From Candidatus Azobacteroides sp. (lineage in GTDB: Bacteria > Bacteroidota > Bacteroidia > Bacteroidales > WRGA01): a stretch of DNA of 51,083 nt. The notes under the pieces are model-generated. The model was given only the letters and a program-made list of their open reading frames with translations, was not told the DNA's origin and did no database searches. Position numbers and translations under genes: made by a program. The stretch lies in assembly GCA_021201815.1 (NCBI GenBank), contig JAJQEC010000001.1:1-51083 (forward strand), in the 5' to 3' direction. Below, piece after piece: positions 1 through 51,083 of the stretch; position 1 is the first letter of the stretch; each line of letters opens with the position of its first letter.

Positions 1-53
1 TGATTATTTACATAGTATCTTCTTCGAGGGGAGAGGGGGTGCGCAGCTTATCT
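1..53 (+). repeat. Left copy of a 53-bp inverted repeat shared with the right end of the window
   Basis: Bases 1-35 match the reverse complement of 51033-51067 exactly, and the match continues to base 53 (51015) with four mismatches at 36, 37, 39 and 49. The shared core contains CTTCTTCGAGGGGAGAG and GCGCAGCT. It lies just past the 3' end of aspS. It may be a dispersed genomic repeat; its function is unknown. Confidence 0.85.
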
Positions 54-61
54 TTTAGTTC

Positions 62-1828
62 TTACTTCTTTGCTTTGTCTTCTTTCAGACAAACCTGTAT
101 TCCCAGTTCGTCCAGTTGTTCCTGATCAATGAAAGAAGGTGCATCAATCATCATATCACGACCGGAATTATTTTTCGGGAAGGCGATACAATCGCGGATA
201 GAATCGAGGCCGGCAAATAAAGATACCAGACGATCCAGCCCAAAGGCAATCCCTCCGTGAGGAGGTGCACCGTATTTAAATGCATCCATAAGAAATCCGA
301 ACTGTTCCTGTGCTTTTTCCGGAGTAAATCCAAGCAACCGGAACATGGTTTGCTGCAACTGGTTGTCATATATACGGATAGACCCCCCTCCTACTTCCAC
401 ACCGTTAATTACCATATCATAGGCATTGGCACGGACCTTTTCAGGAGCGGTATCAATTAACGGAATGTCTTCTTGTTTCGGTGAAGTAAACGGATGATGT
501 TTGGCAAAAAAGCGTCCCAGTTCTTCGTCTTTTTCCAGGAGCGGGAAATCAACTACCCAAAGGTAGGAATAAACATCTTTATCCCGTAATCCTAACCGGC
601 TACCCATTTCCAGGCGAAGCTCGGATAATTGTTTCTGTGTTTTTTCCTTTTCCCCGCTCAACAGCAGTAGCAGGTCACCCGGTTTTGCCTGACAACGTTC
701 CGCCCATTTCCGCAGGTCGTCCTGGCTATAAAACTTATCCACGGAAGATTTAAACGTTCCGTCTGTTTCACATTTCACATACACCAAACCCTTTGCTCCG
801 ATCTGAGGGCGTTTTACGAAATTCGTCAGTTCATCCAGTTGCTTCCGCGTATACGCAGCACACCCCTCAGCACAAATCGCCCCGACGTATTCGGAGGAAT
901 CAAAAACGACAAACTCCTTTCCTTCTGTCAGGTCTTTGAGTTCCACGAATTTCATTTCGAAACGTGTATCCGGTTTGTCATTTCCATAATATTTCATGGC
1001 ATCCGCATACGACATCCGTGGGAAGTCGGCAATATCCAGTCCTTTTATTTTTTTAAATAAATATTTAGTCAATGCTTCAAATACTTCCAGAATATCCTCC
1101 TGGGAAACAAAAGCCATCTCGCAGTCGATCTGGGTAAATTCCGGCTGGCGGTCTGCCCGCAGATCTTCATCCCGGAAACATTTCACAATCTGAAAATACC
1201 GGTCAAAACCCGATACCATCAGTAGCTGTTTAAATGTTTGGGGAGATTGTGGCAAGGCATAGAATTGTCCGGGATTCATCCGGGAAGACACAATAAAGTC
1301 TCGTGCTCCTTCCGGTGTAGAGTTAATGAGTACCGGCGTTTCCACTTCCAGGAAATTTCTTTCATTCAGGAAACTTCTGGTTTCAAAAGCTACCTGATTC
1401 CGTAACTCCAGGTTTTTACGTACGACATTCCTGCGCAAATCCAGATAACGGTATTTCATCCGGAGATCATCGCCTCCGTCTGTTTCGTCTTCAATAGTAA
1501 AAGGAGGTGTTTCCGAAGCATTGAGGATATGCAGGCAGGAAACGATAATCTCAATTTCTCCTGTTGGGATATTTTTATTTTTACTCGAGCGTTCTTTTAC
1601 AGTGCCTTCTACCTGGATCACATATTCCCGTCCCAGTTCATTTGCCTGTTCCCAGAGAGCAGCATCTGTTTCCTGATTGAAAGCAAGCTGGGTAATGCCG
1701 TACCTGTCCCGGAGGTCAATAAAGGTCATTCCTCCCATTCTCCGGATACGTTGTACCCATCCGGCCAGTAAAACGGTTTCATCTACATTGGCTAAACGCA
1801 ATTCTCCACAAGTTCTGTTCCGATACAT
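62..1828 (-). CDS. aspS: Aspartyl-tRNA synthetase
   Basis: Class II aminoacyl-tRNA synthetase that charges tRNA-Asp with aspartate in the cytoplasm. The 588-residue length is normal for the bacterial enzyme. The N-terminal OB-fold anticodon-binding domain (about residues 1-110, with [20 protein letters not shown]) is followed by the catalytic core. Motif 2 reads [18 protein letters not shown] and motif 3 reads [15 protein letters not shown], and between them sits the GAD insertion typical of bacterial AspRS. The aspartate-binding [12 protein letters not shown] segment is intact. The start is the ATG giving [10 protein letters not shown], the usual beginning of the family. It appears monocistronic: the upstream gene, also on the minus strand, has its own terminator. 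The C-terminus is lysine-rich (EDKAKK). Identification is secure. Confidence 0.97.
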
Positions 1829-1927
1829 TGAGTGCTAATTAATAAAGTAATAGGTAAAAAGTATAAAGTAAAAGCAGAAAAGATTGTTTTCTAATTCATC
1901 TTTTGTGTTTTACTTTTTAAGTGAATG

Positions 1928-1935
1928 CAAATGTA
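1928..1935 (-). promoter_or_regulatory. Bacteroidota -7 promoter box upstream of aspS
   Basis: On the minus strand this reads TACATTTG, a full match to TAnnTTTG. It lies about 100 bases before the aspS start. No clear TTTG -33 element is seen at the expected spacing. Confidence 0.5.
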
Positions 1936-1999
1936 GCACAAAAATTGTGAATATTTTTCATAAAAAGGTGTCTTTCTGAGAGGGAAGGCTTTTTGTGTT

Positions 2000-2050
2000 C
2001 TATAAAAAATCAAAGCTGACAGGTGAAACAAGCAGACCTATCAACTTTGA
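2000..2050 (-). terminator. Rho-independent terminator after the leucine-rich repeat gene
   Basis: On the minus strand an imperfect hairpin, with arms TCAAAGTTGATAGGT and ACCTGTCAGCTTTGA around an 11-base loop, is followed directly by a T run (ATTTTTTATAG). It starts about 20 bases past the stop codon of the 2071-5679 gene. Confidence 0.8.
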
Positions 2051-2070
2051 TTCCGAATAGAAGATATTTT

Positions 2071-5000
2071 CTATTGTTTTATAATTTTGTAGACAACGGT
2101 GTTTGTTTTTTCTCCCTCCACTTTCATTAAATAAATCCCAGCTTCATAGTCTTTTACCAAAAAGGTTTCTACCGGATTATTTATTTTCTGTTTGAATATT
2201 ACTTTTCCCTGCAGGTTAGTCATAGTCAACTCACTTCCTTGTGCACCTTCCACCGTCAGGACATCCGTCACCGGATTCGGATAGAAATGAACCAATGGCC
2301 TGCTATCCGAAACATCCCCAATCGATAAAGGCTGCGTAACAAAATTACCGGCGGATATGCTTACTTCTTCATTTTCTTCATTATAGGAAGTCAATGTATA
2401 ATAATAGGAGGCTTCCGGGTTCAGGTCTTCTATGATACAAATAAGGATTTCCCCTTCTGCTGTTGCTGTTTTCAGGATATTACCGTTTTCATCCAGCCGG
2501 AAGCGGGCATATTCCTGCGTGCGCGCCTCATTGGAGTAAATAATCAATACATAACCGGTAGCTCCTTCTACTTCGCTCCAGGTAATTTCCACAACAGTAG
2601 GTTGTGCATTTATAGTTACATTGGGGTCTGCATTTTCCCGCGGGGCAAAGACGGCATACAGCATCCGGGAAGAAACGGTGGTGAAAGTATATTCCCGGTC
2701 GGTGGAGATAATTTCTTTTTCTTCCATCCAGCCTTTGAATTCATACCCGGCATGTGGCAGAGCAGAAAGGGTAGCGGTAACATCTGTCAGGTATTCCCCT
2801 CCCCCAATGATAACTCCACCGTTTAAAGGTACCGAAGCTGTTTTTATCAATACAGGAGCTTCTCCCTGAATAAACTGAAACTCTTTCCAGCCCGTCGCTT
2901 TTTCGTAAAAAGCTTTGCTTTCGGAAGGCACATGTAAAATACAGGTAAATGTATTTACACCATTGAAAGTATTAACCATACAACCAGGAGGAAGGGCATT
3001 CTGCGAATAGATATTTTCCAACCCGCTGCAAAAATAAAATGCATTTTCACCGATTCCATTGACTGTACTTGCCAACGTAACTTCTTTCAACGAAGAACAA
3101 TTATATAAAGCCCCATATCCGATTGTCGTACATGGAGAAGCAACGGTTAATGTCTCTAATTTTTGAGGGAAATAGTAGGTATTCCACTGTCCTTCCTGAT
3201 GATACTGGACAACGGATCTCATCCGGCTGTCGGAAGTTGTTCCGAAAAGAGAGCCTAATATCGCTTCCCTGCCTGTAGAATTCGCAGTCAGCCCGATAAA
3301 TGGCAAAGTAAGTGACTTCAGATTTTCACATCCGGAGAAGGCAGCTTCCGCAATCTGAGTGATACTAGACGGAAGTGTAACAGATTGCAACTCTGTGCAA
3401 CCGGAAAAAGCGTCCCGCCCGATGCCTGTTACAGTATATAAATTTCCTTGATAAATAACTGTAGCTGGGATAATTAATTCTCCTTTGTAACCTTTTTCTT
3501 CTTTATTGTGCCGAATTACAATTGCTTTATTTCCTTCCGGATAATACCAGACACCATCTACCTCAAAGGAAAGAGATGTTTCTTCAAGCCGGAAATCCTG
3601 CCAGTATTTTGCTGACTGATAAGCAGCTAAGCTGCCAGAAGGTATAATTATTTTACATTCTTCTCTGTTAATGCTATAAAACGGGTCCCATCCGGTCATC
3701 TGTGAATAGCGTAATGTAACTGAAGAGGGATCATTCCAGGGAGCTATCATTTCTTTTATATTGACTGAATAAAGAAATGCTCCTTCTTCTATATAATTTA
3801 TAGTTTCGGAAAAAGCTATTTTCTCCAGACTTAAACATTCCATAAACGCTTTTGCGGAAATATACTCTAACCCTTCATGAAAAACCAGAGAAGTAAGAGA
3901 AGAACAATACCCAAAAGCTCCTAATGCTATTTTTTTCACTCCCGGCATTGAAATAGAAGAAAGAGCAGAACAATTGACAAAGCAGGAACTAGGAACTTCT
4001 TCTATTTTTGAGGGAATTCTGACAGAGATGAGATTTTTACAGCCTTCAAAAGCATGCGTTCCGATTTTAACTACACTTTCAGGAATATTGATTTCTTCAA
4101 AAGCGCAATGACTAAAAGCATTCTCTCCGATATCTGTTAATCCCTCCGGCAAAACAAGTGTAGAGGACAAACCCTGACACTTGACAAAAGCGTCATGTTC
4201 AATAGATTTTAACCCTTTAGGTAAAATTATCTCCGTAATATCTTCGCACCAACAAAAACTAAAGGCTCCAATAGTGGTTACCGGGTAGGTTTTACCCTGA
4301 TAAATAACCGCAGCAGGAATTTCTATTTTTCCCTGGTAGTCTTGCCCGAGTTTACTTCTGCAGGATACTACGGCTTCATTGTCTTTTAAATAATAATAAA
4401 TACCATTTACTTTAAAATCAAATAATGTTTCTTCAAATTTAAAGTCTTTCCATACCTCTGTATTCTGATATACAGACAATGTTCCTTTAGGAACAGTAAA
4501 TTTAAACAAGGCTTTATCGAGGTGTGAAAATACATTATTAAAATGGTAATCTTCTAAAGAAACTAATGAAGGATCTTCCCAGGGAGCGTATATCTCCTTT
4601 ATATTACGAGATTCAAAAAAGGCTCCCCCTCCGATAAATGTCATATTTTCCGATAAAATAACAGCAAAAAGAGAAGGGCAATATGCAAAAGATAAGCCAC
4701 CAATTCCGGTTACAGTTTCCGGAAGAGTGATAAATTTAAGGGAAGTACAGCCATAAAAAGCGTAAGAACCTACATATTTCACGCCTTTTTCTATATATAC
4801 AGAAGTAAGTTTTGTACATTCACTAAAACATTCCGACTCGATATTTTCCACTCCTCCAGGTATGTTAATAGTAGTCAGTTCTGTACATGCAAGAAAAGCC
4901 GTTACTCCTAATTTTGTTACATTTTTCGGTATTTCTACAACGGTAAGTCCTGTACAAACGGCAAAAGCTCCATTTCCGATTGTAGTTACATTTTCAGGAA

Positions 5001-5679
5001 TATCGACAGAAGTTAATCCTTTACAGTTTGAGAATGCATAATCCCCTATTTCTACTAATGAAGCTGGTAAAACAACGGATGTAAGGTTTTCACAGAATCC
5101 AAATGCCAGCCAGCCGATACTTTTTATCCCTTCCTTAACTTTTATGGACGTATTTAATGGCATATCTCCTTTATATTTATATAAGACATTTCCTATATAT
5201 ATAATACCATCCGGTAATTTTTTATACCATTCTGTATCTTCAAATGTCTCACGACCTATATAAGATATGTTTTCAGCAAAAGAGACAGAAGCAAGATTTA
5301 TACAACCGGAGAAAGCCGAATGTTCTATCCGAGTAAGGTGTTTTGGAAGAGAAATAGCTGTAAGTCCCGTACAGTCTTCAAAAGCAGAATAGCCTATATT
5401 AACTACATTATCAGGTATAATAACAGAAGTAAGTTCAGGACAATTTTTAAAGGACTCATGATCAATGCCGGTTACCTGATAAGTAACTCCCTGATAAGAA
5501 ACGGTTTCAGGAATAATAACGTCTCCCCTGTAACTGCCATATGAAAGAGAAGAATAAGTAACAAGAACATTCTTTCCTTCTTTATTATAATAAATTCCTC
5601 CCACTTCGAAATCATATGCCCATAACTGACTAACAGAAAAAAGGCACACAACAGAAAAAAGTACTTGTTTTAATCTCAT
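2071..5679 (-). CDS. Secreted BspA-like leucine-rich repeat protein with T9SS sorting domain
   Basis: A 1202-residue surface or secreted protein. A signal peptide (MRLKQVLFSVVCLFSVSQLWA) is followed by three related modules starting near residues 22, 415 and 705. Each opens with a strand-rich cap (pattern F.V.GIYY, then a Y.G...IP..V.YQG segment) and runs into BspA/LRR_5-type repeats of the kind IP..V..IG..AF..C..L. From about 975 to 1045 there is an InlB/Flg_new-like beta-repeat (GYEFKGWM), then a fibronectin III-like segment. From about 1133 the tail carries the T9SS type A sorting signature FYPNPVTDVLTV ending with KIIKQ. BspA-like proteins are known for adhesion to host matrix or other bacteria; the ligand here cannot be told. 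The three modules look like internal duplication of one cap-plus-LRR unit. Confidence 0.9.
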   Translation of the reverse strand: MRLKQVLFSVVCLFSVSQLWAYDFEVGGIYYNKEGKNVLVTYSSLSYGSYRGDVIIPETVSYQGVTYQVTGIDHESFKNCPELTSVIIPDNVVNIGYSAFEDCTGLTAISLPKHLTRIEHSAFSGCINLASVSFAENISYIGRETFEDTEWYKKLPDGIIYIGNVLYKYKGDMPLNTSIKVKEGIKSIGWLAFGFCENLTSVVLPASLVEIGDYAFSNCKGLTSVDIPENVTTIGNGAFAVCTGLTVVEIPKNVTKLGVTAFLACTELTTINIPGGVENIESECFSECTKLTSVYIEKGVKYVGSYAFYGCTSLKFITLPETVTGIGGLSFAYCPSLFAVILSENMTFIGGGAFFESRNIKEIYAPWEDPSLVSLEDYHFNNVFSHLDKALFKFTVPKGTLSVYQNTEVWKDFKFEETLFDFKVNGIYYYLKDNEAVVSCRSKLGQDYQGKIEIPAAVIYQGKTYPVTTIGAFSFCWCEDITEIILPKGLKSIEHDAFVKCQGLSSTLVLPEGLTDIGENAFSHCAFEEINIPESVVKIGTHAFEGCKNLISVRIPSKIEEVPSSCFVNCSALSSISMPGVKKIALGAFGYCSSLTSLVFHEGLEYISAKAFMECLSLEKIAFSETINYIEEGAFLYSVNIKEMIAPWNDPSSVTLRYSQMTGWDPFYSINREECKIIIPSGSLAAYQSAKYWQDFRLEETSLSFEVDGVWYYPEGNKAIVIRHNKEEKGYKGELIIPATVIYQGNLYTVTGIGRDAFSGCTELQSVTLPSSITQIAEAAFSGCENLKSLTLPFIGLTANSTGREAILGSLFGTTSDSRMRSVVQYHQEGQWNTYYFPQKLETLTVASPCTTIGYGALYNCSSLKEVTLASTVNGIGENAFYFCSGLENIYSQNALPPGCMVNTFNGVNTFTCILHVPSESKAFYEKATGWKEFQFIQGEAPVLIKTASVPLNGGVIIGGGEYLTDVTATLSALPHAGYEFKGWMEEKEIISTDREYTFTTVSSRMLYAVFAPRENADPNVTINAQPTVVEITWSEVEGATGYVLIIYSNEARTQEYARFRLDENGNILKTATAEGEILICIIEDLNPEASYYYTLTSYNEENEEVSISAGNFVTQPLSIGDVSDSRPLVHFYPNPVTDVLTVEGAQGSELTMTNLQGKVIFKQKINNPVETFLVKDYEAGIYLMKVEGEKTNTVVYKIIKQ

Positions 5680-5834
5680 AGCTCTTTGGGTTATTTTTGG
5701 TTAAAAATGAGTGTATTTCTATTTAAAATCTTATTCTTCCCTTAAGGAATATTATACCATTATTATATTATAATCTGTAATATAAAGGCAGATTAATATA
5801 ATTAACTAAAATATTTATATAAATTAATAATATA

Positions 5835-5842
5835 CAAAATTA
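5835..5842 (-). promoter_or_regulatory. Candidate promoter for the leucine-rich repeat gene
   Basis: The minus strand reads TAATTTTG (TAnnTTTG), with a TTTTG 17 bases upstream at 5860-5864 as a possible -33 element. It is about 155 bases from the start codon. Such boxes also occur by chance in AT-rich DNA. Confidence 0.35.
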
Positions 5843-6123
5843 ATATTATTTTACTAAATCAAAAGCAATTTTTTAATAAATAAATTAAACCTACAGTTTA
5901 AAATAAACAATCATAACCATCACCATTAAAAGATGAGTGAGAGAAAAAGATAATTCATAAAAGCAAATACTCATATTTCCAACTCTCTGTATTTAGGTTA
6001 ACAATATGTGAAGAATAATAAAAAACAAATTTATAGTCATATAAAAGATAAGTAAATAAAAATGAACTGGTCTGTTTTTAATGAAGAGCCATCTAATCTA
6101 TTTCTTTATTCGCTTTTTTTCTT

Positions 6124-6131
6124 TAAGTTTG
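6124..6131 (+). promoter_or_regulatory. -7 promoter box for iorA that decides its start codon
   Basis: TAAGTTTG matches TAnnTTTG exactly and lies 30 bases before the ATG at 6162. A longer reading frame opens at 6081, but this promoter would lie inside its coding sequence, so 6162 is the likelier start. Confidence 0.55.
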
Positions 6132-6161
6132 CATAGTAAAAAATTACTTTTAATTAAGAGA

Positions 6162-7751
6162 ATGAATAAAGTATTACTATTAGGCGACGAAGCAATAGCA
6201 CAGGCAGCCTTAGATGCGGGGTTATCAGGAGTGTATGCATATCCGGGAACACCATCCACCGAAATTACCGAATATATTCAGGCTTCTTCCGAAGCAAAAG
6301 AAAAAAATATACACAGTCAATGGGCGGCTAATGAGAAAACCGCTATGGAAGCCGCGTTAGGAATGTCTTATGTAGGAAAAAGGGCGCTTGTCTGTATGAA
6401 ACATGTAGGATTGAATGTGGCAGCGGATGCTTTTATTAATTCTGCCATGACCGGCATTAACGGCGGACTCATTGTGTTGGCTGCGGATGACCCGTCCATG
6501 CATTCCTCCCAGAATGAACAGGATTCCCGTTTTTACGGAAACTTTGCGATGATTCCGATCTTGGAACCGTCTAATCAACAGGAGGCTTATGATATGGTGT
6601 ATCATGGATTCGAACTATCCGAAACTCTGGGTGTGCCGCTTGTGTTACGTATTACCACGCGTCTTGCTCATTCCCGTGCCGGAGTGACAAGAAAAGAAAT
6701 AAAACCACAGAACGAATTATCATTCCCTCAGGATCCGCAACGTTTTGTTTTATTACCGGCAAATGCCCGGAAACGATATAAATGGCTGATAGAGACACAG
6801 CATATATTTGTTGAAAATTCGGAACAATCTTCTTATAATCAATACATAGAAGGAACGGATAAAAACAAGGGTATTGTTGCTTGCGGAATTGCCTATAATT
6901 ATTTAATGGAAAACTATCCGGACGGGTGTCCCTATCCGGTATTGAAAATCGGACAATACCCCTTGCCAAAAAAACAGCTATTACGGCTGGTGGAAGAATG
7001 CGAAGAAATTCTGGTGCTTGAAGATGGTTATCCACTGGTAGAAGAATCTCTGAAAGGGTATCTGGGAATCGGAATAAAAGTAACCGGAAGGCTGGACGGT
7101 ACCCTTCCACGAGATGGGGAACTAACCCCGGATAAAGTAGGGAAAGCACTCGGGCTGGCACAGGAAGAAGAAGTTCCGGTTCCAGAGATAGTAAAAATGC
7201 GTCCTCCCTCTCTTTGCCAGGGATGCAGCCACCGGGATGTATATGAAATACTGAATGAAGTAGCCAAAGAATATGAAAATGCCCGTATATTCAGTGACAT
7301 AGGCTGTTATACCTTAGGAGCCCTGCCTCCTTTCCGCGCCATACACTCCTGTGTGGATATGGGAGCGTCTATCACAATGGCTAAAGGAGCGGCAGATGGC
7401 GGATTATATCCGGCGATTGCAGTCATAGGAGATTCAACGTTTACCCATTCGGGAATGACCGGATTACTGGATTGTGTCAATGAAAACACACCGGTTACCA
7501 TTATTATCTCGGATAATGAGACGACAGCGATGACCGGCGGACAGGATTCGTCCGGTACCGGGAAACTCCACACAATCTGTCAGGGACTGGGGGTAGACCC
7601 GACGCATATCCGTAGCTTTGTTCCTCTGAAAAAGAACCATGAGGAGATGAGAAAGATTATGCGGGAAGAGATTACTTATAAAGGAGTATCTGTAATTATC
7701 CCCTGTCGGGAATGCATCCAGATTATCGGGAAAAAGAAAAAGAAGAAGTAA
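6162..7751 (+). CDS. iorA: Indolepyruvate:ferredoxin oxidoreductase, alpha subunit
   Basis: Thiamine-diphosphate subunit of the oxidoreductase that converts aryl pyruvates (from aromatic amino acid transamination) to aryl-acetyl-CoA with reduction of ferredoxin. The 529-residue protein starts MNKVLLLGDEAIAQAALDAG, with the YPGTPSTEITEY pyrimidine-domain motif early and the ThDP-binding GDSTFTHSGMTGLLD segment plus NETTAMTGGQ near residues 420-450. The archaeal enzyme has a C-terminal double [4Fe-4S] ferredoxin domain. This protein stops soon after PCRECIQ and ends in a run of six lysines, so that domain is missing. iorB follows 93 bases downstream on the same strand. The frame is open back to 6081, but the extra 27 residues do not look conserved and contain a promoter box. 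Confidence 0.93.
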   Translation: MNKVLLLGDEAIAQAALDAGLSGVYAYPGTPSTEITEYIQASSEAKEKNIHSQWAANEKTAMEAALGMSYVGKRALVCMKHVGLNVAADAFINSAMTGINGGLIVLAADDPSMHSSQNEQDSRFYGNFAMIPILEPSNQQEAYDMVYHGFELSETLGVPLVLRITTRLAHSRAGVTRKEIKPQNELSFPQDPQRFVLLPANARKRYKWLIETQHIFVENSEQSSYNQYIEGTDKNKGIVACGIAYNYLMENYPDGCPYPVLKIGQYPLPKKQLLRLVEECEEILVLEDGYPLVEESLKGYLGIGIKVTGRLDGTLPRDGELTPDKVGKALGLAQEEEVPVPEIVKMRPPSLCQGCSHRDVYEILNEVAKEYENARIFSDIGCYTLGALPPFRAIHSCVDMGASITMAKGAADGGLYPAIAVIGDSTFTHSGMTGLLDCVNENTPVTIIISDNETTAMTGGQDSSGTGKLHTICQGLGVDPTHIRSFVPLKKNHEEMRKIMREEITYKGVSVIIPCRECIQIIGKKKKKK

Positions 7752-7844
7752 AAGAAAGCAGGAAAGCAGGGAACCTTCCATATTTTATATATGAAGCATT
7801 CAGGTATTCCTCTTTCCAGATAAATATTAACAACAGGTAAATCA

Positions 7845-8429
7845 ATGAAAACAGATATTATATTATCCGGAGTAGGTGGACAGGGAATTTTATCCATTGC
7901 TGCTGTTATCGGAGAAGCCGCTCTGGAAAACGGGCTCTATATGAAGCAGGCGGAAGTACACGGAATGAGCCAGCGTGGTGGGGATGTACAATCTAACTTA
8001 CGGATTTCCGACCGTCCTATTGCTTCTGACTTGATTCCTAAAGGAAAAGCAGATCTGATTATTTCCCTGGAACCGATGGAAGCATTGCGCTATCTTCCCT
8101 ATCTGAAAACGAACGGATGGCTGGTTACCAATGCTTCTCCTTTTATTAATATCCCGGATTATCCCCCTCTGGAAGATATTATGGGAGAAATTGAAAAGCT
8201 TTCTAATAAAATTATTGTCGATGTAGATAAAATTGCAAAGGAAGTGGGTTCTATCCGGGTGGCAAATATGGTGCTACTGGGAGCTACTACTCCGTTCCTG
8301 GGAATTTCGTATGACAAAATAGAGAATGGGATCAGACAAATTTTCGAACGAAAGGGAGAAGCCATTATCGAGTTAAACCTGAAAGCGCTGGAAGCAGGAA
8401 AAAACGCAGCAAACCAGATATACAACTAA
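7845..8429 (+). CDS. iorB: Indolepyruvate:ferredoxin oxidoreductase, beta subunit
   Basis: The 194-residue partner of IorA, belonging to the gamma-domain family of 2-oxoacid:ferredoxin oxidoreductases. The diagnostic N-terminus is present: SGVGGQGILSIAAVIGEAA, then EVHGMSQRGGDVQSNLR, which form the interface with the alpha subunit and bind CoA. Length and order (iorA then iorB) are normal. It probably shares the iorA transcript, since no terminator hairpin is seen in the 93-base gap. In other Bacteroidales a phenylacetate-CoA ligase gene often follows; here a lipoprotein gene follows instead. Confidence 0.93.
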   Translation: MKTDIILSGVGGQGILSIAAVIGEAALENGLYMKQAEVHGMSQRGGDVQSNLRISDRPIASDLIPKGKADLIISLEPMEALRYLPYLKTNGWLVTNASPFINIPDYPPLEDIMGEIEKLSNKIIVDVDKIAKEVGSIRVANMVLLGATTPFLGISYDKIENGIRQIFERKGEAIIELNLKALEAGKNAANQIYN

Positions 8430-8485
8430 AAAGTAAAGGAGAATCATTTTTATTTTAATGCTATCCTTTTCCTAAAAAATATAAT

Positions 8486-9334
8486 ATGAAGAACTTGAAA
8501 GCTATTTTTCTATTTTTACTTGCCGGCCTTCTGATTACAGGCTGTAATAAAGATGAAGAAAAAGCAAAAGCACGTCTTGATGTGGCAAGAGAATATATGC
8601 AAAAGCAGGAATATGCTGCTGCCAGGGCTGAGATAGACAGCATCCGCATATTGTATCCGAAAGCGCTGAGTATACTCAAAGAAAGTCAGGGACTGGGATG
8701 GGAAATAGAATCAAAGGAACTGGAACGTTCTATTTCTTATTTAGATAGCATGATGGTGGTATATCAGGAAAAGGCTGATTCTATCCGGAAGGATCTTCTG
8801 GTTGAAAAAAACGAAGAATACCAAACGGAAGCTATCTATATGGACAAAAATCAGACACTGGAAAAAACGATGGGAACTACCTGCCTTCGTTTTTATGTAA
8901 ATGAACGGGGAGACATGACAGCAATGGCGGTTGCATCGGGTGCCGGAAAAGGTTCTTTCACCGCAGTAAGAGCTGAAACCCCCTCTGGCATATACGGCGA
9001 AACTCCGGAAATCTACAAAGAGGATAGCAATAATTTTAACGGAGAGTTATCCCAAACCTTGACATTCTCCAGAGGAAAAGACAATGGATTTATTGAATTT
9101 CTTTATACCTACAGGGAAGAACCTCTCAAAATTTCTTTCCTGGGAAGTGGAAAGCCTTATGTCTACACGTTTGGAAATAATGAGAGAAAAGCACTTGCCT
9201 CTGTATATGAATTATCTTTTGCCCTGACAAATATCAACCAATTAAAAAAAGAACGGAAATTAACCGAGGCAAAACTTAAATTCGCGAAAGATGCAATCGT
9301 AAAAAGTAACATTCCTAAAAATAAAAATAATTAA
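8486..9334 (+). CDS. Lipoprotein of unknown function with a helical N-terminal region
   Basis: A 282-residue protein with a lipoprotein signal peptide: MKNLKAIFLFLLAGLLITGC, lipobox LITGC with Cys20 as the lipidated residue. The next ~100 residues are charged and helical, resembling a short TPR-like pair (AREYMQKQEYAAARAEIDSI) followed by a coiled-coil-like stretch. The C-terminal half is strand-rich and unfamiliar. It lies 56 bases after iorB and 30 bases before the dipeptidyl peptidase gene, all on one strand, so it may be co-transcribed. No specific family is recognised; envelope localisation is the only supported inference. Confidence 0.85.
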   Translation: MKNLKAIFLFLLAGLLITGCNKDEEKAKARLDVAREYMQKQEYAAARAEIDSIRILYPKALSILKESQGLGWEIESKELERSISYLDSMMVVYQEKADSIRKDLLVEKNEEYQTEAIYMDKNQTLEKTMGTTCLRFYVNERGDMTAMAVASGAGKGSFTAVRAETPSGIYGETPEIYKEDSNNFNGELSQTLTFSRGKDNGFIEFLYTYREEPLKISFLGSGKPYVYTFGNNERKALASVYELSFALTNINQLKKERKLTEAKLKFAKDAIVKSNIPKNKNN

Positions 9335-9364
9335 CGACGAACCCCTCCCCTAACCTACCATAAT

Positions 9365-11527
9365 ATGAGAAAGCTTATTAGCATAACTTTAATTTTGACA
9401 GGATATTTATTAAGTGGCATGGCTCAGAAAAATATTACCCTGGAAGATATTCTGGACGGATATTATTCTTCGCCCTCAATTCCCGGAATAACTTCTATGG
9501 CAACCGGAGAAACTTATACCCAATTAAGTAAAGATGGCAAAAAAATTAGTAAATATAGTTATAAAAACGGGCAGGAAATAGAAACCCTATTTGATGTTGC
9601 AACGGCCAGAGAATGCAATTTTGACAAAATAGACGGATATACATTGAATTCTACGGAAAACAAGATATTAATCTATACAGAAAAAGAGCCTGTTTACCGG
9701 CACTCTTTCAAAGCGAAATATTGGGTATATGATATCAAACGGAATCTGGTAGAGCCATTATCAGAAGAAACAGGAAAACAACAATACGCTACTTTTTCGC
9801 CAAACGGCCGTATGGTTGCTTTTTACCGGGATAATAACCTGTATCTCAAAAAACTGGATTATGGTACGGAGAGTGAAATCACAAAAGACGGAAAAGCCGG
9901 ACAAATCATCAATGGGGCACCGGATTGGCTGTATGAAGAAGAGTTTTCTATGAATAAGGCTTTTACATGGTCTCCGGATAGTGAACAAATAGCTTTCCTC
10001 CGTTTTGATGAAACAGCGGTGGAGGATTACTCGCTGCTTTTATATCCGAAACCACTGGGAACATCCATCATCCGGACTTATAAATATCCCCTTGCAGGAA
10101 AGCGGAATTCAAGTGTAGAAGTTTATGTATATTCGGTTGAAACAAAAGGGCTAAAAAAAATGAATCTGCCGGAAGCAAACAGGGAGTACATTCCCCGTCT
10201 GGAATTTACTCCGAATGCGGAACAACTGGCAATCGTGACCTTAAACCGTTCTCAGAATATATTTACCATGTATTACGCCAATCCTAAGTCTGCCGTATGC
10301 AAACAGATTTACAGAGAAGAAAGTGATACATATATTGACCTTAAAAACCTGCAGTTATTTGCTTTTTCTCCGGAACATTTTATTGCTGTAAGTGACAGAG
10401 ATGGATTCCGTCATGCTTATCTTTATACGATCAATGGCGTTCAGGTCCAACAGTTAACTTCCGGGAACTGGGATATTACCGATATTATGGGATATGATGC
10501 GGCAGGGAAAACATTATATTATCAATCGGCAGAAGAAAGTCCCGTGAAACGCAGTATTTATTCGGTAGATATTAAAGGGAAAAAGAATAAATTAAGTCGT
10601 CTTTCAGGCTACAATCAAGCTGAGTTCAGTAAGAATTTCCAGTATTTTGTAAACCGTTATTCTTCGCTTAATACTCCGGAAGTGATCTCGGTATGTGATA
10701 ACAAAGGAAAAGAGTTATACAGGTTAGAGACAAATGAAACAATATCTAATCGTTTACAGAGCTCCTCTGTTCCTAAAAAAGAATTTCTGACAATTCCGGA
10801 AGCCGGAAAAGAAGAGTTAAATGCATGGATGCTGAAACCGGTAGACTTTAACAGCAGCCGGCAATACCCGGTTCTCTTAATACAATACAATGGTCCGGAT
10901 AGTCAGTTGGCACTAGATAAATATGATTTCAACTGGGTGTATTACCTGGCTTCAAAAGGATATATTGTTGTTTGTGCAGATGGTGCAGGCACAGGAGCCA
11001 GAGGTGAAAAGTTCCGTAAAAGCGGTTACATGAACTTAGGAATAAAAGAGTCGGATAGTCAGATTGCAGTAGCTAAGTATTTATCCCGGCAGTCTTATGT
11101 AGATGAAAACCGGATCGGTATATGGGGATGGAGTTACGGAGGATATAATGCATTGATGAGTATGAGCCGTGGAAACGGAATATTCAAAACTGGTATTGCC
11201 ATTGCTCCTATTACAGACTGGCGCTTATATGATACTGCTTATACAGAAAGATTTATGCGGACGCCAAATGAAAATACGGACGGGTATAATAAAACCTCTT
11301 TACTGGAACTTGCCCCTCAGTTACAAGGAAATATATTACTTATTCATGGTACGGCAGATGATAATGTACATATACAGCATACCTATGAATATATAAATGC
11401 ATTGATACAAGCCGGCAAAAAATATGACCTGCAGATATATCCGGACAGGAACCATGGACTTTCCGATAAGGAAGCAAAGATTTATCTATATAAACAAATA
11501 AGTAATTATTTATCAGAGAAATTATAA
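9365..11527 (+). CDS. Dipeptidyl peptidase IV-like S9B serine peptidase
   Basis: A 720-residue exported peptidase expected to remove X-Pro or X-Ala dipeptides from peptide N-termini in the periplasm. A signal peptide (MRKLISITLILTGYLLSGMAQ) precedes a beta-propeller, which carries the double-glutamate DWLYEEEF motif that binds the substrate amino terminus. The C-terminal alpha/beta-hydrolase domain has the full catalytic triad: Ser590 in GWSYGGY, Asp665 in HGTADDNVH and His697 in DRNHGLS. Length and residue order match the DPP IV family. A strong terminator follows at 11544-11577. It may serve peptide scavenging together with the neighbouring amino acid fermentation genes (inference). Confidence 0.95.
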   Translation: MRKLISITLILTGYLLSGMAQKNITLEDILDGYYSSPSIPGITSMATGETYTQLSKDGKKISKYSYKNGQEIETLFDVATARECNFDKIDGYTLNSTENKILIYTEKEPVYRHSFKAKYWVYDIKRNLVEPLSEETGKQQYATFSPNGRMVAFYRDNNLYLKKLDYGTESEITKDGKAGQIINGAPDWLYEEEFSMNKAFTWSPDSEQIAFLRFDETAVEDYSLLLYPKPLGTSIIRTYKYPLAGKRNSSVEVYVYSVETKGLKKMNLPEANREYIPRLEFTPNAEQLAIVTLNRSQNIFTMYYANPKSAVCKQIYREESDTYIDLKNLQLFAFSPEHFIAVSDRDGFRHAYLYTINGVQVQQLTSGNWDITDIMGYDAAGKTLYYQSAEESPVKRSIYSVDIKGKKNKLSRLSGYNQAEFSKNFQYFVNRYSSLNTPEVISVCDNKGKELYRLETNETISNRLQSSSVPKKEFLTIPEAGKEELNAWMLKPVDFNSSRQYPVLLIQYNGPDSQLALDKYDFNWVYYLASKGYIVVCADGAGTGARGEKFRKSGYMNLGIKESDSQIAVAKYLSRQSYVDENRIGIWGWSYGGYNALMSMSRGNGIFKTGIAIAPITDWRLYDTAYTERFMRTPNENTDGYNKTSLLELAPQLQGNILLIHGTADDNVHIQHTYEYINALIQAGKKYDLQIYPDRNHGLSDKEAKIYLYKQISNYLSEKL

Positions 11528-11543
11528 AAGAAACCCTGTTATC

Positions 11544-11577
11544 AAGCATTCTTATATACAATAAGAATGCTTTTTTA
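11544..11577 (+). terminator. Rho-independent terminator after the dipeptidyl peptidase gene
   Basis: A perfect 11-bp stem (AAGCATTCTTA / TAAGAATGCTT) with a 7-base loop is followed by TTTTATTT. It overlaps the ATG at 11567, which could otherwise be taken as the lipA start, and so argues for the start at 11591. Confidence 0.88.
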
Positions 11578-11590
11578 TTTTCGTCAGAAA

Positions 11591-12421
11591 ATGGAAAGAA
11601 AGCCCACATGGTTAAAAATAAGGTTAGGCAACAATAGAGATTTTGCCCGGACAAAAAAGATCGTAGATACATATCATCTTCACACGATCTGCCGGAGCGG
11701 CAAATGTCCGAATGCCGGGGAATGTTGGAACAGAGGAATCGCAACGTTTATGATTGCCGGTGACATCTGTACTCGTTCCTGTAAGTTCTGTAATACAAAA
11801 ACAGGCAAGCCTCTTCCTCTTGATGAAAACGAACCTGAGCGCATTGCAGAATCCATTCGTCTTATGAAACTCTCTTATGCTGTGATTACCTCTGTTGACC
11901 GGGATGATCTACCTGATCTGGGTGTTAAGCACTGGGTAAAAACCATCCGTAAGATTAAAGAAGTTACTCCACACGTTAAAATAGAAGTCCTTATCCCGGA
12001 CTTCCAGGGAAATACAAACTTGCTGGACCAGATTACAGAAGAATCTCCCCATATTATAGGACACAACCTGGAAACGATAGAACGCCTTACTCCTTTCATA
12101 AGAAGTGCCGCGACTTATCAAACCAGTATGAAAATACTTTCTTATATTAGTAAAAAAAATATTTCTACCAAAACCAGTATTATGATAGGACTAGGGGAAA
12201 CTCAGAAAGAGATATTGTCTTTTATGGATGATGTCATAGAAACAGGTTGTACTACACTGACAATCGGACAATACCTCCAACCCACAAAAAGCCATCTTCC
12301 TGTAAAAGAATACATTCATCCGGATATATTTGCTTTTTATAAAGAACAGGCGTTACAAAAAGGCTTCCTCCGGGTGGAAAGCAATCCGATGGTTCGTTCC
12401 TCTTATCATGCAGACTGTTGA
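11591..12421 (+). CDS. lipA: Lipoyl synthase (radical SAM)
   Basis: Inserts two sulfur atoms into octanoyl groups on lipoyl-carrier proteins, using S-adenosylmethionine and two [4Fe-4S] clusters. The auxiliary-cluster cysteines are at 34, 39 and 45 (CRSGKCPNAGEC), and the radical SAM cysteines are at 60, 64 and 67 (CTRSCKFC). The family signature SVDRDDLPDLG and the C-terminal RSSYHAD (RSSYHADC here) are intact. The 276-residue length, counted from the ATG at 11591, is slightly short but normal for Bacteroidota. An in-frame ATG at 11567 lies inside the upstream terminator and is an unlikely start. No ligase or lipB gene is adjacent. Confidence 0.95.
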   Translation: MERKPTWLKIRLGNNRDFARTKKIVDTYHLHTICRSGKCPNAGECWNRGIATFMIAGDICTRSCKFCNTKTGKPLPLDENEPERIAESIRLMKLSYAVITSVDRDDLPDLGVKHWVKTIRKIKEVTPHVKIEVLIPDFQGNTNLLDQITEESPHIIGHNLETIERLTPFIRSAATYQTSMKILSYISKKNISTKTSIMIGLGETQKEILSFMDDVIETGCTTLTIGQYLQPTKSHLPVKEYIHPDIFAFYKEQALQKGFLRVESNPMVRSSYHADC

Positions 12422-12475
12422 AAAATAAATTAAAAAAACCTTTCAATAATTATTTCTATATACAGAAATTAATTT

Positions 12476-12483
12476 TAACTTTG
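12476..12483 (+). promoter_or_regulatory. Candidate -7 box for the membrane Nudix-like gene
   Basis: TAACTTTG matches TAnnTTTG. It would leave a leader of about 175 bases before the start at 12665. No clear -33 element is seen. Confidence 0.35.
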
Positions 12484-12664
12484 GCACGGGGTTAAATTAA
12501 ACGAATATCACAAAACCTAGCATTTCCGAACAGACGTAATTCTAACAAAACGTATACGTCGTGTCAACATAAAACATATATACATTTTAAATCAATTTGG
12601 TATACATCATTTATTGCCATATCCTAAAATAAAGAGATGGCAATTGTAAACCCGGAATCATCTT

Positions 12665-13846
12665 ATGTCTAAATTAAAAAATATATATCTCAGAATAACA
12701 GATAATCCGCTGTTAGGTTTTATACCATTGTATGTATTTACTATTTCCGACTACTTCAATGCCAGTTCTACTGCATTGTTACATGGTTATCTGGCTTGTT
12801 TTTTAACAATTTTTCTGGTTGTAATCCTGGGAGGAAGCGGTAAAATACACACGGCTCTTTTTTCTGCTGTTTCTTTTATTACAATTGCTGTCTGTACGGT
12901 TTTTTATCTGTTCACAGGTTTTGATGTGGTAAGGCGCATCTATCATTTTTATTCTGAACTATTTATTGAAGGTATTATTGTTATTACTCTTCTTCTGATT
13001 CTGGCTGTAAAAGATAAGATCCAGATATTCTTTATAAATACGGTAAAGTCCAATGTCTCTTCTTCCTTTTTAAGTAGCATTGACGAATATTTCTATATGA
13101 CGAGAATTATTCTATATGTTTTTATAGCGCACCTTGTTGTATCTATTGCTTACCTGACCTCTCCTTTATTCAAAATGGATAGCATAGATATTTTGATTTT
13201 ATGGGCTTTTATTCCTGTGTTTGTAGTCGGACTTATTATTTTTGAGTACATCCGTTTAGGCATCATAAGAAAGCGTCTCAATTCGGAAGAATGGCTAGCT
13301 GTGGTAAATAGCAAAGGGAATGTAATAGGAAGAATTGCAAAGTCACAAATGAAAAAAGAAGGAAATAAGTATCTTCATCCTGTCATAAGAATTGCGGTAA
13401 TCTCTAAAGGAAAACTTTATTTATCGGAAAGAGCGGATGATCTTATCCTTGATCCGGGAAAAACAGACCATCCTTTTGAAAACTATGTTCGTTATGAGCA
13501 TTCTTTGGATAATGCAGCGATGAATCTGTTGCAAAAGCATGGCGTGCAAGCTACTCCATATTTCAGTGTAAAATATCTTTTCGAAAATGATATTACCAAA
13601 CGGTTGATATTCCTTTATACTATAGAAGTAGAAGAAGACAATGCAAGCCCCGTATTCAATCGGCAGAACTTTAAGGGAGGAAAATTCTGGACTCAGAAAC
13701 AAATTGAAGAGAATTTAGGGGTAGGTGTTTTTGCCGAATGCTTTGAGAAAGAATATGAATTCCTTAAGAACACAATTCTACTTTTCAGCAGTTTCGATGC
13801 AATGGAAGAAGAGAGTTTACAAACCTCTTCTGTAGATTTTCACTAA
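12665..13846 (+). CDS. Membrane protein with a C-terminal degenerate Nudix-like domain
   Basis: A 393-residue protein in two parts. Residues about 15-200 form roughly six hydrophobic segments. From about 208 to 370 the sequence resembles a Nudix fold: WLAVVNSKGNVIGRIAKSQ, then HPVIRIAVISKGKLYLSERAD, then a stretch aligned with the Nudix box around residues 262-293 (HPFENYVRYEHSLDNAAMNL). The classic Nudix box needs GX5EX7REUXEEXGU. Here the REUXEE part reads MNLLQKHGV, so the metal-binding glutamates are absent and hydrolase activity is unlikely. A sensor or binding role at the membrane is an inference. The gene stands alone between lipA and a bidirectional terminator. Confidence 0.75.
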   Translation: MSKLKNIYLRITDNPLLGFIPLYVFTISDYFNASSTALLHGYLACFLTIFLVVILGGSGKIHTALFSAVSFITIAVCTVFYLFTGFDVVRRIYHFYSELFIEGIIVITLLLILAVKDKIQIFFINTVKSNVSSSFLSSIDEYFYMTRIILYVFIAHLVVSIAYLTSPLFKMDSIDILILWAFIPVFVVGLIIFEYIRLGIIRKRLNSEEWLAVVNSKGNVIGRIAKSQMKKEGNKYLHPVIRIAVISKGKLYLSERADDLILDPGKTDHPFENYVRYEHSLDNAAMNLLQKHGVQATPYFSVKYLFENDITKRLIFLYTIEVEEDNASPVFNRQNFKGGKFWTQKQIEENLGVGVFAECFEKEYEFLKNTILLFSSFDAMEEESLQTSSVDFH

Positions 13847-13859
13847 GAAAAATATATTA

Positions 13860-13905
13860 AAATAAAAACCACTGTTATAATTTTATACCAGTGGTTTTAT
13901 TTTTT
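13860..13905. terminator. Bidirectional terminator between convergent genes
   Basis: A perfect 10-bp stem (AAAACCACTG at 13865-13874 with CAGTGGTTTT at 13889-13898) is flanked by T-rich sequence on the plus strand side and by TTTTTATTTTAATA on the minus strand side. It sits between the stop codons of two convergent genes. Confidence 0.85.
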
Positions 13906-13923
13906 CTTACCTGCCTTTATAGG

Positions 13924-15049
13924 TTAATCATATTGAGGTACCATTTTATAAATCCCTTGCCGGGCATTTATCCTGCTAATAAATAAACCAAAAGATGAGG
14001 AAGAAACAACAGACATACCTGTCAATTCGGAATTAATCAGATTTGATTCTTTTTTCATTGTATCATATACATAAATCCCCTTTCCACCAAATAAATAAAG
14101 GACTCCGTCATGCTCTTCTATTTCTACAAATGAGTCTGCATCGCTTTCATAAAAATCATCAAACACACCCGTCGTATTATTATAGAGAAATACCTGGTTT
14201 CCGGAAACCAAATATAATTTTCCGCCTGTTACCTTCAATTTTCCAATAGGATCATATATATGGTCAAAATTGTTACCGTTCCATCTATACATACCGGCAT
14301 ATCCTGAAGCAAACATTTTTCCATTATATTCAACCACAGTAAAAATACCATTATCCAGATTTGTATCCACAACAGAAGAAGAGGCATTGTCCCATCTTTT
14401 CACACCGAAATTTCCACTTACATGGGTACCTCCGGCACCAAAAAAAACTTCATCCCCTAAGGTCTCTATAGAATACCATGTACCCAGTGTCTGATTGGTA
14501 AGAACAAAGTTATTTCCATTATATCTATAAATGCCATTTCCGTTTGTACCTGCCCCAACAAAAATATTCTCGGCAGTTCCTCCCAAGGCTCCGGCCATAT
14601 CTTTTGCCTGTAAAGCAAGGTGAAAACCAGGCCCTCCGTTAGCTGCCGGTTCTGCATATACTCCGGAACTGTATCCAATCATAATAATTCCGTTAGTTTC
14701 TTTTACAACAGGATAATAGGCATCCTGAGGTTCATATTCATACGGCTCCCAATTCCCATTTTTATATACTCTGATTCCTTTTGTTACTTCTATGGCAAAA
14801 TAGTTCACCGTTACAAAGCTGAAAATCGTTCCAAAAACCGTTCTCAACATTCGTTAACTGGAATGTCGGAAGATAAGAATCAGAAAGATCCCGAAAAGTA
14901 ATACTATCAATTTCAGAGACATTTATTTCCTGAATCGTTTTATCTCTATTATGAATGGTCATTATTTTAGACTGAGATTGTAATCCGGAAGTAAAAAGAG
15001 GGAATATGCAAAGCAAAAAAAGCGACAAAAGATTAGTATTTTTATTCAT
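13924..15049 (-). pseudogene. Secreted propeller-like protein, frameshifted in a T run
   Basis: The N-terminal part (from 15049) has a signal peptide (MNKNTNLLSLFLLCIFPLFT) and the segment INVSEIDSITFRD, a short motif common in Bacteroidales secreted proteins. It runs out of frame soon after NGELF. The remainder continues in another frame as AIEVTKGIRVYKNGNWEP to the stop at 13924. Removing one base from the four-T run at 14797-14800 (AAAA on the plus strand) joins the frames as GELFAIEVTKGIRVY, which aligns with the upstream paralogue (15588-17045). The body contains kelch-like units such as YRYNGNNF, RWNGNNFDHIYDPIG and GIYVYDTMKKE, suggesting a beta-propeller. The start overlaps the end of the 163-residue gene by 8 bases. 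The lesion could be a real mutation, a phase-variable tract or a sequencing error. Confidence 0.75.
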
Positions 15050-15533
15050 TTCTTTTTATAATTTTTACTGTTTGATCATTTATTTTCAGAAGATACATAC
15101 CTTCTGTATATCCCGAAAAATCAATCTCATAAGAAAAAGTATCCGGTTTCACAGTCCACAATAAAGTACCATGTATGTCATAGATATATAGTTCTCTAAC
15201 TAATTCAGGATTTTTCAAAGATAAGAAATCAGTGACAGGATTAGGAAAAACAATCGGTTTCTTTTTCTCCGAAGAAATATCCTTTAATGAAGTTATCCCG
15301 GAAAAATACCAGGGTTGAAAACTATCCCGATAAGTGTCTTTGTCTGAAAACTCAAAAATAAATTCTTCTTCTGTGAAAGTAATTTTCTCAATATCCTTCA
15401 AATCATATATTTTCTCACCAACCTCTATTTTCTGACTGTATCCTTTTGCAACCGAAACAAGAAATAAACTTAGGAAAAATAAATAAAAATGTGGAGAATA
15501 AAAGGAATTCCATTTTCGGATCAAATTTTTCAT
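15042..15533 (-). CDS. Short secreted protein with T9SS sorting domain
   Basis: A 163-residue protein. An N-terminal signal anchor or signal peptide (hydrophobic stretch FYLFFLSLFLVSVAKG) is followed by KIYDLKDIEKITFTEE, a variant of the DIDSITF-type motif. From about residue 92 a T9SS type A sorting domain follows (VFPNPVTDFLSL ... GMYLLKINDQTVKIIKRNE). There is almost nothing between the two, so the mature protein is essentially an export tail with a short head. It lies between two related propeller-like genes, and its stop codon overlaps the start of the next one. Its role is not recognised; it may be a stub of a larger secreted protein or a small surface component. Confidence 0.75.
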   Translation of the reverse strand: MKNLIRKWNSFYSPHFYLFFLSLFLVSVAKGYSQKIEVGEKIYDLKDIEKITFTEEEFIFEFSDKDTYRDSFQPWYFSGITSLKDISSEKKKPIVFPNPVTDFLSLKNPELVRELYIYDIHGTLLWTVKPDTFSYEIDFSGYTEGMYLLKINDQTVKIIKRNE

Positions 15534-15544
15534 ATGTATTTAAA

Positions 15545-15573
15545 TAAAGAAAAGCGCAGGAAAACCTGCGCTT
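15545..15573 (-). terminator. Terminator after the lipoprotein gene
   Basis: On the minus strand the perfect stem AAGCGCAGG / CCTGCGCTT with a TTTT loop is followed by TTCTTTATTT. It separates the 15588-17045 gene from the 15042-15533 gene. Confidence 0.75.
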
Positions 15574-15587
15574 GTTAATATAAAAGG

Positions 15588-17045
15588 TTATTGCTGTTTT
15601 ACCATTTTCTGAATACCTTTATCTCCTATAACAAATAATCCCGCAGAACTGGATATTCCAACTGTCCCTTTTTGGTCCGAGATATCCTTCCATTCATTAT
15701 CTTTAAAATATTTTGCCCCATTTTTACTAAATACGTATAGGATCTCCTCATGAAGAACAATATCGGAATAAGAACCGTCTAAGAAAGTTGAAAAATCGTT
15801 CCCGTTGAATTTTAGAATCTCATTGCCTGATAATAAATATAAGTTCCCACCTTCAACTTTTAATTGTCCTATTTTTTCACTTATAAGTGAAAATTCCTGA
15901 CCGTTCCATTTATAAATTCCAATTGTATTTTCTGTACCAATAGCATACATTTCATTATTAAAAACAGTTAAAGAATAAGACCCTTGTGTCAGATTTGTTT
16001 GTACAATAGAAGAGCCATTAAAACGAAGGACACCGAATGTATACCTATTTTCAGGAGCAGTATTGCTATTAGACTTAAAATAAGAACCAAAGAAAACTTC
16101 GTTCTCATTTAAAGCTTCAATTGAATAAAAACATCCGTTTTCAAATATTTCTTCAAATCCGCCATTACCATTCCATTTATAAATCCCCTGGAAATTGGCA
16201 CCTGCTGAAGCAAAGTAGTGGGAGGCGCTTCCTCCCAGACCGCCTGCCATATCCTGAGAATCTTTAAATATACTCCAGGCAAAAGCACCGGAAGTAGTTT
16301 GGTATAAAAATCCTTTGGAGCATGTAATAAACAATTGTCCATTCGGAGAAAAACGAACTCTGGGATAATAAATTTCACTAATCAGAGAACTTAAACCGGC
16401 AGGAAGACTCCATTCGCCATTCAAGTATTCTAAAACAACATACTCTCCGGCTTGTTCTCCGATTTCACTAACCAGAACACGGTCTCCGTAAATTGTAAAA
16501 TCATTATAAGTGCCTGTTGTAATATTAGTATTCATAAAAACAGGCGTATAATCCGTATCGTCATACTCACATTCTCCGTCTCTTGAAGCATCTCTTTTCC
16601 ACTCCGAAACTTCACCATATGTATCACTATTTTCATTCATATCAGTCATTTGATAAAAGAAATAAAAGCCGGTCTGACCACCAGTCGCAGCAATGTATTC
16701 ATCCGAGCTCATCGAACAACCGGTATCCGTTTCTACCCAATATGGATCTTTATTACACAACGCATCTTTTGACTCATCATATTCCCACTTTTTTGTACCA
16801 TATGATGGACTATACGCATTGATATCTTCTACCTCATAGAAATAATAACGTATGCCGGTTTCATTATCTCCCGGTTCGATATATTCATCCGGACTTACAG
16901 AACAACCAATTACTCCTGTTTCCTACCATTCTGGCTCTTCACTAAAACTATCGTCATTGTTCTTACTACTACAGCCCGTAAAAAACCATATCAAAGAAAG
17001 GCTGACGATAAAAGCCCAATTCTTAAAACATAATAATTTCTTCAT
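15588..17045 (-). pseudogene. Propeller-like lipoprotein interrupted by one in-frame TAG
   Basis: The frame from the ATG at 17045 to the stop at 15588 is continuous except for codon 41, a TAG at 16923-16925. It begins MKKLLCFKNWAFIVSLSLIW and has the lipobox FFTGC (Cys24). After the TAG come two tandem repeats, ETGVIGCSVSPDEYIEPG... and ETDTGCSMSSDEYIAAT..., each preceded by W, so the TAG falls exactly where the second copy has Val. The rest is propeller-like, with units such as YKWNGNGGFEEI, YKWNGQEFSLISEKIG and LKFNGNDF, and ends GIQKMVKQQ, like the neighbour's GIYKMVPQYD. Downstream initiation at 16760 would lose the lipoprotein signal. A CAG-to-TAG change is the simplest explanation; readthrough is possible but unproven. 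Confidence 0.78.
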
Positions 17046-17067
17046 ATATTATTACTTAAAATTTGCG

Positions 17068-17075
17068 CAAAGGTA
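17068..17075 (-). promoter_or_regulatory. -7 promoter box for the propeller lipoprotein gene
   Basis: The minus strand reads TACCTTTG, a full TAnnTTTG match, ending 22 bases before the ATG at 17045. Its position supports the full-length reading frame rather than a start at 16760. Confidence 0.6.
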
Positions 17076-17556
17076 GGTAATATTTAAACATTTAATATAA
17101 AAAAAATTAAAAAAACCTTTAAGAAGGAGCAAGTTGTACCACTAAGAATCTTCTTTTAATAGTTCTTTTACTAATCCGGACTTTACCATTCTTATTTTAT
17201 TAAAAATAATATATAATATCATATTTAGCATTATTTATATTTATTAAGGATTATAAAATTCTTATTAAAAACAGTTATTTATATAACATACTTTTCTCTA
17301 TTTATTTCATAATCCATTCGGTGCTTTTCTTTGTTATGGTATAAAAATTATACGCTATTCCCATTATTTTCTTTCGGATCTTTGTTTATAGCGATCAGGT
17401 ATTTAAAATTAATAAAGAAAATCGGTGAAGAATGTATTTATCTTTCTTTTCTTCTATTATTTCTTATTATAAGATCGTATTTCCAAAAAAATACAATTTT
17501 ATTACACTGAAAAACAGAATATTGAAAATTAAAATAATAAAAATAACCTCCTATCT
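17076..17556. other. AT-rich gene-free stretch before tRNA-Asp
   Basis: About 480 bases of strongly AT-rich sequence with no open reading frame of note and no clear hairpin. It separates the minus-strand lipoprotein gene from the plus-strand tRNA gene. Nothing is recognised in it. Confidence 0.6.
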
Positions 17557-17588
17557 ATTGCAGAATTAAAATCCTTACCTTATCTTTG
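17557..17588 (+). promoter_or_regulatory. Promoter of tRNA-Asp
   Basis: ATTG at 17557-17560 and TATCTTTG at 17581-17588 are 20 bases apart. This is the best full match in the window to the Bacteroidota -33/-7 consensus. The tRNA begins 35 bases further on. Confidence 0.75.
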
Positions 17589-17623
17589 CACCGCATTTGA
17601 GAGAGAATGCAACTTAAAAAAAT

Positions 17624-17700
17624 GGTGTGGTAGTTCAGCTGGTTAGAATACCTGCCTGTCACGCAGGGGGTCGCGGGTTCGAGTCCCGTCCATACCGCCA
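17624..17700 (+). tRNA. tRNA-Asp (anticodon GTC)
   Basis: A 77-base cloverleaf: acceptor GGTGTGG pairs with CCATACC, the D arm contains AGCTGGTTAGAAT, the anticodon stem-loop is CCTGC-CTGTCAC-GCAGG with anticodon GTC, and the T arm is GCGGGTTCGAGTCCCGT. The discriminator is G and the CCA end is encoded. The 3' part is the attachment site of the adjacent integrative element, which leaves the tRNA intact. Confidence 0.97.
17686..17698 (+). other. attL core of the integrative element, within tRNA-Asp
   Basis: The 13 bases CCGTCCATACCGC at the 3' end of the tRNA recur as a direct repeat at 29718-29730. A tyrosine recombinase gene lies 240 bases downstream. Together they define an element of about 12.0 kb. 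Confidence 0.82.
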
Positions 17701-17720
17701 AGTTTTAAAGCAAATTAGAG

Positions 17721-17757
17721 TAAAGTCCTGAGAACTAAGGTTTTCGGGACTTTTTCT
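17721..17757 (+). terminator. Element-encoded replacement terminator for tRNA-Asp
   Basis: AAAGTCCTGAGAAC and GGTTTTCGGGACTTT form a hairpin followed by TTCTTTTTTC. It lies inside the element just past attL and would end the tRNA transcript whose native terminator now lies beyond attR (29732-29768). Confidence 0.7.
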
Positions 17758-17808
17758 TTTTTCACGGTAAAGCAAAATAAGGCGCTTTTCAGCAGAATTT
17801 ACAAACCA

Positions 17809-17850
17809 AATCGTGGGACTTTTTCTTTCCCCGGTTTTAGTCCCACGATT
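17809..17850. repeat. 12-bp perfect inverted repeat before the integrase
   Basis: AATCGTGGGACT (17809-17820) and AGTCCCACGATT (17839-17850) are perfect complements around an 18-base loop. The 14-base GGGACTTTTTCTTT within it also occurs at 17746-17759. It may be integrase arm sites, a second terminator or a transcription operator. Confidence 0.7.
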
Positions 17851-17909
17851 AAGGTTATTATTCTTTGATATGCAGGTATTTGCGTAGTGTTACAATGGAC
17901 TAAAGAAAG

Positions 17910-17917
17910 TAATTTTG
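17910..17917 (+). promoter_or_regulatory. Candidate -7 box for the integrase gene
   Basis: TAATTTTG matches TAnnTTTG and ends 21 bases before the ATG at 17939. Confidence 0.5.
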
Positions 17918-17938
17918 TAACTCAAAAAAACGTAATGT

Positions 17939-19177
17939 ATGAGCAGCTTGAAGAAATTGACATTTAGTGTAGCGTTCTTTATTAAAAAGAGTAAGTTGAG
18001 AAAAAACGGTGAAGCTCCTATTCTTTTACGGGTGACTGTAAACGGTGAAGTTGTAGAGATTATGATTAAACGGAGTATTCCTGTGGAAATGTGGGACCAG
18101 CTGAAGGGATGCAGCAAAGGAAAGGATTATAAATCCCGCGAACTAAATCATTATCTGGACACGATTAAAACCCGGATTTACCAAATCCAGCGGGAAAGGG
18201 AGATAGACGGAAAGGAAGTAACGGCAAAAGCGATCCGCGACCAATACCTCGGACGGGATGAATATTCACAGACTATTTTACAGGTGTATGAGGAGCATAA
18301 TAAGAAATGCCGTTCCCTGATCGGAATTGATTACACGGAATCAACGGTAGATAAATTCGACACTTCCCGTTCTCATTTGAAGGATTACATTCTCCACCAA
18401 TATAAAAAGGAAGATATGTTACTCCGGGAAATCAACAGCCAGTTTATTCTGGATTTTGATTTTTACCTGAAAACGGTTCGTAGAATCCAACACAATTCCA
18501 GCCTGAAACATCTGAAGAACTTAAAGAAGATTGTCCGTATTGCCCTTGCCAATGACTGGATAAAGAAAGATCCGTTTGTCGGAATCCAGTTTAAGCATGA
18601 AGAAAAGAATGTGGAGTTTCTGAGCCGGGAGGAATTAGATACTATTATAAACAAGGAATTTCCTGTGAAAAGACTGGAACAGGTACGGGATATTTTTATT
18701 TTCTGTTGTTTTACCGGATTGGCGTTTATTGATGTAAAACAGCTTTCCCGTGAACATCTGGTAAAAGATAATAACGGGACACTCTGGATACGCAAGAACC
18801 GCCAGAAAACAAAGAATATCTGTAATATCCCAGTGTTAAGCGTAGCCAGAAAATTGATTGAAAAATATTCCGGTTCTCCGGAATGTGAAAAGCATGGGGT
18901 ATTATTGCCTGTTTTGAGCAATCAGAAAATGAACTCTTACCTAAAAGAAATTGCCGATTTGTGCGGAATCAATAAAAATCTGACTACCCATGTGGCCCGA
19001 CATACCGCAGCGACAGTTGTCCTCCTTGCAAATGAGGTTTCTATGGAAAATGTGGCAAAGATATTGGGACATTCCAATACAAAGATGACACAACACTATG
19101 CAAAAGTGTTGGATAGTTCTATTTTGCGGGATATGGAAAAGGTGGAATTGTCTTTGGCAGGAAGTTTTAATTTTTAG
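17939..19177 (+). CDS. Tyrosine recombinase (integrase) of the tRNA-Asp element
   Basis: A 412-residue site-specific recombinase expected to integrate and excise the element at the tRNA-Asp att site. It has an N-terminal arm-binding domain (about 1-100), a SAM-like core-binding domain (about 110-210) and a C-terminal catalytic domain. Seen catalytic residues are His351 and Arg354 in HVARHTAAT, His378 in LGHSNTKMTQHY and the nucleophile Tyr387. The usual first arginine box reads CFTGLAFIDVKQL. Alanine replaces the canonical Arg of TGLR, a variation known in Bacteroidota conjugative-transposon integrases. It is transcribed away from attL, and convergent with the next gene across a strong terminator. 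Confidence 0.94.
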   Translation: MSSLKKLTFSVAFFIKKSKLRKNGEAPILLRVTVNGEVVEIMIKRSIPVEMWDQLKGCSKGKDYKSRELNHYLDTIKTRIYQIQREREIDGKEVTAKAIRDQYLGRDEYSQTILQVYEEHNKKCRSLIGIDYTESTVDKFDTSRSHLKDYILHQYKKEDMLLREINSQFILDFDFYLKTVRRIQHNSSLKHLKNLKKIVRIALANDWIKKDPFVGIQFKHEEKNVEFLSREELDTIINKEFPVKRLEQVRDIFIFCCFTGLAFIDVKQLSREHLVKDNNGTLWIRKNRQKTKNICNIPVLSVARKLIEKYSGSPECEKHGVLLPVLSNQKMNSYLKEIADLCGINKNLTTHVARHTAATVVLLANEVSMENVAKILGHSNTKMTQHYAKVLDSSILRDMEKVELSLAGSFNF

Positions 19178-19220
19178 TTAGATATATTTTGGTTTCAGAA
19201 AGATGAATCCGTTGTAAAAA

Positions 19221-19270
19221 AGAAAGGGAATTCTTTAAATAATAGCTTAAAGAATTCCCTTTCTCTTTTT
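19221..19270. terminator. Bidirectional terminator after the integrase
   Basis: A perfect 18-bp stem (19221-19238 with 19247-19264, arms starting AGAAAGGGAATTC) and an 8-base loop is followed by CTTTTTG on the plus strand, with a T-rich flank on the minus strand. It lies between convergent stop codons. Confidence 0.88.
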
Positions 19271-19278
19271 GAAATACC

Positions 19279-20172
19279 TTATATCATCCTCCCGTATTCT
19301 TCAATCTTAGCTTCACAAAGCTGTTGAGTAATATCTCTTAGTAATTCTACTTTCGGGAAAAGTGCATCAATATCTTGCTTTGTCACTTTAAAATCAGGAT
19401 TATATCTCCCGTCTACATAGGCCATCTTAATAAGGTTAAAGAGCCTTTTTTCTTCTGCGGTATCACGGGGAAATACTTTGGTTAAATCCGCAGAATATTT
19501 ACGCACGGAAGCCGACAATTTTGAAAGGTTATGTTGTTTGTTATTCTTCTGGGTATAAACCAATCGAATGGCATAATAATAATTTTCGCAAGCTTGATGG
19601 AGATGAAAAGAAGCCTGTCTATAATCTTGCCTATTATAAGCACCTTGTGCATCACATAAAAAACTATAACCTCAAGCAAATTTCTCCTCAAAATGGTACT
19701 GAGCCTTTTTCTTTGTATCTTCCATATCAGGCTTCCTTCTACGGGCTAACTTAAACTTACCGCTGTCATATAATACAATACCTTCCTGTTTTATTTGGGT
19801 ATAGAAATATTGCCCGGTTGTTAAGTCTTTGTTCAGTTTTTTAATGTCTTCATTGATAAATTGTAAAGGTGGCTGCCTGTCAGCATCTTTTTCCTTTACA
19901 CTCCGATAGTAAAGGTCTTCCACATTGTCCAGCGCTTTTCCTGCAATTCCGTCGGAGATACCGCTTGTTACTACCAGGATATCATAATCACTTACAAAGA
20001 ATTGTACTTTGTTAAATTCTTCCTTCTCGTCATATACTACATAATCATTTCGGGCATAACTTCCGAAAAGGATAATCATTTCAGTTTGCTTTAACCGTTT
20101 CAGGATGTTTTCAACAATGAAATTCAACTCTTTCTGGTTAGAGGGCGGTAGGTATGCGATTGACTTTTTCAT
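19279..20172 (-). pseudogene. Nucleotidyltransferase-HEPN protein split by one in-frame TGA
   Basis: From the ATG at 20172 the frame encodes an MNT-type nucleotidyltransferase with LFGSYARND (Gly37-Ser38) and the metal-binding Asp62 and Asp64 of SDYDILV. At codon 167 (19672-19674) there is a TGA. The same frame then continues open for 130 codons and encodes a HEPN domain, including RQASFHLHQACENYYYAIRL, which contains the RX4H motif (R-QASF-H), and LFNLIKMAYVDGRYNPDF. The joined length of about 297 residues is that of known nucleotidyltransferase-HEPN fusion proteins of Bacteroidota. Related MNT and HEPN pairs act as antitoxin and RNase toxin. The TGA may be an inactivating mutation, a sequencing error, or may separate the two domains into independently translated proteins; the first GTG/ATG starts after it would lack the RX4H motif. 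Confidence 0.8.
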
Positions 20173-20191
20173 CGGGAACTATTTATAGATA

Positions 20192-20199
20192 CAAAATTA
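20192..20199 (-). promoter_or_regulatory. -7 box for the nucleotidyltransferase-HEPN gene
   Basis: The minus strand reads TAATTTTG, ending 19 bases before the start codon at 20172. Confidence 0.5.
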
Positions 20200-20256
20200 A
20201 GCACATAAAGATAGATAAAAAAGAAAAATGGGAATTAACTTTTTGCTATTTAATTG

Positions 20257-20264
20257 TATATTTG
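20257..20264 (+). promoter_or_regulatory. Candidate -7 box for the small gene at 20397
   Basis: TATATTTG is a full TAnnTTTG match. It lies inside the longer open frame that begins at 20154, which favours the internal start at 20397. Confidence 0.4.
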
Positions 20265-20396
20265 TACCACTTCTGTTATTGTTGGATTTGTCAGTCCATT
20301 CAAAACCAACAAAATAAAAACACAGGTATAACAAGTAATTCATTATTAGTATTTATACCGGCATGGTTTTATAATCAGGCTTTAAAATGGACGTAT

Positions 20397-20618
20397 ATGG
20401 ACAATCAGAATATCAATCTTAAACCCCTTATTTCATTTTTAGAAACGGAATCCCGTTCTACCAATCTTTCAAAATTGCTGGATGGCCTATTATACGATTA
20501 TGTATCGTTGGCTCTGGAATACAGGTTGTCGGGCAATGACCTACACGAAAATACCCTTAGCTTTATTTATTACCTGAAAATGCTGAGGGATTTGATGCCA
20601 AAAGGTGAAATAAATTAG
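20397..20618 (+). CDS. Small protein of unknown function
   Basis: A 73-residue, mostly helical protein starting MDNQNINLKPLISFLETESR and ending DLMPKGEIN. The frame is open back to 20154, but the upstream 81 codons are cysteine- and aromatic-rich in an unlikely way, overlap the divergent gene's start and contain a promoter box, so the shorter start is preferred. No family is recognised. It lies inside the integrative element, 105 bases before another unknown gene on the same strand. Confidence 0.55.
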   Translation: MDNQNINLKPLISFLETESRSTNLSKLLDGLLYDYVSLALEYRLSGNDLHENTLSFIYYLKMLRDLMPKGEIN

Positions 20619-20723
20619 CTTTTCATAATGTACTTTGGTTCTTTTCTGGATGATAGATCCGGGAAAAGGATAATACAGTTTTCAATTAAAATAGTATTCA
20701 AAAAATAATTAATAGATAAGATC

Positions 20724-21158
20724 ATGAAACTTAAAGATAAAATTAATGAAATAGAAGAAAATCAAAGTCAGGAGGAAAAAGATGTATGGCAAAAGCTATT
20801 TGAATATTTTGAAAAGAATTCCATTCATACACGCTGCATGGCTTTATACCAATTATTGGTTTCCTGTGAACAAACAGAGCCTATAAGAAAATTAATAATA
20901 AAGGTGGATAGGGTATTACGTGATTATTATACCCAAGAAGTCATTTGTAACTTAGTTATATTTTTAGGAATTGCCGAAGATAAAGCGAAAGGAAACATTA
21001 CGGATGAAAGGATAATAAATGAGATTAGTTCTTCATTTTCCGAAACCATTTGTTACTGGCAGCTTCAACATATTGAAATTGAAAGAAGAATTAATAATAG
21101 TATAGGAAAAATTGAGGAAGAGGTAGGGCAAGCTATTGAAGAAATAAAGAAAGAATGA
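20724..21158 (+). CDS. Unknown helical protein
   Basis: A 144-residue, acidic, predicted mainly helical protein (MKLKDKINEIEENQSQEEKD ... EEVGQAIEEIKKE). The ends look coiled-coil-like. There is no signal peptide and no membrane segment. It follows the 73-residue gene and precedes a 570-base gap before the cyclase operon. No function can be assigned; its placement within a defence-rich element is the only clue. Confidence 0.65.
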   Translation: MKLKDKINEIEENQSQEEKDVWQKLFEYFEKNSIHTRCMALYQLLVSCEQTEPIRKLIIKVDRVLRDYYTQEVICNLVIFLGIAEDKAKGNITDERIINEISSSFSETICYWQLQHIEIERRINNSIGKIEEEVGQAIEEIKKE

Positions 21159-21692
21159 TTTTAAGAGTAGAAACACAATTTAATCAAGCAACATGCAGAT
21201 TTATAAATGGATAAGGGAAGCGTTTAGTTAATTACTTAAAAACTGGAATTTTATTATATGTTAAGGTGCGCAGTAAATGTAATATGTTATGTATAATAAA
21301 ATTCCAGTAAAAGAAATAGTATCAACCAATAACATAAGTCAAGAAGGATTTTTAATCAATTTCTCACTATCTTTGAAAAAAGGATCCAAGTTTAAACCCG
21401 TATTCTGTAGACCTATAGTTTTCTATTTACATAAAATTATGGACAGTGTATCCTTAAATTAATACCGATTCAAAAGAAAGATTATTTTTTAATTTAGAAT
21501 ACATACTCCTAAGACCTACTTTATAGTTTCTTTGACTTCCCCTTCTATAAATATAATTTGGTATAATAAACCATTTGATTTAATATGGCTTATTTGTATC
21601 CAAAAATATCTATTAAAAATGCTTATCAAAAAATCTACTTAAAATATTAAGATTAAAATAATTTACTTTTATCTATTACAAGATAGTTTATT
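21159..21692. other. Gene-free AT-rich stretch with a 17-bp inverted repeat
   Basis: About 530 bases without a credible gene. It contains a perfect 17-bp inverted repeat (21242-21258 and 21292-21308) listed separately and is otherwise very AT-rich. Confidence 0.6.
21242..21308. repeat. Perfect 17-bp inverted repeat
   Basis: ACTGGAATTTTATTATA at 21242-21258 and its exact reverse complement at 21292-21308 enclose 33 bases. The flanks are not T-rich enough for an ordinary terminator. It might be a long-loop hairpin RNA or a recombination or protein site. Confidence 0.75.
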
Positions 21693-21700
21693 TATCTTTG
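21693..21700 (+). promoter_or_regulatory. -7 promoter box of the Pycsar-like operon
   Basis: TATCTTTG is a full TAnnTTTG match ending 25 bases before the first start codon of the operon. No clear -33 TTG is seen. Confidence 0.6.
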
Positions 21701-21725
21701 TTAAAACTTATGTAACATTTATACT

Positions 21726-22502
21726 ATGCCGAATATTCAACAATCTTTATCTTTGAAGAAAACATATAATTTTTTCAATCAACAAGAACAAAAACTTGAA
21801 GATTTTATAAAAAGTTCTAATCCTATTGTTCAAAAAAATGAAAAATCGTCTAAAGTTAGGAGGTTAAATGAAAGTTTTAATGTTAATCCTGATGTTCCCA
21901 GAGAAATTATTTACTTTGAAAGAAATATAAAAACCACAGTCGTTCTATTATATATTGATATTTTTGCTTTTTCAAAAATCATAGAGAATTATACCTCTAA
22001 TAAAATTAAAGATTATTTAGATGATTATTATAATATGATTATTCCAATCATTTATCAAGCGGGGGGCGAAGTTGAAAAGTTAATGGGTGATGGTATTATT
22101 TGTGTGTTTGGTAAACCTTTTATAAATAAAAGCATTGAAGAAATAATACAAATAGCAGAAGCATGTGCTATATATGTAATATTGAAAGCACAAAAAATAA
22201 ATAAGTGTGTCAAGATAGCTTTCCACGTTGGCGACATTACTTACTATAAAGTTCCATCAAAAGATTATTCTGAATATACTATCATTGGTCACCCTATGAC
22301 TGAATTACATAGGCTAGAATCTGTTTCAGTAAAAAATGCAGTAAATTATTTTACAAATTCAATTTATGATAGTGAATATTTTCAATTTGGCTTACTTAAT
22401 GAAATGAGGTTTGAACATGGCTTTTCTATTGAAACAAAAAATATTGATAATTTATCTGGTATCTGTTATGAGGAAATAAAATATTTAATAATAGACGAAT
22501 AA
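21726..22502 (+). CDS. Class III nucleotide cyclase-like protein (first cyclase of the operon)
   Basis: A 258-residue protein with a class III adenylate/guanylate cyclase domain at about 70-200. Seen landmarks: Asp78 in LLYIDIFAFS (first metal aspartate), GGEVEKLMGDGIICVFG with Lys118 at the base-contact position and Asp122 (second metal aspartate), and IIGHPMTELHRLES. In the last, Thr192 occupies the place of the transition-state Asn while Arg196 is kept. Thr185, three residues before Gly188, aligns with the second base-contact position, so the Lys/Thr pair resembles class IIIb adenylate cyclases. The missing Asn suggests weak activity alone, or pairing with the second cyclase, which has Asn. 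The stop is 2 bases before the next start; the three genes are one operon. Confidence 0.8.
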   Translation: MPNIQQSLSLKKTYNFFNQQEQKLEDFIKSSNPIVQKNEKSSKVRRLNESFNVNPDVPREIIYFERNIKTTVVLLYIDIFAFSKIIENYTSNKIKDYLDDYYNMIIPIIYQAGGEVEKLMGDGIICVFGKPFINKSIEEIIQIAEACAIYVILKAQKINKCVKIAFHVGDITYYKVPSKDYSEYTIIGHPMTELHRLESVSVKNAVNYFTNSIYDSEYFQFGLLNEMRFEHGFSIETKNIDNLSGICYEEIKYLIIDE

Positions 22503-22504
22503 AT

Positions 22505-23497
22505 ATGGTATTAAAAGATCTGATAAATGAAGTTCAGGAAGATATTCAGGATGTTAAAAATACCCAATTTATTTATAGTAACACTACCTCTGTGCCACGA
22601 AGAAAAGATCTTGGTCTTACTTTTGAAAGTGGTAAGGAAAAAAAAGGAAAAATTCTTAACACGTGTGTTTTATATGTAGATATACGGGATTCTGTTATCC
22701 TTACTCATAAATATGATTCTGAGACTATGGGGAAGTTATATACTGCATTTACAAAGGCGGTATTAAAAATTGCTAAATATTATTCCGGACATATACGAAA
22801 TATAATTGGTGATAGAGTAATGGTTATATTTAAACCAGAGAATTGTTTTTCGAATGCAATTTATTGTGCAATAGCTATCAATCATGTTTTTAGTAAAGTC
22901 TTTCCAACTATTTTTAAGGGGATTGATTTTAAATGTGGAATTGGCATTGATTATGGAGAACTAAAAGTAATAAAAGTAGGAATACAACGTCGTAATGAAG
23001 AACATTTCGAAAATTTATCATTAGTATGGACTGGTGAACCTGCAAATATTGCATCTAGATTGACAGATTTTGCTAATAAAAAAATTAAAAGGAATTTATT
23101 TGATGTTATTATGAAGAGCAGAGTTATTAATTTATTAGATTTGAAAAGATCATCATTTAATAATATCTTTGGCTCGCATGCAAATTCGTATAATAATACA
23201 AGATACCGAGAAACAAAAGAGACTTTAAATGAAGAAGAATTTATTAATTTAATTACTCACTTTGACAATAGTACTACTATCACTACAAATATTGGAATTA
23301 TGTCACAATTTCGAAAAAGATATGATAATATAAATTATCCACCTATCTTAATTACTCATAATGTATTTATGGGTTATAAAGAAAGAAATCCAGAATGTCT
23401 TACTATTAAAAATAGTTTGTGGTTAAGACAAGAACATAATTTCAATAATGTGAAATGCGAAGTATATAGAGGAGATATAATCTTGATTTTTGAATAA
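22505..23497 (+). CDS. pycC: Pycsar-type nucleotide cyclase
   Basis: A 330-residue class III cyclase, best read as the signal-producing enzyme of a Pycsar anti-phage system (cCMP or cUMP as messenger). The cyclase core at about 48-190 has all catalytic features: Asp59 in CVLYVDIRDSV, Asp103 in RNIIGDRVMVIF, and Asn181 and Arg185 in GEPANIASRLTD. The base-contact lysine of purine cyclases is replaced by Asn99, which fits a non-adenylate specificity (inference). About 140 residues follow the core, ending VYRGDIILIFE. They may be an AGS-C-like sensor domain of the kind fused to Pycsar cyclases, though I cannot confirm this by eye. It lies between another cyclase (2-base gap) and a membrane effector (11-base gap). 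Confidence 0.85.
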   Translation: MVLKDLINEVQEDIQDVKNTQFIYSNTTSVPRRKDLGLTFESGKEKKGKILNTCVLYVDIRDSVILTHKYDSETMGKLYTAFTKAVLKIAKYYSGHIRNIIGDRVMVIFKPENCFSNAIYCAIAINHVFSKVFPTIFKGIDFKCGIGIDYGELKVIKVGIQRRNEEHFENLSLVWTGEPANIASRLTDFANKKIKRNLFDVIMKSRVINLLDLKRSSFNNIFGSHANSYNNTRYRETKETLNEEEFINLITHFDNSTTITTNIGIMSQFRKRYDNINYPPILITHNVFMGYKERNPECLTIKNSLWLRQEHNFNNVKCEVYRGDIILIFE

Positions 23498-23508
23498 ATA
23501 AAGTGAAT

Positions 23509-24018
23509 ATGGATAAAAATGAGCATTTATATCGAATTTTTGATAACATAAATGATTGGTTAAAATTTGCTGAAGCTAAAATTTTAGGTTTAATAGCTTT
23601 TGATGTTGCTTTATTAGTTGGATATACACAAATTCATACTGAGAATCTTGTTATAAAATACGCCTCTGGAATTTTAGCTATTTTTTTAGTTTTATCTTTG
23701 CTTCTATGTATTATATCCGTGATCCCTATTGTCAACAAGGTTGCTGTCAAATTAAAAAAATGTAATTTTTCAAATATCCTGTTTTTTGGGTATATAAAAG
23801 ACTTGAATGAAAAAGAATTTGAAAAGGAATTTTTGTTAAAATTAGAAGATCAAGAACCACTGAATAAGTATGAAAAAGATTTAGTATGCCAAATACTATA
23901 CAATTCTAAAATAACAAGTCTAAAATGCCAGTTTTTTGATCTTGCTTCTTATATTCTAATTACAGGTATAATAATTTCCATAATTTCTTTTTTAATTTTA
24001 CATTTTATTCTCACATAA
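23509..24018 (+). CDS. pycTM: Pycsar transmembrane effector (PycTM-like)
   Basis: A 169-residue membrane protein starting MDKNEHLYRIFDNINDWLKF. An amphipathic N-terminus with the phrase FAEAKILGLIAF is followed by hydrophobic segments at about 24-40, 50-72 and 145-167. The NINDWLKFAEAK pattern and overall layout match the PycTM effector family, which is thought to respond to cyclic pyrimidine nucleotides by damaging the inner membrane and killing the infected cell. A GTG at 23503 gives two extra residues; the ATG at 23509 is preferred. It is the last gene of the operon with the two cyclases. No obvious terminator hairpin follows. Confidence 0.82.
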   Translation: MDKNEHLYRIFDNINDWLKFAEAKILGLIAFDVALLVGYTQIHTENLVIKYASGILAIFLVLSLLLCIISVIPIVNKVAVKLKKCNFSNILFFGYIKDLNEKEFEKEFLLKLEDQEPLNKYEKDLVCQILYNSKITSLKCQFFDLASYILITGIIISIISFLILHFILT

Positions 24019-24094
24019 GAAATCAAAATAAATCCTAAGAAAATGAATACAAGATATAAAATAAAGATTCATATTAATAATTATAACGACTATA

Positions 24095-24422
24095 TAGGTG
24101 CTGGAAAATCCTACTGAAAATAGTTACCCGAATTCCCTTAAAAGTGGTCACGTTTTCCGACTGAAACTGCTCCCCTAAATCCGGCTGAAAGTGGTCCCCT
24201 TAAAAAAGGCAAGGGCATAGATTAAAATTGGCGGATAATTGTATTCTTTAAACAAAAAAAATATATCAAAGAATACGTCCTATGCCGAACAAATCAATTA
24301 CAATGCAAAAATTACGGCAATTATTACGGCTATCCAGCCAGGGCAAAGAGAGCAAAATGATTGCAAGCTACTTGCGTATATCCCGCACTACTGTAAAAAT
24401 GTATTTAACCAGCTCTAAATAA
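24095..24422 (+). mobile_element. Truncated left end of an IS21-family insertion sequence
   Basis: Short repeated motifs typical of IS21 ends (GTGGTCACG, GAAAGTGGTCCCC, GAAACTGCTCCCC) precede the start of an istA-like gene that stops after 46 codons. The rest of istA and all of istB are absent. The left boundary is approximate. Confidence 0.7.
24282..24422 (+). pseudogene. istA transposase N-terminal fragment
   Basis: Encodes 46 residues from MPNKSITMQKLRQLLRLS to VKMYLTSSK and then a stop. The sequence is the N-terminal helix-turn-helix of IS21 IstA transposases (GKESKMIASYLRISRTTVKMY), whose full length is roughly 500 residues. It is a deletion remnant and not expected to be active. Its presence between the Pycsar-like operon and the HTH genes suggests the element was assembled by past insertions and deletions. 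Confidence 0.75.
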
Positions 24423-24597
24423 GCACTTCCTAACATATTCTTAAATTTACTCAATACAGAGAGTAAATTTACTCAAAGTTTTTGAATTTGTAAATCTTAA
24501 CAGTAGAATAAAATAATAGCAAAACAGGAAGGACTTTTTTAACTCATGTATTCATCCTGATTAAAAATATTATACAACCTGTATCCACTTATTCACC
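24423..24597. other. Remainder of the gap after the IS21 remnant
   Basis: Together with 24019-24281 this completes a 580-base stretch without an intact gene. It holds the IS21 fragment and AT-rich filler; nothing else is recognised. Confidence 0.5.
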
Positions 24598-24888
24598 CTA
24601 CATTTCATTATTAAAAGCCTTATAATAATTCTTTTCCAGTAATTCTTCAATATCCGACCTTTTATAAAGTATTTTTCCTTCCAGCTTATAATAACAGAGT
24701 AATCCGTTATCCCGGTAATCCTGAAGGGTACGGGGACTAATATGTAACCACTCACAAACATGAGAGGTCGTAAGAAAACTATCATCCGGCAAAGCGGATT
24801 CCGGAAGATGGGTTATAATATCTTCTGCTTGCCGGAGGTCATTTAATAACTGTTGAATTTCTTCTGAATTGTAAGTAAGTGTATCCAT
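24598..24888 (-). CDS. Excisionase-type helix-turn-helix protein
   Basis: A 96-residue protein with a C-terminal HTH_17 (MerR/excisionase-like) domain: FLTTSHVCEWLHISPRTLQD, then YRDNGLLCYYKLEGKILYKR and DIEELLEKN. It ends with the same strand-turn-strand wing as its upstream neighbour, to which it is related. Pairs of such genes are common on Bacteroidota conjugative and mobilizable elements, where they regulate excision and transfer. The start lies 13 bases after the preceding gene's stop, so they form an operon. Confidence 0.85.
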   Translation of the reverse strand: MDTLTYNSEEIQQLLNDLRQAEDIITHLPESALPDDSFLTTSHVCEWLHISPRTLQDYRDNGLLCYYKLEGKILYKRSDIEELLEKNYYKAFNNEM

Positions 24889-24900
24889 TCAATCTCATTT

Positions 24901-25173
24901 TTACCGGGAAACTTTACTTTTATTTATTAGCTGTTCTATATCTTCTTTTTTATAGTAACACTTATTCCTGATCCGGGTATAAGGTATTATTCTTTTGTCC
25001 CGGTACGTTTGTAATGTTCTCAGGGATACATCCAGCATTACACATACGTCCTGGTTATCCAACCATTCTTTTGATTTTTGGGAACGTTCTAATTGGTTTA
25101 GTTTTTCTAGCAGGGCCTTTATATTTTGTTTTATTTTTTCAAAAGCAGCTGCTTCTATAATTCTTAAATCCAT
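24901..25173 (-). CDS. Excisionase-type helix-turn-helix protein
   Basis: A 90-residue protein with an HTH_17 domain: WLDNQDVCVMLDVSLRTLQT, then YRDKRIIPYTRIRNKCYYKK and DIEQLINKS. The N-terminal 40 residues are helical and may form a dimer coiled coil (KIKQNIKALLEKLNQLERSQ). It is the first gene of a two-gene unit with the similar 96-residue protein. A TAnnTTTG box lies 70 bases upstream. A role in excision or in transfer control of the element is inferred from family and context. Confidence 0.85.
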   Translation of the reverse strand: MDLRIIEAAAFEKIKQNIKALLEKLNQLERSQKSKEWLDNQDVCVMLDVSLRTLQTYRDKRIIPYTRIRNKCYYKKEDIEQLINKSKVSR

Positions 25174-25242
25174 ACTCTCAGATTATTTATACCTTATTCA
25201 TCTCCTATTTATTTCTTATGGGACATACTTGTATCTTTTTTA

Positions 25243-25250
25243 CAAATATA
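25243..25250 (-). promoter_or_regulatory. -7 box for the excisionase-type HTH operon
   Basis: The minus strand reads TATATTTG, a full TAnnTTTG match, 70 bases before the start codon at 25173. Confidence 0.45.
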
Positions 25251-25476
25251 TTATTCAAAATAATATGCTGATATAAACCGAAGAGGTATGTCGATATCTA
25301 GCGTAATTTGTCTCTATATTTAATGATGGATATTCTTTACACTTGTCATAGTATAAGTTTCTGATTAGATATATCCCTATTAAAATTTATAGTATTACCA
25401 TTATTAAAAGCAATCATTTTTCTAATTTTCTTTTTTTCTTCACCCACCCCGATTTTCGACTTTGGAGAAAATCCGC

Positions 25477-25560
25477 CCCCCGGTTTGTAACCGGGGCAAG
25501 TTAGGGCTTTTTGCTGCAAAAGGATTTTTTGCAGCAAAAAGCACAACTTGCAAAGTGCCC
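25477..25560. repeat. Nested hairpins, possible remnant of an origin of transfer
   Basis: Two adjacent perfect hairpins: CCCCGGTT-TGT-AACCGGGG (25478-25485/25489-25496), then a 16-bp stem GCTTTTTGCTGCAAAA (25506-25521) with its complement at 25527-25542 around GGATT. Outer segments CAAGTT and AACTTG extend the second one. Their clustering beside HTH_17 genes suggests a DNA-processing site; oriT identity is an inference. Confidence 0.6.
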
Positions 25561-25698
25561 GAGCAATTTAAATACGCGGATTGCGCATTCATTTTTTACT
25601 TGATTAGTTGGAGAATAAAATGTAGTTTTAATGTGTGTGAGATGGAATATAATATGGTGATACCAAAATGCAGAATCATTATATAGCTGCGTGGATCT

Positions 25699-25842
25699 AT
25701 TACGATAGTCTTATATTAAGATATTGAGATAATCCTGGATTAAAATATTACGATAACTCTGCATGACGACATTACGATAGTTCTACATCAAGATAGCACG
25801 ATAACTCTGTATAACGATAACATGATATAAGGATAAAAGATA
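25699..25842. repeat. Imperfect 24-bp tandem repeat array, about six units
   Basis: Successive 24-base units start at 25699, 25723, 25747, 25771, 25795 and (degenerate, shorter) 25819. The shared core is (A)TTACGATA(A/G)(C/T)TCT. The best pair, 25747-25770 and 25771-25794, share ATTACGATA and TCT. There are no spacers between units, so it is not a CRISPR array. Confidence 0.8.
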
Positions 25843-26063
25843 TGACTACCTATGAGCATTACTATATAATTGCAATTTTATAAAATGGGATGATTGATCT
25901 TGCTTTTATATCATAAAAAAATAACTTATAATTAACAAGTCACATTTTATGCTTTAGATTCAAAATATTTTTTTCTGCTTATATTTGTCGAATAAAAACG
26001 CCATTTTTGCTGTTGTTCGTTAAATTTCTTCGAGAAGGATAATTATTATTTTGTATTTTTAAA

Positions 26064-27641
26064 TTAATTTGAAGCAAAATCTTTTATTTCTTTATAGGTC
26101 GATTTTTTAATTTCATGAAACTTATTCCAAATCTTTTTGGATTGATTTTTTATCGTGTCGTCTTCATTTATCTCTTTCATGACATGATTAGCTTTATTTA
26201 GATAGGCTATAAAATTACCCCAATCTTGTTGATTTGAACAACTATATCCGGTTGGACTATTTTTGTCTGGTAACCACTTTAATCGTCGTTTTGAACCAAA
26301 ATGTGTAAATCTTTTATACAAACGAGTTTCAAATAATAAATCTGATGGAATGTGAGTGGCTTTTGCAAAATGAGCTCCTCTTCTAAACGTTCTTTTCATA
26401 TTTCTGTAAAACTTGGAAAAACTTGCTGTTTTTACTCTTACTTTTAATCCATCATATTTGAAACCTAAGTATTCAAGTTGTTTATTGGGATTTATTAATT
26501 CGTCTTCTAATATACCACCTTTCAACTCTAAATCTTGATTTAATTCATAACGATATATGTTTGTTTTCTCAGAATGAATGTTAAGGCTTGCTTTAACTTC
26601 TATTTCTTGTTTAATTAAGTTATAAAAATACTTTTCATCTTTTTGGTCGCATATTATAATTAAATCATCACTGTAGCGTCGATAATAAGCATTTTTTGTC
26701 GGTGATATAACTTCTAAATAAACTCGTTCATCAAAATCTAACATATAAATATTTGCAAGAGTTGCACTTATAGGGGTTCCCTGTGGAATACCTTTCTTTT
26801 CTTCTTTGTTAAGAGATATACGGAGTGTATTTTTATTTGGTTTGTCAACTCTTATTAAATCGGTAGCCTCACTAAAGAATTCATCACTATAACAAAAAGC
26901 CACAACATTTTCATGGCGCATATTATAAATTTTACTAACCCGTTTTCTTTTAAGTTCTTTTTGAGTTTTGTCATTAGGCTTGAATCGTTCAACCACTAAT
27001 TTATTTTGAAATTTCTTGAATAATTCATTTTCATTCACGTATTTATTATTTACAAGATTTCTATAGATTGTGTAATGGTCATTTGGTAGATTATCTGTTT
27101 TTAAAACACGTTTCCATTGTTTATGTAAAATCCTATGATTTAGATTATCAAAAAAAGATGTGATATCAGTAACAATAATTGAAAGTTTTCTATGCTTATT
27201 AGTTTCTATAAACTTAAAAGCCTCAAAAGCAAATTCTATATTACACTTATTTCCGCTTTTACCATTCCCAATAGGTATTTTTCTATATGCAACAGCCACA
27301 GAATTATAAGGCTTATCTTTTAAATAATCTTCATAAGCTAATGTTAGCAAATGATTATAATAACTATAAACAATAGAATCTAAGTGAGAAGGGAAATAAA
27401 TATGCCGTTCTTTTTTTTCACTTATTGAACGTTGACGTTTGCCATATATGTTTTTGGGAGCATCTTTGAGAGGTCTATATTTACGTTGACTAATAGTTCG
27501 ATGCAATAAAGGTACAAACTTATGAGTAGCTATTTTTTCAGGATTAGTAACATAATTTTTTACCCAAGCTATATCCTTCTTACTTGTTAATGGTTTACCT
27601 ATATGAGGATATTTTTTAAATTTTAGCCATTCTACATTCAT
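26064..27641 (-). CDS. drt2: Defence-associated reverse transcriptase, DRT2 (UG2)-like
   Basis: A 525-residue RNA-directed DNA polymerase. Palm motifs are intact: Asp159 in IIVTDITSFFDNLNH, GIPQGTPISATLANIY (284-299), the catalytic YSDD box at 323-326 (RRYSDDLIII), EKTNIY (358-363) and LEYLGFKYDG. The segments YFPSHLDSIVYSYYNHLL, KCNIEFAFEAFKFI and LPNDHYTIYRNL resemble defence reverse transcriptases of the DRT2/UG2 class rather than group II intron enzymes, and there is no maturase or endonuclease domain. The class call rests on recalled similarity; another ncRNA-using class such as DRT9 is possible. DRT2 enzymes copy an adjacent structured RNA by rolling-circle reverse transcription to build a toxic gene during phage infection. 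A candidate RNA lies directly upstream. Confidence 0.82.
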   Translation of the reverse strand: MNVEWLKFKKYPHIGKPLTSKKDIAWVKNYVTNPEKIATHKFVPLLHRTISQRKYRPLKDAPKNIYGKRQRSISEKKERHIYFPSHLDSIVYSYYNHLLTLAYEDYLKDKPYNSVAVAYRKIPIGNGKSGNKCNIEFAFEAFKFIETNKHRKLSIIVTDITSFFDNLNHRILHKQWKRVLKTDNLPNDHYTIYRNLVNNKYVNENELFKKFQNKLVVERFKPNDKTQKELKRKRVSKIYNMRHENVVAFCYSDEFFSEATDLIRVDKPNKNTLRISLNKEEKKGIPQGTPISATLANIYMLDFDERVYLEVISPTKNAYYRRYSDDLIIICDQKDEKYFYNLIKQEIEVKASLNIHSEKTNIYRYELNQDLELKGGILEDELINPNKQLEYLGFKYDGLKVRVKTASFSKFYRNMKRTFRRGAHFAKATHIPSDLLFETRLYKRFTHFGSKRRLKWLPDKNSPTGYSCSNQQDWGNFIAYLNKANHVMKEINEDDTIKNQSKKIWNKFHEIKKSTYKEIKDFASN

Positions 27642-27649
27642 ATTGTAAA

Positions 27650-27971
27650 TATAAAAAAATTAAAGTTGGTCGTGGCAATCCTAAAGATAGATACAATCTT
27701 GAAGTTGCTTCTTGCTTTCGCATTGGACAACGCCACTCATTATTAGAATTAAATTCATAACTTTGTCAACACTATTAATTATGACAGTATCAACACAAGT
27801 GGAACTTAAGGTAATTCCTTTCACTCACTTAATAATGAAGCTTCTCAGAACATTATTGAAGATTTGTGAAGCAGAAATTAGTCTTCACACGTAAGCCAAA
27901 ATCTCCGTGTGGGACACTAAGATGTACTTTACATAAAACGTACCTATCGGTCTTGTCCCAACTTTAATTTT
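27650..27971 (-). ncRNA. Candidate structured template RNA of the DRT system
   Basis: Directly upstream of the reverse transcriptase and on the same strand. A perfect 14-bp inverted repeat (AAAATTAAAGTTGG, 27971-27958, with its complement 27669-27656) closes an RNA of about 316 bases; a U run follows its 3' arm. Inside are further stems: GGGACA/TGTCCC (27959-27954 with 27916-27911), CACACG/CGTGTG (27911-27906 with 27891-27886), AATAATG/CATTATT (27857-27851 with 27837-27831), and a GAAA tetraloop hairpin TGC-GAAA-GCA (27722-27713). Size, position and multi-stem layout fit the ncRNAs of DRT2-type systems. The exact ends and the promoter are not defined; no TAnnTTTG box is seen upstream. Confidence 0.68.
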
Positions 27972-28399
27972 GTTTTTTCTCTACATAAAATGTTCCATTT
28001 TTATTTTGTCAGAAAATTTGACATTTTGTAACGTTATTTGTGACACATTGGCATTGCAATTAAACTATTTTTTAATTAAAATTTAAATTATGACATGTCA
28101 CCTTGTCAATAAATCTCTCCTTAAAAATAATACTTTTTAATTTTAATAAAGAGGGATACTTTTCTAAGAATTAAGGAAAGGTATTTCATCAGATTTTCTA
28201 ACACTTACAATATTTTCCCTTATATAAATGCAAACAATATAGTAATAACTTTTATATATCAAAAATACTTTTTTAAATTTTTTATAAACACAAGACTTAA
28301 TTTTATGTGAATATACCTAAAATACCATACTTTTCTTACTAATCCTTGTTCAACAAATAAAAGCCTGCTATTCTCATTAAAAATGCGGAGAATAATTCG
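27972..28399. other. AT-rich intergenic region between the ncRNA and the Fic gene
   Basis: About 430 bases without a gene. It should contain the promoter of the ncRNA and reverse transcriptase on the minus strand, but none is clear by eye. A weak CTGACA...TTATGT pair at about 28013-27984 (minus strand) is the only hint. Otherwise AT-rich. Confidence 0.5.
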
Positions 28400-28407
28400 T
28401 ATATTTG
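28400..28407 (+). promoter_or_regulatory. -7 box of the fic gene inside a 6-bp inverted repeat
   Basis: TATATTTG matches TAnnTTTG. ATGCGG (28383-28388) and CCGCAT (28408-28413) flank it as a perfect inverted repeat, a plausible operator. The box overlaps the TTG at 28405, so translation most likely starts at 28426. Confidence 0.55.
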
Positions 28408-28425
28408 CCGCATAAGCGTTTTCTT

Positions 28426-29517
28426 ATGGCTAAATATATCTATCAATATAGCAACTGGCCTCATTTCACATGGGATGAAAAGGAGATACTGGCTCTTTTG
28501 GGCAATCTGCGGTATTTGCAAGGCAAACTATTAGGGCAAATGAGTACAGTAGGTTTTTCTTTACAGGAAGAAACAACGCTTACTACTTTGACCTTGGATG
28601 TACTAAAGTCCTCTGAGATCGAAGGAGAAATATTAAATTACGATCAGGTGCGTTCTTCCATCGCAAGACATTTGGGGTTGGAGTATGCTGGAATGGTGTA
28701 TCCGGATAGGAATGTTGAAGGCGTGGTCGAAATGATGCTCGATGCTACGCAAAACTATAAACAGCCGCTTAACGATGAACGCCTGTTCGGTTGGCATGCT
28801 GCATTATTTCCTACGGGGAGGAGTGGAATGCATAGGATAGAGGTCGCCCGTTATCGCAGTGGAGAGATGCAGATTGTTTCAGGGGCAATGGGAAAAGAGA
28901 AAGTCCATTATCAGGCACCTTCTCCCGGTCAGGTAGCACATGAGATGAACGCCTTTCTCAAATGGTTCAATGAGGAAGATAAATTAGACCTTGTTCTCAA
29001 ATCAGCCATTGCTCATTTCTGGTTTATTATCATTCACCCGTTCGATGATGGCAATGGTCGAATAGCGAGAGCCATATCGGACTTATTGCTTGCCCGTTCG
29101 GACAACACATCACAGCGTTTCTACAGTTTGTCAAGCCGGATACTTGTCGAAAGAAAAGTTTATTATGAAGTATTGCAAAAGACACAATTTAGTGATGGAG
29201 ATATTACAGACTGGCTGGTATGGTATCTGAATTGCCTGTACCGTGCCTTACAGACCACAGAAGCGGCATTTCAGAAAGTATTATACAAAGCTGCTTTTTG
29301 GGATAAACATAAAGAAACAACACTTAATTCCCGGCAGCGGTTAATGTTAAATAAACTATTAGACGGGTTCGACGGCAAACTCACTTCATCCAAATGGGCC
29401 AAAATTACCAAGTCTTCTCAGGATACGGCATTGCGTGATATAAACGATCTGATGGATAAAGGTATTTTATGTAAGGAGGCAAGCGGAGGAAGAAGTACAA
29501 ATTATGAGTTAATATAA
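28426..29517 (+). CDS. Fic/DOC family protein with DUF4172 and C-terminal winged helix
   Basis: A 363-residue Fic protein expected to AMPylate a protein target using ATP. The catalytic loop HPFDDGNGRIAR is intact (His204). The inhibitory helix motif SSEIEGE (residues 62-68, [S/T]xxxE[G/N] type) is in the N-terminal half, which classes it as a self-inhibited class II Fic protein. The first 80 residues match the DUF4172 leader (YIYQYSNWPHFTWDEKEI). The last 60 residues form a winged-helix-like DNA-binding tail (KWAKITKSSQDTALRDINDL), so it may regulate its own promoter, where an inverted repeat surrounds the -7 box. It is the last gene before attR. Roles in toxin-antitoxin or stress control are known for relatives; its target is unknown. 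Confidence 0.92.
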   Translation: MAKYIYQYSNWPHFTWDEKEILALLGNLRYLQGKLLGQMSTVGFSLQEETTLTTLTLDVLKSSEIEGEILNYDQVRSSIARHLGLEYAGMVYPDRNVEGVVEMMLDATQNYKQPLNDERLFGWHAALFPTGRSGMHRIEVARYRSGEMQIVSGAMGKEKVHYQAPSPGQVAHEMNAFLKWFNEEDKLDLVLKSAIAHFWFIIIHPFDDGNGRIARAISDLLLARSDNTSQRFYSLSSRILVERKVYYEVLQKTQFSDGDITDWLVWYLNCLYRALQTTEAAFQKVLYKAAFWDKHKETTLNSRQRLMLNKLLDGFDGKLTSSKWAKITKSSQDTALRDINDLMDKGILCKEASGGRSTNYELI

Positions 29518-29717
29518 ATTCTGGTATTTTGAATCGTAAAAAAATGCGTCATAATTTTAAAAATTCCCCAAAAATCCCTATCTTTATCCTCACGTTCATT
29601 GACACAATGCAAACCTTCGCAAATCACTGAAAAACCGTCGGGTTTTCCTTATGGACTTTGCAATTTGCTTACACATAAAATATTGGTTTAAGGGAGATTA
29701 GACTATAGGTTCATCTT
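29518..29717. other. Right end of the integrative element
   Basis: About 200 bases between the fic stop and attR. Short direct repeats of the type GCAAA(C/T)C (near 29612 and 29623) and TTTGCAATTTGC (near 29655) could be integrase or excisionase arm sites. No gene is present. Confidence 0.45.
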
Positions 29718-29730
29718 CCGTCCATACCGC
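29718..29730 (+). other. attR core of the integrative element
   Basis: CCGTCCATACCGC is an exact direct repeat of the 3' end of tRNA-Asp (17686-17698). Host-like sequence resumes to its right, including a terminator that fits the tRNA gene. Confidence 0.82.
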
Positions 29731-29770
29731 AAAAGCCTTGAAAATCGAATGATTTCCAAGGCTTTTTTCT
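29731..29770 (+). terminator. Displaced native terminator of tRNA-Asp
   Basis: AAAGCCTTGAAAATC and GATTTCCAAGGCTTT form a hairpin followed by TTTC. It lies immediately after attR, where the tRNA-Asp transcript would have ended before the element inserted. Confidence 0.75.
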
Positions 29771-29829
29771 TTTCTGTATTGCTTTTATATTGCATTTCCT
29801 TTGTATGCTGCTTTTTTATATCCTATCCT

Positions 29830-30819
29830 CTACTCAGCTATTTCTGCATCCAAAAAAGGATTCACCATAGGAATAAAAAGATCCGCTTTCGTATAAATAT
29901 CAAAATGCGTAGTATTTGGCAGGACTGCAAGCTGACAGGAAAGTGGTCCTGTAAATCCTCCCTGCGCTTTATCACCGCCAAGCAGCCTGAAAAGATGAAC
30001 TCCATGTTCGGGCATCACCGCATCATTGTCACCGAAAATAAGTAATACCGGAGCCTTGACGGTTAGCACTTCCGAATCACTCCAACCCTTAAAATTATTG
30101 AGTTCTGCCAGAACCTTCCCGATAAAGACCGGCCAATGAGAAGGATCGGGAGCTACTTTTGCATACTGCTTTTGCTGAGGTGATCCGGCAAGTTGTTCTG
30201 CAGACGGCCAATGACCCCGTATGGACAGATAATATCCTTCGGCGGAATAAATCCCTGACATGATAACAAGCTTGCGCACGATTCCCGGATATTTCATTCC
30301 CATGCGTAATGCAACAACTCCACCCAAACTATAGCCCATTACATCAACCTTCTCATATCCAAGCTTTGTTACTGCGGCAGCTACGTCGTCCGTAATCTGT
30401 TCCCAGGTAAGCGGGCGGTCAAGATCAGCAGTACGGCCATGTCCTTCCATATCAAAAACAATTACCTGACGGGATTGTGCAAGCTTGGTCAACGTGCTTC
30501 CCCAAAAAGTGAGATCCATCATCCCTCCATGCAGGAGAACAAGCGGGCGGCCTTCTCCATGGATCTCATAATACATTTCTAATCCTTCTATATTCACGTA
30601 CCCGTTCTTCCGTAAGGTGGAATCAGTAAGCGTTTCAACAATAATAGCCGGAACTTTTTCCTGGGCAGCCAATTGGTTATCCGTTCCTTTAATAAATAAC
30701 AGACAAAATAAGAGAAGAAGGAATTTCAAGGATGATTTGATAATATCAACCTGACTTTCCGTTGATTTATAATTTTTCTTTGTATTCAATAAGACTCTGT
30801 CACACATTTCTTTATTCAT
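29830..30819 (-). CDS. Alpha/beta hydrolase, membrane-anchored or exported
   Basis: A 329-residue hydrolase. An unusual 30-residue charged leader precedes a hydrophobic segment (SSLKFLLLLFCLLFIKG), so it is probably exported or N-terminally anchored. The fold's landmarks are present: HGGMMDLTFWG (oxyanion region), nucleophile Ser in VMGYSLGGVVA, acid Asp in IFGDNDAVMPEH and His in NTTHFDIY. The substrate is unknown; the closest general class is epoxide hydrolase or haloperoxidase-like alpha/beta hydrolases. An AraC regulator is divergently transcribed, and the shared 110-base region has phased repeats, so regulation by it is likely. Confidence 0.88.
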   Translation of the reverse strand: MNKEMCDRVLLNTKKNYKSTESQVDIIKSSLKFLLLLFCLLFIKGTDNQLAAQEKVPAIIVETLTDSTLRKNGYVNIEGLEMYYEIHGEGRPLVLLHGGMMDLTFWGSTLTKLAQSRQVIVFDMEGHGRTADLDRPLTWEQITDDVAAAVTKLGYEKVDVMGYSLGGVVALRMGMKYPGIVRKLVIMSGIYSAEGYYLSIRGHWPSAEQLAGSPQQKQYAKVAPDPSHWPVFIGKVLAELNNFKGWSDSEVLTVKAPVLLIFGDNDAVMPEHGVHLFRLLGGDKAQGGFTGPLSCQLAVLPNTTHFDIYTKADLFIPMVNPFLDAEIAE

Positions 30820-30870
30820 ACCATTCTTTTTAATTATTTTCTTATAATGACTTTATTTAATTTGAAATCA

Positions 30871-30878
30871 CAAAAATA
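30871..30878 (-). promoter_or_regulatory. -7 box of the alpha/beta hydrolase gene
   Basis: The minus strand reads TATTTTTG, a TAnnTTTG match, 51 bases before the start codon. The phased repeats at 30890-30924 lie just upstream of it, where an activator would bind. Confidence 0.45.
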
Positions 30879-30889
30879 GAAGTATATTT

Positions 30890-30924
30890 ATAGCTAAAAT
30901 AGCTGTAAATAGCATTAATATAGT
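30890..30924. promoter_or_regulatory. Phased ATAGC direct repeats, possible AraC operator
   Basis: ATAGC occurs at 30890, 30899 and 30909 and ATAGT at 30920, spaced 9 to 11 bases, about one helical turn. They lie between the divergent hydrolase and AraC genes. Confidence 0.45.
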
Positions 30925-30929
30925 CATAA

Positions 30930-31883
30930 ATGAAAATATCCATCCATCAAACAGGAATTATTTCGGAATTTACGCGTGCAATAGGAGCAACTGTAAAAGG
31001 GCGTTTTGTATTTATCCCGGAAAGTAGAGGAGGCGGTTATATAACCGGTTTTAATTGGGAAAATGCTTTACGCATGATGATTCGTAATTATTATCTGAAT
31101 GAAGAAGTAAATATCGAATGGACAAATGAACAGATGATCGAACAAGACTATATTGCCATCTTTCTGAGCGGAGTTTTTCCTTCTTTGACAGAGCCTGACT
31201 CTAACCTATCTCCCGAACCTGCGAGCATGCTGATTTGTAAACAGAAAGTTTCTACTGCCATTGATATGCCTTCTAATACGGTTTTCAGAAGCATCACAAT
31301 CTCTGTGTCGCGACAATACCTCCACACACTTTTCAGCCACATTCATCATCCGGTTGTTGAAAGTGTATTGGAAGCAAAGGATAATCTGATTCTTGAAATG
31401 GGTATTTCTCCTGAAATCATCGGTATTGCCAGCGAAATGCTCCGACAGAACATTCCCGGGAGTATGGAAAGTCACTATTACAAATTGAAATGCGAAGAAT
31501 TGCTATGCCACATTTTTGTCCTGCTGATGCAGCGGGAAGAGATACCGCTAAACCACTTACATATCGATGACATTAAAGCTATTTATGCGGTGAAAGCCTA
31601 TTTGTTATCCCATCCCGAAGAAGCACCTCATATTGCACTGCTAGCTGAGAAAGCAGGAATGAGCCAGCCCAAACTCCGAAAACTTTTCAAACAAACTTTC
31701 GGAAAAAATATGTTTGATTATTACCAATCCGTAAGAATGCAGAAAGCGGCTCATTTATTAAAAGAAAAAAAATTGTCTGTTTCCGAAGTGGGCTACCAAT
31801 TAGGATTTAGTAATCTCAGTCATTTTTCAAGAATCTTTGAAGAATACATCGGCATGAAACCGAAAAAGTATTCTTTGATGTAA
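30930..31883 (+). CDS. AraC family transcriptional regulator
   Basis: A 317-residue regulator. The N-terminal ~210 residues form an uncharacterised ligand-sensing region starting MKISIHQTGIISEFTRAIGA. The C-terminal pair of helix-turn-helix motifs spans about 225-317: LLAEKAGMSQPKLRKLFKQ, then VSEVGYQLGFSNLSHFSRIF, ending GMKPKKYSLM, which is the AraC signature. It faces the alpha/beta hydrolase gene across 110 bases and is the likely regulator of it and of itself. The ligand is unknown. Confidence 0.92.
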   Translation: MKISIHQTGIISEFTRAIGATVKGRFVFIPESRGGGYITGFNWENALRMMIRNYYLNEEVNIEWTNEQMIEQDYIAIFLSGVFPSLTEPDSNLSPEPASMLICKQKVSTAIDMPSNTVFRSITISVSRQYLHTLFSHIHHPVVESVLEAKDNLILEMGISPEIIGIASEMLRQNIPGSMESHYYKLKCEELLCHIFVLLMQREEIPLNHLHIDDIKAIYAVKAYLLSHPEEAPHIALLAEKAGMSQPKLRKLFKQTFGKNMFDYYQSVRMQKAAHLLKEKKLSVSEVGYQLGFSNLSHFSRIFEEYIGMKPKKYSLM

Positions 31884-31934
31884 TAGGTGGATGTCACGAT
31901 AAGAGAGAGACAACCATATAAATAAATGAGACTT

Positions 31935-33206
31935 TTACAATTTATCAAACGCATTCTTTACAATCCTCACACAAGCATCCATCTGCTCAACAGTATGATT
32001 GGAGGATATGGACAACCGCAACCTTGTTTTTTTGCCGGATACCGCAGGAAAAGTAACTACTCCGGTGCAGAGGCCTTCCTGATGGATCATACGGCTTATT
32101 TTCCTTAAACGACGATCATTTCCTACAATAACAGGTATGATCTGAGAGGCTGTCTTACCGATATCCAATCCTGCTGTCCGGAGTTTTCTTTGTATATAGT
32201 TCGTATTTTCCCACAATTTAATAAGGTTAGATTTATCATTTTCAAAAAGCTCCAATACCTTTAATATCCCCGCCGCAGTATGAGGTGCCATCGCACAGGA
32301 AAAAACATAAGACCGGGCATACATTCGCAAATAAGTCATTACCTTTTCACTGCCCGCTGCAAATCCTCCGATTGCCCCGAATGATTTACTGAACGTGCCA
32401 ATTATTATATCGATCTGGTCTTCAAGGTTAAAATATTCGGCAACCCCTCTCCCGTTTTCTCCGAAAATGAGTGTAGAATGGGCTTCATCCAGTAGGATTT
32501 TTACATCATATTTTTTACAGATTTCCACGATAGCAGGCAGATCAGCCAAATCCCCATCCATACTATACACCCCTTCCAGACACACAATAGCCCGTTTGGT
32601 TTTCAGCCCTTTTAAGATTTTTTCCAGATGTTCCGCATTGTTATGGCTGAATACTTTTACATCCGCCCCGGCCAATCTCACGCCATCATATATGGAAGCA
32701 TGCGACAAAATATCCAGCACCGCCACATCTCCCGGTTTAAGCAAACAGGAGAGAATGCCAAGATTTGTGCCATAACCCGTCGGAAAAATCACCGCGTCTT
32801 CTTTCCGCTTAAACCGGGCAATGGCATTTTCCAACTGCTTCGTCAAATCATAATAGCCACTTAATAACGGAGCAGAAACAGCACCTGTGCCATATTTACC
32901 CAATGTTTGTTGTGCGGCTGCAATCACTTCAGGATGACAGGAGTATCCTAAATAATTATAAGAACAGAAATTAAGGAAACTCCGTTCCTTTTTCCGGTAA
33001 CGATCATATACCTTAAATTCCGCTTCCGGAGCTGATGAAACAGGATTCCCGTATACCATATATCCTTTTCGGACTGCATCTTGAAAATAGGCAGAAAAAT
33101 AATCCACCACTTCAAACAAATCTTTTCCCTGATACCTGAAAAAATCAGCCTGTGTATAATCATCACAGTTTATAGTATCTATCTCACAAGTATTATCCAA
33201 TGCCAT
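31935..33206 (-). CDS. Alpha-oxoamine synthase (serine palmitoyltransferase / AONS type)
   Basis: A 423-residue PLP-dependent enzyme that condenses an amino acid with an acyl-CoA, releasing CO2. Seen motifs: FCSYNYLGYS near the N-terminus of the fold, GTGAVSAPLLSGYYDL, DEAHSTLIFGENGRG, and the PLP lysine in GTFSKSFGAIGG. Relatives include serine palmitoyltransferase (sphingolipid synthesis, common in Bacteroidales) and 8-amino-7-oxononanoate synthase (biotin). The ~45-residue N-terminal extension (FEVVDYFSAYFQDAVRKG) is longer than in typical BioF. No biotin genes are adjacent, so the substrate remains open. It is co-directional with an AraC gene 24 bases upstream. Confidence 0.85.
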   Translation of the reverse strand: MALDNTCEIDTINCDDYTQADFFRYQGKDLFEVVDYFSAYFQDAVRKGYMVYGNPVSSAPEAEFKVYDRYRKKERSFLNFCSYNYLGYSCHPEVIAAAQQTLGKYGTGAVSAPLLSGYYDLTKQLENAIARFKRKEDAVIFPTGYGTNLGILSCLLKPGDVAVLDILSHASIYDGVRLAGADVKVFSHNNAEHLEKILKGLKTKRAIVCLEGVYSMDGDLADLPAIVEICKKYDVKILLDEAHSTLIFGENGRGVAEYFNLEDQIDIIIGTFSKSFGAIGGFAAGSEKVMTYLRMYARSYVFSCAMAPHTAAGILKVLELFENDKSNLIKLWENTNYIQRKLRTAGLDIGKTASQIIPVIVGNDRRLRKISRMIHQEGLCTGVVTFPAVSGKKTRLRLSISSNHTVEQMDACVRIVKNAFDKL

Positions 33207-33230
33207 TTTATTTATGATTAAACATTCATA

Positions 33231-34064
33231 TTATATAGAAGGAAGGTCAACAAATGCAGCACGGAACAAAGCATGATAACCGGAATATATGGGATCACAA
33301 GCATTATTAAGCGCTGCAGGGCTTAATCCTGAAAAACATTTCAGTTCTTTTATCAGATGTGATTTATCGTAATAATCACACTCATACGCCAGTTGGTCCG
33401 TTGTCATATCTCTATGTTGCTGAATGAAATGATGGAGCTTCTGAAAACGTGTAATCCGGAGAAAGCTTTTCGGATTGATTCCCGTATTTTCTATGAAAAC
33501 GCGTTTAAATTGTTTGTAACCGAGACATGCCGTCCAGGCCAGCCGGTCAATGGAAACCTCTCCCTGCTCTATAGAAGTTATAACTGCGTGTATACGTTTC
33601 CACTCATATTCATCGTTTTTACGTATCCGCTTCATCAGAAACTTTTCTATGAGGTCAACACACCTGGATTCATCCGTCTCCTCATACAAGCGTTTTTCAA
33701 GTTCCTGCCATCCGGAATCATTCAGAGAAGAAAGAGAAGCATAGCGATTGCTTAATTCCATAAGAGGGACGCTGAAAAACCTGTTACCCGCAACAGGGTG
33801 AAAAACAATACAGATAAAATCCACATATCCGGAAAAAACAAGGTCCGTATATTCTGTTGTAATACCATACAGATGAGAGGAAGGTAAATAATTACCGTGC
33901 AACGAAGAATAAGTTTGTTCACCCCGATGAAAACTCACCACCGGACATCCCAACGGAACAAGACGTTGCTTGCTTAGTGCCAGCTCCTCCATTTTCACAA
34001 ACCAATATTGTTTTACATACGGAGCAAGTAACGCGGAAGGTTGTATGACCTGAAATTTATTCAT
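33231..34064 (-). CDS. AraC family transcriptional regulator
   Basis: A 277-residue regulator. The N-terminal half resembles the DUF6597-type sensor region (APYVKQYWFVKME ... PVAGNRFFSVPLMELSNRYA). The C-terminal HTH spans about 165-255, with LAWTACLGYKQFKRVFIEN, INPKSFLRITRFQKL and DYYDKSHLIKELKCFSGLSP. The last 25 residues beyond the HTH are unusual. It is the first gene of a probable operon with the alpha-oxoamine synthase. A -7 box ends 12 bases before its start, implying a very short leader. Confidence 0.9.
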   Translation of the reverse strand: MNKFQVIQPSALLAPYVKQYWFVKMEELALSKQRLVPLGCPVVSFHRGEQTYSSLHGNYLPSSHLYGITTEYTDLVFSGYVDFICIVFHPVAGNRFFSVPLMELSNRYASLSSLNDSGWQELEKRLYEETDESRCVDLIEKFLMKRIRKNDEYEWKRIHAVITSIEQGEVSIDRLAWTACLGYKQFKRVFIENTGINPKSFLRITRFQKLHHFIQQHRDMTTDQLAYECDYYDKSHLIKELKCFSGLSPAALNNACDPIYSGYHALFRAAFVDLPSI

Positions 34065-34075
34065 TTTTAAAATTA

Positions 34076-34083
34076 CAAAACTA
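34076..34083 (-). promoter_or_regulatory. -7 box of the AraC / oxoamine synthase operon
   Basis: The minus strand reads TAGTTTTG (TAnnTTTG), only 12 bases before the start codon at 34064. Confidence 0.45.
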
Positions 34084-35374
34084 TATCCATTCTTTTATTT
34101 AAATGGTGTAAAAAAAGGACATCTTTCCAAAAGAGCACCATATCTGCAAAATGCCTGACAAGGTTAAAGAAAACATGGCGGCTTTCCTGCCGGAAGGTAA
34201 AACGTATATTGAACACTATCCTCTTTCATCAAATAAGTTGAATTTCTTTATAGGAAAAATAAACCCACTGGATTTTTTTCTTAAAAAACTTGACTTCGGC
34301 ATATTTATTGATTATATTTGTAAGAAATGGCAGAAGAACAAACCATACAAATGTGGTATATCTTATATATACTGTTATTCCTCCTTTTTGTAAAGAAGGG
34401 GTTCTCTTTATTCTTTCCGGCAGAAGAAAAAGAAAAGAATCTTTTCTTTTTCCAAAAGCAGAATTTTGTCAGGTTCTTTTGTCATGAAATAAATCTTTCA
34501 TCAATGAATACTTCCAACCATGTTCTCATGGGTGGGTATTTTTCACGGATTCCCTTTCTTAAAAGGGCTTTACACAGTCTTTTTAAGAAAAATAGCCTTT
34601 CCTTTTACCACTCGTTGCCGGGTTATTTCCCTTTTTAGTCTGATATAGGCATTTACCGACCGTATTTTTCCGAATAATTTTCCTCATTTTTCCTTAAAAA
34701 GCGCAGCCACTTTTGAAAAAAGCCCATCTGCTTTTCAGAAAAGCGCATCCGCTTCTGTTATGAAAGCACATCCGCTTTTGAAAAAAGTGCATCCGCTTTT
34801 AAAAAAAGCAGATGCGCTTTTTTTAAAACAGAAATATTCTTCATTTTTGAATAAAAAGGCTATTTTTAAACCCCTTCTATTAAAAAATAATTTAATAAAA
34901 ATCTTTTTTTAAAGAGCTTTTGGAAATAAAATATTAATCGAGAGGACCTCAATGAACTGGTAAGATGAATTATTTCAACCTGTCAATTCTGTCACCATAA
35001 CATGGTTCTATTCTAATGCCCATCCTGTACGTTACCATTTAAGATTAATTGTTAAGGATAATTAAAAATTTTATAAAATCAAACAAATTATATAAAAACC
35101 ATGTTCAGTAAATACCGGATTCCATTCGGTTAATAAAAATATAAGATCCATTTTCTTAGTGGATAAAAAAAGAATCGGAAGAGAGAGTACAGGAATTAAT
35201 TACCAGTCTGGAAGCCTTATTAATAAGATCTTGAAAAGAAAAAGAGGGAACAATGATAAGGTAAGCAGCAGTATACATTTTATGGATTTAAAACTTTTTT
35301 CCATAGCATAATTATGGGATATACGTCAGTTAGATTTTTTAATTAATATTTTATTTAAAAATATACTATTCAAT
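34084..35374. other. 1.3-kb gene-free stretch
   Basis: No credible gene on either strand; short frames at 34151-34638 lack family signatures and overlap one another. The stretch holds the repeat array at 34696-34828. The rest is AT-rich filler in which no promoter box for the following gene is clear. Confidence 0.6.
34696..34828. repeat. Array of ~20-24-bp imperfect repeats ending in an inverted unit
   Basis: Five direct copies around the core AAAGCGCATCCGCTTTT begin near 34696, 34716, 34738, 34762 and 34780. The last copy is followed by an inverted one (AAAGCAGATGCGCTTT at 34805-34820). The final pair can form a hairpin with a trailing T run, resembling a terminator. Units differ in length and abut each other, so this is not a CRISPR array. 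Confidence 0.75.
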
Positions 35375-37258
35375 ATGAAGAATAACATCTTACTTTTCGT
35401 TTTTACTTGTTTAATGGCAATAACAACTTCTGTAAGTGCACAGGTTGGTATTAATACGGAGACGCCGCATGTCCTGACGGATCTGGATATTCAGAATATT
35501 GTTGAAAACACGGATACCACTTATAGAGGAATTATGATTCCCAGAATGACGGAAGAAGCCAGGGATGCCATGACAACAGGATTAGCAAACGATGTACTGG
35601 AAGGAGCCAATAGCCTTTTAATATTCAATACCACGGAAAATTGTTATAACTATTATAATGCAACACAATCCAGATGGTTAAGCCTGTGTGGCTCGCTGGG
35701 AGATGCTGAATTTACGGGTACAGCCGATTGTAACAGAATAACCGTATACGGTGAAGGAACGTTTTATGCGAATATTGCGCTGAATACAAACCAATATATC
35801 ACTTTGCCGGTTACTGTTACAAGTCCGGGGAATTATACCATTATTGCTAATTCTAATAATGGATATGGTTTTACAGCTTCCGGTATTTTTCCTGAGGCAG
35901 GAGATTATACGGTAACCCTGCAGGGAATCGGAACTCCTATTGCTGTAGGGATAGACAACATTACATTTATGAACGGACAGACTCCTCTGCTTACGGCTTC
36001 CGGTACGGAAGTATGCACCAAACAACTCGAAATAAAATCAACCATTGTAAATTATATTGTTGATTGTAATAATATAACAGTTACCGGCAACTATATAGCC
36101 GGAGAACCGACTTCTATCGGAGTGCATTATGTGACCATTCCTTTAACCGTTGAAAATGATGGCACAGGAGTAACCATTTCCACAAATACTGTCAATGGGC
36201 TCCGGTTCACCGGTACTGAAAATCTGGTTGCCGGTACCACAACTTCTATACAGCTTAATGCATTAGGTACTCCATTAAGAGCCGGTACCTTCACCTATGT
36301 GTTCACAACTACCGGGGCAACAATTACCACATGTTCATTTACTGTAACCGTAAACACAACGATCGGAACTTTCAATAATCCGGCAAAGAACTGCCTGGCC
36401 ATTTATAATGAAGATTCCAGTCTGCCGGATGGTGAATATTATATACAAAGTGCAATCGGTGAACCCACAAGGACATTCTGTGACATGACAAACGGAGGAT
36501 ATACGCTTATCTGGTCTTATTCGGAGAGAACAGTATATTCAGACAATCAATATGGCGCATACGTAAATCAAAGTATAGGAACATACGAAAGGCAATTAGG
36601 ATTCAGGTATAGTATTCCTTCGGGTGTAGTTACTACGGATGAGCCACTTGAAACCAATATTTTACCTTATCAGAAATTCCGGTTAGCTCAAGCTACGATG
36701 GCATTATTAAAAGAAGAAAACGCAAACTATCACATCCGGATCACTGAAGATCCTACCGATATGACTGATCCTTGGGCTTTACTTAATTTCTTAAGAGTAA
36801 GACCACTAAATAATAATTTTGATTTTATTACTGCTACAAGCGGAGAATATACACAAAATGGGATGGATGTTACCGGAAAAATTCTGGGAAGAGATTATAC
36901 GGTCAATGGGGCTATTAAAAGGTTTAATGGAGCAGTAATTTCTACAAGTGGCGATCCTTCGTTTTATTATTTTCAGGCCGGAAGTTATCCCAGCCATATT
37001 AACTGGGGAGCTGCAGTTAGTTTTACACCCATTACTCCTGCGGGAACAGCAAATGAAACCGCAACGATCCCGGCTTCTGCAAACCTGTTCGGGGTATTCA
37101 GGGCAGCAACTGAAGGAGTTCCGAATCATCATTTCGGAAAATGCGGAGGCAATGCAGGGAGTGAAACAGATTTTACCATTCCGGCCTGTTATCAGGATTT
37201 ATACCCTCATGCCTTTAATAATGGGGAAGGAAGAATCTTACAATGGTTTGTTAAATAA
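35375..37258 (+). CDS. Secreted fibrinogen-like domain protein
   Basis: A 627-residue exported protein. The signal peptide (MKNNILLFVFTCLMAITTSVSA) is followed by a Bacteroidota head region with VGINTETPHV, RGIMIPRMTEEARDAM and LLIFNTTENCYNYYNATQSR, often found at the start of large surface proteins. Residues about 115-335 hold two immunoglobulin-like or beta-sandwich repeats with cysteine-bearing strands (DCNRITVYGEG and DCNNITVTGNY). The C-terminal ~280 residues begin like a fibrinogen C-terminal domain: NCLAIYNEDSSLPDGEYYI, then TFCDMTNGGYTLIWSY. It lacks a T9SS tail. A ligand-binding surface role is inferred. A terminator follows at 37286-37320. Confidence 0.82.
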   Translation: MKNNILLFVFTCLMAITTSVSAQVGINTETPHVLTDLDIQNIVENTDTTYRGIMIPRMTEEARDAMTTGLANDVLEGANSLLIFNTTENCYNYYNATQSRWLSLCGSLGDAEFTGTADCNRITVYGEGTFYANIALNTNQYITLPVTVTSPGNYTIIANSNNGYGFTASGIFPEAGDYTVTLQGIGTPIAVGIDNITFMNGQTPLLTASGTEVCTKQLEIKSTIVNYIVDCNNITVTGNYIAGEPTSIGVHYVTIPLTVENDGTGVTISTNTVNGLRFTGTENLVAGTTTSIQLNALGTPLRAGTFTYVFTTTGATITTCSFTVTVNTTIGTFNNPAKNCLAIYNEDSSLPDGEYYIQSAIGEPTRTFCDMTNGGYTLIWSYSERTVYSDNQYGAYVNQSIGTYERQLGFRYSIPSGVVTTDEPLETNILPYQKFRLAQATMALLKEENANYHIRITEDPTDMTDPWALLNFLRVRPLNNNFDFITATSGEYTQNGMDVTGKILGRDYTVNGAIKRFNGAVISTSGDPSFYYFQAGSYPSHINWGAAVSFTPITPAGTANETATIPASANLFGVFRAATEGVPNHHFGKCGGNAGSETDFTIPACYQDLYPHAFNNGEGRILQWFVK

Positions 37259-37285
37259 TCGGATCAGTCAGTTTATTATATAATG

Positions 37286-37320
37286 AGGAGGTGATTCTAA
37301 TGCATCACCTCTTCTTTACT
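37286..37320 (+). terminator. Terminator after the fibrinogen-like gene
   Basis: A perfect 8-bp stem (GAGGTGAT / ATCACCTC) with an 8-base loop is followed by TTCTTTACTTTAC. The tail is weakly T-rich, so termination may be partial before the gene at 37344. Confidence 0.6.
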
Positions 37321-37343
37321 TTACTCCGTAATCTTACTATTCA

Positions 37344-38486
37344 ATGAAATATCGTTTTGTATTTATTTTAATAATAACCGGGATATTTCCTTTTTCTGCT
37401 ACTTATTCGCAGGAAAAGAATTTTATAATAAGAGGAAAAATAGAGAATCTACATCTTCCGGCGAAAGCATATTTATCTTATAGCTATGAGAATGAATATT
37501 TTCTGGATTCGTGTGAAATAAAAAACGGAAAGTTTGCATTTCATGGAAAGATAGATTATCCGTTGCCTGCAAAGATTATGCTGGATCACGAGGACAGGCA
37601 GAAACAACATGGAAAAGATGTGATGAACTTTTACATGGAACCCGGGGAAATGGTTATTCGGGGAAAAGAATTTATAAAAACAGCCAGCGTATCCGGTTCA
37701 AAAACTCAGGAGCTGGATATGGCGTTTCAGAAACAACTGGAATACATTAAAAGAAAAGCAGATAATATACAAGAAGCATTTATAAAAGCCTCTCCCGAAT
37801 TACAAAACAATGAAATTTTCAGAGATTCGTTGGATAAAGAATTTTATGACCTTGTAAAACAATATAATGATACTGCCATAGATTTTATTGAAACCCATCC
37901 TGAGGAGATGCTCGGTTTATATATGCTTCGTTCGGAACTTACTATCCATCCCGATAATGAGCGGGCATGGCTTGCGTATGAAAGACTGGACAAATCTATC
38001 AAAAATACGGCTCCAGGAAAAGAAGTCTCGGAAATGATTGAGAAAAGCCGGCGTGTGTCTGTCGGTGCATCCGTTCCGGAACTTTGTCTGACGGACCTGC
38101 AGGGGGACATATCCGCATTGTCAGATCTTGAAGGAAAGTATGTCCTTTTATTTTTCTGGTCTCCGGAATGCAACCATTGTGAAAAAGAAATCCCTTATCT
38201 TAATTATATCCATTCACTGTATAAGGACAAAAACCTAGCAATGATCGGAATTGCCATCGAAAGTGAAAGAAGAAGAGCAGACTGGGAACAGCTTATAAAA
38301 GCTAATCAGATGGAATGGCCGCAGGTATCCGATCTGAAACTTTGGGAAAGTGAGCTGGCAAAAGCTTTCAACATAAAAAATGTTCCTTATGTGTATTTAA
38401 CCGACCCACAAGGAAAAATCATTGCAAAAGAAATCTACAGGGAACAACTATTAAGTAAAATAGAATCGTTATTTGCTTTAGAATGA
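37344..38486 (+). CDS. TlpA-like thioredoxin-fold lipoprotein-family protein with DUF4369
   Basis: A 380-residue exported thiol-disulfide protein. The signal peptide (MKYRFVFILIITGIFPFSATYS) is followed by a DUF4369-like beta domain (about 25-120, FIIRGKIENLHLPAKAYLSY). A helical linker comes next, then a thioredoxin-fold domain of the AhpC/TSA-TlpA type from about 240. The active site is CNHC in FFWSPECNHCEKEIPYL, and the cis-proline lies in NIKNVPYVYLTD. Such proteins act in periplasmic redox or cytochrome maturation and are abundant in Bacteroidales. The gene lies 85 bases after the fibrinogen-like gene; co-transcription is uncertain. Confidence 0.9.
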   Translation: MKYRFVFILIITGIFPFSATYSQEKNFIIRGKIENLHLPAKAYLSYSYENEYFLDSCEIKNGKFAFHGKIDYPLPAKIMLDHEDRQKQHGKDVMNFYMEPGEMVIRGKEFIKTASVSGSKTQELDMAFQKQLEYIKRKADNIQEAFIKASPELQNNEIFRDSLDKEFYDLVKQYNDTAIDFIETHPEEMLGLYMLRSELTIHPDNERAWLAYERLDKSIKNTAPGKEVSEMIEKSRRVSVGASVPELCLTDLQGDISALSDLEGKYVLLFFWSPECNHCEKEIPYLNYIHSLYKDKNLAMIGIAIESERRRADWEQLIKANQMEWPQVSDLKLWESELAKAFNIKNVPYVYLTDPQGKIIAKEIYREQLLSKIESLFALE

Positions 38487-38640
38487 AATTTGCTTCTTTT
38501 TGCATGTTCCATTAAAAAAAAGAATCCGCGTAACAATCCCATATTCTGACAGAAAACTTTATATAGGCATATAGAAATAACAGGAGGACTGCCAAAGATT
38601 TCCGGAAGTTTTGTACAAAAGGATAAAACCCGTTATTTAT

Positions 38641-39420
38641 TCATTTAAAAAACTTACTTTCTCCGATACCAAACAAAGCAAAATCATAGAGGGTAGGGTC
38701 TTCCTCATTGAAAGTTTTTAATTTTCCGGTAAGCTCTTCGACTGCTTTCCGGTCATTTTGTTTCCGGTTTAATAAACCAAGTTGCCGGGAAATATTACTC
38801 ACATGTACATCCAACGGAATTAGTAATTCAGAAGCAGGGATTTTATCCCATAAACCCATATCTACAATTCCATCATTTCGTATCAGCCATTTTAACACCA
38901 GGTGAAGACGTTTGCAGGCGGATGCATCCGGATTGGAGATGTGTTTGAGGCTCTTAGCATCATACTCCTGATTGGCTTCCCGTATCAAATTACGAAATCT
39001 CCTGATGCCTTCCCATATTTTATCGTCTGTGGAAAGAGAGGAAGAAAATACCAATTCACAACTTTCATATTGCCGGTAAATAGCGTGTAACCCTCTACAT
39101 ATATAGGCCATATCCTCTTCGAAAAAGGTCCGGTGAATATTTGCTGTAGCAAGTTTTTCATATCCTTTTCCCATAATATAATCGTACGGAGACATTCCCA
39201 TTATATCATGCATCCGGGAAGCTGACTTAATGATCAGGCTACGTTTCCCCCAGGTAATGGTGGCTGTCAAGAAGGCGGAAACTTCAATGTCCTGTCTGAG
39301 CGTATATTTCCGTGGAAACTGAATCGGATCGGTTTCAATAAATTCAGGTGTATTGAAACGGGCTGCCATTGTATCGAGCAGTTCTTTTATTTCTTCTTCG
39401 GAATATATTTCTTCTTTCAT
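38641..39420 (-). CDS. TIGR02757 (DUF2400) family protein
   Basis: A 259-residue cytoplasmic protein of a conserved Bacteroidota family of unknown function. Seen family features: FNTPEFIETDPIQFPRKY near the N-terminus, EVSAFLTATITWGKRSLIIK, and SNPDASACKRLHLVLKWLIR with IPLDVHVSNISRQLGL near the C-terminus. The layout recalls helix-hairpin-helix DNA glycosylases, since HVSNISRQLGLLNRKQNDRK is in the right place, but catalytic function is unproven. It is a single gene, convergent with the thioredoxin gene. Confidence 0.85.
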   Translation of the reverse strand: MKEEIYSEEEIKELLDTMAARFNTPEFIETDPIQFPRKYTLRQDIEVSAFLTATITWGKRSLIIKSASRMHDIMGMSPYDYIMGKGYEKLATANIHRTFFEEDMAYICRGLHAIYRQYESCELVFSSSLSTDDKIWEGIRRFRNLIREANQEYDAKSLKHISNPDASACKRLHLVLKWLIRNDGIVDMGLWDKIPASELLIPLDVHVSNISRQLGLLNRKQNDRKAVEELTGKLKTFNEEDPTLYDFALFGIGESKFFK

Positions 39421-39606
39421 AGAAGTAAAACGTCATTTTATATTTTGTATTGTAATCTTCGGCTAAAAAGGATAAAACAGACAGGATAATACTCAGTCTG
39501 TCCTCTATTAAACAGCTATTTTATTTTATTAAAAAATGAAAATCTTATAATGTGTTAACGTACACACTTTTTTCTTTCCGGGATTATTTCCGGGTAAAAT
39601 AATTCT

Positions 39607-39614
39607 TATATTTG
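39607..39614 (+). promoter_or_regulatory. -7 promoter box of the Gfo/Idh/MocA-DUF1080 operon
   Basis: TATATTTG matches TAnnTTTG and ends 55 bases before the first start codon of the five-gene operon. Confidence 0.55.
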
Positions 39615-39669
39615 CCCCTGCATCGATTATGGTTGTGTCCATTAAAAACGAATTAAACCTCATCTATAC

Positions 39670-40959
39670 ATGAATGAAAAACTCATCAACAGGCGTGTTT
39701 TTCTGAAAAACGCAGGACTTGCAGGTGCCGGTATCTTATTGGCTTCCAGCCTATGGTTGTCCGTCTTTTCTGAAACAAATCATACGACAAAAGAGGAAGT
39801 AAAAATAGGAATTATCGGTCCCGGTTCAAGGGGACAGCTTCTTATGTCTTTTCTTAAAGAAAATCCCAAAGTCCGTATCGTAGCCCTCAGTGATATATAT
39901 CAACCTTCCATTGACCAGGGGAGGGCTCTGGCTCCTGAAGCAAAACTATATAAAGATTACAGAAAGTTATTGGAAGACAAAGAAGTGGATGCTGTCATCA
40001 TTGCCACGCCGTTGAATACTCACTTTCAAATTGCAATGGACGCATTTGACGCAGGCAAGGACGTTTTTTGTGAAAAATGCCTCGGATATACGATAAAAGA
40101 ATGTTTCCGGATGTATAACAAGCATCTGGAAACAGGAAAGATATTTTTCTCCGGACAACAGCGTCTTTTTGATCTCCGGTATATAAAAGCCATGGAGATG
40201 ATCCATGCAGGGAGGTTCGGAGATATTAATGCAATCCGTACCTTCTGGTTCCGGAACGGCGACTGGCGACGGGAAGTTCCTTCTCCGGAAATTGAACGAC
40301 ATATTAACTGGCGACTTTATAAGGAATATTCAAAAGGCCTGATGACAGAGTTGGCATGCCATCAGCTACAAATCGGAAGCTGGGCATTGCAGGACCTTCC
40401 GGAAAAGGTAATGGGACACGGGTCCATCACTTACTGGAAAGACGGCCGGGAAGTATATGATAACGTGAGCTGTATTTACGTGTTTGAAAACGGGGTCAAA
40501 ATGACATTCGATTCTGTCATATCCAATAAATTTTATGGGCTGGAAGAACAAATACTCGGTCATCTCGGAACCGTAGAGCCTGAAAAAGGAAAATTCTTTT
40601 ATGAAACGGTTCCTCCGGCACCCGGTTTTTTGCAGATGTTCGACGATATACAAAACAAATTGTTTGACACTCTTCCATTTGCCGGGACAAGCTGGGAGGC
40701 AGAGACGGCCAAAGAGAAAAACGGGGAGTATATTCTTGGCAAACGACCGGAAGGAGACGGGACAAAGGAACTGCTGGATGCTTTTGTCGAAGCTTCTATT
40801 ACACAAAAACAACCCCTGCATATCGCAGAGGAAGGCTATTATGCCAGCGCGTTATGCCTGCTCGGACATCAGGCGATTGAAGAAGAAAGAAGGGTTTATT
40901 TTCCGGACCGGTATAAAATTGACTATCTCAACCACAAAAGACAAGCGGAAGTATTATGA
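39670..40959 (+). CDS. Gfo/Idh/MocA family oxidoreductase, Tat-exported
   Basis: A 429-residue NAD(P)-dependent oxidoreductase of the glucose-fructose oxidoreductase family. The N-terminus NRRVFLKNAGLAGAGILLAS is a twin-arginine signal, so the folded enzyme is exported with its cofactor. The Rossmann motif is GIIGPGSRGQLL. The family's EKP active-site motif reads EKC here (FCEKCLGYTIKE), an unusual replacement of the proline, while the catalytic lysine remains. The substrate-side domain continues with WFRNGDWRREVPSPEI. It is first in an operon with a membrane protein (4-base overlap), an ApbE-like protein, a second Gfo/Idh/MocA enzyme and a DUF1080 protein. Oxidation of a sugar to a 3-keto form is the family-based inference. 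Confidence 0.9.
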   Translation: MNEKLINRRVFLKNAGLAGAGILLASSLWLSVFSETNHTTKEEVKIGIIGPGSRGQLLMSFLKENPKVRIVALSDIYQPSIDQGRALAPEAKLYKDYRKLLEDKEVDAVIIATPLNTHFQIAMDAFDAGKDVFCEKCLGYTIKECFRMYNKHLETGKIFFSGQQRLFDLRYIKAMEMIHAGRFGDINAIRTFWFRNGDWRREVPSPEIERHINWRLYKEYSKGLMTELACHQLQIGSWALQDLPEKVMGHGSITYWKDGREVYDNVSCIYVFENGVKMTFDSVISNKFYGLEEQILGHLGTVEPEKGKFFYETVPPAPGFLQMFDDIQNKLFDTLPFAGTSWEAETAKEKNGEYILGKRPEGDGTKELLDAFVEASITQKQPLHIAEEGYYASALCLLGHQAIEEERRVYFPDRYKIDYLNHKRQAEVL

Positions 40960-41198
40960 AGGACACAATCATTACAGCAAAAAGAAAGAAAACAGAGATA
41001 ATTACCTTCGGAGTATGCTTTATTCTGGCAAATCTGCTTAATCTGTATTCAATTATAACTTACCGGACCTCTTTCGGAGAATTATTTACCTCTCTGGGGT
41101 ATGTACTGGTAGCCACAGTGATTATTTATATAGTGTGGTGCATCCTGAGGTTTTTATTTTATTCTATTCGTCATCTTTCTTCCGGTCGCAAAAAATAA
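40956..41198 (+). CDS. Small membrane protein with two transmembrane segments
   Basis: An 80-residue protein whose start codon overlaps the stop of the preceding gene (ATGA). Two hydrophobic segments (about 16-34 and 46-68) are separated by a short polar loop, with positive charges at both ends (KRKKTE and RHLSSGRKK). Close families are not recognised. Translational coupling to the oxidoreductase and position before an ApbE-like gene suggest a membrane partner of the pathway. Confidence 0.75.
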   Translation: MKDTIITAKRKKTEIITFGVCFILANLLNLYSIITYRTSFGELFTSLGYVLVATVIIYIVWCILRFLFYSIRHLSSGRKK

Positions 41199-41218
41199 TA
41201 TTCATCTGATTCCCGGAT

Positions 41219-42046
41219 ATGCAAACGCTTTATAAAGCAATAAACGAAAAAAACGGATTATTATATACCTGGTTCGAAGCCATGCATACCCGTATGGATA
41301 TCCTGCTTTGCGGATGTAGTAAAAAGGAAGGAGAGCATCTTGCCGGACTTATTTATAAAGAAATAAAACAATTAGAGGAAATGGCTGATTTTTATAATAA
41401 AGACAGCGAGTTATATAAACTGAATACCTCTGCCAATCAACATCCGGTCAGGTTAAGCATGGATCTTTTCACGATGATAGATGATTGTATTGTGCATAGT
41501 AAAAGGAATGAGGGATGTTTTGATATAACCGTACAATCACATAATTATAATAAAACCACCCTTTCCACCATCCGGCTTTGCAGGGAAGAGCATGCTGTTT
41601 TTTACACCCGCCGGGGCGTACGGATAGATCTTTCCGGGTATGTAAAAGGATATGCACTGGACAAAGTAGTCGATATTCTTAAAAGGGAAGGACAGGAAAA
41701 CGCATTGATAAATATGGGAAACAGTTCTGTGTTTGCTATGGGAAATCATCCCTATGGAGACGGATGGAAAATAAGCACCACATTGGCCGGAAATAAAGAA
41801 GAAGGGAAAAGTATAGTGCTTCATAATAATTGCCTGACCACATCAGACAACCATACAAAAGAACGAAAACATATTATTTCTCCGTCTACCGGCAACTATC
41901 TGGAAGGATTCGGATACATATCGGTTTTAACGGACAGGGGCACAACCGGGGAAATTTTGTCTACTGCTTTGTTAGTAGCTGACCCTTCACAAAGGGAAAA
42001 GATAAAGAAGAATTATGAATTTGAGATAGGATACGAAATTAAATAA
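41219..42046 (+). CDS. ApbE-like FAD:protein FMN transferase (divergent)
   Basis: A 275-residue protein of the ApbE family, which attaches FMN to a threonine of target proteins using FAD. Recognisable are DLSGYVKGYALDKVVDIL (family DLGGIAKGYAVD), LINMGNSSVFAMG (family NLGGD), RKHIISPSTGNYL (family HIIDPRTG) and the Mg-binding end TTGEILSTALLVAD. Several usual glycine and aspartate positions are changed (NLGGD is NMGNS, and TADALSTA is TGEILSTA). No N-terminal signal peptide is seen. No flavin-accepting target is evident in the operon, so it may have a different substrate or be impaired. Confidence 0.82.
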   Translation: MQTLYKAINEKNGLLYTWFEAMHTRMDILLCGCSKKEGEHLAGLIYKEIKQLEEMADFYNKDSELYKLNTSANQHPVRLSMDLFTMIDDCIVHSKRNEGCFDITVQSHNYNKTTLSTIRLCREEHAVFYTRRGVRIDLSGYVKGYALDKVVDILKREGQENALINMGNSSVFAMGNHPYGDGWKISTTLAGNKEEGKSIVLHNNCLTTSDNHTKERKHIISPSTGNYLEGFGYISVLTDRGTTGEILSTALLVADPSQREKIKKNYEFEIGYEIK

Positions 42047-42079
42047 TCACACAACATCAATCATGAATTAACTAAAACT

Positions 42080-43513
42080 ATGGTTACACGAAGAAAATTC
42101 TTAAAGACCGCAGGACTGGCTACCGCAGGGCTGGCTTTTAGCGGTATGGGAGCCGTTGCTTCAACAACAAATGCCCCGAAGGTTTCTAAAGCGGGAGCCA
42201 ACGGAAAAGTAAATCTTGCCTGTATCGGCATTGGAAACAGAGGTGCGGAAATTATGCGGGATTTTGAGAAAACAGGTCTTGCAAATGTCGTAGCGCTTTG
42301 TGATGTAGACATGGGTGCAGAACATACGCAGGAAATGATGACTAACTATCCGAATGCAAAAAGGTTTAAGGATTTCCGGGATATGTTTGACAAGATGGGT
42401 GACCAGATTGAAGCTGTTTCCGTGGGTGTACCCGACCATGCTCATTTTGTAATTTCCATCCATGCCATGTCATTGGGAAAGCATGTATATGTAGAAAAGC
42501 CCATGGCCCGCACATTCTACGAAGCCGAACTGATGATCCGAGCAGCAAAAAAGTTTCCGAATGTCGTTACACAGGTTGGAAATCAGGGTCATTCCGAAGC
42601 AAATTACTTCCAGTTCAAAGCATGGACGGAAGCCGGAATTATAAAAGATGTCACTGAGGTAACCGCACATATGAATTCTCCCCGCAGATGGCACGGATGG
42701 GATCCCGGCATTTATAAATATCCCGACGCACAGCCGATCCCCGGTACGCTTGACTGGGATACCTGGTTAATGAACGCGCCCTATCATGATTATAATGAAA
42801 AATATCATTATGGGAACTGGCGGTGTTGGTATGATTTCGGAATGGGTGCACTGGGAGACTGGGGAGCGCATATTCTTGATACGGTTCATGAATTTCTGGA
42901 TCTGGGTCTTCCGTATGAGATCGATCCGGTAATGCTGGAAGGTCATAACGATTACTTTTTCCCGATGTCTTCGACCCTTCTTTTCCGCTTTCCAAGAAGA
43001 AAGGACATGCCTGCGGTAGATATAACATGGTATGATGGAGTTACAAACATTCCGCCTATTCCTGCCGGATACGGGATATCCGATCTTGATCCGAATATTC
43101 CGACAGTAGCAGGAAGTAAAATTCAGGCTTCACAACTTAATCCCGGAAAAATAATCTATAGTAAAGACCTGATTTTTAAAGGAGGTTCACATGGCAGTAC
43201 GTTATCCATTATTCCGGAGGAGAAAGCAAAAGAAATGGCTTCTAAACTTCCGGAAGTTCCGGAAAGCACTTCCAATCATTATGCCAACTTCCTGCTGGCA
43301 TGTATGGGAGAAGAAAAAACACGTTCTCCTTTTGAGATACATGGTCCGTTGAGCCAGGTATTCTCCCTGGGTGTAATGGCACAACGCCTGAATACAAAGA
43401 TTATATTTGACCGGAATACCAAACAGGTGGTTAATAACGCGTTTGCCAATGCCATGTTAAGTGGTATTCCACCAAGAAAAGGATGGGAAGACTATTACAG
43501 AGTTATCGTATAA
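42080..43513 (+). CDS. Gfo/Idh/MocA family oxidoreductase, Tat-exported
   Basis: A 477-residue exported dehydrogenase. The twin-arginine leader is [20 protein letters not shown]. The nucleotide-binding motif is [13 protein letters not shown], and the active-site motif is canonical here ([16 protein letters not shown]), in contrast to the operon's first enzyme. Further family landmarks are [31 protein letters not shown] and [16 protein letters not shown]. Related exported enzymes in Bacteroidales oxidise glycosides at C3 so that a DUF1080 partner can cleave the 3-keto-glycoside. The DUF1080 gene is 25 bases downstream. Confidence 0.92.
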
Positions 43514-43538
43514 ACACAACCCCAATTTTATAAATAAA

Positions 43539-44924
43539 ATGAGACACAAATTTATTTACAGGAATTTAGCATTAGCGATTGCTTTTCTTTTTACATTAGC
43601 CACGTATTCCCAGGATGGCCCGAAGTGGGTGGAATTATTTAATGGCAAGAACCTGAATGGGTGGAAAAAGCTGAACGGCACGGCAGATTTCAAGGTTCAG
43701 GAAGGAGCCATCGTGGGAATAGCGAAACTAAATACTCCGAATACTTTTCTGGCAACAGAAAAAAAATATGGCAATTTTATTCTTGAATTTGAATTTAAAG
43801 TAGATGATTTCCTGAACTCGGGAGTACAATTCCGGAGTGATTTTAAATCTCCGAAAGGTCCGGTATATGGTTATCAGTTTGAAATTGATCCAGCCCAACG
43901 AGCATGGACCGGTGGTATTTATGATGAAGCAAGGCGAGGCTGGTTGTATCCATTGACTTACAATCCGCAAGCCAAGACAGCGTTCCGCAACGGTGCATGG
44001 AACACTGCACGGATTGAAGCGATCGGAAATACGATCATCACATGGGTAAATGGTAGTCCTTGTTCGTATATAGAAGATGATCTGTCACCGGAAGGATTTA
44101 TTGCTTTGCAAGTGCACAGTATCGGAGATGAGAAAGATGCGGGGAAAACCGTAGCGTTCAGGAATATCCGCATCTGTACTACCGAACCGGAGAAATACCG
44201 GACGGTAACCGAAAATGGTAAATTTGCGGACATACCGGAAATAAACTGCATCCCGAATACCCTTACAGCAAAAGAAACCAGCGAAGGATGGCAGTTGCTT
44301 TGGGATGGAAAGAGTACGACCGGATGGAGAGGTGCCAAAATCCCTACGTTTCCTACAGGGGGATGGTCCATTGAGGATGGTATCCTGAAGGTGCATAAAA
44401 GTGATGGAGGAGAATCCACGAACGGTGGAGACATTATTACTGACCGTAAATACAGGAATTTTATTCTGAAAGTAGATTTCAAGATTACAACAGGGGCTAA
44501 TAGTGGAATTAAATATTTTGTAAATCCTGAGCTGAACAAAGGGGCAGGCTCGGCAATCGGATGTGAATTCCAGATCCTGGATGACGATAACCATCCGGAT
44601 GCGAAATTAGGAGTAAAAGGCAACCGCACGCTTGGTTCTCTTTATGACCTGATCCCGTCAAGAAGGGACGGGGATTTTACCTTCCGGAAAAATGATTTTA
44701 ATACAGCCATGATCATCGTGAAAGATAATAAGGTGGAACATTATCTGAATGGGTATAAGGTAGTGGAATATGAACGGAACACCCAGATGTGGAAAGCATT
44801 GGTGGATTACAGCAAGTATGCCAACTGGCCTGACTTCGGGAATCTTGCGGAAGGCCATATTCTTCTACAGGACCACGGAGACGAAGTATGGTTTAGGAAT
44901 ATAAAAATAAAGGAAATTAAATAG
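43539..44924 (+). CDS. Tandem DUF1080 protein (3-keto-disaccharide hydrolase-like)
   Basis: A 461-residue exported protein. A signal peptide ([20 protein letters not shown]) is followed by two DUF1080 concanavalin-like domains. Domain one (about 28-215) starts [16 protein letters not shown], and domain two (about 245-460) starts [16 protein letters not shown]. Both contain the NSG motif region ([12 protein letters not shown] and [12 protein letters not shown]). DUF1080 proteins are linked to cleavage of 3-keto-glycosides in a non-classical glycan pathway. The frame is open to 43461, but that would overlap the previous gene and place residues before the signal peptide, so the ATG at 43539 is chosen. 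It is the last gene of the operon. Confidence 0.9.
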
Positions 44925-45250
44925 CGCCAAGAATCAAGAGTCAAGAATCAAGACTATTGTTGCTCTGTTCCGGTTTTTAATGGAGAATATTCAGACTTTG
45001 GAGGGTATATTTGGGGAAATGCTCTTTTAGTATGCTTATTCAATGTATTTTCCATATATGATAGAAGTTGAAGAAGACTATTTTAAAAGATTACTTTTAT
45101 TGTTCTTTCTTCATGATTATAATAAGGATAAAAACATCCCCGTCTTTGATATATATTCTATAGACGGGAATGTTTTATTTTTTCATTTTACTTTTCAGTA
45201 AAAATAACCGGTACCTTTCAAATCTAACAGTCTTGACTCTTGCCTCTATT
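44925..45250. other. Intergenic region between convergent operons
   Basis: It holds a terminator (45131-45185) and a 12-bp inverted repeat, CAAGAGTCAAGA at 44935-44946 and TCTTGACTCTTG at 45231-45242, which flank the gap just beyond each stop codon. Nothing else is recognised. Confidence 0.6.
45131..45185 (+). terminator. Terminator of the DUF1080 operon
   Basis: A 14-bp stem with one mismatch (AAACATCCCCGTCT / AGACGGGAATGTTT) and a 16-base AT-rich loop is followed by TATTTTTTC. It lies about 205 bases past the DUF1080 stop, and the minus-strand side is A/T-rich, so it could also serve the opposite strand. Confidence 0.75.
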
Positions 45251-47473
45251 TTACATTTTCTTCGCTTTGAGGCGCAAACTGTTTGTAACCACACTTACAC
45301 TGCTGAATGCCATTGCTGCTCCTGCGATCATCGGATTTAACAGAAATCCGGTAAACGGATAAAGGATACCGGCAGCCACAGGAATACCTATCACATTATA
45401 AATAAAAGCCCAGAAAAGGTTTTGCCGGATGGTTTTGATGGTCATTCCGGACAACCGGATAGCTTCAGGTATTTTCATCAGGTTGGAAGATACAATAGTT
45501 ATTTTCGCTACATCCATCGCAATATCACTCCCCTGCCCCATGGCAATGCTTAAATCGGCCTGTGCCAACGCGGCACTATCATTAATCCCGTCTCCGGCCA
45601 TGGCAACAATATATCCTTCTGCCTGCAGCCCTTTGACAAAATCTGCTTTCTGTTGTGGTAACACTTCCGCCTGATAATGGTTGACACCGGCTTTTCCCGC
45701 GACCTGTGCAGCCGTCTCTTTATTATCTCCGGTCAACATATATACTTCTATTCCTTCTTCTTGTAATTGTTTAATTGCTGCCATGGAAGAATCCTTTATC
45801 TTGTCCGTAATTCCTGTCACCGCAAGGGCTTTCTGCTGGTCGGCAAACCAGACGACAGTTTTCGTATCCCTGCTCAACAGCGTAGCTTTTTCTTCCAGTT
45901 CTTTCTCTATCAGAATGTGATTTTCCGAAAGGAATTTGCGGGTACCTGCATAATAAAGTTTTCCTTTTACAGAAGCCCGGATGCCTTTTCCGGTCACACT
46001 TTCAAAATTGTCTGCTCTTATCACCGGCATCTCACCGAAATAGTCGGTAATGGCTTCCGCAAGCGGATGTTCGGAGAGTTTCTCCATGCTGTAAAACACA
46101 TCCTTATCTACTTCTTTGTTATTCAGCCAGTACAGATCGGTAACCATGGGTTTTCCTTCTGTCATAGTACCGGTTTTATCCAGGACAATGGCATTCACTT
46201 TTTTCGCAATCTCCAGGCTTTCCGCATCCTTAATCAGAATTCCTTTTTCCGCTCCTTTTCCGATAGCCACCATAATTGCTGTAGGAGTAGCCAACCCCAG
46301 GGCACACGGACAGGCGATAATAAGCACGGTTACCATAGCCAATAACCCATGGGTAACTCCATTCACAGGATCAAGAACCAGCCAGCAGATAAAAGAGAGA
46401 AAAGCAATTCCCATGACTATCGGCACAAAAACCGCAGCAATTTTATCTACCAGTTTCTGAACGGGCGCTTTACTGCCCTGGGCATCCTGAACCATCCGGA
46501 TAATCCGTGAAAGCATTGTGTCCGAACCTACCTTTTCTGCCAGAAAAGAAAAACTTCCTTTCTGGTTAATGGTACCTGCAAAGACAGCCGTTCTCTTTTC
46601 TTTCAGTACAGGAAGCGGTTCTCCACTAAGCATACTCTCATCTACGTAGGAATTACCTTCTGTCACCGTTCCATCGACAGCAATCTTTTCTCCTGGTTTT
46701 ACAAGAAGGATATCTCCCTGTTCTATTTGACTGGAGGGGACGGTTGTCTGCTTCCCATCCGGATTTATTCTTGTAACAGTGTCCGGTTGCAGTCCCATCA
46801 GTTTTTTTATTGCCGAAGCTGTATTTCCTTTTGCTTTCTCTTCCAGCAAACGACCGAATAGTATAAAAGCAATAATGACACTGGCCGCTTCAAAATAAAC
46901 ATGCGGATGAATTCCTTTTGAAAGCCAGAACTGCGGGAATACCATATTAAAGAGACTGAAGAAATAAGCAATCCCGGTACTCAGTGCAACCAGTGTATCC
47001 ATATTGGCAGACCTGTTCCGAAGCTGCTTCCATGCCTGGATGAAAAAGCTGCGTCCCAACCAGAAGACAACGGGAGTGGACAACAGCCACATAATCTCGT
47101 TGGCGTAAGGAATATTCATAAAGAACATTCCTATCACCACAATAGGCACAGAAAGAATAAGAGCCCCCATTGCCCGCTTTTTCAGATTCCGGAATTTTTC
47201 CTGATGCATCTTTTCCATTTCATCCATGTAACTTTCGTCGGTATTGATTACCAGATCATACCCTGCCTTTCGGATGGCTTGTCGGATTATTTCAGGAGAA
47301 GTGAGCGTCGGATTATATTCCACCATGGCAGTGGCTGAAGCATAATTTACAGCAGCTTTTTCAATCCCCCGCAGCGTATTAAGTTCCTTATCAATCTTTG
47401 CAGCGCATGCCGCACATCCCATATTCAGGATGGGGAAAGTAGCTTTTATCATGTTGTTTTTTGCCATATCCAC
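45251..47473 (-). CDS. copA: Copper-exporting P1B-type ATPase
   Basis: A 740-residue heavy-metal ATPase that exports Cu(I) across the inner membrane. One N-terminal metal-binding HMA domain has GCAAC (Cys20, Cys23). The membrane metal site is CPC in IACPCALGLATPTAIM, the P1B-1 (copper) signature, supported by the downstream NVIGIPVAAG and MAFSSVSVVTNSLRL helices. The phosphorylation site DKTGTMTEGK, the TGES-type motif (LSGEP), HPLAEAI, MLTGDNKETA and GDGINDSAALAQ are intact. An in-frame ATG two codons later is an alternative start. An AraC regulator with a metal-binding CPHC motif is transcribed in the same direction just upstream. Confidence 0.95.
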   Translation of the reverse strand: MDMAKNNMIKATFPILNMGCAACAAKIDKELNTLRGIEKAAVNYASATAMVEYNPTLTSPEIIRQAIRKAGYDLVINTDESYMDEMEKMHQEKFRNLKKRAMGALILSVPIVVIGMFFMNIPYANEIMWLLSTPVVFWLGRSFFIQAWKQLRNRSANMDTLVALSTGIAYFFSLFNMVFPQFWLSKGIHPHVYFEAASVIIAFILFGRLLEEKAKGNTASAIKKLMGLQPDTVTRINPDGKQTTVPSSQIEQGDILLVKPGEKIAVDGTVTEGNSYVDESMLSGEPLPVLKEKRTAVFAGTINQKGSFSFLAEKVGSDTMLSRIIRMVQDAQGSKAPVQKLVDKIAAVFVPIVMGIAFLSFICWLVLDPVNGVTHGLLAMVTVLIIACPCALGLATPTAIMVAIGKGAEKGILIKDAESLEIAKKVNAIVLDKTGTMTEGKPMVTDLYWLNNKEVDKDVFYSMEKLSEHPLAEAITDYFGEMPVIRADNFESVTGKGIRASVKGKLYYAGTRKFLSENHILIEKELEEKATLLSRDTKTVVWFADQQKALAVTGITDKIKDSSMAAIKQLQEEGIEVYMLTGDNKETAAQVAGKAGVNHYQAEVLPQQKADFVKGLQAEGYIVAMAGDGINDSAALAQADLSIAMGQGSDIAMDVAKITIVSSNLMKIPEAIRLSGMTIKTIRQNLFWAFIYNVIGIPVAAGILYPFTGFLLNPMIAGAAMAFSSVSVVTNSLRLKAKKM

Positions 47474-47553
47474 TTTTATTATTTAACTGGCAATGGATAA
47501 AACAGGTAAAAATCATTCTTCCTGCTCCGGACAAATGCCATTCTTCAACAATG

Positions 47554-47561
47554 CAAAGGTA
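47554..47561 (-). promoter_or_regulatory. -7 promoter box of copA
   Basis: The minus strand reads TACCTTTG (TAnnTTTG), 80 bases before the copA start. It suggests that copA has its own promoter separate from the upstream regulator gene. Confidence 0.55.
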
Positions 47562-47659
47562 AGAATCCTACCTGCATTCTTTGTTACATAATTTTAATTT
47601 TGATTTATATCATTTTAAGCCATCTGGCAAAGGAATAAAGAAAAGGATTGGTAGAAATC

Positions 47660-48238
47660 TTATAGCTGATCCAAAGGTTTGCGCCTATTTTCTTTTATTT
47701 TCTTAAAATGACTGGGAGTAAGCCCGGTTACTTTCTTAAACTGCGCACTCAGGTGAGCTACGCCGGAGTAATTGAGAAGATCAGCAATTTGGTTTAATGT
47801 AAGCTCATTATATACCAGTAATTCTTTCGCCCGTTCGATTTTCTGTGCGATAAAATATTTTTCAATGGTTATATTTTCTATTTCCGAAAACAGATTACTT
47901 AAATAAGTATAGCTGTACGGAAGCTTTTCTGTCAGGTAATCGGATAAGTTGACTTTGAGCAGGCTGTTATTTCTATGCACCAGTTCTATTACCGTATTTT
48001 TAATCTTCTCTATTAATTGCTTTCTTTTATCATCCATCAGTTTAAATCCGAAGGGAAGCAACATCCTAGCAATTTTCTCCCGCTGAACAGCGGATAATGG
48101 TTCCGGGAAAATAACTTCTCCCAGATTTACCTGTGAAGGACGGAATCCCATTTTTACCAACTGATCCCTAACGACCATGATACAATGCGGGCAAACCATA
48201 TTCTTTATATAAATTATTTCCTGCTGGTCCGAAAGCAT
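47660..48238 (-). CDS. AraC-type regulator with an HMA-like CPHC metal motif
   Basis: A 192-residue regulator. Residues 1-70 look like a metal-binding HMA fold: EIIYIKNMVCPHCIMVVRDQ with Cys16 and Cys19, then LVKMGFRPSQVNLGEVIF. The rest is an AraC-type DNA-binding domain (about 85-190) with SYLSNLFSEIENITIEKYFI, LTLNQIADLLNYSGVAHLSA and the ending TGLTPSHFKKIKENR. A copper-responsive control of the neighbouring copA is the natural inference. It is shorter than classic AraC proteins because the sensor is only an HMA unit. A TATATTTG box (48243-48250) ends only 4 bases before the ATG, so the mRNA may be nearly leaderless. Confidence 0.88.
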   Translation of the reverse strand: MLSDQQEIIYIKNMVCPHCIMVVRDQLVKMGFRPSQVNLGEVIFPEPLSAVQREKIARMLLPFGFKLMDDKRKQLIEKIKNTVIELVHRNNSLLKVNLSDYLTEKLPYSYTYLSNLFSEIENITIEKYFIAQKIERAKELLVYNELTLNQIADLLNYSGVAHLSAQFKKVTGLTPSHFKKIKENRRKPLDQL

Positions 48239-48242
48239 ACTA

Positions 48243-48250
48243 CAAATATA
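48243..48250 (-). promoter_or_regulatory. -7 box next to the HMA-AraC start codon
   Basis: The minus strand reads TATATTTG, a full TAnnTTTG match 4 bases before the ATG at 48238. It implies a leaderless message, unless translation starts at a later codon. Confidence 0.4.
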
Positions 48251-48304
48251 CTATTAAAAAAGAAGCCGGATGAAATTATCTTTCTGTTCCAACCATATTT
48301 CTCT

Positions 48305-48312
48305 TACCTTTG
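48305..48312 (+). promoter_or_regulatory. -7 promoter box of the Fur-family gene
   Basis: TACCTTTG (TAnnTTTG) lies 91 bases before the ATG at 48404. Between them is a palindrome, TTTGTT-TTGCA-AACAAA (48362-48378), a possible operator in the leader. Confidence 0.5.
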
Positions 48313-48403
48313 CCTTTGATTTCTTATCTCTCTTCTTATAACAAACAAGGAGAACTATTTATTTGTTTTGCAAACAAACAATACTGACTATTAAACAACA
48401 AAA

Positions 48404-48823
48404 ATGCAGGAGTACGAAGAAAGATTACTGGCAAGAGGGATAAAACCTACCGCTGTAAGGATCCTTATCCTTAAAGCAATGCTCAGTTATTCCCAGGCTT
48501 TCAACCTTGCCGACCTGGAAGCAGCCTTAGACACCGTGGATAAATCTACTCTGTTTCGTACCATCATGTTATTTCACGAGAAATTATTGATTCATAGTAT
48601 TGATGACGGTTCGGGTTCTGTCAAATATTCTGTCTGCAATAAAAACTGCATGTGTGCCATTGATGATATGCATGTTCATTTTACCTGCAGCCATTGTAAG
48701 AAAACATTCTGCCTGGAAAGTATTTCCATTCCCCGGGTTTCCCTTCCGGACAACTTTCTACTTCAAAGCGTAAACTTTGTTCTGAAAGGACTTTGTGATC
48801 AATGCTCAAAACTTGCAACCTAG
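48404..48823 (+). CDS. Fur family transcriptional regulator
   Basis: A 139-residue metal-dependent repressor. The N-terminal winged helix (about 1-80) includes GIKPTAVRILILKAM and STLFRTIMLFHEKLL. The C-terminal dimer and metal-binding domain has HVHFTCSHCKKTFCLES and CDQCSK. The two CxxC pairs form the structural zinc site. The context, next to a Zn/Cd/Pb-type ATPase 53 bases downstream, points to zinc or another divalent metal (Zur-like) rather than iron. A dyad, TGCAAC-CTA-GTTGCA, covers the end of this gene and precedes the ATPase promoter. Confidence 0.92.
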   Translation: MQEYEERLLARGIKPTAVRILILKAMLSYSQAFNLADLEAALDTVDKSTLFRTIMLFHEKLLIHSIDDGSGSVKYSVCNKNCMCAIDDMHVHFTCSHCKKTFCLESISIPRVSLPDNFLLQSVNFVLKGLCDQCSKLAT

Positions 48824-48828
48824 TTGCA
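48814..48828. promoter_or_regulatory. Dyad TGCAAC-CTA-GTTGCA, candidate Fur-family operator
   Basis: A perfect 6-3-6 inverted repeat spanning the stop codon of the Fur-family gene, 12 bases before the -7 box of the ATPase gene. Its position is right for a regulator of that promoter. The binding protein is an inference. Confidence 0.55.
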
Positions 48829-48840
48829 CAATATATCCTG

Positions 48841-48848
48841 TACCTTTG
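48841..48848 (+). promoter_or_regulatory. -7 promoter box of the Zn/Cd/Pb ATPase gene
   Basis: TACCTTTG (TAnnTTTG) ends 28 bases before the ATG at 48877. Confidence 0.6.
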
Positions 48849-48876
48849 TTATATATAAAAACAAAAACAGGATCGT

Positions 48877-50829
48877 ATGTCAAATATACAGAAACCCACT
48901 CTCTCTCCTATCTCTCAACAGTGCGGTTGTTCTCATTCCCATTCACATGGAAATAGGAATCAGCCGGTATGGCGCAGGTATCTTCCGGCAATAATCAGTT
49001 TTTTCCTGCTTATAACCGGGCTCGTCCTTGATCATCTGCTTAAAAGCAGCCTGTTTACAGGATACTACAGAGTAATATGGTACATCCTTGCTTATCTCCC
49101 GGTAGGTCTTCCGGTATGGAAGGAAGCGATTGCATCAATCCGTCACAAAGACTTTTTCAACGAGTTTACACTGATGACAATTGCAACGCTTGGTGCTTTT
49201 TTTATCAGGGAATATCCGGAAGGCGTCGGTGTCATGCTCTTTTATTCTGTAGGAGAATTATTCCAGGAATCAGCCGTAACCAAAGCACAGGGTAATATTA
49301 AAGCACTGCTCGATCTTCGTCCCGATAAAGCAACGGTACGTAGAGGAAATATATATGAAACTGTTTCTCCGGAAACCATCGCAGCCGGAGAAGTCATTCA
49401 GGTAAAAGCCGGGGAAAAAGTATCTCTGGATGGTGAACTTCTTTCACCGGTAAGCAGTTTTGATACTTCGGCACTGACCGGAGAAAGCATTCCCAGAACA
49501 ATCTGGCAGGGCGAACAGGTATTGGCAGGTATGCTGAATATGGATAAAGTAGTAGAAATTAATGTCCTGAAAAGATATGAAGACAGTTCCCTTGCAGGCA
49601 TCCTGCACATGGTACAAAATGCAACTGAAAGGAAAGCAAAAACAGAGTTACTGATCCGACGGTTTGCCAAGATATATACCCCGCTTGTTTTCTTTATGGC
49701 ACTGGCAATTACCATTATTCCCTGGTTCTTTCTATCCGGTTACCAGTTTGAGACATGGCTGTACCGGGCACTGGTCTTTCTTGTGATTTCCTGTCCATGT
49801 GCGCTGGTAATATCCGTACCATTAGGTTACTTCGGGGGAATAGGGGCTGCTTCCCATAATGGCATTCTGTTTAAAGGGGCAAATTTCCTGGATTTGATGG
49901 CTTCTTTAAAAACCGTGATTATGGATAAAACAGGAACACTAACAAAAGGAGTATTTAATGTACAACAGGTAGTTCCTGTGTCTCCGGAAAAAGAATCTTT
50001 TCTGGAAATACTGATCGCCCTTGAAAGTAAATCGAATCATCCGGTAGCAAAAGCGATTGTCAGATACGGCATGGAAAATAACATTCCGGTTCTTCCTGTA
50101 GAAGAAGCATCGGAAATAGCCGGGCACGGGATCTATGGCAGGATCAATAATATACAGGTACTGGCGGGAAACAGCAAACTGATGCAGAAGTATGGAGTGG
50201 ATTACGACAAAAGGATTGACCACATTCCGGAGACATCTGTTATTGTTGCTATGGATGGGAAATATGCCGGCTATGTAACGATTGCCGATGAACTAAAAGA
50301 AGATGCGCAAAAAGCCATAGAAGGAATGCGTCAACAGGGAGTGGAGCATATTGTTTTACTGAGTGGGGACAAATCTTCCATCGTCCGGGAAATCTCCGAA
50401 CAACTTGCTATAAATACCGCGTATGGAGAGTTACTTCCTGAAGATAAAGTAACACATATAGAGGCTATAAAAGCTACGGCGCAGGGAACAACAGCATTTG
50501 TCGGAGATGGCATCAACGACGCGCCGGCACTTGCGTTAAGTGATATCGGGATAGCGATGGGCGGCATGGGTGCAGATGCAGCTATTGAAGTGGCAGATGT
50601 GGTAATCCAAAGCGACCAGCCATCAAAAATACCGGTAGCGATCCGGATTGCTCGCAGGACAAAACAGATTGTGATTCAGAATATCGTGATGGCTCTTGGC
50701 ATAAAAGTAGTCATATTAGTACTTGCTACCTTGGGAATGGTAAGCATGTGGGCAGCCGTTTTTGCGGATGTAGGCGTAGCCCTTCTGGCGATCTTGAATT
50801 CAGTGAAAATACTGCGGCAGAAGTTCTGA
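48877..50829 (+). CDS. zntA: Zn/Cd/Pb-type P1B ATPase
   Basis: A 650-residue heavy-metal exporter. Instead of an HMA domain the N-terminus has a Cys/His-rich tail (CGCSHSHSHG, Cys16 and Cys18) that may bind metal. The membrane site is CPC in SCPCALVISVPLGYFGGIG, the P1B-2 (zinc, cadmium, lead) signature, in contrast with the CopA of the neighbouring operon. The phosphorylation site DKTGTLTKG, HPVAKAIV, LLSGDKSSIV and GDGINDAPALALSDIGIAMG are intact, and the final helix has the Asp of FADVGVALLAILNS. It lies 53 bases after the Fur-family gene with its own promoter box and a dyad operator candidate. The gene name is by family only. Confidence 0.93.
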   Translation: MSNIQKPTLSPISQQCGCSHSHSHGNRNQPVWRRYLPAIISFFLLITGLVLDHLLKSSLFTGYYRVIWYILAYLPVGLPVWKEAIASIRHKDFFNEFTLMTIATLGAFFIREYPEGVGVMLFYSVGELFQESAVTKAQGNIKALLDLRPDKATVRRGNIYETVSPETIAAGEVIQVKAGEKVSLDGELLSPVSSFDTSALTGESIPRTIWQGEQVLAGMLNMDKVVEINVLKRYEDSSLAGILHMVQNATERKAKTELLIRRFAKIYTPLVFFMALAITIIPWFFLSGYQFETWLYRALVFLVISCPCALVISVPLGYFGGIGAASHNGILFKGANFLDLMASLKTVIMDKTGTLTKGVFNVQQVVPVSPEKESFLEILIALESKSNHPVAKAIVRYGMENNIPVLPVEEASEIAGHGIYGRINNIQVLAGNSKLMQKYGVDYDKRIDHIPETSVIVAMDGKYAGYVTIADELKEDAQKAIEGMRQQGVEHIVLLSGDKSSIVREISEQLAINTAYGELLPEDKVTHIEAIKATAQGTTAFVGDGINDAPALALSDIGIAMGGMGADAAIEVADVVIQSDQPSKIPVAIRIARRTKQIVIQNIVMALGIKVVILVLATLGMVSMWAAVFADVGVALLAILNSVKILRQKF

Positions 50830-51014
50830 TGGTATAGAGGTAAAAGGTTTTAAGTAATTATGGAAAGGTTGTCTTTTTATTTTATTATTTTGTTCAACCC
50901 ATACTACTTTGGTATATATGCCGTGGGTTAACCCTTCCCCTTTTCCTACGGAAAAGGTACTTCCCTTCACGGAAGGGAAGAGTCCCGGGTATTTCATCTT
51001 TTGTATGCATACAT
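50830..51014. other. Gene-free stretch with back-to-back hairpins
   Basis: It holds the inverted repeat AACCCA (50896-50901) / TGGGTT (50924-50929). Two perfect hairpins in a row follow: CCTTTTCC-TAC-GGAAAAGG (50939-50957) and CTTCCCTTC-ACG-GAAGGGAAG (50960-50980). No T run follows, so termination is not certain. No gene is seen. Confidence 0.65.
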
Positions 51015-51067
51015 AGATGAGCTGCGCATCAACTCTCCCCTCGAAGAAGATACTATGTAAATAATCA
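51015..51067 (-). repeat. Right copy of the 53-bp inverted repeat
   Basis: The reverse complement of this segment matches 1-53 at 49 of 53 positions. It is preceded by the paired hairpins at 50939-50980, which have no counterpart visible at the left end. Confidence 0.85.
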
Positions 51068-51083
51068 AATTTGTTTTGCTAAA

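What the first reader, a model, noticed from the sequence alone, without database searches (positions are those of the whole stretch)
26064..27971. DRT2-like reverse transcriptase preceded by a ~316-nt RNA closed by a perfect 14-bp stem
The reverse transcriptase has all palm motifs (YSDD 323-326) and no intron or retron features. The region upstream on the same strand folds as a closed multi-stem RNA ending in a U run, with stems GGGACA/TGTCCC, CACACG/CGTGTG, AATAATG/CATTATT and a GAAA tetraloop. DRT2 systems use such an RNA as a rolling-circle template. If this is DRT2, it extends the system to a mobile element of a T9SS-bearing Bacteroidales.
Basis: partly seen in the sequence, partly recalled or inferred. 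Interest (0 to 1): 0.85.

Follow-up and report, generated by a model that had tools for sequence, protein, structure and literature searches.

The report
Bacteroidota DRT2 writing a hidden gene
A bacterial anti-phage reverse transcriptase sits next to an RNA whose middle part, if copied over and over end to end, would build a promoter and an unbroken gene that does not exist in the chromosome; relatives across the phylum Bacteroidota show the same design with their own promoter type and their own joining signals.

Summary
The 525-aa RT at 26064-27641(-) is DRT2 by profile (438 bits; next family 80) and by predicted fold (Z 33.6 to K. pneumoniae DRT2; next 21). Directly upstream, 27656-27971(-) is a conserved RNA, shared with 11 relatives, and its closing stem and other helices covary.

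The decisive evidence is the template. In all 12 RNAs a variable centre (window 27750-27878) is bounded by a short repeated anchor. The unit is 129-141 nt, always a multiple of three, with a stop-free antisense frame running across unit junctions. Joining units end to end rebuilds a Bacteroidota-type promoter (TTTG-N20-TAnCTTT[GA]) with a spacer of exactly 20 in 12/12. An unbiased scan of 86 DRT2 loci finds the same design in 41 at spacer 20 (1.8 expected).

The anchors are AUU-type, not the ACA of K. pneumoniae, and the promoter is not sigma-70 type. One Capnocytophaga genome carries an exact chromosomal tandem duplication of the unit. So this is a neo-type DRT2 with lineage-specific signals, a new variant of a known kind. 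Transcription, cDNA and phage defence are inferred, not shown.

The parts
26064..27641 (-). DRT2 (UG2) reverse transcriptase, 525 aa, YSDD at residues 323-326
   Evidence: PADLOC Drt2 438.5 bits, next non-Drt2 family 79.9; NCBIfam Drt2 318.8 bits, under its cut-off of 390; AlphaFold model pLDDT 89.9 aligns to 9c0i with Z 33.6 over 413 of 425 residues
27656..27971 (-). predicted ncRNA, from closing-stem arm to closing-stem arm, about 316 nt
   Evidence: homologous in 12/12 close relatives; 90.3% of cells paired, 26 pairs with double changes
27958..27971 (-). 5' arm of the 14-bp closing stem
27656..27669 (-). 3' arm of the 14-bp closing stem, followed by a U run
27935..27951 (-). 5' side of a long-range scaffold helix (UACG... 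region)
   Evidence: helices 3-4: 94-97% paired, 7 pairs with double changes
27679..27700 (-). 3' side of the long-range scaffold helix
27886..27911 (-). 5' handle hairpin CACACG...CGTGTG just before the template
   Evidence: helix 6, 100% paired
27876..27880 (-). 5' jump anchor (RNA UAAUU; AUUCC-type in relatives), template 5' boundary
27747..27751 (-). 3' jump anchor (RNA UAAUU; AUUCU-type in relatives), template 3' boundary
27750..27878 (-). template unit, 129 nt, copied into tandem cDNA (inferred)
   Evidence: multiple of 3 in 12/12; lowest conservation of the RNA (0.65 against 0.85 and 0.80 for the flanks)
27750..27878 (+). neo repeat, 43 codons, stop-free across unit junctions: KFITLSTLLIMTVSTQVELKVIPFTHLIMKLLRTLLKICEAEI
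   Evidence: 0 stops in 4 concatenated units in one frame, 12 and 32 in the others
27758..27765 (+). -7 promoter box TAACTTTG, active only after unit joining (inferred)
   Evidence: Bacteroidota consensus TAHHTTTG (PMC6847099)
27863..27866 (+). -33 promoter box TTTG, brought 20 bp upstream of the -7 box at the unit junction
   Evidence: 12 nt to unit end plus 8 nt from unit start = 20
27781..27783 (+). likely neo start codon, 15 nt after the -7 box, in the open frame
   Evidence: ATG 12-21 nt after the box in 11/12

Best explanation
This is a DRT2 anti-phage system of a divergent Bacteroidota branch. The RT binds its upstream ncRNA, copies the 129-nt template between two short matching anchors, and at the end of each round the nascent cDNA end re-pairs with the second anchor, so the product is a tandem-repeat cDNA. 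Once double-stranded, each repeat junction forms a housekeeping Bacteroidota promoter (TTTG-N20-TAACTTTG) that drives an endless in-frame gene (neo) on the strand opposite to the ncRNA. Its hydrophobic, probably helical repeat protein would arrest the infected cell. Shown here by sequence: RT identity, RNA conservation and covariation, anchors, unit length, open frame, junction promoter. Inferred from K. pneumoniae DRT2: transcription, binding, priming from the RNA 3' end, cDNA concatemers, second strand, translation, toxicity, phage trigger.
For: Profile and fold identity. Homologous RNA in 11 relatives with covariation. Unit a multiple of 3 in 12/12, one frame (the same in all) without stops over four joined units in 12/12, reconstituted promoter with spacer exactly 20 in 12/12 although unit lengths differ (129-141); shuffles give this in 1.2%. 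All alignment gaps in the template are multiples of 3. L014 has both anchors changed together, ATT to TTT. Across 86 DRT2 loci 41 show it at spacer 20 (1.8 expected; 1-11 at every other spacer from 14 to 26; 1 on the opposite strand); without any frame requirement unit length mod 3 is 45/11/3. Unrelated tiles of the same genomes: 4.5% relaxed, 0.8% strict, against 41/82 and 26/82. Capnocytophaga L048 has an exact second copy of its 132-nt unit while the sister genome has one. The finder, with sigma-70 boxes and TGT anchors, recovers the published layout in five K. pneumoniae-type loci.
Against: No transcript, cDNA or phage data. NCBIfam's Drt2 cut-off is not reached (318.8 against 390). Amino acids of the repeat are not under clear purifying selection (synonymous and non-synonymous changes near random expectation), although published Neo is also mostly constrained at DNA level. 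Relatives are not independent; 45 of 86 loci were not detected at spacer 20. The -33 box is a weak element in Flavobacterium promoters.
Confidence: 0.87

Rival explanations
1. The RT makes tandem cDNA from the template, but the DNA itself is the effector and no protein is made; the open frame is a by-product.
For: Weak amino-acid conservation of the repeat. DRT9 and DRT10 act through repeated DNA (PMC12483538, PMC12632851).
Against: Unit length is held to multiples of three (45/11/3), stops are absent in 12/12, and an ATG follows the promoter in frame at 12-21 nt in 11/12. A DNA effector needs none of these.
Confidence: 0.07
2. The antisense frame is an ordinary small gene overlapping the RNA, not a concatemer product.
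For: The frame is also open in the chromosome as a 60-aa ORF (27712-27894).
Against: The -33 and -7 boxes stand in the wrong order in the chromosome and reach 20-bp spacing only across the junction. Frame continuity across the junction and the anchor repeat are not explained. Capnocytophaga duplicated exactly one unit.
Confidence: 0.03
3. DRT9-like system: the U run of the RNA is the template for poly(dA).
For: A U run follows the closing stem in nearly all relatives.
Against: Drt9 profile score is 45.7 bits against 438.5 for Drt2; the DRT9 fold scores Z 17 against 33.6; the U run lies outside the closing stem.
Confidence: 0.02
4. Degenerate or inactive DRT2 remnant.
For: A plasmid relative (L008) has a frameshifted RT.
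Against: In the window the RT is full length with an intact YSDD and well-folded model, and anchors, frame and promoter are all intact.
Confidence: 0.03

Closest known systems
Klebsiella pneumoniae DRT2 (KpDRT2; PMC12039810, PMC11100668; PDB 9c0i)
   Same: UG2-type single RT gene with upstream same-strand ncRNA; variable template between short matching anchors; unit a multiple of three; stop-free antisense frame across junctions; promoter formed only at the junction; start codon shortly after the promoter box; predicted helical repeat; same RT fold (413 of 425 residues, rmsd 2.1)
   Different: RT about 100 aa longer; anchors AUU/AUUC instead of ACA; Bacteroidota -33/-7 promoter with 20-bp spacer instead of sigma-70 -35/-10 with 17; unit 129 instead of 120 nt; RNA about 316 instead of 280 nt with a covarying 5'-3' closing stem; no detectable similarity in Neo sequence
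Divergent DRT2 clades mentioned in PMC11100668
   Same: probably the same branch: the authors predicted ncRNAs for divergent DRT2 clades
   Different: they report that Neo annotation there was more challenging and suggested alternative mechanisms; here a neo frame and promoter are found once Bacteroidota promoter rules and other anchors are allowed
DRT9 and DRT10 (PMC12483538, PMC12632851)
   Same: ncRNA-guided repeated cDNA synthesis by Class 2 UG RTs
   Different: homopolymer or short tandem repeats, protein priming, no junction promoter or reading frame; profile and fold far weaker here

Membership tests
DRT2 (UG2) | RT belongs to the UG2/Drt2 profile class | tested here: met
   PADLOC Drt2 models 438.5 and 268.9 bits, next family UG17 79.9
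DRT2 (UG2) | reaches the curated NCBIfam Drt2 equivalog cut-off | tested here: not met
   318.8 bits against 390, though it is the top family by far; a model limit rather than a biological feature
DRT2 (UG2) | DRT2 RT fold | tested here: met
   9c0i Z 33.6, 413 aligned, rmsd 2.1; next row Z 21.2
DRT2 (UG2) | single RT gene without extra effector domain | tested here: met
   only RVT_1 found in Pfam; neighbouring genes are transcribed the other way or belong to other systems
DRT2 (UG2) | structured ncRNA directly upstream on the same strand | tested here: met
DRT2 (UG2) | template flanked by two matching short anchors that allow template jumping | tested here: met
   UAAUU/UAAUU in the window, AUUC-type in relatives, co-changed in L014
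DRT2 (UG2), K. pneumoniae subclade | anchors are ACA | tested here: not met
   no ACA at the unit boundaries of any of the 12 RNAs
DRT2 (UG2) | unit a multiple of three with a stop-free antisense frame | tested here: met
   12/12
DRT2 (UG2) | promoter reconstituted at the repeat junction | tested here: met
   TTTG-N20-TAnCTTT[GA] in 12/12
DRT2 (UG2), K. pneumoniae subclade | junction promoter is sigma-70 TTGACA-N17-TATAAT | tested here: not met
   sequence of the junctions; expected in a phylum whose housekeeping sigma factor reads TTTG/TANNTTTG (PMC6847099)
DRT2 (UG2) | pseudoknot in the 3' scaffold and priming from the ncRNA 3' end | not tested
   no pseudoknot-aware prediction was made; priming needs biochemistry
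DRT2 (UG2) | phage-induced concatemeric cDNA, neo mRNA, growth arrest and defence | not testable with these tools
   needs expression and infection experiments
DRT9 (UG28) | Drt9 RT class and poly-U template | tested here: not met
   Drt9 45.7 bits against Drt2 438.5

The most novel reading that the evidence does not exclude
DRT2 concatemeric cDNA can flow back into the chromosome: in Capnocytophaga leadbetteri the locus carries two identical, perfectly joined template units where its sister has one, as if the RT's own tandem product had recombined with its gene. More broadly, template-jump anchors and junction promoters of DRT2 evolve freely and are retuned to each phylum's transcription machinery.
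Probability: 0.4. Interest if true: 0.82.

Novelty: new variant of a known kind. Interest (0 to 1): 0.74.

Why it matters
Published neo prediction rests on ACA anchors and a sigma-70 promoter, and the discoverers found Neo hard to annotate in divergent clades. Here a large branch gets concrete, testable neo genes, with anchors, frame, start codon and promoter, in a phylum whose RNA polymerase does not read E. coli promoters. It indicates that gene creation by rolling-circle reverse transcription is phylum-wide and adapts its junction promoter to the host, and that E. coli is the wrong host to test these systems in. The exact unit duplication in Capnocytophaga is a natural record of the unit boundaries.

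Tried and rejected
Rfam: no family matches (only a tRNA). GGGACA/TGTCCC as a functional stem: no covariation. Purifying selection on Neo amino acids: tested, not evident. First unit boundary choice was off by one base (corrected). ACA pairs of the window as anchors: not conserved in relatives (alignment). A sigma-70 finder on Bacteroidota loci gave scattered hits (17 of 96), partly the same units seen through overlapping boxes. nhmmer with the 12-sequence RNA profile reaches only the close clade, although a direct alignment shows shared TACGTTT, handle and scaffold blocks with the 45%-identity clade. No att repeat of the tRNA 3' end was found downstream in the window. A covariance model was not built: the RNA has 378 alignment columns and the tool's forecast limit made it unlikely to run. 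Pfam finds no domain in Neo.

Full report
What is there. On the minus strand, 26064-27641 encodes a 525-aa reverse transcriptase with YSDD at 323-326. Pfam sees only RVT_1. PADLOC's Drt2 models score 438.5 and 268.9 bits, and the next family (UG17) 79.9. NCBIfam's Drt2 equivalog is the top match but stays below its cut-off (318.8 against 390), which fits a divergent branch. phmmer finds K. pneumoniae DRT2 (9c0i) at 1e-44. An AlphaFold model from 32 homologues (pLDDT 89.9) aligns to 9c0i with Z 33.6 over 413 of 425 residues at 2.1 A; the next row has Z 21.2. The protein is about 100 residues longer than the K. pneumoniae enzyme.

The RNA. Directly upstream, 27656-27971(-) is bounded by a perfect 14-bp stem (27656-27669 with 27958-27971) and folds better than all 100 dinucleotide shuffles (z -4.0). 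One scan of genome contigs gave ten RTs of 59-77% identity (best tblastn segment), all Bacteroidota (L011-L020), and a Marivirga plasmid gave an eleventh with a frameshifted RT (L008). All have a homologous RNA in the same place. On the 12-sequence alignment a structure of 64 pairs is kept in 90.3% of cells, against 31-43% when partners are slid by 1-3 columns, with 26 pairs that show double changes. The closing stem changes sequence between species yet keeps pairing: own arms average -16.7 kcal/mol, swapped arms -9.4, and 0 of 20000 permutations do as well.

The template. In K. pneumoniae DRT2 the template lies between two ACA motifs; the unit is 120 nt, its antisense strand is an endless open frame, and a sigma-70 promoter forms only at repeat junctions (PMC12039810, PMC11100668). 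Here the least conserved part of the RNA (mean identity 0.65, against 0.85 and 0.80 for the flanks) lies between an AUUYC block after the handle hairpin and an AUUCU block before the scaffold. Taking the unit from the first to just before the second, all 12 units are multiples of three (129, 132, 135, 138 or 141 nt), and in all 12 the same antisense frame has no stop over four joined units, while the two other antisense frames have many. The window's repeat is KFITLSTLLIMTVSTQVELKVIPFTHLIMKLLRTLLKICEAEI (43 codons, 27750-27878 on the + strand). All alignment gaps in the template are multiples of three. Invariant positions inside the template fall mainly on the promoter boxes and anchors.

The promoter. 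The housekeeping sigma factor of Bacteroidetes reads TTTG/TANNTTTG, refined to TAHHTTTG, and not E. coli promoters (PMC6847099). In all 12 units TTTG stands near the unit end and TAnCTTT[GA] near the unit start. Joined end to end they lie exactly 20 bp apart in 12/12, although unit lengths differ. In-frame ATG codons follow the -7 box by 12-21 nt in 11 of 12. In the window the boxes are 27863-27866 and 27758-27765 and the ATG is at 27781.

Controls. A finder that requires the two boxes, a repeated anchor, a unit divisible by three and an open antisense frame hits 12/12 close relatives and 1.2% of dinucleotide shuffles. Over 86 DRT2 upstream regions (nearly all Bacteroidota; relatives are not independent), 41 hit at spacer 20 with 1.8 expected; every other spacer from 14 to 26 gives 1-11, and the opposite strand gives 1. 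Without any frame or length requirement, unit lengths are 45/11/3 for remainder 0/1/2, against 9.9/8.5/8.2 in shuffles. Real DNA from the same genomes gives 4.5% (relaxed) and 0.8% (strict), against 41/82 and 26/82 upstream of the RTs. At least seven anchor types occur on different branches of the RT tree with units of 114-183 nt, so this is not one inherited coincidence. With sigma-70 boxes and TGT anchors a version of the finder recovers the published layout in five K. pneumoniae-type loci (117-nt units). In L014 both anchors changed together from ATT to TTT.

A natural record. In Capnocytophaga leadbetteri (L048) the template unit of 132 nt is present twice in perfect tandem (100% identity). 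The nearest relative found in the genus has it once, and the difference is exactly one unit, from anchor to anchor. This marks the unit boundaries independently. Recombination of concatemeric cDNA with the locus is one explanation; a chance duplication or an assembly artefact fed by cDNA reads are others.

Mechanism proposed. The RT binds the closed RNA, extends a primer through the template towards the 5' anchor, re-pairs the new cDNA end with the 3' anchor and continues, giving tandem cDNA. Second-strand synthesis makes the junction promoter active, and transcription gives an endless in-frame message for a hydrophobic repeat protein. A single repeat is predicted as one long helix at modest confidence (pLDDT 72), in line with the helical Neo of PMC11100668. 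Everything from RNA binding to toxicity is inferred from K. pneumoniae DRT2. The amino acids of Neo are not clearly under purifying selection, so the effector may depend on general properties such as hydrophobic helices.

Known or new. As a family member this is DRT2. The differences are the AUU-type anchors, the Bacteroidota junction promoter, the closing stem, the longer RT and the unrelated Neo sequence. PMC11100668 states that Neo annotation in divergent DRT2 clades was more challenging and might indicate alternative mechanisms; the full-text library holds no paper that treats DRT2 in Bacteroidota. The supplements and the final journal version of that paper could not be read, so prior description cannot be excluded.

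Surroundings. A tRNA-Asp (17624-17700) followed by a tyrosine integrase (17939-19177), a Pycsar-type set (two cyclases and PycTM, 21726-24018), two HTH genes, this DRT2 and a Fic protein form a defence-rich integrated element.

Noticed in passing
L048:3565-3832 (Capnocytophaga leadbetteri, NZ_QBKG01000002.1): Exact tandem duplication of the 132-nt DRT2 template unit in the chromosome; a sister genome (G404, L117) has one copy. Possible write-back of concatemeric cDNA, or an assembly artefact.
   Followed up: partly
window 21726-24018: Pycsar-type cluster with two adjacent cyclase genes (PycC 21726-22502 and 22505-23497) and one PycTM effector (23503-24018); two cyclases for one effector is unusual to my knowledge.
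   Followed up: partly
window 17624-19177: tRNA-Asp followed by a tyrosine integrase (Arm-DNA-bind_5, Phage_integrase): left end of an integrated element carrying the defence genes; no matching right end found in the window.
   Followed up: partly
window 28405-29517: Fic protein (DUF4172 + Fic, SoFic profile 154 bits) on the other side of the DRT2 locus.
   Followed up: no
L008 (Marivirga plasmid NZ_CP129969.1): DRT2 RT with frameshifts while its ncRNA, anchors, neo frame and junction promoter are intact: either sequencing errors or a recently decayed RT.
   Followed up: no
L021-L027, L036, L064, L074: A second Bacteroidota DRT2 clade (about 45% identical RT) with anchor AUACC, units of 150-156 nt, the same 20-bp junction promoter and a closing stem of quite different sequence (for example GGGGTCAGA/TCTGACCCC).
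   Followed up: partly
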